The notes under the pieces: generated by a model
The model's input: the letters and a program-made list of their open reading frames with translations, nothing else
Database searches by the model: none
What the model was told of the DNA's origin: nothing
Program-made: the position numbers and the translations under genes
Assembly: GCA_021372515.1 (NCBI GenBank)
Contig: JAJFUG010000119.1
Location: forward strand, 1 to 62,376
Direction: 5' to 3'
DNA length: 62,376 nt
Source of the DNA: a bacterium
GTDB lineage: Bacteria > Gemmatimonadota > Glassbacteria > GWA2-58-10
Shown here: positions 1 to 62,376 of the stretch, in pieces
Layout: every line of letters starts with the position of its first letter
Position numbering within the stretch: the stretch's first letter is position 1

Positions 1-1
1 G

Positions 2-769
2 GGCCTGACCGTGGTCCTGGTGGGCCATGTGACCAAGGAGGGCGCCCTGGCCGGACCCCGCATACTGGAGCACATGGTTGACACGGTGCTGTATTTTGAG
101 GGGGACGGGAACTGGAGCCACAGAATATTGCGCGTGGTGAAAAACCGTTTCGGCTCGACCAACGAGATCGGCGTGTTTGAGATGCGGGGTGATGGGCTTG
201 CGGAGGTGGCCGATCTTTCCGGATATTTTCTGGATGGGAGGGCGGTTGAGAGCCCCGGCACGGCGGTGGTCTGCACCGTGGAGGGAACGCGGCCGCTGCT
301 GGTGGAGGTTCAGGCCCTGGTCACTCCCAGCGGCTACGGCACCTCGCAGCGGGTTTCCACCGGCTATGACAGCAAGCGCCTGGCCCTGATGCTGGCGATT
401 CTTGAAAAACGGCTCAGTCTGCCCCTGGCCAGCCAGGATGTGTTCCTCAACCTGGCCGGGGGCCTCAGGGTGCTGGAGCCGGCGGTGGACCTGGGGGTCT
501 GCCTGGGGCTGTGCTCCTCGCTGCGCGAGACTGTACTGGACCGGGCCACGGCTTTTATCGGTGAGGTGGGCCTGGCCGGAGAGCTGCGGCGGGTGAGCCA
601 TCTCGACCGTCGTCTGGCCGAGTGCGCCAAGCTCGGGTTCGAGCGCGTGGTCTGCCCCGCGGCCGGACTGAACCGGGTCAAGGCGCCGCGCGGCCTGAGC
701 CTGGCGGGCTGTGAAAGCTTACAGGAGGCGGTGCGGGCGGCGTTCCCCGCGCGGAAAGGCAAGGGTTGA
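2..769 (+). CDS. radA: DNA repair protein RadA, C-terminal part (5' end outside window)
   Basis: The frame is open from the first bases of the window, so the N-terminal zinc finger and Walker A are missing; 255 residues remain. The visible part has the end of the RecA-like core, including the RadA-specific KNRFG motif (in [14 protein letters not shown]), then the Lon-protease-like P domain (roughly residues 85-240). RadA is a DnaB-like helicase that promotes branch migration in recombinational repair. Its stop overlaps the ispDF start (TGATG), so the two are translationally coupled. Family assignment is firm; only the 3' part is visible. Confidence 0.93.
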
Positions 770-1980
770 TGAACGATGACAGCGGGCGTAACACAGCGCC
801 GCGCTCCGGCTGGGGGGCGGTGATCGCCGGCGGCGGCTCCGGGCTCCGTCTGGGCGGACCGGTGCGCAAGCAGTTCATCGAGATCGCGGGCAAGAGCATC
901 CTGCGCCACAGCCTCGATCTGTTTCTCGGTATCCCGGAGGTGATCCAGATCGCCGTGGTGCTGCCAACCGGCAACCTGGAGGAGTTCCGCGACTCGCTTT
1001 CGGAGGAGGAGCGCCGGCGGGTGCTCGTGGTGGCGGGCGGCCCCAGCCGTCAGCTCTCCGTGCTCAGCGGCCTGGAGGCCCTGGACCCGGTGCGGATCGG
1101 CCGGGTGGCGATCCACGATGCCGCCCGCCCGCTGGCCGACCCGGCCGTGATACGGCACACCTATGAGTTGACCGAGTCGGGCGAGGGGGCGATGGCCTGC
1201 GCGCCGGTGCGGGACACGGTCAAGCGCTCGGATGGGAAGGTAGTGACCGGCACCCTGGACCGCGAGACTGTCTGGCTGGCCCAGACCCCGCAGACATTCC
1301 CGCTGGAGGCCATTCTGGCCGCACACCGGGCTGCGCTCAGGGCCGGGTTCGAGGGCACGGATGATGCGGCCCTGTTCGAGCGCCTGGGACTGCCCGTGCG
1401 GGTGGTGCGCTCGGACCTGGGCAACTTGAAAATTACCGAGCCGGGCGATCTGGAATACGCCGGGTTCAGGCTGGGAGACAGGGGGGCGGCGATGGAGATA
1501 CGGATCGGGCAGGGCTACGACATTCATCCTCTGGTCGAGGGCCGTCCGCTGGTCCTGGGCGGGGTGCGGATCGACTACAGGCTCGGGCTGCAGGGGCACA
1601 GCGACGCGGATGTGCTGGCCCACGCGATCACGGATGCCCTGCTGGGGGCGCTGGCCCTGGGCGACATCGGCAAGCATTTCCCGGACACCGACCCGGCGTT
1701 CAAGGGCGCCGACAGCCTGGTACTGATGGCGCGGGCGCTGGAGCTGGTGCGCTCGCGCGCGTTCCGGCCGGTCAATGTGGACGCCACCGTGATCGCCGAG
1801 CGCCCCAAGCTGGCCCCGCATTTCCCGCAGATGGCCGCGAATGTCGCCCGGGTGCTGGGACTGGACGAGGACCGGGTGAGCCTCAAGGCCACGACCAACG
1901 AGCGCCTGGGCACGCTCGGCCGCGGCGAGGGGATCGCCGCCCTGGCCGTGGTGCTCCTGGCCGGCTCCGGGACCGACTGA
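769..1980 (+). CDS. ispDF: Bifunctional IspD/IspF enzyme of the MEP isoprenoid pathway
   Basis: A 403-residue fusion of two non-consecutive MEP-pathway enzymes. Residues about 14-235 are the IspD cytidylyltransferase, with the nucleotide loop [11 protein letters not shown], a downstream KQF and the HDAARP motif. Residues 242-403 are IspF (MECDP synthase), with the metal-binding GYDIHPL near its start, [19 protein letters not shown] and HFPDTDP. The start is the ATG at 769 that overlaps the radA stop. An internal ATG (1492) sits exactly at the IspF domain start. IspDF fusions are known in alpha- and epsilonproteobacteria and scattered elsewhere. The enzyme should make CDP-ME from MEP and cyclise CDP-MEP to MECDP. 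Confidence 0.95.
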
Positions 1981-2013
1981 GACAGAGGACTGTACAAGGG
2001 GAGATTTCAGGCC

Positions 2014-2670
2014 ATGGAACAGTTCCTGTTTCATACGCTGGGTGCGCTGCCACCCTGGCTGATCTATGTTTTCCTGTGCGTTTCGGCGTTTATCGAGAAC
2101 GTGTTCCCGCCCTTTCCGGGCGATACGATCACGGTGTTCGGGGCTTACCTGGCAGGGCTGGGCATCCTGAGGCCTCTGCCGGTGCTGTTCTGGACCGCTT
2201 TCGGCAACCTGGCCAGCAACATCTTGATCTACTATATCGGGCGCAGCCGCGGGCGCGATTTCATCCGCCGTCACCCACACCTGTTCGCCGGACGCCTGCT
2301 GCCGCGGGCCGCGCTGTTCTACCGCCGCTGGGGCATCCGGGCGCTGTTTTTAAGCCGTTTCCTGGTAGGGCTGCGCTCCATCGTGCCGCTGTTCGCCGGG
2401 ATCAGCCGTTTCAAGCTTTGGCGTTTCCTTGTCCCGGTGGGGGTCTCGATCCTGGTCCAGCATTCGATTCTGGTCTGGCTGGGGCATTCGCTGGGGCGTA
2501 ACTGGGCCTATATCAAGACCGTGCTGCGGGATGTGAACATCGCCCTGGGCCTGGCCGCAGTGGTGGTGCTGCTGCTGGGCTGGAGAATATTCCGGATCGA
2601 GCGCCGCAGGTTCCTCAAAAAACGGGCCGGGAACTCTTCCGAAAACGGAATCACAGAGAAAGAGAATTGA
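2014..2670 (+). CDS. DedA / SNARE-associated family membrane protein
   Basis: 218 residues with several hydrophobic segments. It carries DedA-family signatures: ENVFPPFPGDTITVFGAYLA near the N terminus and FLSRFLVGLRSIVPLFAG in the middle, which holds the conserved arginines. It ends in a membrane helix and a basic tail. DedA proteins are inner-membrane carriers implicated in undecaprenyl-phosphate or phospholipid flipping. It lies 33 bases after ispDF and 2 bases before the gltX ATG, so it belongs to the same operon. A link to isoprenoid-derived undecaprenyl phosphate is suggestive only. Confidence 0.88.
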   Translation: MEQFLFHTLGALPPWLIYVFLCVSAFIENVFPPFPGDTITVFGAYLAGLGILRPLPVLFWTAFGNLASNILIYYIGRSRGRDFIRRHPHLFAGRLLPRAALFYRRWGIRALFLSRFLVGLRSIVPLFAGISRFKLWRFLVPVGVSILVQHSILVWLGHSLGRNWAYIKTVLRDVNIALGLAAVVVLLLGWRIFRIERRRFLKKRAGNSSENGITEKEN

Positions 2671-2672
2671 TC

Positions 2673-4103
2673 ATGTCGGACAGTGCTTTCCGGGTCAGGT
2701 TCGCCCCCTCGCCCACAGGACTGCTGCATATCGGCAACGCGCGCACCGCGGTGCTCAACTGGATGCTGGCCCGGCACTACGGCGGCCAGTTCATCCTGCG
2801 GATCGAGGACACGGATACGGCGCGCTCGAGCCCCGAAAGCGAGGAGTCGATCCTTCAGGACCTGTGCTGGCTGGGACTCGACTGGCAGGAGGGACCCGAC
2901 TGCGGCGGCCCCTACGGCCCCTATCGCCAGAGCGAGCGCGGCCCCCTTTACTGGGAGGCGGCCGAGCGCCTGGTGGACTGCGGCGAGGCCTATGTCTGCC
3001 ACGCCAGCGACAGCCAGCTCGAGGCTTTCCGCGCCGGGCGCCTGGCCGCGGGCGAGCAGCCGGTCTACCGGGGCGAGCTGAGCGGGCCTGAGGTGGGCGA
3101 GGCCACCGAGCCCTCCATCCGTCTGCGGGTCCCGGAGGGCGAGAGCGCCTGGGCCGACCTGGTCAAGGGCGAGGTGGCGATCAACCACGACAACATCGGC
3201 GATTTCGTGCTGCTGCGGGCGGATGGCCGTCCGACCTACAATTTCGCCGTGGTGGTGGATGACATCCGGATGCGGATCAGCCACGTGGTGCGCGGGGACG
3301 ACCACCTGTCGAACACCCCGCGCCAGTTGATGCTCTACCGGGCGCTGCGGGCCGCTGTCCCGGATTTCGCCCATATCCCGATGATCCTCGGCCCGGACCA
3401 CCAGCGCCTGAGCAAGCGCCACGGCGCCACCAGCGTGGGCGAGTTCCGCCTGGCGGGCTACCTGCCCCAGGCGCTGATCAACTACCTCAGCCTGCTGTCC
3501 TGGTCCTCGCCTTCGGGCGAGGAGTTCCTCTCCGTGGAGCGCCTCTGCGCAGAGATCGATTTCGAGCGCCTGGGCCGCAGCGCCGCGGTGTTCGATCCGA
3601 CCAAGCTGCGCTGGCTCAACGGCCGCCACATCCGCACACTGGAGGAGCCGGTCCTGGTGGAGATACTGAAACAGTTCACCGGCGGGCGCGATGGTGCTTT
3701 CTCGGAAGGTCAGTTCCGCCAGATCGCCGCGGCCTGCCGGGACAACCTGGAGCTGCTGGAGGACATAAAGGCCCAGCTCGAGTTGTTCGAGGGCCGGAAC
3801 GCTCCGGTGAGCGGAGCGGAGGAGCTGGAGATCCTACGGGCGGCGCAGCCCACGGGCCTGCTGGAAAACCTGGCCACCGTGGTCGGGGCGCTGGAGGAGG
3901 GCGCCGGAGAACCGGAGTTCAAGGCCCTGCTCAAGCAGGCCGGCCAGGCCGCCTCGGTCAAGGGTCGGCAGCTTTACATGCCGGTGCGGGTCGCCCTGAC
4001 CGGCAGGATGCACGGGCCGGAGCTGCCCCGGATCATGGCCGTGCTGGGGCCGCGCCGCGTGGCCGGGCTGCTGAGGGATGCCGTGCGCACGGCGCAGGGC
4101 TGA
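2673..4103 (+). CDS. gltX: Glutamyl-tRNA synthetase
   Basis: 476 residues, normal for GluRS/GlnRS-like class I enzymes. RFAPSPTGLLHIGN holds the HIGH motif (HIGN, residues 19-22), and a KMSKS-type loop appears as RLSKRHGATS near residue 245. The C-terminal third is the helical anticodon-binding region. I chose the ATG at 2673 over the in-frame TTG at 2667 because translation from it begins with the standard short leader before the catalytic fold. Only one copy is visible here, so whether it is discriminating or charges both tRNA-Glu and tRNA-Gln cannot be told. Confidence 0.96.
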   Translation: MSDSAFRVRFAPSPTGLLHIGNARTAVLNWMLARHYGGQFILRIEDTDTARSSPESEESILQDLCWLGLDWQEGPDCGGPYGPYRQSERGPLYWEAAERLVDCGEAYVCHASDSQLEAFRAGRLAAGEQPVYRGELSGPEVGEATEPSIRLRVPEGESAWADLVKGEVAINHDNIGDFVLLRADGRPTYNFAVVVDDIRMRISHVVRGDDHLSNTPRQLMLYRALRAAVPDFAHIPMILGPDHQRLSKRHGATSVGEFRLAGYLPQALINYLSLLSWSSPSGEEFLSVERLCAEIDFERLGRSAAVFDPTKLRWLNGRHIRTLEEPVLVEILKQFTGGRDGAFSEGQFRQIAAACRDNLELLEDIKAQLELFEGRNAPVSGAEELEILRAAQPTGLLENLATVVGALEEGAGEPEFKALLKQAGQAASVKGRQLYMPVRVALTGRMHGPELPRIMAVLGPRRVAGLLRDAVRTAQG

Positions 4104-4186
4104 GCCTGTCAATTTATCCGGCCGCGCACGGACGGGCCGGTGTGGCACGTTAAATGGTTTTGGATCGGTTCAATCCGGAGGTCTCA

Positions 4187-6322
4187 GTGGGACACAACTT
4201 CTACCGTCGGGCGGGCAGGCTGTCTGCCTGCGCACTGTTGAGCCTTTCGCTGCTCGCGCTGTCCTGCACCCTGGAGCCGCCGCCCAAGAAAGTCACCCAG
4301 AAATCCGCTCTGGTCGAGGGGGCGGGGGTCACGCTGACCCTGCGCTCGGGTGACGGTGTGCCGCGGGGACGGGTGCGTCCACCGGGACTGGAGCTGGCTC
4401 CGGAGAACACGGACAGCCTGGTCCTGTCGGCGCTGGCCCTGGTGATCGAGGACGGTCTGAGCGGGGCGGTGCTGGATGAGCGCAGCATGAAAGCCGATGT
4501 CGCCTCTTTCAGCGAGGGCGAGACTGGAGTTACGCTGGAAAAGCGTTTCCCGGGCAGCGTGCTCAGTCTGAGGCAGCAGGTCTCCGGGCAGCGCGAGGGC
4601 GTTTTCATCAGCTCCTGGCTTTCCACGCGCGATGACACCCTGCACTCGGTCAGCGTGACCTACCTGGTTCCCCTGACCCGCGGCTGCCGGTTCTGGACCG
4701 CCTCGGGGCAGGAGCCGCTGGACCTGGAGGGCGGGACCTCGTTCGAGTATACCTGCGGCCCGGCGGGTGAGGCGGTGGAGCGCACCGCGGTGCCGCTGGC
4801 CGTGTTCTGGCGTCCCGGCGGCCCCGGGCTGGCCGTGGCGGCGCCGCTGGAGTCGCGCTCGGTGCGGGTCACGTTCAGCGCCGACCTGGAGGGCCGTCCC
4901 CTGGGCCTGGCCGCCTCCGGCGGCGGCGAGGACTGGCTGAGCGTGCGGTTCGACCTGCTGGGGGTGCGGCCCGGACAGGAGCTCCAGACCGGTATCTGGC
5001 TCTACGGGGTCGACCCGGACTGGCGTCCGGCGCTGGGCGCCTATGCCGAGCGCTACCGCGAGTATTTCGAGTCGCGGGCCGGCGCGGGCCGCCGTGACGG
5101 CGCCCTGAGCCTGATCGATCCGCCGGATGTGCGCGGGGCCAATTACAACAGCCTGCGCACTCAGGAGATCACCCTGGCCGAGATAGTCTGGAACTGGCGC
5201 CGTCCGGGCGAGTGGGTGCTGCCCCAGGCGCTGCGTTTCGATGATTTCGCCTGGGACTGCACCCTGGGCGGGGGACGCTACAGCCAGGTCACGGTGCAGA
5301 AAGTCCGCGCCGCGCTGGATGGACTGGCCCAGGCCGAGGTGCGCTCGGTGGTCCAGGGAGCGTTCAGCCAGGTCTGCGACCGCGAGATCGCCCTGGGCCA
5401 GTGGCGCGAGGATATCGCCCGGGACGAGAGCGGAGCGGAGCTGGACGGCGGCGGCGGCGAGCTGTTCATGCACGCCGCGGCGGAGGGACCCTGGGGACGA
5501 AACCTGCTGGAGCAGCAGAAAAAGCTGATGGACCTCTATCCGCTGGCCGGCGGCTACTATTTCGACGGCTGGGAGAGTGTGGGCCTGGACCTGGCCCACG
5601 ACGACAGCCTGAGCGCGGTCGGAAACCGTCCGGCCTGGTACCTGGGGTTCAACCAGACCGGCCTGGGGGCGCAACTGATCGACCGGGTGCACGAGGAGCG
5701 CAAGCTGGTGCTGGCGGCCGCTCCACCCCATGCCGCCCTGGGCCGGGGGGTGGATATCCTGACTGTCGATCCCGCCCGGCCGGAAGATATACCCGCGGCG
5801 GCTTTCCTTGGATTGTTCCGCCCCCTGGTGGCACGGCCCGCGCCGGGCGGTCCCTACGGCGCTCCCGGCGCGGTGGAGTTCGCCCTGCAGGGCGAGCTTC
5901 TCTGGGGTGTGCTGCCCTCCCACGAGCAACTGGCTGTCGATCCGACCCTGGACAAGGCCTACCGTCCGCTGTTCTCCAACCTGCGCGGCCGCCAGTGGGT
6001 GCTGGAGGCCGGGGCGCTGGAGCTGAGCCACGGCGTGAGCGGCCAGATCTACCGTGTCCCCGCGCCCGAGCGCGGCGGCGAGCGCGACCTGGTGGTGGTG
6101 CTGACCCGGCCGGGTGTGCGCCTGTCGGACCAGAGCCTGCGCCGCGGAGTGACCGTGCGCCTGCGCACCACCGACTCCCGGACCGTGCTGCGGGCGAGCT
6201 GGCAGGCGGCCGGGGTCTCCTGGCCCGTGCCGCTTCGGACCAGCCTGGAGGGGGATGAGACCCTGGTGGTGGAGGTGCCGCCGTTCGGACCGGCCGGTGT
6301 GCTGCGCCTGGCCCAGCATTGA
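4187..6322 (+). CDS. Large predicted lipoprotein, possible glycoside-hydrolase-like fold
   Basis: I place the start at GTG 4187, six bases after GGAGG (4177-4181). This gives a clean lipoprotein signal, with a basic N region, a hydrophobic stretch and the lipobox LLALSC; 711 residues in all. The first 300 residues look beta-rich. The rest contains aspartate- and tryptophan-rich segments such as RFDDFAWDC and GGYYFDGWESVGLDL, followed by a beta-rich end, reminiscent of TIM-barrel alpha-galactosidase-type hydrolases with a C-terminal beta domain. I cannot assign a family or substrate. It stands alone between gltX and a terminator at 6395. Confidence 0.7.
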   Translation: MGHNFYRRAGRLSACALLSLSLLALSCTLEPPPKKVTQKSALVEGAGVTLTLRSGDGVPRGRVRPPGLELAPENTDSLVLSALALVIEDGLSGAVLDERSMKADVASFSEGETGVTLEKRFPGSVLSLRQQVSGQREGVFISSWLSTRDDTLHSVSVTYLVPLTRGCRFWTASGQEPLDLEGGTSFEYTCGPAGEAVERTAVPLAVFWRPGGPGLAVAAPLESRSVRVTFSADLEGRPLGLAASGGGEDWLSVRFDLLGVRPGQELQTGIWLYGVDPDWRPALGAYAERYREYFESRAGAGRRDGALSLIDPPDVRGANYNSLRTQEITLAEIVWNWRRPGEWVLPQALRFDDFAWDCTLGGGRYSQVTVQKVRAALDGLAQAEVRSVVQGAFSQVCDREIALGQWREDIARDESGAELDGGGGELFMHAAAEGPWGRNLLEQQKKLMDLYPLAGGYYFDGWESVGLDLAHDDSLSAVGNRPAWYLGFNQTGLGAQLIDRVHEERKLVLAAAPPHAALGRGVDILTVDPARPEDIPAAAFLGLFRPLVARPAPGGPYGAPGAVEFALQGELLWGVLPSHEQLAVDPTLDKAYRPLFSNLRGRQWVLEAGALELSHGVSGQIYRVPAPERGGERDLVVVLTRPGVRLSDQSLRRGVTVRLRTTDSRTVLRASWQAAGVSWPVPLRTSLEGDETLVVEVPPFGPAGVLRLAQH

Positions 6323-6394
6323 GCCTTTAGCCGGAGGGGCTCGCGAGGTCCGGGGCTCGCGCTGTTTGCCGGCCGTCTCCCCCAAAAGCCTTAG

Positions 6395-6435
6395 CCCCGC
6401 TGCAAGCCGCCCCGGTGGCAGGCAGCGGGGTTTTT
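6395..6435 (+). terminator. Rho-independent terminator after the 4187-6322 lipoprotein gene
   Basis: CCCCGCTGC (6395-6403) pairs with GCAGCGGGG (6422-6430) and is followed by five T residues. It ends the transcript that started before the window and insulates the chemotaxis genes. Confidence 0.75.
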
Positions 6436-6699
6436 CCATCCCTGCGCAACAGTGGCCGCGGCCATATTCAAAGCCGCGGAATCCTCGGTCGCAAAACCTG
6501 GCGCGCCTGCCGCTCTCCCCCCTATCCCGTGCTCCGTTTTTCCTGATATCGAGCCAAAAAGCATAACTGACCGAATTCAAACAGTGTGTGCGAAATCGTG
6601 CGGAAATGACAATTCTGCAAAGGAGTCCGCCAGTGGGCATTTTGGACAAAAAGAGCCTAATTTGTTCGATAATATACAAATAAGACACAGATGATTTTA

Positions 6700-6715
6700 T
6701 GGCATTTTACTTGCT
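6700..6715 (+). promoter_or_regulatory. Sigma-54 (RpoN) promoter for the first cheW-mcp pair
   Basis: TGGCATTTTACTTGCT fits the -24/-12 consensus TGGCAC-N5-TTGC: GG and GC are separated by exactly ten bases and only one core base differs. It lies in a short AT-rich stretch about 100 bases upstream of cheW, after the terminator at 6395. An NtrC-type activator is encoded at 31309, but nothing links the two directly. Confidence 0.65.
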
Positions 6716-6814
6716 GTTTTAAAAATCAGGAAAATTGTGGTGTACCTAAAATGTTCATCAAGCTGTCTCCGGCGCAGGCTCACCCGGGCCGGAACAAACA
6801 TCCTGGAGGGTCAG

Positions 6815-7318
6815 ATGCTTAGAGGTGAAGCCATGGCAACCCAGCTCGCGGGGAAATACCTGACATTCAAACTGGCGGAAGAGGAATACGGGCTCCAGAT
6901 ACTGAAAGTCAAGGAGATCATCGGCCTGACGCGGATCACGCGCGTGCCGCGCACCCCGGGATTCATCCGCGGCGTCATCAACCTTCGCGGCAAGGTCATT
7001 CCGGTGATGGACCTGCGCACACGCTTCGGGATGTCGCAGGTCGATGATACTGCTGAAACGTGTATCATTGTGGTCGAGGTCATGCATCAGGACCGCTCGC
7101 TGCTGATCGGCGGCCTGGTGGACAGCGTCTCCGAGGTGCGCGATATCGCACAGTCAAACATCGAGGAAACCCCCGAGTTCGGCACGGACGTGGACACCGG
7201 TTTCATCTTGGGCATGGGAAAGTCGCAGGAGAAAGTCATCATACTGCTCGATATCGATCGGGTTATATCGTTCGAGGAGTTGGCACAGATCGAATCCTCC
7301 GTGGCTCAGGAGGAATAG
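6815..7318 (+). CDS. cheW: Chemotaxis adaptor protein CheW (copy 1, intact)
   Basis: 167 residues from ATG 6815, preceded by GGAGG with a 5-base spacer; ATG 6833 is a possible alternative. It has the typical CheW features: YLTFKLAEEEYGL at the N terminus, KEIIGLTRITRVP, GVINLRGKVIPVMDLR, and a C-terminal VIILLDIDRVISFEEL. CheW is the cytosolic SH3-like scaffold that couples chemoreceptors to CheA. It is followed after 120 bases by an MCP gene and is very similar to the broken copy at 10433. No cheA is in the window. Confidence 0.96.
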   Translation: MLRGEAMATQLAGKYLTFKLAEEEYGLQILKVKEIIGLTRITRVPRTPGFIRGVINLRGKVIPVMDLRTRFGMSQVDDTAETCIIVVEVMHQDRSLLIGGLVDSVSEVRDIAQSNIEETPEFGTDVDTGFILGMGKSQEKVIILLDIDRVISFEELAQIESSVAQEE

Positions 7319-7438
7319 GAAAGGCCTTGCAGGTTGCGCGCCGGGAAGCCGCCCCGGGGCCAGGGATGGCCACTCGATGGATCGGGGACGCTTTACTCTG
7401 CATGGGCCTTATAAACCGGATTCGAGGAGAGACCCGTT

Positions 7439-9928
7439 ATGAAAAGGCAGATGAGTCTCAAGGCCAAATTACTGCTCGTGCTTATCCCGTTGAGTATCGT
7501 CGGAATCGGTTCGATGGCTGTCATCCTGTACTGGATGTCGTACAAAGGACTGGTGCAGACCAACGATAAATACGCTACCGAGCTGATAAGAATCAAGGCC
7601 GACGAGGTGGACGAGTGGCAGCGGGTCAAGATGAGCCAGCTCATGATATTCTCCAAGAACACGCTGTTCGAGGAGGCCTGCCAGGGCCAGAATCTGGATG
7701 AGGCCCGTAACCGTCTGAAATACTATTATGAGCAGGATGGGATGCTGGAGAATCTGTTCCTGGCGCATCCGGACGGGACGATATTCGCGGACGCGATAGA
7801 CGGGAAATCGGTTGGTGTAGCCGTGGCCAGCTTTCCGCTGTTCGCTCCCAATATCCAGAAAGCGCAGCAGGGTGAGGAGTTTTTCGGTCACGCTGGCAAG
7901 AGTCCGGCCACCGGCCTTCCGGTGGTCCTTGTGACTGCTCCGGTCATGGTCGAGGGCAAGCTGGTGGGGATCATCGGCTGCCCGGTGGAGCTCGAAACTT
8001 TCTCAAAAATTTATGTCAACAAGACCAAGATCGGCCAGACCGGTTATATCTACGTGGCTGATGAGAACGGTGTTGTCGTGGCCCATCCCGACAAGGAGCA
8101 GATCCTGTCTCTGGACCTGAAGCAGCAGGATTTCGGTCGGGAAATCTTAAAGCTTAAGAACGGCAAGTACAGTTACAACTGGAAAGGCGTGGACAAGGCG
8201 GCCTATTTCCTGACCAGCGATAAGAGCGGATGGATCGTGGCGATGAGCCTGGCTGATTCAGAGACCTATGCCGCCAGCCGCAAGCTGGGCCATTATGCGA
8301 CTGTACTCTGTATAGTAATAATGGTTTTATGCTGGGTGTTCATAATCCTGCCGATCAGCAAGCTGGTTGTTTCCCCCATGAAGAATATCATGGCAGCGGC
8401 AGAGGCGATGGAAAAAGGCGATCTCGAATCCAGGGTCAGCTATACTTCCGGTGATGAGGTGGGTCAGCTTGCCGAAGCGTTCCGCAACATGCAGGCCGCC
8501 CAGCGCAAGAAAGCCGCGGTGGTCGAATGTATCGCCCGGGGCGACCTGACCTGCGAGTTGACCATCGCCTCCGAGCGGGACAGCCTGGGCAAGTCGATGG
8601 CCCTGATGGCCGAGAGTCTGAAAGGCATGAACCGCGAGGTCCAGGCGCTGATCGAGGCCGCGGTGCAGGGCAAGCTCAGCGTGCGCGCCGATGTGGCCCG
8701 GCACAAGGGGGATTACGCCCGGATAATCGAGGGAATCAACCAGACCCTGGATGCGATGGTCAACCCGGTGCGGGAGATTTCCGAGGTCCTGAACGCCGCG
8801 TCGGAAAAAGACCTGACCCGCCGGGTCGATGGGTCATACAACGGCGAGTTCGCCGATTTCAAGAACAATGTAAATTCCACGATGGACTCGCTGGAGCAGG
8901 CCATGAGTCAGGTGGCGGAGGCGGTCTACCAGGTGAACTCGGCCAGCGACCAGATCGCGGTGGGCAGCCAGACCCTGGCGTCTGGGGCCAGCCAGCAGGC
9001 CAGTTCCCTCGAGGAAATCTCCTCCAGCCTGGAGGAGCTCTCCTCCATGACCCGTCAGAACGCAGACAACGCCAAGCAGGCGCAGGCTCTATCCGTGAAT
9101 GCCAGGGACTCGGCGTTCAAGGGTGGGGAATCGATGACGAAGATGACCGAGGCGATCGGCCGGATCAAGGAGAGTTCCGACCAGACGGCCAAGATAGTGA
9201 AGACGATCGACGAGATCGCGTTCCAGACCAACCTTCTGGCCCTGAACGCCGCGGTCGAGGCGGCGCGGGCCGGGGAATCGGGCAAGGGTTTCGCCGTGGT
9301 GGCCGAGGAAGTGCGCGCCCTGGCGCAGCGCAGCGCCGAGGCGGCCAAGAATACGGCCCAGATGATCGAGGGCGCGGTGAAAAATGCCGAGGGCGGAGTG
9401 AAAATCAGCGCTGAGATGGCCGAGGCGCTGAAAGAGATCGTGGAGCATGCCGGCAAAGTCGGCGACCTGGTGTCCGAGATTTCGGCCGCCGCGGCCGAAC
9501 AGGCCCAGGGCATCGAGCAGATCACCACCGCGGTCACGCAGATGGACCGGGTCACGCAGAGCAACGCCTCCAGCAGCGAGCAGTCGGCCAGCGCGGCCGA
9601 GGAGCTGAGCAGCCAGGCCGAGGAGCTGCAGGGCATGCTCGCCACTTTCCGCCTGAGCGGATCCGACGGGCAGAGAGCGATTACGCACAGAGTTGAACGC
9701 GGTTACCGTTTTGCCGATCCGGAGAACAGGGAAAGTGTCGCCACCGTGAGCGCGGTCCGGCCCGCGGCGCTGTCCGAAAAGACCGAACGGCCGAAAAAGA
9801 GTGACGGGATTATACTGGCCAGAGGAAACGGGGCTAAGACCAGAAGAGAGGAAAAGAGCGATAGAGGCAAGGTGAAACGACCCGAAGAGGTGATACCACT
9901 GGATGAGAGCGATTTCAAGGATTTCTGA
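7439..9928 (+). CDS. Methyl-accepting chemotaxis protein (copy 1), Cache sensor and poly-HAMP
   Basis: 829 residues from ATG 7439, with GAGGAGA just upstream. Order: short cytoplasmic start, TM1 (about 10-32), periplasmic dCache-like sensor (about 40-270, with [19 protein letters not shown]), TM2 (about 283-306), HAMP, at least one further HAMP-like repeat ([20 protein letters not shown] and a following copy up to about 490), then the MCP signalling domain. Its hairpin tip carries [21 protein letters not shown] variable linker ends in the peptide [14 protein letters not shown], shared in pattern with the second MCP. The ligand is unknown; Cache domains often bind small carboxylates or amino acids. 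Confidence 0.95.
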
Positions 9929-9942
9929 GTCGGTCCCGATTG

Positions 9943-9970
9943 GGGGGAGAGGCAACTCTCCCCCTTTTTT
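9943..9970 (+). terminator. Terminator after MCP copy 1
   Basis: GGGGGAGAG, loop GCAA, CTCTCCCCC, then TTTTTT. A perfect nine-base-pair stem. A very similar hairpin ends the second MCP gene. Confidence 0.88.
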
Positions 9971-10432
9971 ATTTTCCAGCGGGTTTGCCTGCCGGACACC
10001 CCGCCCGCAGAAACGCTCGAGCTGCATCCGATCAGTGTCAAGGCCTGCCGCGAACCAACACTCCATGAAGCCTGCTGCCAAATGTCACCGCTGCGCCCGC
10101 ACCCCGGACCGCATGTGGCGGCCCGCCGACCGTGCTCCTGTCCGCCCGTCCTGAGAAATACCCCCCCTGAAACAGCTTCTCCAAAAGCCTGTAAAGCTCG
10201 CCAGGGCTTTCGGATGTCCGGCCCGAGCTGCTTTCTCCCCCGGCCTGAGACCGCGCTCCGGTTTAACAACTCTATCATTACACTGCATTTATCTAACAAA
10301 AACTTGAAAAACGCTATGCCCTAATAAATGAAAATTCTCCAAGTTTATTCCTCCATGCAGATCGTAGGTCGCGCAGTTGCGGCCGCTGCCACGGTCGAGA
10401 TGTGAAACGACGGTAAAACGAGGAGGACAGGG
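9971..10432. other. Intergenic region between the two cheW-mcp pairs
   Basis: About 460 bases with no convincing gene. It is GC-rich up to 10250 and AT-richer from 10260 to 10345. A weak -24/-12-like match (AGG, ten bases, then GC, about 10362-10377) matches the GG and TTGC but not the central consensus, so I do not call it a promoter. AGGAGG at 10421-10426 is the ribosome binding site of the next gene. Confidence 0.5.
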
Positions 10433-10929
10433 ATGCAAAGCATGGAGGAAAAGACAGGCGCTCCGGCCGGAAAATTCCTCACTTTCAGATTGGGCGCTGA
10501 GGAATACGGCCTCGGGATCCTGAAAGTCCGGGAAATCATCGGCCTGACCCGGATCACCCGCGTACCGCGCGCTCCGGAGTTTGTCCGCGGGGTGATTAAC
10601 CTGCGGGGCAAAGTCATACCGGTGCTGGATCTGCGACGGCGCTTCGGTATGCCGGGCATGCCGGACAGCCCCCAGAACTGCATCATCGTGGTCGAGAAAG
10701 CCTCCGCGGAGGGTGTTCTCGCCGTGGGGGCCCTGGTGGACAGTGTATCCGAGGTGCGGAACATAGAGGAATCCAATTCGAGGAAACCCCCTCTTTCGGC
10801 TCCGGGGTCGATACAGGGTTCATCCAGGGCCTGGGCAAGAGCCAGGAGAAAGTGGTGATCCTGCTCGATATCGAGCGCGTGATCGCTTTCGAGGAGCTGA
10901 GGCAATTCGAACCCGCGGTGACGGCGTAA
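10433..10929 (+). pseudogene. cheW: CheW copy 2, interrupted by a single-base frameshift
   Basis: Starts at ATG 10433 six bases after AGGAGG and reads as a normal CheW (KFLTFRLGAEEYGL, GVINLRGKVIPVLDLRRRFG) up to about residue 115. At 10775-10780 one base appears to be missing. In the annotated frame the protein runs into a nonsense tail and stops at 10858. Shifting frame from 10780 restores the CheW C terminus (EETPSFGSGVDTGF, KSQEKVVILLDIERVIAFEE) to a TAA at 10927-10929. Both halves align with intact copy 1. Either a real, recent mutation or a sequencing or assembly error; the missing half holds the last beta strands, so the truncated product would probably not fold. Confidence 0.85.
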
Positions 10930-11034
10930 GCCCGTGGCGGACCGCCGTAGACAGGCAGAACGTACGATTGATCACCTGAAACGAGTCGGTTACAACAGTC
11001 GAAAGCTTGAGAAAAGTCAAAAGGAGAGTTTACC

Positions 11035-13518
11035 GTGAGTCTCAGAGCGAAACTTCTTGCCGTGCTCGTTCCGTTGAGCACCCTTTCGATCCTCCTGATG
11101 GGAGTGATCCTGTTCCGGGTTTCACACGACGGTCTGGAGCAGACGAACGACAAGTACGCCAGTGAAATGGTCAAAGTGGTGTCGAAGGATGTGGATTACT
11201 GGCGTCAGGACCTGATCTCGCAGGTCGAGCTGCTGGCGATCCAGAGACTGTTCGTAGACGCCTGCGCGGGCAACCGTACGGATGAGGCGCGTGAGCGGCT
11301 CGAAGCCTATTTCCGGAAGTCCGGCATGTTCGAGGCCCTGTTCCTGGCCCGTCCCGACGGGACCATTTTCCTGGATGGAACGGGCGGCTCCGCCGTGGGC
11401 ATCGAGGTGGCCAGGACCCCGGTCTACGCCGAAAACATCGAGAAAGCCCGCCAGGGTGTCACCTGGGTCAGCCAGCCGGGGCTGTCGCCGGCCACCGGTA
11501 AGCCGGTGCTGCTGATCACCGTGCCGCTCAAGCAGGACGGTGCGGTGATCGGTATCATCGGCGGGCCGGTGGACATGGAGGCCTTTTCCGACCGCCTGAT
11601 TGGCGACATCAAGGTCGGTGAGACAGGATATGTCTACGTGACCGACGCGGATGGGATGATGATCGTCCACCCGGACAAGGCCAATATCTTGAAGCTGGAC
11701 CTCAGCAACGAGACTTTCGGCAAAGAAATGCGGGAGAAAAAGACCGGCCTGGTCAACTACACCTGGCAAGGGGAGAAAAAGACCGCCTTTTTCACCACCA
11801 GCGAGCAGACCGGCTGGATGGTGGCTCTCTGCATGGACAACGCGGAGGCCTACGCCGCCAGCGACCGCATGGCGGTCTGGGCCGCTTTCCTGGGGCTGGG
11901 CGTGGTCCTGTTGGCTGTTTCCGGTCTGATCGTGGCGATCCTGCGCCTGGTGGTCAGGCCGATGCGCAGGCTGATGTCCGCGGCCGAGGCCATGCAGAAA
12001 GGGGACCTGCAGTCGGAGCTGGATTACAGCTCCGCGGACGAGGTGGGTCGCCTGGCCGGGGCTTTCCGCAGCATGCAGGCTCTCCAGCGCGAAAGGGCCG
12101 CCCTGGTCGAGAGTATCGCCGCGGGCGACCTTAGCCGCGAGGTTGCCGTGATCTCGGAACGGGACACCCTGGGTAAATCGATGCAGCAGATGGTGGACAG
12201 CCTGAAAGAGATGAATACCGAGGTGCAGGGCCTGATCCAGGCGGCCCTGGAGGGCTCGCTGGGAGTGCGCGCCGATGTCGCCCGTCACCGGGGCGAGTAC
12301 GCCCGGATCGTCGAGGGGGTGAACCGCACCCTGGACGCCGTGGTCGACCCGCTGCGCGAGATTTCCTCGGTGCTGGAGAGCGCCTCGCGGCGCGACCTCT
12401 CCCCTCGGGTCGAGGGACAGTACAAGGGTGAGTTTGCCGCTTTCAAGCAGAATGTCAACCACATGCTGGAGGCGCTGGAGGAGGCGCTTCAGCAGGTGAG
12501 CGCGGCGGTGGAGCAGGTGGGCGCGGCCAGCAGCCAGATCGAGACCGGCAGCCAGAGCCTGGCCGCGGGCGCCAGCGAGCAGGCCAGCTCGCTGGAGGAG
12601 ATTTCCGCCAGCCTGGAGCAGATGGCTTCCATGACCGGCCAGAATGCGGACAAAGCGATCCAGGCCCGGGCCCTGTCCCAGAACTCCCGTGACGCGGCGG
12701 GCCGCGGCGGCCAGTCGATGCAGAGAATGATCGAGGCGATTCAGAAAATCAAGCAGAGCTCGGAGCAGACCTCCCGCATAGTGAAGACCATCGACGAGAT
12801 CGCGTTCCAGACCAACCTTCTGGCCCTGAACGCGGCGGTGGAGGCGGCCCGGGCCGGCGAGGCGGGCAAGGGCTTCGCCGTGGTGGCCGAGGAGGTGCGC
12901 TCCCTGGCCCAGCGCAGCGCCGATTCCGCCCGCAACACCACCGAGATGATCGAGGAAGCCGTGCGGAATTCCGAGACCGGCGTGCGGATCACCGGCGAGC
13001 TGGACGAGCAGTTGAAAGACATCGTCTCCGAGTCGGCCAGGGTGAGCGAGCTGGTGGAGGACATCGCGGTGGCGGCGGGCGAGCAGAGCAAGGGGATCGG
13101 GCAGATCACCTCCGCGATGAGCCAGATGGACCGGGTGACCCAGGCCAATGCCTCAGGCAGCGAGGAATCGGCCAGCGCGGCCGAGGAGCTTAACAGCCAG
13201 GCTGTGGAGCTGAGCGGGATGCTCGGCACTTTCCGCATGAGCTCCAGGTCGGCGGCGGCTCCCTCCGCCCCGAAGGACCGTGCCCCGCAAGGGGCGGGAC
13301 GGCGAGCTCCAGCCGTGAGCCGTCCGGCTGCCGCACCTGCCAGGCCCGTGCTCAAGGCTGCGGCGCAAGATATCTCCCGGTCTGGAAACGAACGGACAGC
13401 GGGGCTCAAGCCGGGGCACCCGGCCGGACCCGCGGAGCGCAGGAACGGCAACAATGGGCGGACTGTGGCGCCGGAAAAGCTAATCCCGCTGGAAGAGAAC
13501 GAGTTCACTGATTTTTGA
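11035..13518 (+). CDS. Methyl-accepting chemotaxis protein (copy 2), Cache sensor and poly-HAMP
   Basis: 827 residues from GTG 11035, preceded by AAGGAGA. Architecture parallels copy 1: TM1, dCache-like sensor with [21 protein letters not shown]2 near residue 285, HAMP plus extra HAMP-like modules ([20 protein letters not shown]), and an MCP signalling domain with [20 protein letters not shown]. The sensor has diverged more than the cytoplasmic part. After an alanine/proline/arginine-rich linker the C terminus is [15 protein letters not shown], again matching copy 1. It lies about 105 bases after the frameshifted cheW. Likely a duplicated receptor with a different ligand. Confidence 0.95.
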
Positions 13519-13537
13519 GTCAGGCTCTGCGGCCCGG

Positions 13538-13564
13538 GGGAGAGAGCGATCTCTCCCTTTTTTT
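13538..13564 (+). terminator. Terminator after MCP copy 2
   Basis: GGGAGAGA, loop GCGA, TCTCTCCC, then a run of seven T. Closely resembles the hairpin at 9943, as expected if the whole cheW-mcp-terminator unit was duplicated. Confidence 0.88.
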
Positions 13565-13730
13565 GTCCCGCCTGCTGGACATCCCCACACCTCCTTCGGG
13601 CCCTTGAATTTCCTTTATCCGCCCCGCTCTTTGTTGTATAGTATGCCCTGTTCATGGTTTGCCGTCCTTTCCAGATTTGCACGACCACCCGTTCGGAGCA
13701 GACAAAGCTCACCCTGTGAGGAGGCGCAAG

Positions 13731-14960
<1,230 letters not shown>

Positions 14961-14993
14961 GACAGGCGGTGCGCTGGTGGCAAGGTTCTGTGC

Positions 14994-15017
14994 AGGGGCA
15001 ATTCATGAATTGCCCCT
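14994..15017. repeat. REP-like GGGGC palindrome, copy 1
   Basis: A perfect 24-base palindrome with outer arms AGGGGC/GCCCCT and core AATTCATGAATT. On the minus strand it is preceded by GTA (CGTAGGGGC), the tetranucleotide-plus-hairpin arrangement of REP elements. Related copies are at 15041, 19182, 40216, 42331 and 51336. Confidence 0.7.
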
Positions 15018-15040
15018 ACGTGTTGTCGCCCTTTCGCAGG

Positions 15041-15059
15041 GGCGAACCACGCGTTCGCC
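15041..15059. repeat. REP-like hairpin, degenerate copy
   Basis: GGCGAAC, five-base loop, GTTCGCC, preceded by GCAGG. Same outer sequence as copy 1 but with a shorter stem; 24 bases away from it, so the two form a REP pair. Confidence 0.5.
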
Positions 15060-15095
15060 AGATATCCCGGGAGAGTAAACCCGTTTGCGGCTGCC

Positions 15096-15330
15096 AGGCC
15101 GCCGCAGTTCAGGCTTTGGGGGCCGCACCTGTCTGAGCTTCCCGCCAGGGTAGCGTGTAATCGAGCCTGAAACGGCCAGGGCTGTAGTTGCCGCACAGCG
15201 CGGCGGCGATTCGCGGCAGCGCCGCCGCTGCAACGCGGCAGCGGAATCGGTGCTTCGTGAACACCATAGCCAAAAGCGGAGTCGCGGTTTGGACGAGTTT
15301 GCGGCCCCCGCTGGCTTTGCTGCTTTGGCC
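15096..15330. repeat. Candidate miniature inverted-repeat element
   Basis: The left end (15096-15129) contains GCCGCAGTTCAGGCTTTGGG then GGGCCGC. The right end (15299-15330) contains GCGGCCCCCGCTGGCTTTGC, a rough inverted copy. The left end recurs, with substitutions, at 51254-51294 and in shorter form near 19128. No open frame is convincing inside. This fits a non-autonomous mobile or REP-derived element, but the inverted ends are imperfect. Confidence 0.35.
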
Positions 15331-15623
15331 GAAACCAAAGCAGAACAGAGTCTTTCGGCTTCTCACGGTAAGTTCCTAACCGAGCATTACTGGGAGCGGG
15401 GGGATTTGAACCTGTTGATCGGGCATGGCATGCCGTGTTCCTACATCCGATTGTCCGGATCGCGGTGCAGGTTCGTTTCTGTATGATCCACAACGGCTTT
15501 TGGCATTTTTTGCCAAGACTGAAAGTACAGACAGCTTTGCTGTTTTGTTAGATGAAAGCAGTCCGGCATTTTCCCGATAACATTACTTTTTACGATCCAA
15601 GTCACTGTAGACAGGGTGAACCC

Positions 15624-16694
15624 ATGACCGCACTGACCAGCCGTGAACGTTTCCAGCGCATGTACTGCCACCGCGAGGCCGACCGGGTCCCGTGCTACGA
15701 TTTCCCCTGGCCCACCACCCTGGAACGCTGGCGCGGCGAGGGCCTGCCCGCGGGCGTGGACTGGGAGGACTTTTTCGGGGCGGACCGGGTCTACCAGATA
15801 ATCGTGGACAACAGTCCGCGCTACCCCAAGCGCGTGCTGGAGGAAACCCCCGAGTACAGGCTGTACACCACCGAGTGGGGCCTTACCCTCAAGCAGTGGC
15901 GGCACATCGCCTCCACCCCGCACTACGAGGCGTTCACCATAGTTGACCGTCCGAGCTGGAGCGCCGCCCGCGCCCGGATGAGCCCCGACCCGGAGCGGAT
16001 CGACTGGGAGGGCCTCAAGGCGGGCTACCGCACCGCCCGTGAGCGCGGCGACTGGATCGAGGCCCTGGTCTGGTTCGGGTTCGATGTCACTCACTCCTGG
16101 GCCGTGGGCACCGAGCGCCTGCTGGTGGCTCTGATCGAGGACCCGGATTGGTGCGTGGACATGTTCAGCCATTTCCTGGAGGTGAACCTGGCCCTGCTGG
16201 AGACGGTCTGGGAGGCGGGCTACACTTTCGACAGCATCACCTGGTACGATGACCTGGGTTACAAGGGCAACCAGTTTTTCTCCGTTGACATGTACCGCGA
16301 GCTGCTCAAGCCCCTGCACAAGCGGGCCGTGGACTGGGCCCACGCCCGGGGTATCCCGGCGCGGCTGCACTCCTGCGGCGACATCCGTCCGTTCATCCCG
16401 GAGTTCGTGGAGATCGGGGTGGATGCGCTCAACCCGCTGGAGGTGAAGGCCGGGGTGGACCCGTTGAGGGTCAAGGACCAGTTCGGAGACCGGCTGGTGC
16501 TGCACGGCGGGATCAACAGCGCGCTCTGGGACAAGCCGGACCAGTTTATCGCGGAGATCGAGCGTCTGGTGCCGGAGCTGAAAAAGGGCGGCGGCTACAT
16601 TTTCGCCTCGGACCACTCGGTCCCCGAGTCGGTGAGTCTCGAAACGTTCCGCCGCGTGCTGGAGGCGGCCCGCCGGGCCGGAAGCTACGAGTAG
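15624..16694 (+). CDS. Uroporphyrinogen decarboxylase (URO-D) family protein, probably a corrinoid-type methyltransferase relative
   Basis: 356 residues from ATG 15624 (TSRERFQRMYCHREADRVPC); an in-frame ATG at 15552 would add a non-family leader. The conserved LHSCGDI near residue 248 supplies the His-x-Cys of the zinc site used by MtaA/CmuA-type methyltransferases, and it is followed by GVDALNPLEVKAG and the C-terminal IFASDHSVP. True HemE enzymes carry an N-terminal RQAGR substrate motif that is absent here, so haem synthesis is unlikely. In FCB and related genomes such proteins are usually annotated only as URO-D domain proteins. The next gene converges on it after 8 bases. Confidence 0.85.
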   Translation: MTALTSRERFQRMYCHREADRVPCYDFPWPTTLERWRGEGLPAGVDWEDFFGADRVYQIIVDNSPRYPKRVLEETPEYRLYTTEWGLTLKQWRHIASTPHYEAFTIVDRPSWSAARARMSPDPERIDWEGLKAGYRTARERGDWIEALVWFGFDVTHSWAVGTERLLVALIEDPDWCVDMFSHFLEVNLALLETVWEAGYTFDSITWYDDLGYKGNQFFSVDMYRELLKPLHKRAVDWAHARGIPARLHSCGDIRPFIPEFVEIGVDALNPLEVKAGVDPLRVKDQFGDRLVLHGGINSALWDKPDQFIAEIERLVPELKKGGGYIFASDHSVPESVSLETFRRVLEAARRAGSYE

Positions 16695-16702
16695 GTTGAG
16701 AT

Positions 16703-17557
16703 TCAGATAAAGAGCAGCCACACCCCGGCCAGCATCACACTCACCCCGACCAGGCGGCCGCGGATGTTCTCGCCGAAGATCAGCCGGGCCAGGAGCACGG
16801 TGACCACCAGCCCCAGCATGGAGGCGGGCTCGGCCACGCTCATCTCTATCCGGCCGACCGCGAACATCAGCAGCAGGTAGGAATAGACATCTACCGCCCC
16901 GGAGGCTGCGCCCAGCCAGGGGTGAGCGGCCAGAAGGCGGAGCGCTCCGGTCAGCTTCCCCCGCCAGAGAAGGTGCAGGAACAGGATGACATCGGTGACG
17001 GCACAGAGCACGAGGGTGTAGGTCAGGGGACTGACCCCCCGCACCACGTGCGCGTCGATGGTGCGTCCCACCGCCACCAGGGCCGAGCTGAACAGCATCA
17101 GGCGGCAGGCCGGGTGATCGGCCAGGGAGCGCAGCGAACGCAGCACGCTGCCCTGACGGTTGAGGAACGAGGCCCCGTAGAACAGCAGCACCACTCCACC
17201 CACTTTGAACAGCCCCAGGTGTTCGCCCAGGAACAGGCTGGTCAGGATGAGCAGGAAAAAGAGGCTGAAATAGTAGAGCGGCCCCACCAGCGAGGCCTCA
17301 CCCGAGGAGAGCGCCCGCAGGTAGAGCACGGTCTGGACCGAATAGACCGTGGCGCTGGCCAGGGACGGCCAGAGGAAAGACCAGCTCGGCGGCGCTTCGG
17401 CCAGGGGAATGAACGGCAACAGGAGCACCGTGCCGCAGACGAAGATGATGAACACCGCCTCCTCGCTGCCGAAACTGTGCCCGGCCTGCTTGAAAATTAT
17501 CCGCTCGTAGCCGGACAGGACTATCCGTCCGGCCAAAGCTATGTACGCCAGCAGCAT
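16703..17557 (-). CDS. EamA/DMT-superfamily transporter
   Basis: 284 residues, nearly all hydrophobic, with about ten membrane segments in two EamA-like halves. The second half shows the typical ending (SVAEPASMLGLVVTVLLARL then LVGVSVMLAGVWLLF). The start ATG at 17557 follows GGGGGAAGGA. Drug/metabolite transporters of this type export or import small metabolites; the substrate cannot be read from sequence. It is convergent with the URO-D gene, 8 bases away, and has no partner on its own strand. Confidence 0.88.
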   Translation of the reverse strand: MLLAYIALAGRIVLSGYERIIFKQAGHSFGSEEAVFIIFVCGTVLLLPFIPLAEAPPSWSFLWPSLASATVYSVQTVLYLRALSSGEASLVGPLYYFSLFFLLILTSLFLGEHLGLFKVGGVVLLFYGASFLNRQGSVLRSLRSLADHPACRLMLFSSALVAVGRTIDAHVVRGVSPLTYTLVLCAVTDVILFLHLLWRGKLTGALRLLAAHPWLGAASGAVDVYSYLLLMFAVGRIEMSVAEPASMLGLVVTVLLARLIFGENIRGRLVGVSVMLAGVWLLFI

Positions 17558-17768
17558 CGGTCCTTCCCCCCCGGCGCTCCGTCGTGATCGACACTTAGTT
17601 ATACTGCAGAGAGTATCTTACGCGATCCGGGTTAAAAGTCAAACCTTGTGAGCTGCGGCCGGCCGCGCGCGGCGGAACGAAAATTTTGAAACCCGTTCAT
17701 CTCACTCGGTTGTCTTATGTATAATACACCCAGCCTGAATCACGATACAGCCCTCAAGGAGCCCGAGA

Positions 17769-19004
17769 ATGACCCGTCACCTGCTCTGTGTACTGCTGCT
17801 TGTCTGCCTCTGCCTGCCCGCCGTTTCGAACGCCCGCAGCCGCCCGCTGCACCTGGCGATCTGGGAGCGTCCCGAGCGCGGCGATTCCACGCGTCATTTC
17901 CGCAACCGGGACCTGACAGTCGACGGCCTCTCGCTCTGCCTGATCTCCGGCGCCGCCAACCGTCTGCACGGGTTGGGCCTGGCCCTGGGCGGAGCGAGCT
18001 ACAACACGCAGATGTACGGGCTGCAACTGGCCGGCCTGGGAGCAGTGGCAGGGCAGATGAGTGGAGTGCAGGTGGCCGGGCTGGGTTGCGTGGTGGAGGG
18101 CGGCTACACCGGCTTGCAGTTGGCCGGACTGGCCTGCGTGGCGGATGGACCGGGGCGCGGGTTGCAGCTTGCAGGGCTGGCCTGCGTGCAGGATGGGGCC
18201 GCGAGAGGCTTTCAACTGGCCGGTCTGGCCACGGTGGTGGACGGCGGCTACGCCGGCGGGCAGATTGCCGGACTGGCCGCGGTCGCGGACGGGGGGTTCA
18301 AAGGCGCCCAGGTCTCGGGCCTGGCCTGTGTAGTGGACGGAGGGTTTGCGGGTGTGCAGACCTCAGGCCTGGTCTGTGTCGTGGACGGCAAGGCGTACGG
18401 GGTTCAGTTGGCTGGATTGGCTAACGTGGCGGGAGAGCGGTTCGGCGGCGTTCAGCTCGGCCTGTGCAACGTGGGGGAGAAAGTCGCGGGCGTGCAGCTC
18501 GGCCTGGTCAACGTGGCCGGGGAACTGCACGGCGTGCCCCTGGGCCTGGTGAGCTACGACAGCAGTTGGGAGCCGGAGCGCGAGGTCTGGCTGGATGAGG
18601 CGGGCTTTGTCAACCTGGGCTACCGCAGCGGCAGCCGCCGGTTCTACAACCTCGTTTTCATGGGCCAGCGCCCGGGAGACACCTGGCGCTGGAGCCTGGG
18701 CTGGGGCGCGGGAGTGCGTTTTTTCCTGCCCGGCCGCGACCTTGTCGAGGTCGGGGCCGATATCTCGCACCTCAACGAGGGCGAGTTCTGGACCGACCGG
18801 GTGAACTGGCTGCTCCGGGCGCGGGTGATGTGGGAGCACCCGGTGGGCGAACGGATCTGTCTGGCTCTGGGGCCCAGCCTGAACTATTTCTACTCTTCGC
18901 TGAACGATGGAGCGGATATCGCCCCCTGGTCCGTGTACGACAGCCGGGGCGGCGGACGGTTCAAGCGCCTGTGGCCGGGCCTGAGCGCAGGGCTGCGGTT
19001 CTGA
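17769..19004 (+). CDS. Secreted surface-repeat protein (LA_2272-like), probable outer-membrane beta barrel
   Basis: 411 residues from ATG 17769, 7 bases after AAGGAG. A signal peptide (MTRHLLCVLLLVCLCLPAVS) is followed by about 12 tandem units of 15-16 residues with the pattern GxQLAGLxxVxDG (for example GLQLAGLACVADG, GGQIAGLAAVADG), shading into GVQLGLxNVxG near residue 225-255. The last 150 residues are amphipathic strands ending in GLSAGLRF; a C-terminal phenylalanine is typical of outer-membrane barrels. The repeat matches what is called the LA_2272 surface repeat in Leptospira and Bacteroidota. Function unknown. Confidence 0.8.
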   Translation: MTRHLLCVLLLVCLCLPAVSNARSRPLHLAIWERPERGDSTRHFRNRDLTVDGLSLCLISGAANRLHGLGLALGGASYNTQMYGLQLAGLGAVAGQMSGVQVAGLGCVVEGGYTGLQLAGLACVADGPGRGLQLAGLACVQDGAARGFQLAGLATVVDGGYAGGQIAGLAAVADGGFKGAQVSGLACVVDGGFAGVQTSGLVCVVDGKAYGVQLAGLANVAGERFGGVQLGLCNVGEKVAGVQLGLVNVAGELHGVPLGLVSYDSSWEPEREVWLDEAGFVNLGYRSGSRRFYNLVFMGQRPGDTWRWSLGWGAGVRFFLPGRDLVEVGADISHLNEGEFWTDRVNWLLRARVMWEHPVGERICLALGPSLNYFYSSLNDGADIAPWSVYDSRGGGRFKRLWPGLSAGLRF

Positions 19005-19059
19005 GGCCTGCCCGCCCGGTAACAACTGGGTGACTCGGATACGATATATGCGAATGCAG

Positions 19060-19091
19060 GGGCGGCCCCGTGTGGCCGCCCGTTCTTTTTT
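19060..19091 (+). terminator. Terminator after the surface-repeat gene
   Basis: GGGCGGCC, six-base loop, GGCCGCCC, then GTTCTTTTTT. Confidence 0.8.
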
Positions 19092-19181
19092 AGTCCTTTC
19101 GGGCTTGCCCGAAAAGACCAAAGGGCCTGGGGGCCGCAGAATGTTCATCGATCCGCCGGGCTGCGTGCATAGCCAAACGGC

Positions 19182-19210
19182 GTAGGGGCGGGTTTCAAGC
19201 CCGCCCCTAC
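19182..19210. repeat. REP-like GGGGC palindrome, copy 3
   Basis: GTAGGGGCGGG ... CCCGCCCCTAC around a TTTCAAG core, 29 bases. It has GTAG at both outer ends, so it could be recognised in either orientation. A GGGGGCCGC stretch lies about 50 bases upstream, as at the 15 kb and 51 kb copies. Confidence 0.7.
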
Positions 19211-19302
19211 ACAACCCAAACACAGCGAGCCGCGCCCGATTTATCGGGAAAATCCTCCTCGATCCCCTTTCGGCAAAAGTGGAGGCACGCGCCCCCCCGG
19301 CC

Positions 19303-21399
19303 TCAGCCCGCGGACAGCAGCACCACGCTGCGTCCCCGCGCCGTGTAGACCGACTGGTCCTCGAGTAACGGCCGCTCCTGTCCGGGCCCGCAGATACAGC
19401 CCTCGCTCTCATCCGCGCTGTCCAGCACCCGTCGCCAGGGCTCCCCGTTGGCTGAGGGCGGCAGGGCGAAATAGCAGTCGCTGCGGCCGGCGTTGAACAG
19501 GAGCAGGAAATCGCAGTCCGCCTCAGCACGGCCGGTCTCCTCGGCCGCGCCGCTCAGGAAACAGGCCAGGGCCGGACGGTCCTCGCCCCAGCAGAGCGGA
19601 CGGCCATCCGGCTCGTACCATTCCACATCCGCCCGCCCGTCGCCGTTGTGGTCCCGCCCCTCGAAGAACGAGTTGCGCCGGAAAACGCCGTGCCCGCGGC
19701 GCAGCGCCACCAGACTGCAGGTGAAGCGCTGCAGGTGCCCGTTCTTGCCCAGCAGGCCCCAGTCGATCCAGCTTATCTCGTTGTCCTGGCACCAGGCGTT
19801 GTTGTTGCCGTGCTGGGTGCGGCCCAGCTCATCCCCGGCCAGCAGCATGGGCACGCCCTGGCTGAGCAGCAGGGTGGCCAGGCAGCTGCGGACCAGCCGC
19901 AGGCGCATGCGCTCGAGCTCCGGGTCGGCGCTCGGGCCCTCGGGCCCGAAATTGAGGCACAGGTTGTTGCCCTCGCCGTCGCGGTCGCCCTCGCCGTTCA
20001 TCCGGTTGTGCTTGCGGCTGTAGCTGACCAGGTCGTACAGCGTGAACCCGTCGTGCGCGGTGATGAAATTGATCGAATTGCGCGGCAGCTTGCCGCTGGC
20101 GCTGTAGAGGTCGCTGGAGCCGGTGATCCGGGTGGCCAGCCCGTTGCGGCTTAAGGCTTCGCCGCGCCAGAACCGGCGTACGTCGTCCCGGAACCGTCCG
20201 TTCCACTCCGACCAGCGCTCGCCGTGGAAACTTCCCACCTGGTAGGCCCCGGCGGCGTCCCACGCCTCGGCGATGATCTTCACGTGGCGCAGGATCGGGT
20301 CCTCGGCGATACTCTCCAGCAGCGGCGGGTTCTCGATCAGGCAGCCCTTGGTGTCGCGGCCCAGGATCGAGGCCAGGTCGAAACGGAACCCGTCCACGTG
20401 CATCTCCACCACCCAGTAGCGCAGGCAGTTGCGGATGAAGGAGCGCACCACCGGGTGGTTGCAGTTGACCGTGTTGCCGCAGCCCGAGAAATTGAAATAT
20501 CTCCCGTCCTCGCGCAGCAGGTAGTAGATACGGTTGTCCAGGCCGCGGAAACTGATCGTGGGCCCGGTCTCGTCCCCCTCGGCCGTGTGGTTGAACACCA
20601 CGTCCAGGATCACCTCCAGGCCGGCCTGGTGAAAGGCGCGCACCATGCGCTTGAACCCGGTCACCTGCTCGCCGAGCGCGGTGTCCCCGGCGCTGTAGCG
20701 GCCGTTGGGGGCGAAAAAGCCCACCGTGCTGTAGCCCCAGAAATTGCGCAGGCGCTGGCCGTTGAGTGGGTTGTCCAGCACCAGCTCGTTCTCGTTGAAC
20801 TCGTGCACGGGCAGAAGCTCCACCGCGGTTATGCCCAGGCTCTTGAAATAATCGATTTTCTCCACCAGACCCTCGAACGTGCCGGGGCTGGCCACGCCGC
20901 TGGAGCCGTGGCGGGTGAACCCGCGCACGTGGGTCTCGTAGATCACGCTGTCGCGCAGGGGGATACGGGGCTGACGGTCGTCATCCCAGTCGAAATCGTT
21001 GTTTACCACCACGCAGCGCACAGTGCCGATGTCGTTGTCGCTCTTCCAGCCGAACTCGCCGGTGAGGGCCTTGGCCCCGGGGTCGATGAGCAGGCGGTCG
21101 GGATCGAAACGGTGCCCGGCGGCCGGGTCGCGGGGCCCGTCCACCCGCCACAGATAGAGCTGGCCCTGGCGCACGCCCTGCACCTCGACATGCCAGATGT
21201 CACCCGTGCGGTTGAGCCGCGGGTCGAGCTTGATTTCCCGGGCCGGGGCCGGGTCGCCGGGGCGCTCGTACAGAAGAAGGCTCACCGCGGTGGCGTTACG
21301 GCTGAACACGCTGAACCGGCACGCGCCGTTCAGGAGGGTCGACCCGAACGGTAGGGGATGGCCCGGCCGGGTCTGGAAATCGCTCTTGCCTGCACTCAT
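19303..21399 (-). CDS. glgX: Glycogen debranching enzyme (isoamylase type, GlgX/TreX)
   Basis: 698 residues, normal length. An N-terminal CBM48-like domain (FSVFSRNATAVSLLLYE) precedes a GH13_11 barrel with DVVFNHT (about 266), VDGFRFDLAS (nucleophile D341), KIIAEAWDAAG (acid/base E378) and NFITAHDGFTL (D450). It hydrolyses alpha-1,6 branches in glycogen. It sits 49 bases downstream of lptG in the same direction, so it is probably co-transcribed with the lipopolysaccharide-export permeases, an unrelated pairing. Confidence 0.96.
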   Translation of the reverse strand: MSAGKSDFQTRPGHPLPFGSTLLNGACRFSVFSRNATAVSLLLYERPGDPAPAREIKLDPRLNRTGDIWHVEVQGVRQGQLYLWRVDGPRDPAAGHRFDPDRLLIDPGAKALTGEFGWKSDNDIGTVRCVVVNNDFDWDDDRQPRIPLRDSVIYETHVRGFTRHGSSGVASPGTFEGLVEKIDYFKSLGITAVELLPVHEFNENELVLDNPLNGQRLRNFWGYSTVGFFAPNGRYSAGDTALGEQVTGFKRMVRAFHQAGLEVILDVVFNHTAEGDETGPTISFRGLDNRIYYLLREDGRYFNFSGCGNTVNCNHPVVRSFIRNCLRYWVVEMHVDGFRFDLASILGRDTKGCLIENPPLLESIAEDPILRHVKIIAEAWDAAGAYQVGSFHGERWSEWNGRFRDDVRRFWRGEALSRNGLATRITGSSDLYSASGKLPRNSINFITAHDGFTLYDLVSYSRKHNRMNGEGDRDGEGNNLCLNFGPEGPSADPELERMRLRLVRSCLATLLLSQGVPMLLAGDELGRTQHGNNNAWCQDNEISWIDWGLLGKNGHLQRFTCSLVALRRGHGVFRRNSFFEGRDHNGDGRADVEWYEPDGRPLCWGEDRPALACFLSGAAEETGRAEADCDFLLLFNAGRSDCYFALPPSANGEPWRRVLDSADESEGCICGPGQERPLLEDQSVYTARGRSVVLLSAG

Positions 21400-21448
21400 A
21401 GCCCTGCTCTCCGTTTCCCGTTCCCGCGGCGCATACCGTCCGCGGCAT

Positions 21449-22552
21449 TCACTTGCGCACTTTCAGAAAGAAAAACAGTCCGGCCAGGCCGAACAGAAAG
21501 TTGCTGGTCCAAGCCGCGGCCACGGGCGGGATCATCCCGCTGTAGCCCAGGCTGCGGGTGACATAGAAACTGCCCATGAAAGCCATGTAGACCACGAGGC
21601 CCACGGCCATGCCGATCCCTGGCCCCATGCGCCGCCGCGACACGGCCAGGGGCGCACCGAACAGCACGATGATGAAATTGGCCGCCGGCATGGCGGTCTT
21701 GAGCCACAGCTCCACCTCGTCGCGGGTGACCTTGATCCCGTTGCGCCTCTTGCGCTCGATGGCCGAGGTGAGCTCGCGGAAATTCATCACCTGGGCCTCC
21801 TTGACCTCGATGGTGAAATCCGCCGGGCGCTCGCTCAGGCCGGGCAGGACCAGGCGCTTGAAGCTGACCGCCCATTCCTGGCTCCCGCCGGGGTCGAACT
21901 GGCGGCAGGAGCCGTCGTAGAACACCCAGCCGCTGTCCGGGTCGAACCGCGCCCGGGGGGTATCCAGCCGGAAGCTGATGCTCAGGTCCTCGGCCGGGCC
22001 GCTGAACTGGAGCAGGCGCACCGCCTCCAGCTCGGCTTTCTGGGGACGGAACACCCCCGCGCTCCAGCGCCGGCCCTCCTCCCCCAGGTAGTCCAGGTTC
22101 TGGCGCACCTCGCCGGTGGGCTGCGGACGGCCCTTTATGCGGTAATCCATGATGTCTTTCTTGTTCTCGTTGGTCAGCGGGACCAGGGTCTCATCCACCA
22201 GGAACGAGCCGACCGAGAGCAGCAGCATCAGCAGATAGATCGGCAGCAGGATACGCCCCAGGCTGATCCCGCTGGAGAGCATGGCGGTCAGCTCGTTGTG
22301 GCGGCTCATCTGGCCGAGGGTGAACAGCGTGGCGATCAGCGAGGCCGCCGGCAGCACATACATGGCGTAGAACGGGACCATGTTCAGGTAGAACACCACG
22401 ATCAGAGCGCTCGGCGCCTGGGCGTCGATGAAATCGTTCAGCCGGTCGGCGGCGTCCCCCACCAGGCAGACCACCAGCAGCCCGGCCAGGGCGGCGATGA
22501 AAACCTTAAGGAACTCGCGGACCGTGTAGCCATAAAGCACCCGTGAGATCAT
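21449..22552 (-). CDS. lptG: LptG/LptF-type LPS export permease (second of pair)
   Basis: 367 residues from the ATG at 22552, which overlaps the stop of the upstream gene (ATGA). It has the YjgP/YjgQ plan: membrane segments at about 15-35, 55-75 and 98-118 (ISLGRILLPIYLLMLLLSVG), a periplasmic beta-jellyroll region (about 125-260), and three C-terminal helices. Together with the upstream paralogue it should form the LptFG heterodimer that lifts LPS from the inner membrane. Placed second, it is called LptG by order; which paralogue is F or G is inference. LptB is not in the window. Confidence 0.9.
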   Translation of the reverse strand: MISRVLYGYTVREFLKVFIAALAGLLVVCLVGDAADRLNDFIDAQAPSALIVVFYLNMVPFYAMYVLPAASLIATLFTLGQMSRHNELTAMLSSGISLGRILLPIYLLMLLLSVGSFLVDETLVPLTNENKKDIMDYRIKGRPQPTGEVRQNLDYLGEEGRRWSAGVFRPQKAELEAVRLLQFSGPAEDLSISFRLDTPRARFDPDSGWVFYDGSCRQFDPGGSQEWAVSFKRLVLPGLSERPADFTIEVKEAQVMNFRELTSAIERKRRNGIKVTRDEVELWLKTAMPAANFIIVLFGAPLAVSRRRMGPGIGMAVGLVVYMAFMGSFYVTRSLGYSGMIPPVAAAWTSNFLFGLAGLFFFLKVRK

Positions 22553-24048
22553 GCCTGCCCCCCCGGTTCCGCTGGACGGGCGACGCGCCGCGTCCGCCAC
22601 AGGCTCAGCCCGCCCGCGGCCAGCCCCAGCGAGCGAGTCCCCCGCACCTGCACCACGAGCAGCGCCAGCCCCAGCACCAGGAAAATGGCGTTGGGCGCCC
22701 ACATGGCCCAGAACGGCGACATCAGCAACCGTTCGGCCAGGGTCTCGCCGCTGATCAGGCAGACCCAGTAAACCAGGAAAATGCCGAAGCTGATGGCGAG
22801 CGACACGCCCGCCCCGCCGCGGCGGGTGAGGATGCCCAGCGGCACGCCCAGCAGCACGAACACCAGCGAGGCGAAGGGGAGGGCGAATTTCTTCCACCAT
22901 TCCACCTCCAGCGAGGCGATCCGCCGCCGGGTGAACGAGGCCTCGCGCAAGAGCGAGCTCAGACGCAGGGCCGGGTCATCCCGCACGATCTGGCGGCCCG
23001 GGGCCGGGAACCGCACCAGCGCCGTGGGGTAGGTTTTCCGCGCGCGCAGGCCCGCCGCCAGGTCGGGACCGCATAGGCTGCGCAGGGCCATGGCCGTGGA
23101 GTCACCCGCCGGGAGGCTGTCGACCAGGGCCGCCGCGGCGTGGACAAGGCTGTCCACCTCGGAGTAGCGTGCTTTCACCTGCTCCTCGATCATGGACAGG
23201 TTCAGCTCACGGTCGCTGCGGTAGGTCTTGCCGCGCCCGCGCTCCAGCGCTCCACCCACATCCGCCAGGCGGATGCGGTGCCGCTCGAAGAACACGCGCT
23301 GAAGCTGTCCGCTGCGGTTGGGGTCCAGCTCCTGTATCTCGCCGTCGTACAGGGTGAGAAGGGCGTCCTTGCGGTTGGGCAGGAAACTCAGGCTGCCGCT
23401 GTCGGCCACGATGGTCCGGCTGCTCTGGCCGGTCTCGGTGATCACGATGCCGAAAAGGTCGGCCGGGGCCTCGCCGCCGTTCAGGCCGATCTCAACTGTC
23501 TGGGGGTCGGCCCCACCCGGGTCCACCGGGTGAAGGCTCTTGCCCCGGCCGGAGCGGATGCGGTTCACCATCAGGTTCATACCCGGGAAATCGTCCATCA
23601 CCACGCCCTCCTCGAGCTGAAGGGTGGGCTTGAGGTAGGCGATGTCGATCAGAAGGTTCTTGTAGCGGTGGTTGGTTTCGGGCAGCACCCGGTCGTTGAA
23701 CCAGACCGCTCCCAGGGCCAGCAGCACCGAGGCGCCCAGCGGCGCCCACATCAGACGGTGGGCCGGCACGCCCAGGGCCTTGAACGCGGTGATCTCGTTG
23801 TCCGCCGAGAGCCGCCCGAAAGCCATTATCACCCCCAGCAGCGCCGACATCGGCAGCACCAGCGCCACGATGAACGGCAGGCTGAGCCCGAGCAGCTCGG
23901 CGATCACCCGCCAGGGCAGGTCCTTGCCCGCAAATTTGGGGAACAAAAGGACCATCTGCCGCATAAATAGTATGAATGTCAGGAGAGTTAGAGAAAAAAC
24001 GAACGGTCCGGCCAGTTCGAGCAGAATATATCTTCGTATGACTTTCAT
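22549..24048 (-). CDS. lptF: LptF/LptG-type LPS export permease (first of pair)
   Basis: 499 residues, longer than usual for the family (about 360-430) because of an enlarged periplasmic region (about 155-390). N-terminal VIRRYILLELAGPFVFSLTL and SADNEITAFKALGVPAHRLM are LptF signatures; the latter is the cytoplasmic coupling region contacted by LptB. It is divergent from sprA, with 544 bases between, and is the first gene of lptF-lptG-glgX. The extra periplasmic part could be a lineage-specific insertion in the jellyroll. Confidence 0.92.
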   Translation of the reverse strand: MKVIRRYILLELAGPFVFSLTLLTFILFMRQMVLLFPKFAGKDLPWRVIAELLGLSLPFIVALVLPMSALLGVIMAFGRLSADNEITAFKALGVPAHRLMWAPLGASVLLALGAVWFNDRVLPETNHRYKNLLIDIAYLKPTLQLEEGVVMDDFPGMNLMVNRIRSGRGKSLHPVDPGGADPQTVEIGLNGGEAPADLFGIVITETGQSSRTIVADSGSLSFLPNRKDALLTLYDGEIQELDPNRSGQLQRVFFERHRIRLADVGGALERGRGKTYRSDRELNLSMIEEQVKARYSEVDSLVHAAAALVDSLPAGDSTAMALRSLCGPDLAAGLRARKTYPTALVRFPAPGRQIVRDDPALRLSSLLREASFTRRRIASLEVEWWKKFALPFASLVFVLLGVPLGILTRRGGAGVSLAISFGIFLVYWVCLISGETLAERLLMSPFWAMWAPNAIFLVLGLALLVVQVRGTRSLGLAAGGLSLWRTRRVARPAEPGGQA

Positions 24049-24592
24049 TCACGGACGCCGTGTGGACAGTTTCCGCCGGCCGAGGAGGGCTTTCTCCGGC
24101 GAGAACTTTTCATTAAATTTGAAATTATCGAATTGGCTTTCAAGAAGATAAAAGAATACTCCCGGCGACGGCAATAAACAAGTATTTTCTGGCTCTGCGC
24201 CTGAGATGGCCTGCGGCCCGGGGTTTAATCCCCATGGGCCGCGCGCCCGGCGGCGGCGAGGTCCGCCCCGGGTGCACCCGCGCCGCCAGCAGTTCGCCCC
24301 CCCTGACACAAAATGTACACTTTCGGTCCTGCCGGCACGCGGTGTGGTTTCCCGGTCTGCGGGGGAGACGGGCTGCGTGCCGTGCGGAGGGTTTTCCGCA
24401 TTAGCACGGAACAAACGGCAGCCAGTTCTATTGTTATCCAGAGCTCTTTTGTATATAATAGGTGGTTTCCCGTCGGTGAAGCCGGGCGATGGACCAGAGT
24501 GGCTGCCGGGCGACGGGAAAAGAGCGTGCTATGGAGAGCGGCGATCTTACCGGGGCCGGGCCCCGGCCTTACCGAACTGAACGTGGAAAACC
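24049..24592. other. Divergent promoter region between lptF and sprA
   Basis: A 544-base gap. The lptF side (24060-24180) is AT-rich but shows no clear -10/-35 pair. The middle (24190-24300) is very GC-rich. The sprA side holds the promoter at 24431-24459 and, at 24550-24566, a GC hairpin (CCGGGGC/GCCCCGG) about 27 bases before the sprA start. No gene is supportable here. Confidence 0.55.
24431..24459 (+). promoter_or_regulatory. Sigma-70-type promoter for sprA
   Basis: TTGTTA (24431-24436), a 17-base spacer, TATAAT (24454-24459). Leaves a leader of about 125 bases before the sprA start. Confidence 0.65.
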
Positions 24593-27500
24593 ATGACTCT
24601 TCTGCACTCTGCCAGACAAAGATATCGGCGGCTGCCGGGGATTCTGACCGGCGTGCTGATCCTGCTCGCCTGTGTCGCCCCGACACTGGTCGCGCAGGAC
24701 GATTCGACCTATGTGACCACCAAGCTGCCGGTCGAGCTGCCCAAGCCTGTCACCAACCGTCTGGGCTACAAGACCTACCAACCCATCCTGTCCACCAAAG
24801 AGCCGGCCCGCCGGGATATCGATTACGACCTGGAAACCGGGGCCGTGAACGAGGACATCGTCATTCCCTCCGATAAGGGCATGATGGTGCTCGAGGTGCG
24901 CCACAGCTCGGTCTTCGATTTCCTGCAGGAACGGGCCAAGGTCAAGGAAGACACCCTGTTCGAGGCGATCTCCAACCAGTACCTCACCGGCGAAGTGGCC
25001 AGCGCGGCCAGTCAGCAGAAACGCGGCATGATGCCGGAGATCAACCTGCCCGACCTGATGCCCAAGGCCCTGGCCTCGATCATCGGCGAGGGCACCGGCT
25101 CGCTGTCTATCCACGGCCGCAGCGTGACCGAAATGAGCGGCACCAGCACGTTCCAGAAGCCGGAGGACACCGGCCTGTTCCGCCGCCAGAGCAAGTTCCC
25201 GCGCCTGAAACTGGACCAGCGCCAGCAGATCAACATCGAGGGCGTGATCGGGACCAAGATCCACGTGTTCGTGGACTACAACTCGCAGAACGAGTTTGCC
25301 AACCGCAACCGGATCGAGGTGGAGTACCAGGGCGAGGAGGACGAGATCCTGCAGAGCCTGCAACTGGGCGATGTCAACCTGAGCCTGCCGCCCAGCATGC
25401 TGGTGGCGGCCAACATCCCGCGCGGCAATTTCGGGATCATGGGCCAGACCCGCCTGGGAGCCTTGACCACCACGTTCATCGCCTCGAAGGAAGAGGGCGA
25501 GTCCAGCAAGAAGAACATCAAGATACCGGTCTCCGGGGACGCCGAGGCCAGCGACTCGACATTTTTCCGGGATGTCAATTTCAGCCGCAACCGTCATTTC
25601 CTGCTGATCGACCCGGGCCTGATCGCCACGAGCCACATCAAGTTCCTCGACCGCGGCGGCGCCCCGCTGGCCGATGAGACGAAGCGGCCGACCAAGGTGC
25701 GGGTGTTCAAGGACGACAACAAGTTCGAAAACAACAACCAGGGCGAGAACCAGGCCCGTCCCGGCGTGATGTACCTCGACCCGACCAACATCGACCCCGA
25801 TTCCCCCTACAACGAGTTCGGCTTCTTCAACGAAATGGTGATCAACACCGATTTCGTGCTCGAACAGTGCGGCATCGCGATCAGCTTCATCGGCTGGGTG
25901 GCCGACGATGAGAAGATCGGGACGATCTACACCGAGCAGGGCGGCCGCCAGGTGGGCACGAGCGACGGGGACACGCTGCGCCTGAAGCTCATCAAGACCG
26001 CCCTGATGAGCCCGGAGCACCCCTCCTGGAACCTGATGCTGCGCAACGTCTACTCGTTCGGCAGCGGCTCCCAGATCAGCCAGCAGACCTTTGCGATCGA
26101 CATCTTCACCAACCAGACCCCGCCGCGCTACGATGAGGGCGGCCGCACCTTCCTCGACATCTTCGGCCTGGACAACGACGCCGACACGAAGGTGGACCGC
26201 ATCTACATCGATTTCCAGCACGGCCTGATCTTCTTCCCCTCGCTGGAGCCGTTCAACAAGCCCTACGACGAGGACGGCAAGGAGTTCAACCTGCTGACCC
26301 GCAACCAGCAGATGTACGTGGAGGACGACCCCAGCCGCCTGAACACCCTCGAGCACCAGAAATACAACATCGTGGTGCGCTACAACCGCGCCGAGGGCTC
26401 CTCGGCCCGCACTTTCGAGCTGGGCGCGATGCAGATCATCAAGGACTCAGAGCGTATCTACATGAACGACAAGATCCTGCGCCGGGACACGGACTACACG
26501 ATCGACTACGAGTTCGGCCAGCTCACGCTTAAACCCGGACTGGAAATTCCACCCAACAGCGAGATCAAGGTGGATTACGAGCAGGTGGCTCTTTTCCAGA
26601 CCGGCAACACCAGCCTGTTCGGTTTCCACAACGAGTACGAGCTTGACCCGCAGCGCAAGAACTACCTGACCAGCACGCTGTTCATCCAGAACGTGGAGAG
26701 CGTGGACCGCTCGTTCGTGCGCCTGGGCGATGAGCCCAAGACCAATATTCTGGGCGAGTTCGGCGGCAAGTTCGAGTTCGACAGCGAGCGGCTGACCGAA
26801 TGGATCAACCGTCTGCCCATGCTGGAGAGCCGCACACCCTCCAAGCTGGACATTACCGGCGGCCTGGCGTTCAGCAACCCCAACCCCAACACCCGCGGCG
26901 GCGTGCTCATCGAGGATTTCGAGACCTCGAAGATCGAGAACCCGAGCCTGATGATGGCGTTCCAGAGCTGGCGCCTGGGCAGCGTGCCCAAGTCCGCGGA
27001 CGGCAATTTCGACCTGTTCGAGAGGGCCCGCGCCGGAGATGTCTGGTGGTTCGACCCCTACTACCTGACCCAGAACCGCTACGGGTTCAACGAAGAGGAT
27101 GTCTACGGCCGGATAGAGGGCCGCACCGAGCTGAACCGCGACGTGCCGGTGCAGGTGATGTCGTTCATTTTCACCCCGCGCGGTAACAACGAGCTGGAGC
27201 GCCGCCAGAGCTGGCGCAGCGTGACCCAGCCGGTGAGCGACACCGGCGTGCTGGGCATGAACGACCGCGAGTTCCTGCAGGTCTATATCGCCACCGGCCG
27301 CGACCAGGGCAAGCTGATCATCGATTTCGGACGGGTGGATGAGGACCAGGTGCGGTTCAACAAGGAAGGCGAGTTGGTGGGGGTGGGCAACCTGGACACC
27401 GAGGACCGCAATTTCGACGGCCGGCTGGACTACAACGAAGACACCGGTCTGGACGGGGTCGAGGGGGCGGACGGCGCGAATGTGCTGGGCGATGACGGCA

Positions 27501-30500
27501 ACGACGACTACTACCGCCCGCTGGACGGCGGGGTGGACGCGCGCCGCCTGAACCTGACCGAGGGCAACAACAAGGGGCAGATCGGCAACAATTTCGACAC
27601 CGAGGACCTGAACCACAACGGCGCCCTGGACCAGCAGGAACGCCTCTTCCGCGTCACCATCGACCTGGAGCGCATGGAGATCATACCGCCGCCCGGCGTG
27701 TTCATCCCCGAGGTGGACCGCAAGGTGCTGGTCGACCAGGTGGATTTCGACCCGAACGGGGTGCGCAAGGACCTGGTCAACATCCTGGGCGCCGACAACT
27801 GGTATCTGCTCGAAATCCCGCTACCCAAGGAAGGCAGCCGGTACGAGCAGTACTACGAACACATAAACAACCCCTCGCTGTCCAACATCCTGCAGGTGCG
27901 CCTGTCGTTCTACGATTTCGCCAAGATCGACACGGTCGATTTCGCGGCGATCAATTTCGTGGGCAACCGGTTCAAGCCCAACGAGGAGGGCGTGGTCCGC
28001 CGTCTGGAGGAGACCCTGGTCGACACCCTGGCCTCGGACACGCTCTACACCCCGGCCAGCGAGGAGGAGGCCGCGCGCGAGGCCGCCCTGAGCGCCGTGG
28101 CCAACCACGGCGCGGTGACGATCAGCTCGATCAACACGATCCTGAACAACGAGTACTATCCGCCGCCCACGATCAGCGCCACGATCAACAAGTACAACCG
28201 GAGCGGCAACACCGAGAGTTTCACCGCGCAGGAGGCGGCCCTGGCGATCAAGTTTGAGGCCCTCCAGCGCGGCTACGAGGGTTGGGCGCTCAAGGCCGAG
28301 AACAACCAGCAGAGCTACCTGGATTACGCCGCCATGAGCTTTTTCATCAACGGGCGGCAGGGCTACTACGAGCCGAAACCCATTTTCCTGCTGCGTATCG
28401 GCACGGACCGCGACAATTTCTACGAGTATTCCTGTCCGGTGGATACGGGCTGGAAAGAGGTGGATGTCCCGTTCAGCGGCTTCCTCACCCTGAAAGACAG
28501 CCTGCAGGGAGCGCTCAACCTGAACCAGATCCAGAATTTCACGCAGGATGTCAAGCGCGGCAATTACCGGATCAAGGGCAATCCCTCGTTGACCAAGATT
28601 TCGATCATGACCGTGGGCGTGGCCAATGAGAACAGCGGCGTGCCGGTCTCGGGCGAGGTCTGGATCGATGACGTGCGCCTGACCGACGTGATCAAGGAGT
28701 TCGGTCTGAACACCCGTCTGCAGGTGGAGGCGCAGCTATCGGACCTCGGCCGGCTGAGTTTCGGCATCAGCAACCGGGACAATAAGTTCAGGAACCTGAA
28801 CGAATCGATCCCCACCGCCAGCTCGTTCAAGTACAATGTCGGCGGCACGATCAACCTCGACCGTTTCACGCCCGAGGACTGGGGCTTGCGGCTGCCGGTC
28901 AACCTCAACACCCAGTACCAGCTCGACCTGCCCCGTTTCCATCCAGGAAGCGAGGATGTGACGATCTTATCCCAGCAAAACAAGGATTTCTACAAGACGG
29001 AAACGAAGACCAACACGTTCAATTTCAGCTATACCAAGAGCCGCGGGACCTCGCTGGCCTCGAAGCTGCTTTTCGACCGTCTGACCAGCCAGGTCAGCTA
29101 CAGCAGCAACACCCGCACGGCGCCGCGTAACCTGAACTCGTCGCTGTCGATCAACAGCCGTATCGCCTACCGCGCCACCCTGCCGCGCGAGGCCGAGGTG
29201 GCCGTGTTCCCGCCCTCGGCTTTCGGTTGGGCCAAGTACGTGCCGCTGCCGTATTTCCTCAAGAACAACACGCTGACCAATGACCTGGCCGGCGCCCGTT
29301 TCCGTTACATGCCGAACGATTTCGAGCTTTCCACCACCACGGATTACCGCAAAACCCAGTCTTACGACAACACCTCGAAACTGTTCCGCCTGGACTCGGT
29401 CTACACCTCGACCAACATCGCCCGGGTCCAGTACCGACCGTTCCAGAGCATCCAGAGCACGTTCAACCTCCAGACCCAGCGGAACATGCAGGAGACCGCC
29501 CGGGGGAGCAAGCTGCTCGGGATGAACATCGGCAACGAGATCGCCCGCCGTCAGCAGGCCACGCTGGACCTCAGCCCGCGCTCGCTGCCGTGGCTGCAGC
29601 CGACTTACCGTTTCAGCGCGAACTACAACAACGACCACAACCCGCAGTACGCCCAGAGCTTCGGGAACAACGGCGATTTCCGCAAGTTCGACGCGGACAA
29701 CCAGCAGACCGCCGGTCTGCGTTTCATGCTGCCGCAGTTCCGTCAGTCCCTGGCCGGGGTCCGTCTCACCGACCCGGACAAGGCCTCGGGCAAGAAAGAC
29801 GAGAAGGCGGAGGCCAGCTCCTCAGCGGCCTACAAGCGGCAGCCGCGGCGCACGCCGGGTGCAGCGGCTGCCGGCGCCAAGGGTGGAGCGGAAGGCGGTG
29901 GGGGGTTCTTTGACCGCTACCTGTTCCATCCGATAAACTACATGCTCGACAGCTTCGATCCGCTGTCGTTCCAGGCCACCAAGAGGGAGCAGGATCGCTG
30001 GGAAAAAATGGAGCGCAACCCGGGTTTCCTCTACCAGCTCGGGCTCGAGGGCCTGGACGAGGCGACCCGTCTGCGGCCCAGCCTGGGCGACACCGCGGAT
30101 TTCAGCTCCTACACCTGGAGCTTCACCCGCGCCTACCAGAGCGGCATCCGTCTGCCCGGCAACGCCAAGATCGGCTCGAACTATGTCGAGCAGGGCAGCA
30201 ACAACCATACGATCAACGGCTATCGCGCCACCCGCGAGAAAGGGCCGGAGCTGACTTTCGATTACTCGAATGTCTACCTGCCGCCGTTCGTGCGGAGTTT
30301 CCTGTTCAGTGTCGATGTGTCCTCGGGCTACGAGCTGAAAAAGAGCATCACCGAGAACAGCATCAAGATATCCGATGACAACCCGGCCGGTCTGGAAGTG
30401 ATGAGCCGCGAGGAGCGCTGGAACCCCAAGGCCCGCGTGGCGGCCAACTGGGGCAAGAGCGGCACGGTGCGCACCCTGTACACCAAGAGCAGCTCGGTAA

Positions 30501-30889
30501 AGCGGGACGAGCTTCTGGACCAGAGCCGCCGAGCCCTGACCGTATCGGACGAGGACGCGTTCAACTTGCAGTACAGTTTCAGCGCCCCGCACGGCATCAA
30601 CCTGCCGCTGTTGCGCGCACTGAAAATCCAGAGCAACGTGCGTGCGGCCATGGATGTACGCAAGCGTATCTCGCAGAACCTGACCCAGGTCTTGAGCGCG
30701 GTCGGCGAGGTTGAGGAGGAGATCATCAACCGCGACACCGAGGACCTGACAATCACGCCCACCCTTTCCTACGATTTCGCGCAGGTGATCGGGAGCCTGT
30801 CGGCTTCCTACAACACCAACAAGGACCGCAAGAACGGAACCACGCGCGTGACGATCATGATGAAGATGAGTGTCACCCTGGATTTCTGA
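24593..30889 (+). CDS. sprA: SprA-family type IX secretion translocon / cell-surface protein
   Basis: 2098 residues. A signal peptide (hydrophobic stretch LPGILTGVLILLACVAPTL) is followed by an N-terminal region typical of SprA: long beta-rich segments, INIEGVIGTKIHVFVDYNSQ, an IIGEGTGSLSIHG motif and PRGNFGIMGQTRLGALTTT. The C-terminal third alternates strands typical of a large outer-membrane barrel and ends in SVTLDF. SprA (about 2400 residues in Flavobacterium) is the 36-strand translocon of the T9SS and is characteristic of FCB bacteria. Acidic calcium-site-like runs (around 930-1000, for example DTEDRNFDGRLDYNEDTG) are notable. Other T9SS genes are not in the window. Confidence 0.92.
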   Translation: MTLLHSARQRYRRLPGILTGVLILLACVAPTLVAQDDSTYVTTKLPVELPKPVTNRLGYKTYQPILSTKEPARRDIDYDLETGAVNEDIVIPSDKGMMVLEVRHSSVFDFLQERAKVKEDTLFEAISNQYLTGEVASAASQQKRGMMPEINLPDLMPKALASIIGEGTGSLSIHGRSVTEMSGTSTFQKPEDTGLFRRQSKFPRLKLDQRQQINIEGVIGTKIHVFVDYNSQNEFANRNRIEVEYQGEEDEILQSLQLGDVNLSLPPSMLVAANIPRGNFGIMGQTRLGALTTTFIASKEEGESSKKNIKIPVSGDAEASDSTFFRDVNFSRNRHFLLIDPGLIATSHIKFLDRGGAPLADETKRPTKVRVFKDDNKFENNNQGENQARPGVMYLDPTNIDPDSPYNEFGFFNEMVINTDFVLEQCGIAISFIGWVADDEKIGTIYTEQGGRQVGTSDGDTLRLKLIKTALMSPEHPSWNLMLRNVYSFGSGSQISQQTFAIDIFTNQTPPRYDEGGRTFLDIFGLDNDADTKVDRIYIDFQHGLIFFPSLEPFNKPYDEDGKEFNLLTRNQQMYVEDDPSRLNTLEHQKYNIVVRYNRAEGSSARTFELGAMQIIKDSERIYMNDKILRRDTDYTIDYEFGQLTLKPGLEIPPNSEIKVDYEQVALFQTGNTSLFGFHNEYELDPQRKNYLTSTLFIQNVESVDRSFVRLGDEPKTNILGEFGGKFEFDSERLTEWINRLPMLESRTPSKLDITGGLAFSNPNPNTRGGVLIEDFETSKIENPSLMMAFQSWRLGSVPKSADGNFDLFERARAGDVWWFDPYYLTQNRYGFNEEDVYGRIEGRTELNRDVPVQVMSFIFTPRGNNELERRQSWRSVTQPVSDTGVLGMNDREFLQVYIATGRDQGKLIIDFGRVDEDQVRFNKEGELVGVGNLDTEDRNFDGRLDYNEDTGLDGVEGADGANVLGDDGNDDYYRPLDGGVDARRLNLTEGNNKGQIGNNFDTEDLNHNGALDQQERLFRVTIDLERMEIIPPPGVFIPEVDRKVLVDQVDFDPNGVRKDLVNILGADNWYLLEIPLPKEGSRYEQYYEHINNPSLSNILQVRLSFYDFAKIDTVDFAAINFVGNRFKPNEEGVVRRLEETLVDTLASDTLYTPASEEEAAREAALSAVANHGAVTISSINTILNNEYYPPPTISATINKYNRSGNTESFTAQEAALAIKFEALQRGYEGWALKAENNQQSYLDYAAMSFFINGRQGYYEPKPIFLLRIGTDRDNFYEYSCPVDTGWKEVDVPFSGFLTLKDSLQGALNLNQIQNFTQDVKRGNYRIKGNPSLTKISIMTVGVANENSGVPVSGEVWIDDVRLTDVIKEFGLNTRLQVEAQLSDLGRLSFGISNRDNKFRNLNESIPTASSFKYNVGGTINLDRFTPEDWGLRLPVNLNTQYQLDLPRFHPGSEDVTILSQQNKDFYKTETKTNTFNFSYTKSRGTSLASKLLFDRLTSQVSYSSNTRTAPRNLNSSLSINSRIAYRATLPREAEVAVFPPSAFGWAKYVPLPYFLKNNTLTNDLAGARFRYMPNDFELSTTTDYRKTQSYDNTSKLFRLDSVYTSTNIARVQYRPFQSIQSTFNLQTQRNMQETARGSKLLGMNIGNEIARRQQATLDLSPRSLPWLQPTYRFSANYNNDHNPQYAQSFGNNGDFRKFDADNQQTAGLRFMLPQFRQSLAGVRLTDPDKASGKKDEKAEASSSAAYKRQPRRTPGAAAAGAKGGAEGGGGFFDRYLFHPINYMLDSFDPLSFQATKREQDRWEKMERNPGFLYQLGLEGLDEATRLRPSLGDTADFSSYTWSFTRAYQSGIRLPGNAKIGSNYVEQGSNNHTINGYRATREKGPELTFDYSNVYLPPFVRSFLFSVDVSSGYELKKSITENSIKISDDNPAGLEVMSREERWNPKARVAANWGKSGTVRTLYTKSSSVKRDELLDQSRRALTVSDEDAFNLQYSFSAPHGINLPLLRALKIQSNVRAAMDVRKRISQNLTQVLSAVGEVEEEIINRDTEDLTITPTLSYDFAQVIGSLSASYNTNKDRKNGTTRVTIMMKMSVTLDF

Positions 30890-30904
30890 TTGCTCCGAGG
30901 CCGC

Positions 30905-31312
30905 GTGTCGCAGTATCTTAATTCATGGGAGGCCCGGGCCGCGCTGGTCCTGGCTGCGTTGGCCCTGGCCGGGTTCTGGGCGGGCGGCGCCCTGGAGCGC
31001 CGTGCAGCGGCCCGCAGCAGTCTGCCCGCCGCCGCGCCGTCCGACAGCCTGGCCCGCCGGATGCTCGAGCGTGAGTACCTGCGCCGCAGCGGCCCGGTGG
31101 CGGTCAACCACGCCACGGCCGGGGAACTGACCGGCCTGGAGGGGATCGGCCCGGAGCTGGCCGGACGGATCGTGGCCGAGCGGTCCAGCGGCGGGCCGTT
31201 CCGTGACGGGGCCGACCTGGCCTCCCGCGTGCGCGGCATCGGGCCGGCCACTGTGGCCCGTCTGGCCGGGCGGCTCCTATTCAGCGACACTCTCGAAGCG
31301 GGTGAACCTTGA
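30905..31312 (+). CDS. Membrane-anchored ComEA-like helix-hairpin-helix protein
   Basis: 135 residues from GTG 30905 (GAGG four bases upstream); the TTG at 30890, just after the sprA stop, is an alternative. One membrane helix (about 14-32, ALVLAALALAGFWAGGAL) is followed by a linker and a tandem helix-hairpin-helix domain (VNHATAGELTGLEGIGPELA and RGIGPATVARLAG). This is the ComEA layout: a DNA-binding domain held outside the inner membrane for DNA uptake. It lies between sprA and the sigma-54 regulator and overlaps the latter by four bases. Confidence 0.85.
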   Translation: MSQYLNSWEARAALVLAALALAGFWAGGALERRAAARSSLPAAAPSDSLARRMLEREYLRRSGPVAVNHATAGELTGLEGIGPELAGRIVAERSSGGPFRDGADLASRVRGIGPATVARLAGRLLFSDTLEAGEP

Positions 31313-32673
31313 ACGCCACGCTGTACATAATCGAGGACGACCGCGACTGCGTCGAGCTGCTAAAGGAGGTGTTCAGCGACCAGGAGTACCGCCTGCGCTG
31401 TTTCCTCTCCTCGCGCCAGGCCCTGGAGACCATGAAACGCGAGGGCCTGCCCGACCTGGTGCTGACCGACCTGATGCTGCCGGAGCTGGACGGTATCTCG
31501 CTGCTCAAGGAGATACGGGCCATGAACCCGCGCCTGCCCGTGATCCTGATGACCGCCCACGCCAGCGTGCAGACCGCGGTGGAGGCCCTCAAGCTGGGGG
31601 CCAGCGACTACATCACCAAGCCGCTCAATTTCGAGGAACTGCTCCTGACCGTGCGTAACAGCCTGGAGCTTGACCGTCTGCGCACACGTATCGCCGGGCT
31701 GAACAAGGACCGCAAGAGCCGCTACATCCCCTCGGCCCTGCTGGGCGAGCATGAGTTGATCCGCGCCAGCCGCGAGATGCTCATCCGTCTGGCCGGCGCC
31801 AGTACGACCAGCGTGATGCTGCGCGGTGAGAGCGGCAGCGGCAAGAACCTGGCCGCCCGGATCATCCACTACAACAGCCCGCTGGCCGAGGCCCCGTTCG
31901 TGGAACTCAACTGCGCCGCGGTGCCGGCCAGCCTGATCGAGGCCGAGCTGTTCGGCTACCGCCGCGGCTCCTTCACCGGGGCGGCCGCGGACAAGGAGGG
32001 TATTGTCGAGCAGGCGGACGGCGGCACGCTGTTCCTGGACGAGATCGCAGAGGTGCCGCTGGAGGTGCAGTCCAAGCTGCTTTCGTTCCTGGAGAACCGG
32101 AGTTTCCGCCGGATCGGCGAGGTGGTGGAGCGCCAGGTGACAGTGCGCCTGATCGCGGCCAGCAACCAGTCGCTGGAGAGCCTGATCGAGCAGGGACGGT
32201 TCCGCAACGACCTGTTCTACCGGATCAACGTGGTCAGCTGCGAGCTGCCGCCCCTGCGCCGCCTGGGCCGGGATGTGCTGTCCATCGCCGAGAAGTTCGT
32301 CGGCGAGTTCAACGTCCAGTTCAACAAGCAGGTGAGCGGGTTAAGCCCGGCCGCAGCGGATTGCCTGCTGTCGCATGACTGGCCGGGCAACGTGCGCGAG
32401 TTGCGCAACGTGATCGAGCGCGCCATGCTCTTTGCGGTCGGCCCGCGGCTGGAGCGGCAGGACATCCAGGTCGCCTCGCCGGTTGGCGAGACCCGCGCCG
32501 TGGGGGGGTTCCGTATCCCGGAGCAGGGGCTGGACTGGGAGGAGCACGAGCGCGAGACCCTGGTCCAGGCCCTGGAGCGCTCGGGCAACAACCAGAGCCG
32601 CGCCGCCCGCCTGCTGTCGATGTCGCGCGACACGTTCATCTACCGGCTGAAGAAGTTCGGCCTTTACCATTAG
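31309..32673 (+). CDS. NtrC-family sigma-54-dependent response regulator
   Basis: 454 residues from TTG 31309 (TTGA overlap with the preceding gene). Receiver domain with phospho-acceptor D54 (LVLTDLMLPELDG), AAA+ domain with Walker A GESGSGKN (173-180), sigma-54 contact loop GSFTGA (220-225; the usual GAFTGA with Ala to Ser) and Walker B GTLFLDEI (239-246), and a C-terminal Fis-type HTH (NNQSRAARLLSMSRDTFIYR). No histidine kinase is adjacent, so its partner is unknown. The sigma-54 promoter at 6700 shows that this class of promoter is used in the genome. Confidence 0.95.
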   Translation: MNATLYIIEDDRDCVELLKEVFSDQEYRLRCFLSSRQALETMKREGLPDLVLTDLMLPELDGISLLKEIRAMNPRLPVILMTAHASVQTAVEALKLGASDYITKPLNFEELLLTVRNSLELDRLRTRIAGLNKDRKSRYIPSALLGEHELIRASREMLIRLAGASTTSVMLRGESGSGKNLAARIIHYNSPLAEAPFVELNCAAVPASLIEAELFGYRRGSFTGAAADKEGIVEQADGGTLFLDEIAEVPLEVQSKLLSFLENRSFRRIGEVVERQVTVRLIAASNQSLESLIEQGRFRNDLFYRINVVSCELPPLRRLGRDVLSIAEKFVGEFNVQFNKQVSGLSPAAADCLLSHDWPGNVRELRNVIERAMLFAVGPRLERQDIQVASPVGETRAVGGFRIPEQGLDWEEHERETLVQALERSGNNQSRAARLLSMSRDTFIYRLKKFGLYH

Positions 32674-32763
32674 AACCCCGACCGGCGCTGTTCCCACCAC
32701 AGCATCACCGTATCCCGAACGGATGTCAGCACCCGGCATTGTCCCGACCGCCAGGCTTTCCAC

Positions 32764-32792
32764 TTGATTTATTGCCACGGCTGCGGTACAAT
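32764..32792 (+). promoter_or_regulatory. Sigma-70-type promoter for the phospho-switch/Mla block
   Basis: TTGATT (32764-32769), a 17-base spacer, TACAAT (32787-32792), 25 bases before the ATG at 32818. Suggests the block from 32818 onward has its own promoter. Confidence 0.55.
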
Positions 32793-32817
32793 TCCGTTAT
32801 ATCCGCCAGGAGGAGCG

Positions 32818-34140
32818 ATGCAGGCAGCCGAGCTCGAGCAGGTGGTCTCCAGCCAGCAGCGTGAGATCGAATCGTTGCGGCGCAGGCTGGCGTTTTTTTC
32901 CAGCATGATCGAGGTAAGTGTAATCATCAGTTCCACTTTTGAGCTGGACGAGTTGATCCGCCGTGTACTGGAGACCAGCCAGCGGGTGATGGACTCCGAG
33001 GCCAGCAACCTGATGCTGATCGACGAGGCCACCGGCCGTCTGGAGTGCAGGATCGCTCTGGGCGAGGTGGGCGATAGGCTCAAAGGGGGCATGAGCCTGG
33101 AGATCGGCCAGGGCATCGCCGGCTGGGTGGCCCAGACCGGCAAGTCGCTGGTGGTGCCGGATGTGTCCAGGGATGAGCGTTTCTGCCCGGATGTGGACCG
33201 CCAGACCGGTTTTATCACCCGCAGCATTCTCTGCGCTCCACTGATTGTCCAGAACCGGGTGATCGGGGTGGCCGAGGTTCTCAACCGCACGGACGGCAAG
33301 AGTTTCGATGCCGAGGACCTGCGCCTGTTCGAGACGTTCTGCCGGGCGGTGGCGGTGGCGGTGCAGAACGCGCAGATGCACAAGCGGCTCGTGCAATCAC
33401 AATTGATGGAGCAACAACTCGAAATGGCTTCAACCATACAGCAGGGTTTTCTGCCGCGCTCGTTTTCGATGACAAAGGAAGGGCTTTTCGAGATCGCCGC
33501 GCGCAACCTTCCCGCCAGCATGGTGGGCGGCGATTTCTACGACTGCATCGAGCTGCGGCCCGAGCTGTTCGGCCTGACCATCGGGGATGTCTCGGGCAAG
33601 GGTGTGCCGGCGGCGCTGTACATGGCGCGCCTGCTGAGCGATTTCCGGTTCTATGCCCACCAGGCCGAGGAACCGGTGCCCACGATGCACATCCTGAACG
33701 AGATGCTGACCGAGCGCAGCCAGCAGGGCATGTTCGTGACCATGGTCTACCTGACCCTGGACACGGACAGCGGTACACTGTCGTATGTCAACGCCGGCCA
33801 CCTGCCACCCTACCTCTGCCAGGGCAGCGGCTCGGGGCTGCGGCGGCTCACCGGCGGCGAGGGTATCCCGCTGGGCATCCAGGACCCGGCCGAGTTCAGC
33901 GAGGGCAGGGTGACGCTCGAGCGGGGGGACACGCTGGTGATGTTCTCCGACGGGGTGATGGACGCCAAGAACACCGTGGGGGAGGTTTTCACCCTGGAGG
34001 GCATCGAGCGGCTGCTCGGTGGGTTCCACGGGTCGGCCTCCGCGCTGGTCGACCGGATCATCGCTGCGGTGCTCGAGCATTGCGGAACGGAAAAGCAGTT
34101 CGACGACATCACGGTCCTTGTCCTGAGGTGGCTGGGATAA
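32818..34140 (+). CDS. GAF-domain PP2C (RsbU/SpoIIE-type) serine phosphatase
   Basis: 440 residues from ATG 32818, just after AGGAGGAG. A short N-terminal coiled coil (about 1-35), a GAF sensor (about 40-195, LEIGQGIAGWVAQTGKSLVV, RSILCAPLIVQNRVIGVAEV), a helical linker and a PP2C domain (about 210-440) with the metal-binding segments MVGGDFYDC, GDVSGKGVPAALYMA and FSDGVMDAKN. These enzymes dephosphorylate STAS-domain proteins. Its stop overlaps the next start (TAATG), so phosphatase and kinase are coupled. There is no transmembrane segment; the GAF signal is cytosolic and unknown. Confidence 0.94.
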   Translation: MQAAELEQVVSSQQREIESLRRRLAFFSSMIEVSVIISSTFELDELIRRVLETSQRVMDSEASNLMLIDEATGRLECRIALGEVGDRLKGGMSLEIGQGIAGWVAQTGKSLVVPDVSRDERFCPDVDRQTGFITRSILCAPLIVQNRVIGVAEVLNRTDGKSFDAEDLRLFETFCRAVAVAVQNAQMHKRLVQSQLMEQQLEMASTIQQGFLPRSFSMTKEGLFEIAARNLPASMVGGDFYDCIELRPELFGLTIGDVSGKGVPAALYMARLLSDFRFYAHQAEEPVPTMHILNEMLTERSQQGMFVTMVYLTLDTDSGTLSYVNAGHLPPYLCQGSGSGLRRLTGGEGIPLGIQDPAEFSEGRVTLERGDTLVMFSDGVMDAKNTVGEVFTLEGIERLLGGFHGSASALVDRIIAAVLEHCGTEKQFDDITVLVLRWLG

Positions 34141-34592
34141 TGCCGCAGGAATATCTCGACCTCAAGGTCCCCTCCAACCCCAAGCTGCTGCGTCTGGTCC
34201 GGCGGACCGTGGCCGCGGCCTGCGAGGTGATGGGGTTCGATCCGCGCGAGATCAACGCGATCACCCTGGCGGTGGATGAGAGCTGCACCAACATCATCCG
34301 TCATTGCGGCGGCGGCGGGTACCACGGCGATATCCTGGTGCGTCTGCGCATGCTGCCCGACCGCCTGGTGGTCACGATCCGCGACTACGGCGGAGCGATC
34401 GACCTGGCCCGCCTTAACGATTGCCTGGAGCAGCACCGTCGCGAGCTGCAGGACCAGCGCAGCGTGCGTCCCGGGGGGCTGGGAGTTATGCTCATCCATT
34501 CGGTGATGGACCGGGTCCGTTACCGCACGAACCAGGACCGCGGCACGGTGCTGCGCCTGGTCAAGTACCTGGGCAAGAGGAAAGGGGACTGA
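34140..34592 (+). CDS. RsbW-type anti-sigma / serine-protein kinase (HATPase)
   Basis: 150 residues. GHKL ATPase features: N box AVDESCTNIIRH (E47, N51), G1 box IRDYGGAID, G2 box PGGLGVMLI. Kinases of this family phosphorylate a serine in a STAS partner and, in the classical pathway, sequester a sigma factor when the partner is phosphorylated. No sigma factor gene is near, so the target of this kinase may be the STAS protein alone. It starts within the stop of the phosphatase and ends two bases before the STAS start. Confidence 0.93.
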   Translation: MPQEYLDLKVPSNPKLLRLVRRTVAAACEVMGFDPREINAITLAVDESCTNIIRHCGGGGYHGDILVRLRMLPDRLVVTIRDYGGAIDLARLNDCLEQHRRELQDQRSVRPGGLGVMLIHSVMDRVRYRTNQDRGTVLRLVKYLGKRKGD

Positions 34593-34594
34593 GC

Positions 34595-34927
34595 TTGGAA
34601 GTTTCGGTCAACAGGGAGGGCGAGCTTGCGGTAATCTCGGTCAGCGGGGATGTCGACCTCTACAGCAGTCCCGGCATGCGCAAGGCGATCACCGCGCAGG
34701 CCAAGAAAAAGGTCCCGCTGATAGTGATCGACCTCGAAGGCGTGGACTACATGGACTCCAGCGGTGTGGCCACCCTGGTCGAGGGCTTGCAGCTGTCCGG
34801 GCGCTACGGCGGACGTTTCCGTATCGCCGGGCTGAAACCCTCGGTGCGCGAGGTGTTCGAGCTGTCACGCCTGGACAAGGTCTTCTCGATCTTCGCCTCC
34901 AGGGAAGAGGCCTCCACGGCCGGCTGA
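34595..34927 (+). CDS. STAS-domain protein: RsbV-like anti-anti-sigma factor or MlaB-like subunit
   Basis: 110 residues from TTG 34595 (AAGGGG 9 bases upstream). A single STAS domain: VNREGELAVISVSGDVDLYS, LIVIDLEGVDYMDSSGVATL with candidate phospho-serine S56, then GLKPSVREVFELSRLDKVF. It lies after a PP2C phosphatase and an RsbW kinase, and 57 bases before mlaE. In Escherichia coli a single STAS protein, MlaB, is a subunit of the MlaFEDB lipid transporter. Hence it may be the RsbV of a partner-switching pathway, MlaB of the adjacent transporter, or both. The serine favours phosphorylation. Confidence 0.9.
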   Translation: MEVSVNREGELAVISVSGDVDLYSSPGMRKAITAQAKKKVPLIVIDLEGVDYMDSSGVATLVEGLQLSGRYGGRFRIAGLKPSVREVFELSRLDKVFSIFASREEASTAG

Positions 34928-34984
34928 GAGCATGCCGCGGCGAGGACCGGCGTAAAACTATAAGCCCACACGGAGCATGTTTTC

Positions 34985-35812
34985 ATGGCGGAGTCGGAAC
35001 AGGCCGGACAGGGCTTGGTCGTCTCGGTTGTCGGCCGGATCGGCCGTTGGGGTTTCGGCCTGTTCGAGCAGGTGCGGCTCATCCGCCGGCTCCTCCGGGA
35101 CAGCCTCTACTGGACTTTTGTCGCCCCGCTGACCGGCAAGGGCCTGCGCGTGGGCAGCACGTTCGACGAGATGGTCAAGGTGGGGGTGAGCGCGGTGCCC
35201 ATCGTGGCGCTGATCTCGTTCTCCATCGGCCTGATCCTGGCCATGCAGAGCGCCTACCAGCTCCAGCAGTTCGGCGCCACCATTTTCACCGCCAACCTGG
35301 TGGCCGTGGCCCAGACCCGCGAGCTGGGCCCCCTGATGACCGCGATCATCGTGGCCGGGCGCTCGGGCAGCGGGATCGCCGCCGAGATCGGCTCGATGAA
35401 GGTGGGCGAGGAGATCGACGCGCTCAGGTCGATGGGGTTCAACCCGGTCAAGTTCCTGGTGGTGCCCAAGCTGCTGGCCCTGGCGATCATGGTCCCCTGC
35501 CTGACTGTGCTGTCCGATTTCATCGGCATCGGCGGCGGGTTCACCATGGGCGTGCTGAACCTGGACCTGGGTTTTGTGCGCTACCTCAACCGCACGATCC
35601 AGGCGCTGGTGCTCAAGGATATCGTGACCGGCCTGATCAAGAGTTGGGTCTTCGCCCTGCTGATCGGGCTGACCGGCTGCTACATGGGCTTTGCGGTCGA
35701 GGGCGGGGCCGAGGGGGTGGGACGGCGCACCACGCTGTCGGTGGTGGTCTCCATTTTTCTGATCATCCTTGCGGACGCCTTTTTCACCGCTGTTTTCTAC
35801 TACCTGTGGTGA
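34985..35812 (+). CDS. mlaE: MlaE-family lipid ABC transporter permease
   Basis: 275 residues. Permease of the MlaE/YrbE type: an N-terminal amphipathic interfacial region, then five or six membrane helices with the family signatures VALISFSIGLILAMQSAYQL, GRSGSGIAAEIGSMKVGEEI, MGFNPVKFLVVPK and a C-terminal ADAFFTAVFYYLW. Transports phospholipids between the inner and outer membranes, maintaining outer-membrane asymmetry. It is followed two bases later by the ATPase gene and then by mlaD. An N-terminal extension of about 20 residues before the interfacial helix is mildly longer than usual. Confidence 0.94.
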   Translation: MAESEQAGQGLVVSVVGRIGRWGFGLFEQVRLIRRLLRDSLYWTFVAPLTGKGLRVGSTFDEMVKVGVSAVPIVALISFSIGLILAMQSAYQLQQFGATIFTANLVAVAQTRELGPLMTAIIVAGRSGSGIAAEIGSMKVGEEIDALRSMGFNPVKFLVVPKLLALAIMVPCLTVLSDFIGIGGGFTMGVLNLDLGFVRYLNRTIQALVLKDIVTGLIKSWVFALLIGLTGCYMGFAVEGGAEGVGRRTTLSVVVSIFLIILADAFFTAVFYYLW

Positions 35813-35814
35813 GC

Positions 35815-36633
35815 ATGGAAAACCACGAGCCGGCCCTGGACGAGAAGATCCTGGAAGTGCGCGACCTGAGCGTGGCCTACAACGACCGCCCGGTGCTGGA
35901 CGGGGTGAGCATGGACGTGCGCCGGGGCGAGACGATGGTGATCCTGGGCGGCAGCGGCAGCGGCAAGAGCACCCTGCTGCGCCACATCATCGGCCTGGAG
36001 CGGCCCGCCGGCGGACAGATACTGATCAAGGGCCAGGACATCACGCGCATGGGCGAGGCGGAGCTGTACGACATCCTGCGCAAGGTGGGGGTGGTGTTCC
36101 AGAGCGCGGCGATGTTCAACTCGATGAGCGTGGGTGACAATGTGGCCCTGCCGCTCCGGGAGCACACCCGCCTGGAGGAATCGACAATCCAGATCATGAC
36201 CCGGATCAAGCTGGAGATGGTGGGGCTGAGCGGGTTCGAGAACTACATGCCCTCGGAGCTGTCGGGCGGCATGCGCAAGCGCGCCGCGTTCGCCCGGGCC
36301 ATCGCCATGGACCCGGAGATACTGTTCTGCGACGAGCCCTCGGCCGGGCTCGACCCGATCATCGGCGCCGGCCTGGACCAGCTTATCCTGAAGCTCAAGC
36401 GGGCGCTCAAGATGACTATCGTGGTGGTGACCCACGAGATGGAATCGGTCTACACCATCGCCGACAGGCTTATCATGCTGAACCGCGGGGACATCATTTT
36501 CGCGGGCACCCTGGCCGAGTTCCGCGCCAGCGGCAACGAGCGGGTGCGACAGTTCATCGAGCGCCAGCCCGAGGTCCGCGACGACCAGGACACCGGGCGC
36601 TACGTGCGCGCCCTGACCGAGAACCGATTCTGA
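35815..36633 (+). CDS. mlaF: MlaF-family ABC transporter ATP-binding protein
   Basis: 272 residues from ATG 35815, two bases after the mlaE stop. Walker A GGSGSGKS (45-52), Q loop VVFQS (94-98), signature LSGGM (149-153, the MlaF form rather than LSGGQ), Walker B EILFCDEPSAGLD (168-180) and H loop VVTHEM. It powers lipid transport with MlaE. The tail beyond residue 240 is highly charged (RQFIERQPEVRDDQDTG). The C-terminal part of MlaF contacts MlaB in the proteobacterial complex, which fits the STAS protein upstream. Confidence 0.94.
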   Translation: MENHEPALDEKILEVRDLSVAYNDRPVLDGVSMDVRRGETMVILGGSGSGKSTLLRHIIGLERPAGGQILIKGQDITRMGEAELYDILRKVGVVFQSAAMFNSMSVGDNVALPLREHTRLEESTIQIMTRIKLEMVGLSGFENYMPSELSGGMRKRAAFARAIAMDPEILFCDEPSAGLDPIIGAGLDQLILKLKRALKMTIVVVTHEMESVYTIADRLIMLNRGDIIFAGTLAEFRASGNERVRQFIERQPEVRDDQDTGRYVRALTENRF

Positions 36634-36679
36634 AGCCTTACGGCGCTCCACTCTGTCCGCCAGCCACGGGACCGACTAC

Positions 36680-37588
36680 ATGGGAAGAAACGCGCGCTAC
36701 CGCTCCTCCGAGATCAAGGCCGGTGTCTGGATCCTGATCTCAGTACTGATCCTGTCCGCATTCCTGGTCGGGATCAGCGGGGCCAAGTTCTGGAAGCCGG
36801 TGGACCATTACCGGGTGCACCTGTCCTACATCGGAGGGCTGGAGACCGGTTCGCCGGTGCGCATGGGCGGGATGCTGGTGGGTAAAATAAGCGACGTGAG
36901 CCTCCTGGAGGGCGGTGACGCCCTGGAGCTGACTGTCGAGGTGCCGCAGGGACTGCCGGTCAAGGCCGGCACGACCGCCTACCTCAGCTTCGTCTCGATC
37001 ACCAGCGAGCAGCACCTGGAGCTGAACCCCGGCGCGGGCGGCGCCGAGTTGCTGACGCCCGGCGACCTGATCCAGAGCAAGGAGATGCTGGAACTGTCGG
37101 ACGTGCTGGAGAAATTCGACACGGTGGGTGACACGGTCCAGGCGATCCTGCACTCGGTGCACAGTCTGCTCAGCCCGCAGAACACGGCCCGGATCGACTC
37201 GATCATCGAGCAGACCAACTCGGTGCTGCGCACGGTCAACCCGCGGGTCAGCGAGGTGCTGACCAACATGAACGAGGCCGCCGCCTCGATGGATTCCCTG
37301 CTGCGTAACATCAGCCGGTTCGTGGACGGGGCCGACACCTCGTTCCAGCGCCTGGCCGGCAGCGCCCAGGTGCTGATCGCCCAGGCCGGGACAACCCTGG
37401 CCCGGATCGACACCACGGCCCAGGGCGCCAACGCCCTGCTCACGACCAACTCCGGCAGCCTGACCCAGGCCCTGGAGAACATCCGCCAGGCCAGCTATGA
37501 CCTGCACCTGCTCAGCGATGCGGTCAAGGACAACCCGTTCCTGCTCATCCGGGCTATCCCCAAGAAAGAACGCAAGTTACAGGAGTAG
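36680..37588 (+). CDS. mlaD: MlaD-family MCE periplasmic lipid-binding protein
   Basis: 302 residues. One N-terminal membrane anchor (about 15-35), one MCE domain (about 40-115, with HLSYIGGLETGSPVRMGGML) and a long helical C-terminal region (about 130-295) rich in heptad-like leucines. The MCE domain forms a hexameric ring on MlaE. The helical tail is longer than in Escherichia coli MlaD (183 residues) and resembles the needle-forming helices of PqiB- and LetB-like or actinobacterial Mce proteins, perhaps extending the lipid tunnel toward the outer membrane. Last gene of the block. Confidence 0.93.
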   Translation: MGRNARYRSSEIKAGVWILISVLILSAFLVGISGAKFWKPVDHYRVHLSYIGGLETGSPVRMGGMLVGKISDVSLLEGGDALELTVEVPQGLPVKAGTTAYLSFVSITSEQHLELNPGAGGAELLTPGDLIQSKEMLELSDVLEKFDTVGDTVQAILHSVHSLLSPQNTARIDSIIEQTNSVLRTVNPRVSEVLTNMNEAAASMDSLLRNISRFVDGADTSFQRLAGSAQVLIAQAGTTLARIDTTAQGANALLTTNSGSLTQALENIRQASYDLHLLSDAVKDNPFLLIRAIPKKERKLQE

Positions 37589-37737
37589 ACGAACCTCAGG
37601 CCCCGGCCGGGGTATCAAGGTTAAGCGACCGAAAGGTCCACTTTACAGCCTCGGTATTGCACAGGGCCGCTGTCGCTGGCGCGAGGGCATGCGGCTCTTC
37701 TGGTATCCATACAACAAGTAGGAAGGTTTTTAAAGCT

Positions 37738-40179
37738 ATGCCGGAAACGAGACTACAGTTCAGTAAGGACGGGGAAGAGTTCGAGACCGCCGACATCCTG
37801 CCGGTGCTGCCGCTCAGGGACGTGGTGGTGTTCCCCTACATGGTTATCCCGCTGATGGTCGGCCGGCCCAACTCCGTGGCCGGGATCGAGTCGGCCATGC
37901 TGGCCGAGCGCCTGATCCTGCTGGTGTCGCAGCTGGACGGCGAGAACGAGGAGCCCTCCGGGAAAGACCTCAACCGCGTGGGGGTGGTCGGCCGGATTCT
38001 GCAATCGGTGCGCCTGCCGGACGGCACCCTGAAGGTGCTGGTCGAGGGGCTGGAAAAGGCGCGCATCCGCCGTTACCTGCCGGGCCAGGAATACCTGCGC
38101 GCCCGTTTCGAGGTGCTGCCGTTCGACCTGGCTGGCGGCAAGGAACTGCAGGCCCTGAGCCGTAAGGCCATGCGCCTGTTCGAGGAATACGTCAAGCTCA
38201 ACAGCCGTCTGCCGGATGAGCTGCTCACCGCGACCCAGAACGTGGACAACCTTCTGCGCCAGGGCTACATCATCGCCGGCCACCTTCTGATCCGCATGAC
38301 CGACAAGCAGCGTATCCTGGAGGCCGAATCCCTGGAGCGGCATTTCGCCCTGGTCTGCCAGTACCTGAACGCGGAGATGGAGATCCTGCGCCTGGAGCGC
38401 AAGATCGACGACAACGTCAAGCGCCAGATCATGAAGAACCAGCGCGAGTTCTACCTCCAGGAGCAGCTCAAGGCGATCCACCGCGAGCTGGGCCACGATG
38501 AGGAGGGCTACGATGAGATCGAGGAGCTGCGCGCCCAGTTGCAGAAAAAAAAGCTGCCCGCCGAGGTGCTGGCCAAGGCCGAGAAGGAAGTCACCAAGCT
38601 CGCGCGCATGAGCGCGATGAGCCCCGAGGCCACCGTGGTGCGCAACTATCTGGACTGGATCGTCTCGCTGCCCTGGCACGAGGCCACCAAGAGCCGCCTG
38701 GAGGTGGACGAGGTGGCCCGTATCCTGGACGAGGACCATTACGGCCTGCAGAAGATCAAGGACCGCATCGTGGAGTATATCGCCGTGGCCAAGCTGGCCG
38801 GCGAGCTGCGCGGCCCGATCCTCTGCTTTGTCGGGCCTCCGGGCGTGGGCAAGACCTCGCTCGGCCAGTCCATCGCCCGGGCGCTGGGACGCAAGATGAC
38901 CCGCCTGTCCGTGGGCGGCGTGCGGGACGAGGCCGAGATACGCGGCCACCGCCGCACTTACATCGGGGCCATGCCGGGCAAGATCATCCAGTCGATGAAG
39001 CGGGTCGGGGTGATAAACCCCGTGATCCTGATCGACGAGATCGACAAGCTGAGCACCGACTACCGGGGCGATCCCTCCTCGGCCCTGCTCGAGGTGCTGG
39101 ATCCGGAGCAGAATACCCAGTTCGTGGACCATTACATGGAGGTGGACTACGACCTTTCCAAGGTCATGTTCATCACCACGGCCAACTACGCGCACCAGAT
39201 ACCCGACCCGCTGCGCGACCGCATGGAGCTGATCACCTTGCCGGGCTACCTTCACGATGAGAAGCGCGAGATCGCCCGCCGGTTCCTGGTGCCCAAGCAG
39301 ATCAAGGCCCACGGGATCAAGCCGGAGCAGGTGGAGATCACCGACCGGACCATCGACTCGGTGATCGAGCACTACACCCGTGAGGCCGGGGTGCGCACCC
39401 TGGAGCGCTCCATCGAGGCGATCTGCCGAAAGAGCGCGCGCAAGCTGGCCGAGGGCCGCAAGCGCCGCAAGCCGATCCGGGTCACCCCCGGCGTGCTGGG
39501 TGAGTTCCTGGGCGCGCCCAAGTTCCTGGACACCGAACTGGAGGGCGCCGACCGGGTGGGCCTGGCCAACGGCATGGCCTGGACCGGCGCGGGCGGGGCG
39601 CTGCTGCAGATCGAGGTGGCGACTCTGGACGGCAAGGGCAAGCTGACCCTGACCGGCAAGCTGGGCGATGTGATGAAAGAGTCGGCCGAGGCGGCGCTGA
39701 CCTACGTGCGCTCGCGTTGGCGCGATTTCGGGCTGGAGGCGGATTTTTACCGCAAGCTGGACATCCATATCCACGTGCCGGAGGGGGCCACGCCCAAGGA
39801 CGGTCCCTCGGCCGGGGTGGCGATCGCCACGGCCATAGTGAGCGCCCTGAGCGGCGTGCCGGTGCGGCGGGATGTCTCCATGACCGGCGAGGTGACCCTG
39901 CGTGGACGGGTGCTGCCGGTGGGCGGGCTGAACGAGAAGACCGTGGCCGCCCTGCGCGCGGGCGTGAACGTGATAATCTGGCCGGCGGCCAACCGCAAGG
40001 ACCAGGAGGAGCTGCCGCGCGAGGTGCGCGAGCGCGCCGACATCCGTTTCGTGGAGTCGGTGGATGAGGCCCTGGCTATCGCCCTGGCCGCTCCGCTGCC
40101 CCCGGCCACGGGCCTGGGCCCGACGACCACGGCGCGTGAGGTGCAGGAAAGCGCCCCGGGCAGCCAGTACCAGCATTGA
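37738..40179 (+). CDS. lon: ATP-dependent protease Lon
   Basis: 813 residues from ATG 37738, preceded by AGGAAGG. An N-terminal LON substrate-binding domain (about 20-215; [20 protein letters not shown]), an AAA+ module with Walker A GPPGVGKT (about 365-372) and Walker B ILIDEIDK, and a C-terminal peptidase with catalytic Ser near 691 ([14 protein letters not shown]) and Lys near 736 ([15 protein letters not shown]). Cytosolic quality-control and regulatory protease. The gap after mlaD is 149 bases, so it probably has its own promoter. A REP-like hairpin follows the stop. Confidence 0.97.
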
Positions 40180-40215
40180 GTGGAATGTAATCCATTGCAA
40201 TGAGGATCGTTGCGA

Positions 40216-40239
40216 AGGGGCACGGTGCGCCGTGCCCCT
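40216..40239. repeat. REP-like GGGGC palindrome, copy 4, after lon
   Basis: AGGGGCACGG, core TGCG, CCGTGCCCCT: a 24-base near-perfect palindrome 37 bases after the lon stop, followed by GTATTTTTG, so it may also terminate lon. It differs by one base from copy 5 at 42331. Confidence 0.7.
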
Positions 40240-40362
40240 GTATTTTTGTCTTTTGGAACAGCCCGTTTTACTTTATTTTGTCGAGTTGAGTCATTCGTTC
40301 GCGGTGCTTACGGGCGGACCACTGTTCGCCCGTTCGATTACACATTTCCTGTGGGGACCCGG

Positions 40363-41040
40363 ATGGACTCGAAGAAGGCCAGCGGCCAGAAAATCAAATC
40401 CGTCGAGCCGGCCGGGGCTTTCTGGCGGCCGGGAGACAATCCGCCGGACGACCTGCCCCAGGTGGCGTTCGCCGGGCGCAGCAATGTGGGCAAGTCCACG
40501 CTCATCAACAAGCTGTGCGGCCGTCACAAGCTGGCCGCGGCGAGCGGCACTCCGGGCAAGACCCGTAAGCTGCATTTCTTTCTGGCCAACAGTGTATTCT
40601 ACCTGGTCGACCTGCCGGGCTACGGTTTCACCAAGCTGCCGGTCGAGGTGCGCGAGAAGTGGCAGCGCCTGATCGAGGGCTACCTGGAGCGCAGCCGCGG
40701 CCTGCGCGGAGTGGTCTGCCTGGTCGACAGCCGCCATATCCTGATGGACAGCGACCGTAAGATGCTGCACTACCTGGCCGGGAAGGGCATTCCCACGCTG
40801 GTCGCCCTGACCAAGGCCGACAAGCTGAAACGCGCGCAGCAGTCCCAGGCTGTGGCAACTCTGCTCAAGGAAATGGGCGGTGCGCTGGAGCGCGGACAGG
40901 TGCTGCTCACCTCCTCCACCAGCGGCCTGGGGATGACGGAGCTGGAGCAGGCCGTGCTGGAGCTGGTCGCTCCGCAGGCTGACGAGACGCCGGGCGGCAC
41001 ATCCGTGGGACAACAAATTCAGAGGGATGATCGAGAATGA
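40363..41040 (+). CDS. engB: Ribosome-biogenesis GTPase EngB (YsxC/YihA)
   Basis: 225 residues from ATG 40363. G1 loop FAGRSNVGKS (residues 36-45), switch region GTPGKTRK, G3 DLPGYGF (83-89), G4 TKADK and G5 TSSTSG. EngB assists assembly of the large ribosomal subunit. A possible promoter (TTGTCT, 17 bases, TACTTT) lies near 40247-40275. It overlaps manA by four bases (ATGA). The C-terminal 20 residues (DETPGGTSVGQQIQRDDRE) are a disordered extension beyond the family fold. Confidence 0.95.
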   Translation: MDSKKASGQKIKSVEPAGAFWRPGDNPPDDLPQVAFAGRSNVGKSTLINKLCGRHKLAAASGTPGKTRKLHFFLANSVFYLVDLPGYGFTKLPVEVREKWQRLIEGYLERSRGLRGVVCLVDSRHILMDSDRKMLHYLAGKGIPTLVALTKADKLKRAQQSQAVATLLKEMGGALERGQVLLTSSTSGLGMTELEQAVLELVAPQADETPGGTSVGQQIQRDDRE

Positions 41041-42107
41041 CCAAAGAGAAACTGTACCCGTTTCTGCTCGCCCCCATTTTCAAGGAGAAAATCTGGGGCG
41101 GCCGTCTGATGCAGAGCGTGCTGAACAAGGACCTGCCGGATGGGAAGATGATCGGCGAGAGCTGGGAGCTCTCGGACTACCGGGGTGATATCACCGCACC
41201 GGTCAACGGCCCCCTGGCCGGGGCGCCGTTCCACGAGCTGTACCTCAAATACCCGCAGGAGATTCTGGGCCGGGTGCCAGCGCCGGGGGAGGTGTTTCCG
41301 CTGTTGACCAAGTTCATCGACTCGAACCAGCTCCTCTCGCTGCAGGTGCACCCCAGTGACTCCTACGCCCTGGAGCATGACGGCGAGTACGGGAAGACCG
41401 AGTGTTGGTACGTGGTGTACGCCAAGCCCGGGGCCACGGTGGTGCGCGGCCTGACCGCGGGGGTGACGCGGGAGGCGTTCCGCCGGGCGCTCGAAACCGG
41501 CGCGGGGCTGGAAGAGATGCTGGTCAGCCATCCGGTGGCGGAGGGTGATTTCCTGTTCATGCCCACCGGGGTGGTGCACGCCATAGGCGAGGGCACGATC
41601 ATCCTGGAGATCGAGCAGAACTCCGACATGACCTACCGTCTGAGCGACTGGGGACGCCTGGGTGCGGATGGCCGCCCGCGGCCGCTGCACCTGGGCAAGG
41701 GCCTGGACGTGACCGATTTCGAGGACCGCACCGAGGCCAAGGCCGCGGGCCTGAGCTACCACGAGGCCGGCAACAGCTTTACGCACTACTGCTCCTGCCG
41801 TTATTTCAGCGCCGAGGTGCTGGACCTGGAGAGCACGCTGCGCCTGGACACCGGTGGCGGCACGTTCTTCGTGCTCACCCTGGTGCGGGGCACGGCGGAA
41901 ATTTGCGGGGAGAACGGGGAGAAAGTGGAGGCGCGCACCGGGGACACGGTGTTCCTGCCGGCGCAGCCCCAGGGTGCAACAATAACGCCTGGGCACGGCT
42001 GCCGGATCGTAAAGGCCTACATCGACCCGACCCACCGCCGCTTCATCGAGCCGCTGTTGCGCAAGGGTTTCCCGCTGGAGCAGATCGAGCGCTACATCCA
42101 GCGCTGA
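41037..42107 (+). CDS. manA: Mannose-6-phosphate isomerase, class I
   Basis: 356 residues. Zinc ligands fit the type I PMI pattern: QVHPSD (Q103, H105), KTEC (E122) and VVHAIG (H181). N-terminal LAPIFKEKIWGGRL is characteristic of the short PMI form found in Firmicutes and Bacteroidota. It interconverts fructose-6-phosphate and mannose-6-phosphate, feeding mannose and GDP-sugar synthesis for the cell envelope. Overlaps engB (ATGA) and is followed by a strong terminator at 42148. Confidence 0.94.
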   Translation: MTKEKLYPFLLAPIFKEKIWGGRLMQSVLNKDLPDGKMIGESWELSDYRGDITAPVNGPLAGAPFHELYLKYPQEILGRVPAPGEVFPLLTKFIDSNQLLSLQVHPSDSYALEHDGEYGKTECWYVVYAKPGATVVRGLTAGVTREAFRRALETGAGLEEMLVSHPVAEGDFLFMPTGVVHAIGEGTIILEIEQNSDMTYRLSDWGRLGADGRPRPLHLGKGLDVTDFEDRTEAKAAGLSYHEAGNSFTHYCSCRYFSAEVLDLESTLRLDTGGGTFFVLTLVRGTAEICGENGEKVEARTGDTVFLPAQPQGATITPGHGCRIVKAYIDPTHRRFIEPLLRKGFPLEQIERYIQR

Positions 42108-42147
42108 GGCGCGGGGATGAAATATCCGGGAAGTTTGATACATCCGA

Positions 42148-42177
42148 AAGGGCGAACCTCACGTTCGCCCTTTTTTA
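42148..42177 (+). terminator. Terminator after manA
   Basis: AAAGGGCGAAC, short loop, GTTCGCCCTTT, then a T run: an eleven-base-pair stem. The stem sequence GGGCGAAC also resembles the REP-like hairpin at 15041. Confidence 0.88.
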
Positions 42178-42185
42178 TTCCATAG

Positions 42186-42325
42186 AATCCCCCCGTCCCG
42201 GCTGCGGAAAAGGGGAGACCCGCACACAGCGGTTGTGGGATAGGGGGGGATTTATGAGCCAGGCCGCATGCCGGGGTAAGTGCCTCCCCCTTTGACCAAG
42301 GGGGAGCGAGGGGGATTTATCTCAA
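42186..42325. repeat. CCCCC/GGGGG dispersed repeat, copy 1
   Basis: Begins AATCCCCCCGTCCCGGCT, contains the internal palindrome CTCCCCCTT/AAGGGGGAG (42284-42306) and ends GCGAGGGGGATTTAT. A second copy with the same start, palindrome and end is at 51932-52033. Similar AATCCCCC ... GGGGGATTT elements are common in other bacterial genomes; their function is unknown. Confidence 0.6.
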
Positions 42326-42330
42326 TAAAT

Positions 42331-42354
42331 AGGGGCACGGCGCGCCGTGCCCCT
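42331..42354. repeat. REP-like GGGGC palindrome, copy 5
   Basis: Perfect 24-base palindrome: AGGGGCACGGCG followed by its reverse complement, immediately after the CCCCC repeat and just downstream of the dockerin gene's stop on the minus strand. Confidence 0.7.
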
Positions 42355-42375
42355 GCAATCAATTCAAAGCTTTGG

Positions 42376-44193
42376 TTATAGTAGGCCTCTGGCCAGGGCC
42401 ACGGCGTCCGCCGCGCTGCAATGGCCGTCCGCGTTGAAATCAAGCGCTGCGTTGTAGGGCTCGGTAAGGCTTTTCAACAACAGGCTGAGTATGTCCAGCA
42501 GCCCCACTTTACCGTCCCCGTTCACATCCCCGTTCAGCACGTTGAACGAGGCCGGGGCGCTGGCGTAATCGGCGGGCCAGTAGGTGGTGTTCCACTTAAG
42601 GTCGCGGACGCGCATGTAGTAGAAAACCTGCGTCCCGGCGGGGAACCCCGGAATACCGCCGCTGTAGCGGCTGTCCGCCCCGGCGGTCATCGTCACGCGC
42701 TGGTAGATTGTGTCAGTCGCGGCGCGATAGTAGAGATAAACGTCCATCAGATGCTCATCGCTCACCTGCGCGTTAACTGTGTAGGGGCCGTGGGTGTCCG
42801 CGCTGCTGGCCGGGCCGGCGGCGCCCTGGATCGAGGGCGCGGTTGAATCGGGGTCGATGATCGCGGCGGAGGTTTCGCGCATGTAGCCGGCCGGGAGGGA
42901 GCGGTCCTGAGGCGCAGTGCCCTCGGCCCAGACCGTGGCGAAACCCGAGTGCCAGCCGGACCAGTCGGACCAGGCGCCGGAGCTGTCGCGCTGGCGCACC
43001 CGCACGAAATGCAGCGTGTTGGGGGCCAGCCCGTTCTGTCCCGCGCGCGGCCCGCTGAACGCGCCGGAGAGCGTGTCTACTGTAACCTGGTTGGCCGCGC
43101 CCTCAACCGCTCCGCGCCAGACCACGGTGCAGTCGAGCTTGGGATTGTCGTAGCGCGTCACCACCCCGTCAATGGTCTGGATTGCGCGCATGGGCAGCTG
43201 ACGGCCCTCGGCGACCTCCACCTCCCAGCCCGCCTGGACGGCATCCATCGCATCCCCGGTGAACCCGCTTTTTACTATCACCGGGTTCGGCCCGGTGCGC
43301 AGCGGCCCCACCGGCTCGGTGCTCATCACCAGGTCATCATAGAAACGGCTCTGGCGCCTGGGGCTGCCGCCGTTCCAGTAGCAGTCCCACATCATGGCGT
43401 TGATCGTTTGTTCGCGATAGCCGGAGGCAATGTCGTGCCCGGCCACGTCGCAGATCAGGAGGCCATCCGCCCAGGCCTGCAGACGGTCGGAGTTACGGCC
43501 CTCGCCCAGGCTGAGCCGCATCTCATAGTGCACCCAGCGGCCCACGTTCTGCGCCTCTGAGTAGAAAAAGTCCGTGTAGTGGTTGGGCACCCAGTCGCGG
43601 TGCGCGCCGGGGGCCTTGGTGCTGGCCTCCATCGAGAGGTGCCCGTCCAGCCCGTCGGTCCAGAAATAGACCGCGTAGATGGAGTTGTAATCGCCGTAGC
43701 CGTAGCAGCGCATCCGGGCGTTCTTGTTCGGCCAGTAGCCGTCCCGCGGCTGGAAGCCCTCCTCGTACTTGTGGTACCAGCGCGCCACCAGGGTGGTGCA
43801 GGGTTTTTTCTGGTCGTCCGGAATGCTGGAGGTGAACATTGGCGAGTCACCGAAGAAGCGCATGGCCCAGCCCGCGCTGCCCGGGTCCTCGCCCGCGCCG
43901 TATTCGGTCAGGGGCAGGTACTCCTGCTGGATCGAGTGCTTTCCGCTCAGCGGGTCGCGCGTGGAGATGTCGAAATGGCCGTTGTTGGTGCTCACGTCCT
44001 GGAAACGCTCCGAAAGCCGGGTGATCTTTTCCAGGTCCTCGGTGAAGAATACGCCGGGCAGCGAGTCCAGGCGCACCGATTCCAGCGGCTTGACCCGCTC
44101 GACTTTCGGGACCGCGGGCGCGGCGAGGGCGACGGTAAGGCAGACAAGGCTTGACAGGATGAGCAGTGCAATCAGGTTACGGACAGCGGACAT
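42376..44193 (-). CDS. Secreted dockerin-bearing protein, probable polysaccharide lyase/hydrolase
   Basis: 605 residues. A signal peptide (IALLILSSLVCLTVALAA) is followed by an N-terminal module (about 30-300) that looks like a concanavalin-type jellyroll, as in alginate- or polysaccharide-lyase families (PLSGKHSIQQEYLPL, WYHKYEEGFQPRDGYW, NVGRWVHYEMRLSLGEGRNS). A middle region (about 310-540) has fibronectin/Ig-like segments. The last 55 residues contain two calcium-loop dockerin repeats (GDVNGDGKVGLLDILSLLL and DFNADGHCSAADAVALARGL). The enzyme class is inferred; the dockerin is firm. Downstream of a tandem terminator and beside a secreted hydrolase gene. Confidence 0.8.
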   Translation of the reverse strand: MSAVRNLIALLILSSLVCLTVALAAPAVPKVERVKPLESVRLDSLPGVFFTEDLEKITRLSERFQDVSTNNGHFDISTRDPLSGKHSIQQEYLPLTEYGAGEDPGSAGWAMRFFGDSPMFTSSIPDDQKKPCTTLVARWYHKYEEGFQPRDGYWPNKNARMRCYGYGDYNSIYAVYFWTDGLDGHLSMEASTKAPGAHRDWVPNHYTDFFYSEAQNVGRWVHYEMRLSLGEGRNSDRLQAWADGLLICDVAGHDIASGYREQTINAMMWDCYWNGGSPRRQSRFYDDLVMSTEPVGPLRTGPNPVIVKSGFTGDAMDAVQAGWEVEVAEGRQLPMRAIQTIDGVVTRYDNPKLDCTVVWRGAVEGAANQVTVDTLSGAFSGPRAGQNGLAPNTLHFVRVRQRDSSGAWSDWSGWHSGFATVWAEGTAPQDRSLPAGYMRETSAAIIDPDSTAPSIQGAAGPASSADTHGPYTVNAQVSDEHLMDVYLYYRAATDTIYQRVTMTAGADSRYSGGIPGFPAGTQVFYYMRVRDLKWNTTYWPADYASAPASFNVLNGDVNGDGKVGLLDILSLLLKSLTEPYNAALDFNADGHCSAADAVALARGLL

Positions 44194-44366
44194 ATACTGG
44201 CTCCTTATGGGGTCGTTAGTGGCGGGGCTTTGAAGCAGGCTGTCCGGATGGGAGTCAAGAAACGTGCCTGGCGGAGAAGACGAGATAACTTATTGAAGGA
44301 CAAGCAAGACACAATTGATGCGTTTTGCCGAATTCTCATTCTTTATTATTGCTTTCTCATATTTGT

Positions 44367-44396
44367 AAAAAAGCCCCAGCTGTGGAGGGCCGGGGC
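44367..44396 (-). terminator. Second (distal) terminator of the CocE-like gene
   Basis: On the minus strand GCCCC ... GGGGC followed by TTTTTT. Weaker stem than the hairpin just before it. Confidence 0.5.
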
Positions 44397-44398
44397 GG

Positions 44399-44434
44399 AA
44401 AAAAGCCGGAGCGGTGAGACGTGTCCGCTCCGGC
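44399..44434 (-). terminator. Main terminator of the CocE-like gene
   Basis: On the minus strand a perfect ten-base stem, GCCGGAGCGG ... CCGCTCCGGC, is followed directly by TTTTTT. Its position 97 bases after the stop fits termination of the 44531-46294 gene. Confidence 0.85.
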
Positions 44435-44530
44435 ATATCGCAGCAATGTTTTTACGATAAGGTTCTCTGCGTGCAATCTAAGGACCCCGGAAGGCGGTGA
44501 GCGCCTGGGGCCGGCCTCCCTCTTTCCCGC

Positions 44531-46294
44531 TCAGTTGGGCATCAGCGACAGGATCAGCCGCGAGGGGTGCTCCTTGTCGTGGAATACGGTCTGGTCCGCA
44601 AGCTTGAACTCGGTCTTGCCCGCGAAATCCGGCCCGGGGGTGTTGAGGTTGCGGTCATAGCGCGGGAAATTGCTGCTCGAAACCTCCACGCGCAGGCAGT
44701 GCCCAGCCTGGAACATGTTGGCCGTGGGAGTCAGCTCGATGGTGAGCTTTGTGCTCTGGCCGGGGACCAGTTCTTCCCAGCGGTCAAAGCCGCCCCTGAA
44801 CGGGGCGCGCAGGATGCCGGAGCTGATGTTGATCGCCTTGCCCGCGGGGTCGACATCCACCAGCTTGGCGGTGAAATCGGTGTTGGTGGCGCTGGAGGCG
44901 ACCCAGAGCTCCAGGCTCACCGGGCCGATCACGGTCAGGGGCTTTTCCAGCGGGGCGCTGGTGTAGACAAGCACATCGTTGCGCAGTTCCACCGGGCGCT
45001 GGTCGTAGGGACCCTCGGTTACGATGGACACGTTGCAGCAGTCATTGCCGCCCAGGGTGGGCACGGGGTCATCCGGATTGTAGGTGTAGGTGTCGGGGCG
45101 CTCCTTGGCCGCCGGGGCGCGACGGTCCAGCCGGCCATCCCCCATGAGGCTGTTGGCCCCTTTCTTCGCATGAAGGAAGAACTCCCCCGGCGCGGCTTCC
45201 GCCGGCGGCCAGGCGTCGTAATCGTGCCAGGCGCCCTCGCCCATCACGTACAGGCGCACCGGTTTGTCCTTGTCCAGGCCGTTCTGCTCACCCTTGAGCC
45301 AGTAGTCGAACCAGCGCGCGGCCACGGGCGTCTCGTCGTACGACGCCTCCGCGCCGAAATCCACCTGGCCCGACCTGCGCATTCCGGTGGAGCCGTGGAA
45401 CCAGGGGCCGATCACCAGACGGCTGCCGGAGCGGGCCGCCTCGGTGGCGCCCTTGGCGCGCAGGCCGTTGAAATTCTGGAGCGTCCCCTGCAGGAACACG
45501 TCGTACCAGCCGCCCATATTGAACGCGGGCACGCGTATCTTGTCGTAGGTGGCGGCGATGCTGAGCTTTTTCCAGTAGTCGTCGTAGGTCGGATGGGCCA
45601 GCCACTCGCCGTACCAGGGGACGTTGCGCCCCAGGGCCTTGGGGATGTCCGAAAGCGGCAGGGTGCGGAACAGCGCGTCCCAGTCGATGGGCTGGGCGGT
45701 CATGTCCTGGCCCACGCGGGCCGGGACGCTCAGAGCGCCCCACATGCTGTTGAAGCTCAGGGCGTAGGCCCCGCCCTCGTATATCCAGTGACGGTAGTAA
45801 TCGCTGGCCGCCACCACGGTGAACATGCAGGCCAGGTGCTCGTTGGCCAGGCGCGCCGGGAGCCACTGGGTCGCGCCCACGTAGCTGCCGCCCTGGGTGC
45901 CGACCTTGCCGTTGGACCAACTCTGGGCGCCGCACCACTGCTGCGAGTCGTAGCCATCCGTTATCTCGTTGACGAACGGGACGAACGCGCCGTCGCTGTC
46001 GTACTTGCCCCGCACGTCCATCAGCACGCAGACATAGCCGCGCCTGGCCCACATGTAGCCCCCCTGCGGGTCGAAATTGTTGTAGGGGGTGCGCTCGAGA
46101 ATCACGGGGAAAGTGCCGGCAGTGTCCGGGCGGTAGACATCCGCCGACAGCAGCACGCCGTCGCGCATCGGCACTTTCACGTCGAACTCGGCTTTCACCC
46201 GGTACTGTGGGGTGTCCGCGGCGTGCGCCGCGGCGCAGAGGCAGACAAGGAAGAGAACGGCAAGAACCGGGGCGAGAATCCTGGCTGAACGCAT
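44531..46294 (-). CDS. Secreted CocE/NonD-family (X-Pro dipeptidyl-peptidase S15) hydrolase
   Basis: 587 residues from the ATG at 46294, with AAGGAG six bases upstream. A signal peptide ending AAHA is followed by the alpha/beta-hydrolase fold: MRDGVLLSADVYRPD, nucleophile motif GTQGGSYVGATQW (S137), and GPWFHGST with a probable catalytic histidine. The C-terminal jellyroll has LELWVASSATNTDFTAKLVDV. The family includes cocaine esterase, glutaryl-7-ACA acylase and Xaa-Pro dipeptidases, so the substrate is open. It acts in the periplasm or outside. Flanked by secreted-protein genes on the same strand. Confidence 0.93.
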   Translation of the reverse strand: MRSARILAPVLAVLFLVCLCAAAHAADTPQYRVKAEFDVKVPMRDGVLLSADVYRPDTAGTFPVILERTPYNNFDPQGGYMWARRGYVCVLMDVRGKYDSDGAFVPFVNEITDGYDSQQWCGAQSWSNGKVGTQGGSYVGATQWLPARLANEHLACMFTVVAASDYYRHWIYEGGAYALSFNSMWGALSVPARVGQDMTAQPIDWDALFRTLPLSDIPKALGRNVPWYGEWLAHPTYDDYWKKLSIAATYDKIRVPAFNMGGWYDVFLQGTLQNFNGLRAKGATEAARSGSRLVIGPWFHGSTGMRRSGQVDFGAEASYDETPVAARWFDYWLKGEQNGLDKDKPVRLYVMGEGAWHDYDAWPPAEAAPGEFFLHAKKGANSLMGDGRLDRRAPAAKERPDTYTYNPDDPVPTLGGNDCCNVSIVTEGPYDQRPVELRNDVLVYTSAPLEKPLTVIGPVSLELWVASSATNTDFTAKLVDVDPAGKAINISSGILRAPFRGGFDRWEELVPGQSTKLTIELTPTANMFQAGHCLRVEVSSSNFPRYDRNLNTPGPDFAGKTEFKLADQTVFHDKEHPSRLILSLMPN

Positions 46295-46671
46295 GGGCTG
46301 CTCCTTCCCAAAGGCCGGACTGCTTTGTAACGGTGTGCGTGGATTTTTGTCGAATGGATGCAGTTCAAAGCACAATTATAGACGCGAAAGCGGGCCGGGG
46401 CAAGGACAGTGTGTGGGCTTTCCCGACCCGTGTTCGGCGTGCGCGTCCGCGGGAGGGTCGGGACAAGCTGAACATAGCGCTTGAAGCGATGCAAACGTTG
46501 CGCAAGTTGGGGGTGTTTGTTGGATTTTTATCGAATTAAATGAATACAATATCCTGAATGCAATAAAAGAATTGTAATTTGGATGCAACATCTTTTGAGG
46601 CAATGCATAAAAATATCAGTATTACGTTCTGTAACAGAATGACAATCTCTGTTTCCGAAACTGGAGGCCCC
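46295..46671. other. Divergent regulatory region with a direct repeat
   Basis: A 377-base gap between the CocE-like gene (minus) and the small Big_5 gene (plus). GGATTTTTGTCGAAT at 46341 recurs with one change at 46522, in the same orientation and preceded both times by a similar GGTGT context. AT-rich DNA from 46520 to 46620 probably holds a promoter for the plus-strand gene. No small gene is convincing. Confidence 0.45.
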
Positions 46672-47085
46672 ATGCTTGGCAAGCTTCTGGCGGTCGCGGC
46701 TGTGGTGCTGTTAACAGGTACTGCTTCGGTCAGTCTGCAAGCCCAGGAACTCTCGGTGGAGAACCTTCCCCCGGTGGTGGTGCGCACCGTGCCGCAGTCC
46801 GGGGACACGGCGGTGGATGCCGCGACTGTGAAGACTGTCCGCATCACGTTCAGCAAGCAAATGAATGCCAACAGTTTCTCGCTGGTGCAGATGTCGCCGG
46901 AGTCGTTCCCGAAGCTGGAGGGACAGCCGAAATTCAATGCGGATGGCCTGACCTGCGAGGCGGCGGTGACGCTGGAGCCGGGGAAAACCTACGTGATCTG
47001 GGTCAACAGCCAGAAATTCGCCGGGTTCAAGGATGCCTCCGGCAAGAGCGCGATCCCGTACCTGCTGGTGTTCAAGACCAAGTAG
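46672..47085 (+). CDS. Small exported Ig-like (Big_5/SbsA-type) protein
   Basis: 137 residues from ATG 46672, a few bases after GGAGG; upstream in-frame ATGs give an unlikely leader. A signal peptide (MLGKLLAVAAVVLLTGTASV) is followed by a single Ig-like domain of the Big_5 type: PPVVVRTVPQSGDTAVDAAT, VRITFSKQMNANSFSLVQM, LEPGKTYVIWVNS and LLVFKTK. Such domains bind nothing specific and usually sit in surface proteins. It stands alone, between two minus-strand transcription units, with its own terminator. Confidence 0.8.
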   Translation: MLGKLLAVAAVVLLTGTASVSLQAQELSVENLPPVVVRTVPQSGDTAVDAATVKTVRITFSKQMNANSFSLVQMSPESFPKLEGQPKFNADGLTCEAAVTLEPGKTYVIWVNSQKFAGFKDASGKSAIPYLLVFKTK

Positions 47086-47129
47086 ATTTGCAGTTTGAAG
47101 TTACCCGGATTGAACCGGGTGAATGCGAG

Positions 47130-47162
47130 AAGGGGAGGGCCGTACAGGGCTCTCCCCTTTTT
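47130..47162 (+). terminator. Terminator after the Big_5 gene
   Basis: AAGGGGAGGGC pairs with GCTCTCCCCTT (one G-T pair) and is followed by five T. It lies between two convergent genes, and only on the plus strand does a T run follow it. Confidence 0.85.
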
Positions 47163-47174
47163 ACTGGCAGGAAG

Positions 47175-49301
47175 TCAATCCGCCGGGTGAAGGTCGCGGG
47201 CGCAGCGGAAACCCACGTATCGGTTGGAGCTCACCGGGTAGAGGCCATCCCGGCTGAGCAGCGAGGGGTCCTCCTGGTTCACGTAGTAGCTGCCGCCGCG
47301 GAAAACCCGGTACAGCCGTGTGCTGTCGGTCCAGGCCTCGACCCACTCGGCCACGTTGCCCACCAGATCCAGCACTCCGAAACGGCTGCGGTCCTTGGGG
47401 AAAGAACCCGCGGGCTGCGGGCCGCCGTGGCCCTCGCTCCAGATATTGGCCGAGCCGGGGATGTAGCTCTCGCCCCAGGGGAAAGCCCGCTCGCGAGTAT
47501 CCATGCCGGCGCGCTCCCACTCGGTTTCAGTCGGAAGGCGCTTGCCGCTCCAGAGGGCGAAAGCGGCGGCATCCTCCCAGCTCACCCCGGTCACCGGGAA
47601 TTCCTCCTCGCCCGCGGGAGCCGAGCCGCCTTTCCAGAGCGCGGGGGCCTTGCGCTTGGTCGATGAGACAAAGTAGGCGTACTGACGGTTGGTCACCTCG
47701 TGCAGGTCGAGGTAGAACGAGTCCACGGGCAGGCTTTCACCGCTTTCGGTGGTGAGGCTGCCAGCCGGGATCAGGGCCATGCCCTCGGTCGGAAGGTCGA
47801 AATTGCCGCGCTCCAGCGTGAGGCTCACCTCTATGTCCTTACCCGGTTCCACGGTCACCGCCTTGCTCGCCGAGCCGTAGCCGGTCAGGCGCAGGCTGAG
47901 CGTGTGGGCGCCGGCGGGAAGGCGGGTCAGGCTCCAGGGCGTGACCGGCCCCAGCCGCACCCCGTCCAGGAATATGTCCGCGCCCGCGGGGTTGGAGCGT
48001 ACGAGCAGGCTGCCCGGATAGGGGGTCAGCTCGATCGAGAGCGTGCTGTCGCGGTCGAACGCGACCTCCACGGTTTTCTGCCAGGTCTCGAAGCCCGGGC
48101 AGGTGGCCACGACACGGTGCGGGCCCTCGGCGAAATCCTGCAATGTGATCCGTCCCGTGCCCTGCACCTGAAAAGTGAGGGTGTCCACCCGCACGCTGAC
48201 ATCCGGCTGGCTGGTGATTATGGTCAGCCGCCCGGTGCGGCGCTCCAGGCTGAACTTGTACTTTGTGAGCACATCCGGGACCACGTTCACCGAGTCGTCG
48301 ATCTCCTTGTAGCCCTCCAGGCCGATCAGCAGGGGGTGACGGCCCGCGGCCAGGTCCTCCATGCGCACCGGGGTGCGGCCGGCATCCAGCCCCGAGATCC
48401 AGACCAGGGCCCCGGCCGGCTCGCTCTCGATCAGAACTCCGCCGGTGGGGCCGCTCGAGGCCCCCAGGGAAGGCGGCGCAGGCAATCTACTGCCCGAGGA
48501 TTTCTGCGCGTTCAGTCCCGCGCCCTCCAGCACCAGCCAGGCGCCCTGGCCCAGCGGGCCGCCGGCAACTTTCATCAGTGGGGTGAGGCTGCAAGTGCGG
48601 GCTGCGGCATCCGCCACCCGGTAGCGCGCCGAGCGCGCCGGTCGCTGCGCCCAGGCGGGAAGGGAGCGCTCGGCCGGGTCGAGCTCGGCCACGGTCAGTT
48701 CCTGTCCGGGCAGGAGGCCGTCCTCCAAGCCCGCCTCCGCGGTCAGGGTGTCGCCGTGCACGCCGCTTATGCGCGCGGTGAGCGGGAAATGGGCCAGCAC
48801 GGCGCGGGCCAGGCTACGCACCGCCGAGGCGACCCCCGCCACGCCCCCGCTCTGCTGCACGCTTTCGGAGGCGCGCACCTCGCCGGTCTCGGAATCCACC
48901 ACCCGCGCGGTGAGGATGAACAGGCTGTCCAGGCGCGAGACGCTGCCGGTCAGGACATAGCGGCTCTCGAGCAGCTCTCCCAGACGGCGCAGGCTGCGCT
49001 CATCCACCAGGTCGCGAAACCGCGCCGACTGGCGCTGCATTTTGTACAGGCGTCCGGTTTCCTCGAGGAGAGTCAGCCGTCCGGAGCGGGCCAGCTCCGA
49101 GCGCAGCATGTCACTCACGCTGGCGGCCAGGCTGGGGTCCACCCCCAGGGCCTGGAACTCCTGCACGGAGAGCAGAAGTCCCTCGTCCCTGGACTGTTGC
49201 GCCCGCAGCGTTCCGTCGGGACAGAAAGCCAAAAGCCCCCATGCAAGGATGAGGGCCGAGATGGGGGCAGTGTTTTTGATCCGGCACAGAGTCATGGTCA
49301 T
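47175..49301 (-). CDS. CsgG/FlgO-like plus PEGA plus formylglycine-generating-enzyme-like protein
   Basis: 708 residues with an N-terminal hydrophobic signal (ISALILAWGLLAFCPDG). Modules: CsgG/FlgO-like domain (about 40-175, LARSGRLTLLEETGRL, SRYVLTGSVSRL), a linker, three PEGA-like repeats (about 287-345, 357-415 and 430-490; GVLIESEPAGALVWISGL, GSLLVRSNPAGADIFLDGV), then a FGE-sulfatase (SUMF1-type) domain (about 505-705, LDLHEVTNRQYAYFV, LPTETEWERAG, GNVAEWVEAW, YVGFRCARD). The last normally oxidises sulfatase cysteines, but many such bacterial domains are only structural. Overlaps the preceding gene by four bases. Confidence 0.85.
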   Translation of the reverse strand: MTMTLCRIKNTAPISALILAWGLLAFCPDGTLRAQQSRDEGLLLSVQEFQALGVDPSLAASVSDMLRSELARSGRLTLLEETGRLYKMQRQSARFRDLVDERSLRRLGELLESRYVLTGSVSRLDSLFILTARVVDSETGEVRASESVQQSGGVAGVASAVRSLARAVLAHFPLTARISGVHGDTLTAEAGLEDGLLPGQELTVAELDPAERSLPAWAQRPARSARYRVADAAARTCSLTPLMKVAGGPLGQGAWLVLEGAGLNAQKSSGSRLPAPPSLGASSGPTGGVLIESEPAGALVWISGLDAGRTPVRMEDLAAGRHPLLIGLEGYKEIDDSVNVVPDVLTKYKFSLERRTGRLTIITSQPDVSVRVDTLTFQVQGTGRITLQDFAEGPHRVVATCPGFETWQKTVEVAFDRDSTLSIELTPYPGSLLVRSNPAGADIFLDGVRLGPVTPWSLTRLPAGAHTLSLRLTGYGSASKAVTVEPGKDIEVSLTLERGNFDLPTEGMALIPAGSLTTESGESLPVDSFYLDLHEVTNRQYAYFVSSTKRKAPALWKGGSAPAGEEEFPVTGVSWEDAAAFALWSGKRLPTETEWERAGMDTRERAFPWGESYIPGSANIWSEGHGGPQPAGSFPKDRSRFGVLDLVGNVAEWVEAWTDSTRLYRVFRGGSYYVNQEDPSLLSRDGLYPVSSNRYVGFRCARDLHPAD

Positions 49302-50461
49302 CGGGCGAAAAAGAATTTGTCCCCGGCCGCGGGTGCGGGTCCAAGGGTGAGGTCAAGGCGCTCGCGCAGCTCGCGGGCGAAACGGGGCAGGGTCTCCAGG
49401 CGGATTTTCCGCAGGCCGTCCTGCGTCGCCCGGGTCTCATCCGGCCCGAAACCCTTGGCCGTGTAGTCGAAAGAGGCGACCATTTCCCCGCTGACCGGGC
49501 TGGAAAGCTGCAGCGAGAGGTTCCACAGGCAGACCTTGAACCCGTCCTCCAGCGCGGTCACTCCCGCACGGACACATTCGGCGCGCAGGCGGGGAAGAGC
49601 CGCGGCCCCGGCCGCGGAATCGGTCAGCGGGGAGAACCCCTCCAGAAGTATAGACGAATAGAGTGTCTGCCGCAACACTTCCGGGAACGGCCCGCTGTCC
49701 GAGCTGTCGAAACGCAGAACAAGCGTGCGCAGCTCCAGGCCGCTGTGGAACGCGGCCCCGCCCAGCTCGCGGGCCAGCTCATCGCGGCGGGAGGGCTCGG
49801 GCAGGTAGGCCTGCGACGGTCCGCCCAGGTGCTCCAAGGCCTCGCGGTAGAGGCTTAAGGCGCTGTGGATATCACCCTCGTGCTCCATCCGCTTGCCCTG
49901 GTCCAACAGGCTTTCCGCCCGGCTTATCCTTTCGGACGATTCCTGTTCCAGTTTCATTCGCGCTTTCTCCAATGCATCCTGCGGGAGACGGACCAGGAGG
50001 TGCGCCTCGTAAGCTGTTTTCCGGCCCCCGGCATCCTGACGGGTGGTCTTCTCGTACCAGGTTTCGAGCCTTTTGAGGCCCTCGAGGCGGGCCACACCGC
50101 TTAAGACGAGACGGTCCTGGAGCAGAAAGCCGGCCTCGCTGCGCAGCCTCTCGTAGGAGAATGCGGCGCTGAGTCCCGCGGCGGCCACGGCCTGGGCCAC
50201 CGCATCCGCGGCGGCGTCCTGCTCGGCCGCCTCCAGGCTCGCCTCACCGCTGGCGCGGCCCACGAAATACATCCAGCGTCGGTCCGATTCCGGCACCCGG
50301 GTCACCCAGTCGGGACGGGAACGCGCGGAGCGCTCGACTTTCACGGTCTGCGCGCAGAGGGCATTCTTTGCCCAGGGCAGGCAGAAAAGTACCGCCGTCA
50401 GCAAAGCGGCGTAGAGCGCCACTCTCCGGCTGCGCCTGGTGCGTTTCGGGCAGTAGAGCAT
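49298..50461 (-). CDS. Exported LPP20-like protein
   Basis: 387 residues from ATG 50461 (GAGG five bases upstream); a GTG at 50467 is also possible. An N-terminal signal anchor (ALYAALLTAVLFCLPWA) is followed by an LPP20/FlgP-like region (RSRPDWVTRVPESDRRWMYF, AEQDAAADAVAQAVAAAG), a helical middle and a beta-rich C-terminal half. It resembles the next gene upstream in its opening (PDWVxKVP) but is longer. Middle gene of a three-gene operon (51077 to 47175) in which all products are exported; the combination of LPP20-like and CsgG-like domains recalls outer-membrane flagellar or curli-secretion accessories. No direct function can be given. Confidence 0.75.
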   Translation of the reverse strand: MLYCPKRTRRSRRVALYAALLTAVLFCLPWAKNALCAQTVKVERSARSRPDWVTRVPESDRRWMYFVGRASGEASLEAAEQDAAADAVAQAVAAAGLSAAFSYERLRSEAGFLLQDRLVLSGVARLEGLKRLETWYEKTTRQDAGGRKTAYEAHLLVRLPQDALEKARMKLEQESSERISRAESLLDQGKRMEHEGDIHSALSLYREALEHLGGPSQAYLPEPSRRDELARELGGAAFHSGLELRTLVLRFDSSDSGPFPEVLRQTLYSSILLEGFSPLTDSAAGAAALPRLRAECVRAGVTALEDGFKVCLWNLSLQLSSPVSGEMVASFDYTAKGFGPDETRATQDGLRKIRLETLPRFARELRERLDLTLGPAPAAGDKFFFAR

Positions 50462-50468
50462 GTCCACC

Positions 50469-51077
50469 TCATTTGCTGGTGGGCAGACCCTTGTCCAGGC
50501 TGTCGATAACCTCCTGCGCCTGCGCGTCGTTCACCGAGCGCTGAAGGCTGTTCTGCGCGCTGGCGGCCAGGGCCACGGCGCGTTCGTACTCCTGCCTGGG
50601 GTAGCGCACCAGGGTGTAGACATTGTAGAAATAGCGGATGCCCTCGGGCGTGACCCGCTCGGTTTTCTCGGTGTAGGTCTCCAGCTCCTTGACCCCGTTG
50701 GCCACGGTGCGGCTCAGGATTTTCAGGCCGTCCTCGGTCACGCTGCCCACGTCCTCGCGGCTGGTGGCCAGGCCGTGCTCCACGCGGGCTTTCTTGTAGT
50801 CGACCAGGCCCTGGCTCTGGATCATCTCCAGCACCTGGCGCGTGGCGTTCGAGCGGGCGTCGGTGAGCCCGTCCTCCAGCGACAGCGCGCTGGTCTTGAA
50901 CCCGCGGAAGAAGAAAAATTCCTTGTTCTCCTTGGGCACCTTGTTGACCCAGTCGGGCTTGTCGCCACTTTTTTCGATGATCCGCTCGCTGCCCAGGGCG
51001 CTCATCTTGTGGGCGGAGCAGCCGGCCAGCGCGGCCACGGCCAGTGTCAGCGTTAAAAGCAGGCTTCTGATATACAT
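50469..51077 (-). CDS. LPP20-family outer-membrane lipoprotein
   Basis: 202 residues. Lipoprotein signal with lipobox LAALAGCS and AGGAGG seven bases before the ATG. The domain is LPP20-like: KPDWVNKVPKENKEFFFFRG, DARSNATRQVLEMI, then a KELETYTEKTERVTPEG stretch and YNVYTLVRYPRQEYERAV. LPP20 was first described as a Helicobacter outer-membrane lipoprotein; related FlgP/FlgT proteins brace flagellar motors. It is the first gene of the LPP20-type/CsgG operon and is seven bases upstream of the next start. Confidence 0.85.
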   Translation of the reverse strand: MYIRSLLLTLTLAVAALAGCSAHKMSALGSERIIEKSGDKPDWVNKVPKENKEFFFFRGFKTSALSLEDGLTDARSNATRQVLEMIQSQGLVDYKKARVEHGLATSREDVGSVTEDGLKILSRTVANGVKELETYTEKTERVTPEGIRYFYNVYTLVRYPRQEYERAVALAASAQNSLQRSVNDAQAQEVIDSLDKGLPTSK

Positions 51078-51253
51078 TTGTCCTCCTGCGGCGGGTGGAT
51101 GGAATATCCGGTTGTTGCCTTACGGAGGGAGCAAATCACGTGCCAGTTGGGATATTGACAAGGGAGTTTGATGGGAGGCTGCCGGTCAGCAGAGAGGAGT
51201 AGACGTGGCAGGATTTATGGGAATGGTATAAAGGAAACTCCAGAGCGGCCTTC

Positions 51254-51294
51254 GGGCCGCCGCAGTTGCTTTTGGGGGCCGCGCATGTCTGAGC
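51254..51294. repeat. GGCCGCCGCAGTT repeat, second copy of the candidate miniature element
   Basis: GGGCCGCCGCAGTTGCTTTT then GGGGGCCGCGCATGTCTGAG. Matches the left end of the 15096-15330 element over about 40 bases with a few changes. Confidence 0.55.
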
Positions 51295-51335
51295 CCTCAA
51301 TGCAAGATTGTGAATAAGGATGAAGCCGGGATTGT

Positions 51336-51365
51336 CGTAGGGGCGAGATATATCTCACCCCTACG
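51336..51365. repeat. REP-like GGGGC palindrome, copy 6
   Basis: CGTAGGGGCGAGA ... TCTCACCCCTACG, 30 bases, one mismatch pair, with GTAG at both ends. Lies about 40 bases from the GGCCGCCGCAGTT repeat, the same pairing as at 15 kb. Confidence 0.7.
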
Positions 51366-51475
51366 AAATTCCTTGGCTCTGTGCTGGCCAGAAGGTCAGT
51401 CGAACGGAATGAGTTAGGTGAAAGGGTACCGGCCGGTCGTCCCAAAAGGCTAAAAAGCCGTGTGAAGCCGAATTA

Positions 51476-51910
51476 TTAACACTGCAGGGTCTCCGGCAGG
51501 CGCTCCACGAAGGCGCGGATCTCATCCCGCACACGGCGGTAGATGTCCAGCACTTTCTCCGGCGTGTCCACCGTGTGCTTGAGCGCCACCGGGTCATCGA
51601 ACGGGACGTAGACAGTCCGCCGCGCCCGGTGGAACGTGGGGTTCAGCCGCCAGACATTCGGACAGAGCACCACCACGCAGTCGAACGGCTGATGCTCGAA
51701 CTCTGAGAAGCTCTTGGAGCGGGCCTTCGAGATGTCCACCCCGGCCTCGGCCATCACGGCCACGGTCTTGCCGCTCAGGCCCGCGGCGATCACCCCGGCC
51801 GAGAACGGTTCCACCCGGTCGGCCAGAAGATTGCGCGCCCAGGCCTCGGCCATCTGCGAGCGGCAGGCGTTGCCAGTGCAGAGGAACAGGATACGGAGTA
51901 TGTCGCTCAT
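51476..51910 (-). CDS. ArsC-like low-molecular-weight phosphatase / arsenate reductase
   Basis: 144 residues. The LMW phosphatase P loop is FLCTGNACRSQMAEAW (C11, R17), and the acid loop is PFDDP (about 104-107). In thioredoxin-coupled arsenate reductases three cysteines (10, 82 and 89 in the staphylococcal enzyme) are needed. Here C11 and C83 align, but the third position reads N90 (CPNVWRLNP), so the usual disulfide relay is incomplete. Could be a protein-tyrosine phosphatase, or an ArsC variant with another resolving cysteine such as C78 or C144. No arsenic-resistance genes are adjacent. It appears single. Confidence 0.85.
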   Translation of the reverse strand: MSDILRILFLCTGNACRSQMAEAWARNLLADRVEPFSAGVIAAGLSGKTVAVMAEAGVDISKARSKSFSEFEHQPFDCVVVLCPNVWRLNPTFHRARRTVYVPFDDPVALKHTVDTPEKVLDIYRRVRDEIRAFVERLPETLQC

Positions 51911-51931
51911 TGCGGTTCCCGGTGAATTTGT

Positions 51932-52033
51932 TGAATCCCCCCAGCCCGGCTTTGGGAAAGGAGGGAGTTAAGGGCTCGGCAAGCGGGCGGGGCAAGCGCC
52001 TCCCCCTTTTTCAGGGGGATCGAGGGGGATTTA
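51932..52033. repeat. CCCCC/GGGGG dispersed repeat, copy 2
   Basis: AATCCCCCCAGCCCGGCT, then a palindrome of the type CTCCCCC...GGGGGA and a GCGAGGGGGATTTAT-like end (CGAGGGGGATTTAT). Counterpart of 42186-42325. Confidence 0.6.
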
Positions 52034-52073
52034 TTCCAGATCATCAGGTACGGCGACGTCCAGCCTCTCAGCG

Positions 52074-53765
52074 CTATCTCAGCAGTATCCACTTGCGCTC
52101 GAGGATCATATCGCCGTCCGCATAGCAGCGGAAAAAATAAGTCCCGGATCTCTTGAATCGCTCTTGTAACTCCTGTGGTGTCAGAACGAAATTGTAGTTG
52201 CCGGGTTTCAGGGCCCCCTCGTAGGAGGTGAAAAGCTCCCGGCCCTCCTTGTCGAAGCATTTCACTGCCACCCGCCGGCTTTTACCGGCCTCGACCTTGA
52301 AGAGGAGTATCAGTTCGGAGGGACTGAACGGGTTGGTGCCATATGGCCGGACAAACGGCGCGGCCAGCGCCTGCGGGTCGACAAACTCCTCCGGAGTCAG
52401 GGCCCTGTCTGTCACTTGCAGGCAGTCGAACAGGGCGTAGACCCGCCCAGGAGTGGTAATCCAATCGTGGTCGGCGTTCTGGCCCAGGGTGAGCTGGATG
52501 CCGTGCAGGGCGCGCTCACCGTAGCGCGGCATCTCGAACGAGATCACGCTCCGTCCGTTCACGTAGATCGTGTGCCGCTTGCCCCGGCGGACCCAGGCCA
52601 GGTGGGTCCACTCGTTAAGCCGGAACACATCCGGCAGGTCGAACGTGATGTCGCCGAACTCGTGGAAATGCAGGCCCAGCGAGCTGTCGGGGTAATGGAA
52701 CACCATCGGCCCGCCGCGCTCGCGGCTGCCCAGGCTGCTGTCCTGAGTCGAGCCGTCGAATATGAGCTGTACCAGGGGCAGCCCGGCTTCCGGCGCCTCG
52801 ACCAGCTTGAACCAGGTTTCGATTGTGGCCTCGGGTCCCATCATGTAGTTCTGTACGTTGAGCTGGCCGCCCATCGCGGCCCAGGAATGCGCCCCGGGCG
52901 CGGCGCCACCCTCCACCACCTCGCTCAGCCGCAGTCCGGCGATAGCGCCTTCCTCGACCGAGAAAGCGGTGTTGAGCGGACCCAGGTACAGGCCGCGCCA
53001 GCCCTGCTCGAAATGCAGGGTAAGGTTGCTTATCTCGGGCGGGCCTCCGACTTCCGGCAGCGGCCGGACGTGGCTCGCCATGGGGCCGTGCCAGTCCGGG
53101 GAAACGGAGAGGTTCGACACGGCCAGGCCGACCGGCCCCGGGCCGCAGACTGTCGGGAGGCCCTCCGGCAACGCTCCGTCCAGGGTGTCCAGAGCCATGT
53201 AGACAATCGCGTGTCCGGCCCAGACAATTATTTTCCGGCCCTCGCGGGTCATCCGGTAATAGCGCTGGTCGTGAACATCCAGGCCCACGCCCTGGCCGGA
53301 GTAGGGGCGGCAGAGCCAGATTTCTTTCCCGTCCTTGAGCCGCAGGATGCCGTTCAGGTCGCCGTTGGTGCGGCAGAATGTGGCCAGCAGGGCGTTGGCG
53401 CTGTCGGCCACGATGCCGAACGCCAGGGCCCGGTAGTAAATTTTCCAGCTATAGGTGCTGTCGTTCTCCATCGGGTAGGCCGCGCCGCTGAACCCGGCCG
53501 TGGTGTGGAGCGTGAAATCCCCCCGCGTGCGGGCGGAGTCCAGGCGGAGCCAGTGGTTGAGCCAGCGGCCGGTGGAATCGCCGGGGGCGGTCATTCGGAG
53601 CGTACTGTCGGCTGTCTCCCAGCGGGCGGGGTCCTCCACGCTCCAGCCGCGCTGCGCGGGACTGGAGAAATCCACCCCTGCGGCGGGCGTGGCCGCGCGC
53701 AGCGACAGTGACGCGGAAAGAAAGACGAACAGACAGCTTATCCCGGAGAATTGTCTCAGCGGCAT
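52074..53765 (-). CDS. Secreted LamG-domain protein with a T9SS-type C-terminal sorting domain
   Basis: 563 residues. A signal peptide (SGISCLFVFLSASLSLRAA) precedes a beta-sandwich region (about 30-230) and a LamG/concanavalin-like domain (about 285-450, ATIETWFKLVEAPEAGLP, LNEWTHLAWVRRGKRHTIYV). The C-terminal 85 residues begin NPFSPSELILLFKVEAG and end GTYFFRCYADGDMILERKWI, closely matching the Por secretion (T9SS type A) sorting pattern NPF.PST..I ... G.Y.Y.L......T.K..L.. That predicts export by the SprA-based machinery. Monocistronic, with GAGAGAGG before the ATG. Confidence 0.8.
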   Translation of the reverse strand: MPLRQFSGISCLFVFLSASLSLRAATPAAGVDFSSPAQRGWSVEDPARWETADSTLRMTAPGDSTGRWLNHWLRLDSARTRGDFTLHTTAGFSGAAYPMENDSTYSWKIYYRALAFGIVADSANALLATFCRTNGDLNGILRLKDGKEIWLCRPYSGQGVGLDVHDQRYYRMTREGRKIIVWAGHAIVYMALDTLDGALPEGLPTVCGPGPVGLAVSNLSVSPDWHGPMASHVRPLPEVGGPPEISNLTLHFEQGWRGLYLGPLNTAFSVEEGAIAGLRLSEVVEGGAAPGAHSWAAMGGQLNVQNYMMGPEATIETWFKLVEAPEAGLPLVQLIFDGSTQDSSLGSRERGGPMVFHYPDSSLGLHFHEFGDITFDLPDVFRLNEWTHLAWVRRGKRHTIYVNGRSVISFEMPRYGERALHGIQLTLGQNADHDWITTPGRVYALFDCLQVTDRALTPEEFVDPQALAAPFVRPYGTNPFSPSELILLFKVEAGKSRRVAVKCFDKEGRELFTSYEGALKPGNYNFVLTPQELQERFKRSGTYFFRCYADGDMILERKWILLR

Positions 53766-53894
53766 CGCCTCTCTCCCGGTGGCGGTTGGTTTATCTCAGG
53801 GAACGTAGATCGTAATAATATAGTGCCGCCTCACGAAGAGGTAGAAAAACCATGACATAATGCGGAAGTTCGGGAGGGGCTCAAGTCTTCCGGC

Positions 53895-53923
53895 TTGACA
53901 CCATCGCCGCAATCTGGTATCTT
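53895..53923 (+). promoter_or_regulatory. Sigma-70-type promoter for tRNA-Leu and probably tig-clpP-clpX
   Basis: TTGACA (53895-53900), a 17-base spacer, TATCTT (53918-53923). The tRNA starts 29 bases beyond the -10 box. A consensus -35 and ideal spacing suggest a strong promoter. No terminator separates the tRNA from tig, so read-through is possible. Confidence 0.65.
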
Positions 53924-53951
53924 TTGCTATTAAACTGATAATGCCGAGTTG

Positions 53952-54036
53952 GCGAAAGTGGCGAAACTGGAAGACGCGCAGGACTTAGGATCCTGTGGGG
54001 CGACCCGTGGGGGTTCGAGTCCCCCCTTTCGCACCA
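53952..54036 (+). tRNA. tRNA-Leu (anticodon TAG)
   Basis: GCGAAAG pairs with CTTTCGC in the acceptor stem; the anticodon stem-loop CAGGA CTTAGGA TCCTG places TAG as anticodon; the T arm is GGGGG TTCGAGT CCCCC; a long variable arm (class II) fits leucine; CCA is encoded. Decodes CTA/CUN codons. It lies 34 bases before the tig start. Confidence 0.95.
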
Positions 54037-54070
54037 ATGATCACACTCTCCAAGACAGGATAAGGCAGCT

Positions 54071-55351
54071 TTGGGAAACATCAAGGTTGAAGTCAAGAAC
54101 GGCGGGCCGTGCGAGCGCACCCTGAGCGTGCAGATCGCGGCCGAGGAGTTCAATTCCGAGCGGGAAAAAGTGCTCCGTCAGTTCCGGAAAGAGGCCCGCA
54201 TTCCGGGGTTCCGTCCGGGCAAAGTCCCGCTGGGCATGATCGAGAGCCGCTTCAAGGATTCCATAAAGGAAGAGACTGTCCAGAACCTGGTCTCCAACAG
54301 TTTCCGCGAGGCCCTGGAACAGGAAAAGATCAATCCGCTGGGCCAGCCGCGGGTGGAAAACCTCAACGTGGGCGAGGACAACAGTATCAGCTTCGACGCC
54401 ACGGTGGAGGTCTTCCCCGAGCTGAAACTCGAGAAGTACACCGGTTTCGAGGTGGAGAAGAAGCTGCGCCAGGTGACGGATGAGGATGTGGAGCGGGCGC
54501 TGGCGGATGTCCGGGAGCAGAACGCGCATTTCGCCCCCAAGGAGGGCGCGGCGGAAAAAGGTGATTACCTGGTAATGACTTTCTGCGTCCTGAACGACGA
54601 GAGCGAGCCTGAGGAGGGCACCAGGCGCGAGAACCAGTTGGTCATGGCCGGCCATGAGGATCCCGCGGCCCTGTTCAGCCACGCCTTGGTCGGGCTGACC
54701 CCGGGCGAGGGCCAGGAGCTCACGGTTGATTTCCCGCCCGACTACTCCGAGGAATCGCTCAAGGGCCGCCGGGTGCGCTACCGGGTGGATGTGCAGAGCG
54801 TGCGCCAGAAAGTGCTGCCCGAGCTGGATGACAGTTTCGCCGCCCAGGTGAGCCACGCCGATACGCTGGATAAGCTGCGCGGGATCATCCGCCACAACAT
54901 GGAGCACGAGATCGAGCACCGCGCCGCGCACCAGGTGGAGGATGACCTGCTGGCCCAGATCATCGCGGCCAACGATTTCGAGCTGCCCGGCTCGCTGATT
55001 GAGGACGCGGTCTCACGCCGCGCCGAGTACATCAAGCAGCAGAACCGCGGCCAGGATTTCGAGGAGGCCGAGCTGCGCAAGGCGGTCCGTCCGGGCGCGA
55101 TCACCAGCCTCAAGCGCGAGTTCATCTTCCACGAGCTGAGCCACCGCGAGAAGATCGAGGTCAGCCCGGAGGATATCAGCGCCAAGATCGAGGAGTACGC
55201 CAGCCAGCTGGGCAAGCCGGTGGCCGAGGTGCAGAAGGATTTCCGCTCGGCCCGCTCGATGAACCAGTTGCGCTCGATGCTGCTCGAGGACAAGGTGCTG
55301 GACTTTCTGAAGAGCAACAACACGGTCCTCCAGACCGTGACCACGGAATAA
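54071..55351 (+). CDS. tig: Trigger factor, ribosome-associated chaperone and prolyl isomerase
   Basis: 426 residues from TTG 54071, a normal length. The ribosome-docking signature is close to the FRxGxxP loop ([10 protein letters not shown], residues about 44-53), with an N-terminal domain, PPIase-like middle (about 150-235) and a C-terminal helical region ([12 protein letters not shown]). Trigger factor binds nascent chains at the exit tunnel. It precedes clpP and clpX in the common tig-clpP-clpX order and is separated from tRNA-Leu by 34 bases. TTG starts are also used by other genes in this window. Confidence 0.95.
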
Positions 55352-55364
55352 TGGAGACGCCACG

Positions 55365-55955
55365 ATGACTCTGATCCCGATAGTGGTCGAAAAGAGCGGC
55401 TCGGTCGAACGGGCTTACGACATCTACTCGCGCCTTCTGCGTGACCGTATTATTTTCATTGGCACGGCGATCGACGACCAGGTGGCCAACCTGGTGATCG
55501 CCCAGCTTCTGTTCCTGGCGGCCGAGGATGCGGAGAAGGATATTTTCATCTACATCAACAGCCCCGGCGGCGTGGTCTCCAGCGGCCTGGCGATCTACGA
55601 CACCATGCGCTTTGTCAAGCCGGACGTGAGCACGATGTGCGTGGGTCAGGCCGCCAGCATGGGTGCGTTCCTTCTGTCTGGCGGCACCAAGGGCAAGCGT
55701 TTCGCCCTGCCGCACGCCCGGGTGATGATCCATCAGCCCGCGGGCGGCACACAGGGGCAGGCCTCGGACTTGGAAATCTACACCCAGGAGATCCTCAAGA
55801 CCCGTAAGCTGATCAACCAGGTGCTGGCCGACAACACCGGCCAGGACCTGAAGAGGGTGGAGAAGGACACGGACCGCGACTATTTCATGAGCGCGGAAGA
55901 GGCCAAGAAATACGGGCTGATCGATGAAATTATGGAACACCACCGTGACCGGTAG
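55365..55955 (+). CDS. clpP: ATP-dependent Clp protease proteolytic subunit
   Basis: 196 residues. Catalytic triad S98 (GQAASMGAF), H123 (MIHQP) and D172 (DTDRDYFMS). The N terminus [20 protein letters not shown] matches the axial-loop region of mature ClpP, so little or no propeptide is present. Forms the tetradecameric chamber that degrades substrates delivered by ClpX. Thirteen bases after tig and 36 before clpX. Confidence 0.97.
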
Positions 55956-55991
55956 GTGATGGATCCAAACCCGAAAGACAAGTGAGACTTT

Positions 55992-57257
55992 ATGAAAAAC
56001 CGCCCGAATGGACCCACCAAAACCGGGTTGTTCTGCTCGTTCTGCGGCAAGAGCCAGAAACAGGTGCGCAAGCTGATTTCCGGGCCGAACGTGTTCATCT
56101 GCGATGAGTGCATCCACCTGTGCAACGAAATCCTGGTGGAGGACGAGTCGCGGCAGGCCCGCGAGAAGCCGCACCGTCTGCCCAGCCCGCAGGAGATCAA
56201 GGCGATCCTTGACCAGTACGTGATCGGGCAGGACCACGCCAAGAAAACCCTGTCCGTGGCGGTTTACAACCATTACAAGCGCACCGAGAACGAGGTCGCC
56301 ACCGGGGATGTGGAGCTGGAGAAGAGCAATATCCTGCTGATCGGCCCGACCGGCGTGGGCAAGACTCTTCTGGCCCAGACCCTGGCCCGCCTTCTGCACG
56401 TGCCGTTCGCCATTGCGGACGCCACCACGCTGACCGAGGCGGGCTACGTGGGCGAGGACGTGGAGAACATCCTGGTGCGCCTGCTTCAGGCCAGCGACTA
56501 CAACGTGCGCGAGGCCGAGCGCGGCATTGTCTACATCGACGAGCTGGACAAGATCAGCCGCAAGAGCGAGAACCCCTCGATCACCCGCGATGTGAGCGGA
56601 GAGGGCGTGCAGCAGGCCCTGCTCAAAATCCTGGAGGGCACGGTGGCCTCGGTGCCGCCCCAGGGCGGGCGCAAGCACCCGCAGCAGGAGTACATCCAGA
56701 TCAACACCCGCCACATCCTGTTCATCTGCGGCGGTGCGTTCGCCGGCCTGGAACGCATAATCAAGCGCCGTATCGGCCAGCAGGCGATCGGGTTCGGGGC
56801 CAAGGCCACCGCGGCCTCGACCGGTGAGGACAGCAAGTACCATATTTTCCGGCGGGTGGAGCCGGAGGACCTGATCAACTACGGTCTGATCCCCGAGTTG
56901 GTGGGCCGTCTGCCGGTGGTGAGCCCACTGTCCGACCTGGACCGCGAAGCCCTGATCCGTATCCTGCGCGAGCCGAAAAACGCCCTGATCAAGCAGTACG
57001 CCAAGATGTTCGAGTTGGAGGGGATCAACCTCAAATTCGACCCCGAGGCCCTGGAGGCGGTGGCGGACACCGCCCTGAAGCGCGGCAGCGGGGCGCGCGG
57101 CCTGCGCGCCGTGCTGGAGGAGGCCATGCTCGACCTTATGTACGACGCCCCCTCGCGCAAGGACATCGAGGAAGTGGTGATCACGCGCAAGGTGATCGAG
57201 AACCGGGAAGAGCCGATATTCAGCCTCAAGGGCCGGGCGCAGAAAAGACAGGCCTGA
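55992..57257 (+). CDS. clpX: Clp protease ATPase subunit ClpX
   Basis: 421 residues. N-terminal zinc-binding domain with C15, C18, C37 and C40 (FCSFCGK and [10 protein letters not shown]), AAA+ module with Walker A GPTGVGKT (about 117-124), Walker B (VYIDELDK), the ClpP-contacting IGF loop (QQAIGFGA) and the sensor region [13 protein letters not shown]. Unfolds tagged substrates and feeds ClpP. Completes the tig-clpP-clpX operon; the following lipoprotein gene begins 61 bases later. Confidence 0.97.
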
Positions 57258-57318
57258 GCCGGCCCGCGGCGCCCGTTGCGACGGGTTCCGGAGCGGCAAC
57301 CGAAACCGGAGAAATCCC

Positions 57319-57951
57319 ATGCCCATGTCCAGAGTGGTTACGCTGCTGCTGACAGTGGTCTGTCTGGGCCTTACCGCCTGTGGCTCGGTGCCGCCCACGC
57401 ATTACTATTCCCTGGGCAGGATAGTGCCCGCCGAGGCCGCGTCCGAGGCCGCCCGCAGCGCTCTCAGCGTGGGGGTGGAGGATTTGACGGCCGAGGGGCT
57501 TTACGCGCGGGACAATTTCCTCTACCGTCAGGGCGGATACGAGATTCTGCCGGATTACTACCGCCGCTGGAGCCTTCCCCCGCACAAGCTGCTGGCCGAC
57601 CTGGCCACGGACTATGTCCGGGCGCTGGGCCTTTTCCGCGAGGTCTACCGTCTGCCCTACCTGGGACGGGTGGACCGGGTGCTCCAGGGCCGGGTCCTGC
57701 GTTTCGAGGAGCTGAGCCCTGCCGCCGGGGCCGGGCCGCAGGTGCGGGTGGAGCTGGAGTTCAGCCTGTACGACCCTGCCGCCCGTCAGCGCCTCTGGCG
57801 CGCCGAGACCTCCTCCAGCGCCGCGCTGCCGGTCCAGCACAGCGCCGACCAGGTGGCCGCGGCCGTCGAGAAGGCCGTGGGAGACTGTCTCTCACAGGCC
57901 ACCCACTCCTTGAGCGGGTACCTTTCCAACCCGGACGCCACCGGAAAATGA
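57319..57951 (+). CDS. ABC-transport auxiliary lipoprotein (PqiC/ABC_trans_aux type)
   Basis: 210 residues. A lipoprotein signal (LLLTVVCLGLTACGS) is followed by the family start PPTHYYSLGRI and PHKLLADLATDYVRALGLF, as in the ABC_trans_aux family (PF03886). Members such as PqiC and similar lipoproteins partner MCE-type lipid transporters at the outer membrane. The MlaEFD genes are 20 kb away. It overlaps murI by four bases (ATGA), so expression is tied to murI rather than to the transporter. Confidence 0.83.
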   Translation: MPMSRVVTLLLTVVCLGLTACGSVPPTHYYSLGRIVPAEAASEAARSALSVGVEDLTAEGLYARDNFLYRQGGYEILPDYYRRWSLPPHKLLADLATDYVRALGLFREVYRLPYLGRVDRVLQGRVLRFEELSPAAGAGPQVRVELEFSLYDPAARQRLWRAETSSSAALPVQHSADQVAAAVEKAVGDCLSQATHSLSGYLSNPDATGK

Positions 57952-58727
57952 TCGGTCTGTTCGATTCAGGACTCGGCGGTCTGGCGATCTGGCGCGAGGT
58001 GGACGCCCGTCTGCCGCGCGCTGACATCCTCTATCTCTCCGACAGCGGCGCATTCCCCTACGGACACCGTCACCCCGATTTCGTGCGCTCCAGGGCCGAG
58101 GCGATCACCCGCGAGCTGATCCGGCGCGGCTGCTCCCTGGTGGTGGTGGCCTGCAACACGGCCACGGTCACTTCGATCCGGGCCCTGCGCGAGGCCTTTC
58201 CCATTCCGTTCGTGGGCGTGGTGCCGCCGGTCAAGGTGGCGGCGCAGCACGGCGCCGGGCCGATCCTGGCCCTGACCACGGCCAACACGGCCGCCGGGCG
58301 CAAGTACATGGAGCTGCTGGAGGCCCACGCCCCGGGCCGTGCGGTGACCGGGGTGAGCCTCGACCTTCTGGCCCGGATCGTGGAGGACGGCTCCTACCGT
58401 GACCCCGAGGTGGCCGAGGCCGCGGCCCGGGCGATCCTCGAGCGCAGCGGCCCGCTGGAGCCGGGCACCCAGGTGGTGCTGGGCTGCACGCACTATACGT
58501 TCCTGCGCCGGGTGCTGGAGACCCGCCTGGGTGCGCCGGTGGTGGTGATCGACCCGGCGCCGGCCGTGGCCGAGCAGGTGCTGCGCCTGGTGCGCCAGCA
58601 CGGGATCGCGGAGGCGGAGGCCGGGCGGCGGGAGTTCCTCTGCACCGGGGACACGCCGTCCATGCAGCGGTTCCTGCGCGAGGTGGTGGGGGTGGAGGGG
58701 GCGGCCGTACAGCGGGTGGAGGTGTGA
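57948..58727 (+). CDS. murI: Glutamate racemase
   Basis: 259 residues starting MIGLFDSGLGGL. The two catalytic cysteines are C69 (ACNTATV) and C180 (LGCTHY), with the expected acid partners around SDSGAFPYG. Supplies D-glutamate for peptidoglycan. Coupled to the preceding lipoprotein gene by the ATGA overlap. Last typical high-GC gene before the AT-shifted right end. Confidence 0.95.
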   Translation: MIGLFDSGLGGLAIWREVDARLPRADILYLSDSGAFPYGHRHPDFVRSRAEAITRELIRRGCSLVVVACNTATVTSIRALREAFPIPFVGVVPPVKVAAQHGAGPILALTTANTAAGRKYMELLEAHAPGRAVTGVSLDLLARIVEDGSYRDPEVAEAAARAILERSGPLEPGTQVVLGCTHYTFLRRVLETRLGAPVVVIDPAPAVAEQVLRLVRQHGIAEAEAGRREFLCTGDTPSMQRFLREVVGVEGAAVQRVEV

Positions 58728-58983
58728 GGGCTTAACAACGATTCTATTTCAATTCCAGGCTGTTTTCTCCGCTTTGCCATCCGGAAGTCCTCTCTATAAC
58801 CAACGGCTCACAGTGAATCCCTGCCCCCTCGGACTGATAAAACGCTTCAAACGCTTTATAAAAATATTTTGCACTAAATGCGTAAAACGCACTATATCAA
58901 CCATTTACGCTGGATATAATAAGCGTTTCCTGTTATATTAGGGCCATGTTCTCAAGCGGTCACATTCATCCGGAGAGGGAAAC
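58728..58983. other. AT-rich intergenic region at the composition boundary
   Basis: A 256-base gap. AAACGCTT occurs twice (about 58842 and 58849), AAGCGTTT once (58921), and a TATAAT box lies at 58915-58920 without a clear -35. This is the probable promoter of the 58984 gene and marks the boundary with the AT-richer right end. Confidence 0.5.
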
Positions 58984-60462
58984 ATGGCGCTATCGATGCA
59001 GAAAAAAGTCAGCGAAACAGTCAATCTGCTGGAACGGATACTCAAGCGGATCGATTCCCGGCTTTCTTCAGTCCCGCAGGACAAACGCGATTCCTACCTG
59101 CGCTCCTCCGCGAAAAGGGAGTTCAATTCAAGGCTGTCCGAGATCAAGCGCCTTGCCGAGCGCAACCTGGACAGTAACCCGCTGGAGGGCGCCAATGAGC
59201 TGCACCGCAAGGTCAAGGACTTCCACGATAAGATCAGCGCGCTGCCGGTAAGCCTCAAGTTGGTACGCGACGAGATCGCCGGAAACGAGACCAAAGTCTC
59301 GTACAGCGACCAGGTCAGCTTAAAGGCGGACACGGCCGCGGTCCAGGACAGCCTGAAACAGCTCGGCACCCAGACCGAGCAACTGAAAGAACAACTGAAA
59401 CCTGTACTCCCCGCAGACAACTACAGTATCAATTGCGACAGCGCCACTTCCTGCACCTTCCCGCTCAAAGGCCCTGGCGGGACAGAGGTCAGTATCTCCA
59501 TCGAGCACAAACCGGGCAGCGGCGGGCACAGCAAATCCACCAATCTCTTCAGTCCAATAGTCCTGGGCAAGCTGTCCTGCGAGGATGTGAAGGAAAGCAC
59601 GGACACGGGGACGGAGTTTTCTTTCAAGCTGCCGGCGGACGGCAGCCAGGTGAAAGTCAAGTACAGTTGCGAGAACGTACCTCGCAGCAAGAGAATCTGG
59701 TGCGGCGAAAAGAAACTGACCCTCAAGTTCGGCAAGACGGTGATGAAGGAATTTACGGTTAAGGTGTTTTTCCCGGGCCTGTTGCCTCTCAATGTGAGCG
59801 GCACCTGCCTGGTACAGTACCAGGGTCCGGGTGAAAATGGCTACCATCATTCCGCGGACAGCCATTACGGGAAACAGGCGCTGCTGGACAAACTTTACGA
59901 GGTCTCCAGACGTTTCACGCATAGCTACCCGGCGAAGGTTTGGAAAAGCGCCAAAGCGGTCAGGGGGGATCGGAAGAATATGAGCTGGAATATGGAGGGG
60001 CTGCCGTTTTCTTTAAAGCCTTACATTCCAGGCGAGATGAGGACTTTTTACGAGATTAAGCAACCGCAGGTGATCAACTATACCGATTCCACCACGGTCG
60101 CATCTCTTGCCGGGAAGGATATCGAGGAGCAGGAGATGAAGATTTATATCAACGACATGAGCCTGCCCTCGGGGGGAGATTTCAGAATTGGTAATAGTAT
60201 ACTTTATGAAGATATTCAGAGTGGGCACAGCTCACATGATAAGGGTGAGGATGTGGATGTAAGCTTCAACAAGTTAAAATATAACTTTGGAGGGAATGAA
60301 AACGCAGACGGATTAGAAGAACAGAGATTGAAGCTTCAAGAATTGCTTATTGAAGTATTTGGAGAAAATTATGTGGATTTCCATGGCAGCAGTGATAATA
60401 GACACTGGCATTGCAGTCTTAAGGTTCAGAGAAACAAGAGAAGATATACAAAAAAGAATTAA
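58984..60462 (+). CDS. Predicted LAS-fold (MepA/M15-like) zinc metallopeptidase
   Basis: 492 residues. No signal peptide is visible. N-terminal part (about 1-145): two helical, heptad-rich stretches. Middle (about 145-275): beta-rich with several cysteines. C-terminal part (about 285-485): YHHSADSHYGKQALLDKLYE, IYINDMSLPSGGDF, SGHSSHDKGEDVDVSF and DNRHWHCSLKV. The segment S-S-H-x-x-G-x-x-V-D (H418, D425) plus H474-W-H476 matches the HxxxxxxD and HxH zinc ligands of LAS peptidases such as MepA and D-Ala-D-Ala carboxypeptidases. It probably cleaves peptidoglycan peptides. The last 300 bases are more AT-rich than the start. Family membership is inference. Confidence 0.75.
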   Translation: MALSMQKKVSETVNLLERILKRIDSRLSSVPQDKRDSYLRSSAKREFNSRLSEIKRLAERNLDSNPLEGANELHRKVKDFHDKISALPVSLKLVRDEIAGNETKVSYSDQVSLKADTAAVQDSLKQLGTQTEQLKEQLKPVLPADNYSINCDSATSCTFPLKGPGGTEVSISIEHKPGSGGHSKSTNLFSPIVLGKLSCEDVKESTDTGTEFSFKLPADGSQVKVKYSCENVPRSKRIWCGEKKLTLKFGKTVMKEFTVKVFFPGLLPLNVSGTCLVQYQGPGENGYHHSADSHYGKQALLDKLYEVSRRFTHSYPAKVWKSAKAVRGDRKNMSWNMEGLPFSLKPYIPGEMRTFYEIKQPQVINYTDSTTVASLAGKDIEEQEMKIYINDMSLPSGGDFRIGNSILYEDIQSGHSSHDKGEDVDVSFNKLKYNFGGNENADGLEEQRLKLQELLIEVFGENYVDFHGSSDNRHWHCSLKVQRNKRRYTKKN

Positions 60463-60478
60463 CGAATTGGATAATAAT

Positions 60479-61780
60479 TCATTCATCCCAGTCAGAATAA
60501 AAGAATGGCCCTTGCCATTTGTCCTGATAGTGGTAGTAAATATAGTTTGCATCTCCTTCGTCGGCATGAACCAGTCCCTGGTGGATTGTGGCAGCCTTTG
60601 CCTCTGATACCATTTTTTCATCTGTCGCCAGCACTTTCCGCATGACTGTGGTGTCGGCTACAGAAAGGACCCATGAGAAAGAGATTTCCGGTAGAACGAG
60701 GCTTTCTATGTAAGCCGGCTCTTCGAGTATTTTATCAATCCGGTCCGTTTTGCCGTCTTTAAAAACAAGCACGTAACTGTTTCCATTTTCATAGCACAGT
60801 ACGGCCCAGTCTGTCTTCCCCTGGGTGTAAAATTCTCCGGATATACAGTTTCGAGCGGTACCGCCCCAGGAGACCTGAGGAATCATGATATTCTTCCGTT
60901 CAAGATAACTTACTATGTCCTTGGGCATCTTCCTGAAATAGGCCGGCGGCAGCAGCAAGGTGTCCAGCGCCGGGACAAATAAATCCAAATCGCCCAATTC
61001 TGTTCCGGTATCATCATAGGAGTACAGCTTATGTAACGCGGCGAGGGTGCTGTCATCATAGTCGATCTTCGAATAATCCAACTCCCATAGATAATTGTGT
61101 TCTGCAGTCAGGTAATTGTATCCTTCCCCCAGCCCGATGTAGGAATCGACAATCCCCTGGTGGTCGATGCGGGAGGTATCCACCGCACTGTAATCCTCCG
61201 TGCGGAACAAACTCTCGTAGCGATCAAGATCATCTTTGTAGAAATCGTAGCTTCGAACCAGTTCTTCAGGTGTACCTATACGGAGCTGGCGGTTGAAAGC
61301 GGTTTGGCCCGGATAGTAGTGCGCCTCCCACTTGTCGGCCTTCTCGCGCGCCAGCTCCAGAGGTTTTGCCGTATCTCCCTGCGGAAAAACCAGGATAAAA
61401 ATCGAGTCAGCGTGCAGGCAGAGCGCGGCATAGTCATCGCTGCCTGGGGCGGTGAACTGGCCGCGGATTATGTTGTGGGCGCGTTTGTGGGTCCAGCTCT
61501 GGGGTATCGTAATGCCACGCTGCCCGAGGTATGACTTGATATTGCCGGGCAGCAGCCGGAAGAACTCAGGCGGCAGTTTCAAGGTGTCGGGGCCCGCGGG
61601 TAGCGGAGGGTTGAACCTTTCGCGATAGCTGAAATCGAATGGGAGCGCTGTTTTAAGGCCGGTGTCCGGACGGGCTGCGGGGCCGCCCTGCGGCGCGGGA
61701 GCATTCCGCCCGGCCGGGCCGCCGCAGCCGGTGGCCAGCAGGCAGAACAGCAGCAGCATTACACCCGCAGGCTTTTTCAT
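60479..61780 (-). CDS. Lipoprotein with two tandem homologous domains, function unknown
   Basis: 433 residues with a lipoprotein signal (LLLFCLLATGCGG) and a proline/alanine/glycine-rich linker (20-45). Residues about 65-136 (LPPEFFRLLPGNIKSYLGQR ... DYAALCLHADSIFILVFPQGD) and 274-345 (LPPAYFRKMPKDIVSYLERK ... DWAVLCYENGNSYVLVFKDGK) are clearly repeats of one domain. The intervening and final parts are acidic and tyrosine-rich. It converges on the LAS peptidase gene 17 bases away. Lipoproteins beside wall peptidases can be immunity or inhibitor proteins, but here the orientation is opposite, so this is only a possibility. Confidence 0.75.
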   Translation of the reverse strand: MKKPAGVMLLLFCLLATGCGGPAGRNAPAPQGGPAARPDTGLKTALPFDFSYRERFNPPLPAGPDTLKLPPEFFRLLPGNIKSYLGQRGITIPQSWTHKRAHNIIRGQFTAPGSDDYAALCLHADSIFILVFPQGDTAKPLELAREKADKWEAHYYPGQTAFNRQLRIGTPEELVRSYDFYKDDLDRYESLFRTEDYSAVDTSRIDHQGIVDSYIGLGEGYNYLTAEHNYLWELDYSKIDYDDSTLAALHKLYSYDDTGTELGDLDLFVPALDTLLLPPAYFRKMPKDIVSYLERKNIMIPQVSWGGTARNCISGEFYTQGKTDWAVLCYENGNSYVLVFKDGKTDRIDKILEEPAYIESLVLPEISFSWVLSVADTTVMRKVLATDEKMVSEAKAATIHQGLVHADEGDANYIYYHYQDKWQGPFFYSDWDE

Positions 61781-61817
61781 GCCGTGCTCCTGTTGTATTC
61801 ATATGTAGAAGATACCA

Positions 61818-62132
61818 CTACTCATACAGATTTTGGATGCCGTCGTTGCGATTATTCTCCAGATTTTTCAAAATCTGTCCGTAAGCTTTGAATAAGTATC
61901 TATAATATGAGCTTGTGTGATCATCAGTTGTATCGATTGGTTCGGATTTGAGTACGTCCAGCCGCCGTTTTACGGTCGCGCTGTCGACATTGTTGAAAAG
62001 CAGGCTGGCCAATTTTTCAAAGTTGTACTCACAATCCATTGGACAATTCAGATAATCAATAAAAACCACGTGCTCCAATGCCTCTAAATATCCGTACCGG
62101 TTACCAGCTCTCCAGCGGACCGCACTGAGCAA
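61818..62132 (-). CDS. Small protein of unknown function, start uncertain
   Basis: 104 residues if TTG 62132 is used; no good ribosome binding site precedes it. The frame stays open, with protein-like content, up to 62321 (for example SGSWDYSSDFNRTALSTTT and FGENAVETRETYELLSAV) but with no ATG or GTG there, so the gene may be longer, use a rare start, or be decayed. The body is helical and charged (CEYNFEKLASLLFNN, KRRLDVLKSEPIDT). No family recognised. Lower GC than the rest of the window. Confidence 0.5.
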   Translation of the reverse strand: MLSAVRWRAGNRYGYLEALEHVVFIDYLNCPMDCEYNFEKLASLLFNNVDSATVKRRLDVLKSEPIDTTDDHTSSYYRYLFKAYGQILKNLENNRNDGIQNLYE

Positions 62133-62250
62133 CTCATAAGTCTCGCGAGTTTCGACAGCGTTCTCGCCAAAGGTGCGTGTATACTCATGGCTGCTGCATT
62201 CCAGTCTTTTTATTATTGAATCGATTGTGGTTGTACTCAGTGCTGTCCGG

Positions 62251-62376
62251 TTAAAATCTGAGCTGTAATCCCAACTGCCCGATATCTGGTTTAAGCAGTT
62301 TGAGGTTATCGGTTTTGAGTTTTAGAACTTCAATGATATCAACATATTCCAGCAACACCTCGCCGATGACGCGTAC
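62251..62376 (-). CDS. 3' end of an unidentified gene running off the window
   Basis: On the minus strand the frame from the window end to a TAA at 62251-62253 reads 41 residues, including EVLLEYVDIIEVLKLKTDNL and ending IGQLGLQLRF. It overlaps the open part of the neighbouring frame by about 70 bases. The short helical segment and the strand-like, phenylalanine-terminated end could belong to a surface or fibre-like protein, but that is a guess; not enough remains to identify it. Confidence 0.45.
   Translation of the reverse strand, partial: VRVIGEVLLEYVDIIEVLKLKTDNLKLLKPDIGQLGLQLRF

Follow-up and report, generated by a model that had tools for sequence, protein, structure and literature searches.

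A partner-switch module encoded beside an MlaEFD lipid transporter in Candidatus Glassbacteria: a possible direct gate on lipid transport

Can a phosphatase-kinase-STAS switch of the RsbU/RsbW/RsbV type act directly on the lipid transporter encoded next to it, or does it serve a target encoded elsewhere? The question is raised by a locus in the window (the whole stretch of DNA analysed here, 62,376 nucleotides), which derives from a contig of Candidatus Glassbacteria (Gemmatimonadota), an uncultured bacterial family. Pfam calls bore out the six genes and the order that a sequence-only reading had proposed, all on the + strand: a GAF-SpoIIE phosphatase, an RsbW-like kinase, a STAS protein, mlaE, mlaF and mlaD. 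The features are listed below.

32764..32792, + strand: sigma-70-like promoter candidate TTGATT-17-TACAAT, ~25 bases 5' of the phosphatase gene (consensus scan, 9/12 matches; weak, since chance alone should yield ~1 comparable site in the region)
32818..34140, + strand: GAF-SpoIIE/PP2C serine phosphatase with an RsbU-like output domain, 440 aa (Pfam GAF, SpoIIE)
34140..34592, + strand: RsbW/SpoIIAB-like HATPase_c_2 kinase, 150 aa (Pfam HATPase_c_2)
34595..34927, + strand: STAS protein, 110 aa, TTG start (Pfam STAS)
34928..34984, + strand: STAS-mlaE gap, 57 nt (spacing between gene calls)
34985..35812, + strand: MlaE permease, 275 aa (Pfam MlaE, TIGR00056)
35815..36633, + strand: MlaF ATPase, 272 aa, whose C-terminal tail ends GRYVRALTENRF (PRK11831, PDB matches)
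36596..36619, + strand: codons of the MlaF tail motif G261-R-Y263-V-R-A-L267-T268 (alignment with E. coli MlaF)
36680..37588, + strand: MlaD/MCE protein, 302 aa, long form (Pfam MlaD)

The spacings between the six genes are, in order, -1, +2, +57, +2 and +46 nt, with the kinase start overlapping the phosphatase stop by one base. The overlaps or 2-base gaps described previously therefore hold for three junctions (-1, +2, +2) but not for the 57 nt ahead of mlaE or the 46 nt ahead of mlaD. Given these spacings, and a STAS-mlaE gap of 60, 82, 97, 211 and 296 nt in five relatives, the locus consists of two same-strand blocks, PP2C-kinase-STAS and mlaE-F-D, and not of a single run packed evenly throughout. 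No terminator-like site was found by a scan of the 57-nt gap. ComEA-like and NtrC-like genes lie upstream of the locus, and Lon, the next gene, and an EngB-type GTPase lie downstream.

A search of relatives recovered the order phosphatase-kinase-STAS-mlaE-mlaF-mlaD on one strand in all five other family genomes, that is, in 6/6 genomes and five genera, with per-gene identities to the five others (four further genera) of about 45-81%; this recurrence places the six-gene order beyond chance. The phosphatase, kinase and STAS genes overlap or lie a few bases apart in every one of the six, and one relative carries a stop codon inside the phosphatase GAF domain. As the ComEA, NtrC-like, Lon and GTPase neighbours are conserved across the family too, gene-order conservation is weak evidence when taken alone; no Lon or NtrC relatives were found in the flanks of other mlaE loci, from which the ancestral neighbourhood is not reconstructable. 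Across the phylum, 0/60 further mlaE loci, the family's six second Mla copies included, have a STAS, RsbW or SpoIIE gene alongside. Among the phylum genomes searched, the kinase model gave strong matches in all six family genomes and a marginal one (6e-13) in 1/389 others, where it belongs to an ordinary STAS-RsbW-SpoIIE set. A pattern scan of contigs returned four loci, its patterns being too specific to reach beyond Glassbacteria. Stronger conservation of the STAS protein than of the kinase was considered as a sign of a second partner and was discarded, the same pattern (76% vs 57%) being present in an unrelated STAS-kinase set on contig C14.

The upstream block has the components of a partner switch. 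The phosphatase gene product matches Pfam GAF (7e-20) and SpoIIE (5e-48), and the acidic motifs GGD-x-YD, GDVSGKG, SDG and DDIT, including the metal-binding acids of SpoIIE/PP2C phosphatases, are retained in all five intact copies from the family that were aligned. It carries a GAF sensor where RsbU has its N-terminal domain. The kinase matches HATPase_c_2 (4e-25), is closest to RsbW by sequence, and has B. subtilis RsbW (6m36, 7e-19) as its nearest solved structure; the N-box residues E47 and N51 and the GGLG box, the Glu, Asn and G boxes of such kinases, are invariant in six genomes. The STAS protein (Pfam STAS, 2e-21; TIGR00377 above cut-off) contains MDSSGVATLVEGLQL, also invariant in six genomes, and the motif M53-D54-S55-S56-G57 when numbered from the TTG start. 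Its first serine, S55, aligns with E. coli MlaB T52, SpoIIAA S58 and RsbV S56, and is itself invariant in the six genomes. On the basis of this alignment S55 is the putative phosphosite, in place of S56, to which the sequence-only reading had assigned this role. In the structure model (pLDDT 85), S55 is located at the start of helix 2. These features are shared with the RsbU-RsbW-RsbV and SpoIIE-SpoIIAB-SpoIIAA sets of B. subtilis, namely a SpoIIE-type phosphatase, a HATPase_c_2 kinase with N-box Glu and Asn, and a DSSG STAS protein, whereas the Glassbacteria locus has no sigma factor gene and is followed by mlaEFD.

The STAS protein is closest to RsbV by sequence, and the nearest structures to its model are RsbV, SpoIIAA and TM1442, with MlaB chains appearing only at ranks 47-48. 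It scored 21.3 bits against the MlaB equivalog NF033618, whose cut-off is 90. Sequence and modelled fold thus both indicate an RsbV-like protein and not an MlaB orthologue, so the earlier description of an MlaB-like subunit stands as the best functional reading and is not supported as a statement of descent. The same resemblance of the STAS protein and kinase to RsbV and RsbW favors the main rival to direct gating of the pump, a classical partner switch with an unlinked target, in which the kinase would be an anti-sigma factor, the STAS protein its antagonist, and the adjacency of mlaEFD incidental or due to a shared promoter only. We regard this alternative as unlikely, though with enough behind it to be taken seriously. 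The genome does encode three RpoS/RpoD-like group 2 sigma factors and one flagellar sigma, and the STAS-mlaE gap varies while the surrounding synteny is conserved anyway. However, the absence of an adjacent sigma factor gene, as originally noted, extends to the neighbours seen in all six family genomes, the four larger alternative sigma factors that were classified include none of SigB/F/G type, and the sole WhiG/FliA-type sigma adjoins flhB, flhA and flhF. The CrsR-CrsA and HsbR-HsbA switches, which target RpoS, provide a precedent for this alternative (PMC6482189); as at our locus, phosphatase, kinase and STAS functions form one unit there, and the target need not adjoin it. They differ in that a single response regulator supplies both phosphatase and kinase as domains, whereas in Glassbacteria they are separate proteins encoded beside a transporter.

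The downstream block encodes an MlaEFD transporter. MlaE exceeds the cut-offs of Pfam PF02405 (1e-78; 264 bits vs 22.5) and TIGR00056. For MlaF, the closest NCBIfam model is MlaF PRK11831 (3e-66, below its equivalog cut-off), the best PDB matches are solved MlaF structures, and the MlaF-type signature with Met (LSGGM) occurs in 6/6 copies. MlaD contains an MCE domain (PF02470, 2e-11; 44.7 bits vs 25.1) and falls below the cut-offs of TIGR00996 (1e-22) and of the proteobacterial MlaD equivalog TIGR04430; long MlaD forms are usual outside Proteobacteria (PMC10665443). The periplasmic carrier MlaC had no PF05494 match in the genome, which is 99.5% complete, leaving the E. coli-type six-part system incomplete. 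A comparable three-component MlaEFD system, with MlaE, MlaF and a long MlaD and without MlaC, is known from Veillonella parvula, but STAS, kinase and phosphatase genes are absent there, and its MlaF, which has no MlaB to pair with, has a shorter tail in the model (PMC10665443).

A candidate link between the two blocks lies in the MlaF C-terminus, where G261-R-Y263-V-R-A-L267-T268 aligns with G-D-Y261-H-A-D-L265-L266 of E. coli MlaF. A tail ending in GxYxxxL is present in 6/6 STAS-linked MlaF proteins vs 0/47 other MlaF proteins, and is missing from the second MlaF copy in the same genome; common ancestry of the six proteins means that the Fisher value of 4e-8 cannot be read as a probability, and this short motif in six related proteins counts as one evolutionary event. 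P. aeruginosa, which also has MlaB, carries a similar MlaF ending, DYRADLL. In E. coli, residues of the tail dock at the MlaF-MlaB interface, and the tail is dispensable for MlaF-MlaB binding itself (PMC7367683). In our MlaF structure model the tail has pLDDT <50, too uncertain for a judgement. The MlaE and MlaF trees place the two family copies in separate clades and E. coli on a long branch, and are therefore compatible with both gain and retention of the tail. Similarity to the E. coli MlaF helical subdomain is 55% in STAS-linked copies, 51% in second copies and 43% elsewhere; because this difference is slight and the PLREHT motif is also present in MlaF proteins lacking a STAS partner, it would support the STAS link at most weakly.

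Control of an unlinked sigma factor leaves unexplained why an E. coli-like tail occurs on just this MlaF copy. The same objection applies to a module that controls another, non-sigma target (e.g., cyclases, envelope enzymes or proteases, the adjacent Lon among them) with the transporter a mere neighbour, which we judge improbable: STAS switches with non-sigma outputs are known (SypE-SypA and HsbA-HsbD) and Lon is the next gene downstream, but specific evidence for any such target is absent. We prefer, with slightly better than even confidence, the reading that MlaF/MlaE is gated through phosphorylation of S55, with the RsbV-type STAS protein in the role of an MlaB-like subunit. It is supported because the E. 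coli-like tail is found only in STAS-linked MlaF, because the second Mla locus has no STAS gene (a separate mlaB beside other Mla genes was sought and none was found), and because the locus lacks a sigma gene in six genomes and SigB/F/G-type factors among those classified.

Taken as a whole, the scheme in which a complete RsbU/RsbW/RsbV-type switch was co-opted as a direct gate for an ABC lipid transporter, its STAS protein being both kinase substrate and MlaB-like subunit and MlaF being the partner switched in place of the sigma factor, seems to us evenly balanced between right and wrong. The locus would then represent an MlaEFD lipid transporter to which a regulatory module has been added. 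With S55 unphosphorylated, the STAS protein would bind the MlaF helical subdomain and C-terminal tail and keep MlaF on MlaE, allowing lipid transport to proceed; phosphorylation of S55 by the RsbW-like kinase would release or disable the STAS subunit and stop the pump. A signal sensed by the GAF domain could prompt the GAF-SpoIIE phosphatase to dephosphorylate the STAS protein, turning the pump on again. Unphosphorylated STAS protein may in addition be sequestered by the kinase, as RsbV is by RsbW; the result would be a true partner switch in which MlaF stands where sigma otherwise does. The six genes may be co-transcribed, or, given a STAS-mlaE gap of 57-296 nt, each block may have its own transcription or regulation. 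Points that we counted against gating of the pump were the RsbV-like STAS protein, the single-event tail, the variable STAS-mlaE gap, the conserved neighbourhood and the GAF stop codon in one relative.

The E. coli MlaFEDB system (PMC5016091, PMC7367683) has the same MlaE, MlaF and MlaD core with a single-domain STAS protein encoded alongside, a Ser/Thr at the T52 position, and an MlaF tail with Tyr followed by Leu four residues on. In contrast to it, the Glassbacteria STAS gene precedes mlaE and its product is RsbV-like by sequence and predicted fold, the locus adds a dedicated kinase and phosphatase, MlaD is long, and MlaC was not found in the genome. Two E. coli studies proposed MlaB phosphorylation at T52, for which no kinase or phosphatase is known, one of them leaving the question open (PMC5016091, PMC7367683). 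An E. coli MlaB carrying T52E loses MlaF. The T52A variant abolished ATPase activity (PMC5016091) and yet still bound, a combination hard to square with simple phosphoregulation (PMC7367683, PMC5016091). This would suit a constitutive MlaB-like STAS subunit, with the kinase and phosphatase acting elsewhere or S55 being structural as E. coli T52 may be. We find such an arrangement very improbable, as the tight phosphatase-kinase-STAS packing in 6/6 genomes is the usual kinase-substrate arrangement and all catalytic motifs are retained.

Among the openly licensed papers searched, we found no published description of a phospho-switch arranged with mlaEFD. With an acceptor serine on the STAS protein, a kinase, a phosphatase and a transporter at one locus, the Glassbacteria genes offer a direct system for testing the MlaB phosphorylation idea. 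If gating of the pump proves true, partner switching reaches beyond sigma factors to include an ABC transporter and provides a means of tuning outer-membrane lipid traffic to a sensed signal. The nearest solved relatives of the phosphatase GAF domain are the GAF domains of cyclic-nucleotide phosphodiesterases.

In the window, six plus-strand genes placed a phospho-switch directly upstream of a three-component Mla system (mlaE, mlaF and a long mlaD), with successive intergenic spacings of -1, 2, 57, 2 and 46 nt:

32818-34140, plus strand, GAF-SpoIIE phosphatase gene
34140-34592, plus strand, RsbW-like kinase gene
34595-34927, plus strand, STAS gene
34985-35812, plus strand, mlaE
35815-36633, plus strand, mlaF
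36680-37588, plus strand, mlaD

A sigma-70-like promoter candidate, identified by consensus match, was situated directly 5' of the phosphatase gene, and a consensus-match scan found no terminator-like site in the STAS-mlaE interval. The sequence-only reading had treated the six genes as one ordered set, and the identical order was recovered in all five other genomes examined of this family (Candidatus Glassbacteria, phylum Gemmatimonadota), with STAS-mlaE gaps of 60, 82, 97, 211 and 296 nt. The ComEA, NtrC-like, Lon and GTPase genes on either side were likewise kept across the family, so gene order alone is little proof. In a kinase profile search, the six family genomes matched strongly, and the other 389 phylum genomes yielded one marginal match, at an ordinary STAS-RsbW-SpoIIE locus. 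None of 60 other mlaE loci fetched, some of them cut by contig ends, had a STAS, RsbW or SpoIIE neighbour. The restriction to Glassbacteria was demonstrated for the one phylum sampled.

Judged from their residues, the genes of the switch appear to be active. Motifs GGD-x-YD, GDVSGKG, SDG and DDIT of the phosphatase were kept in an alignment of five intact copies. All six kinases keep the GGLG box together with E47 and N51, and the best solved relative of the kinase was B. subtilis RsbW. In one relative (fetched loci L066 5980-7386 = L085 6588-7994), an in-frame stop in the GAF region splits the phosphatase gene, through either assembly error or true loss; there the genes for the kinase, the STAS protein and the Mla transporter are intact. 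The solved GAFs nearest to the phosphatase GAF domain (window 33000-33360) were cyclic-nucleotide binders, with phosphodiesterase GAFs as best matches; together with a partial NKFDE-like stretch, NRTDGKSFDAEDL, this makes a cyclic nucleotide a candidate ligand.

The STAS motif MDSSG was present in all six genomes, and its first serine, S55, aligned with MlaB T52 and with SpoIIAA S58. The protein exceeded the cut-off of the general anti-sigma antagonist model and fell far short of that of the MlaB model; TM1442, RsbV and SpoIIAA were its nearest solved relatives by sequence and fold, and MlaB chains ranked 47-48 among solved matches. It may work in an MlaB-like manner without being MlaB by ancestry. 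In E. coli, MlaF retention on MlaE requires MlaB, T52E weakens MlaB binding, and T52A abolishes ATPase activity (PMC7367683, PMC5016091). From these results and the anatomy of the Glassbacteria locus, we infer each step from phosphorylation through gating: the unphosphorylated STAS protein would bind MlaF and hold it on MlaE, S55 phosphorylation by the kinase would turn the pump off, and the GAF phosphatase would turn it back on.

The STAS-linked MlaF proteins ended in G-x-Y-x-R-A-L-T in all six genomes, compared with G-D-Y261-H-A-D-L265-L266 in E. coli and DYRADLL in P. aeruginosa; the A. baumannii alignment stops short of the C-terminus. In E. coli the tail docks at the interface of MlaF with MlaB (PMC7367683). 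GxYxxxL was found in the last 20 residues of none of 47 other MlaF proteins of the phylum, nor in the second-copy MlaF of the window's genome. Since the six tailed proteins share ancestry and represent one event, and E. coli MlaF still binds MlaB after tail removal (PMC7367683), the tail is supportive of a STAS-MlaF link rather than proof.

Alternatively, the kinase may act as the anti-sigma factor of a sigma factor encoded away from the locus, a reading to which we assign a probability of about a quarter because the CrsR and HsbR switches target RpoS (PMC6482189). The window's genome yielded sixteen proteins with sigma-70 region 2. Three of them fell in the RpoD/RpoS-like class, and another, adjoining flhB, flhA and flhF, was of WhiG/FliA type. 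RpoD itself is probably the 562-aa frame on contig C180; the remaining proteins, mostly about 185-290 aa, look ECF-like by length and by the sequences read, rather than by family searches. Two further STAS genes were found in this genome. The one on contig C60 (L021 4027-4389) has G at the S55-equivalent position (motif DGFG) and thus lacks the phosphoacceptor residue, with no kinase seen nearby in the stretch read. The one on contig C14 retains S, with N replacing Asp (motif NSVG). It closes a second switch set (L020 4-4878; C14 about 34003-38877) comprising a SpoIIE phosphatase (weak GAF match), a GAF-PAS-nucleotide cyclase, an RsbW-like kinase and STAS, with no sigma gene found among the ORFs read.

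Regarding the transporter, MlaC was not found in the genome; Mla systems without MlaC are usual outside Proteobacteria (PMC10665443). A second mlaE-mlaF-mlaD set, on contig C160, adjoins a dnaB-like gene, and no adjoining STAS gene was found there or at the second copies of the other five family genomes, where the contigs of L119 and L120 break off at mlaE or a short way 5' of it and so show the upstream side only in part. In four divergent mlaE-F-D loci from other Gemmatimonadota (L167 183-3229, L168 500-3378, L169 5397-8236 and L171 5342-8190), the gene that follows and overlaps mlaD has a product combining GAF with HD/HD_5 domains, another signalling protein joined to an Mla-type operon. 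The phospho-switch and the Mla transporter are each of known kinds; no description of their combination was found in the openly licensed literature searched. Elsewhere in the window (24593-30889), a 2098-aa SprA-like protein (PF14349, 5e-25) is encoded in this Glassbacteria genome, SprA being a component of Bacteroidota gliding and type 9 secretion.
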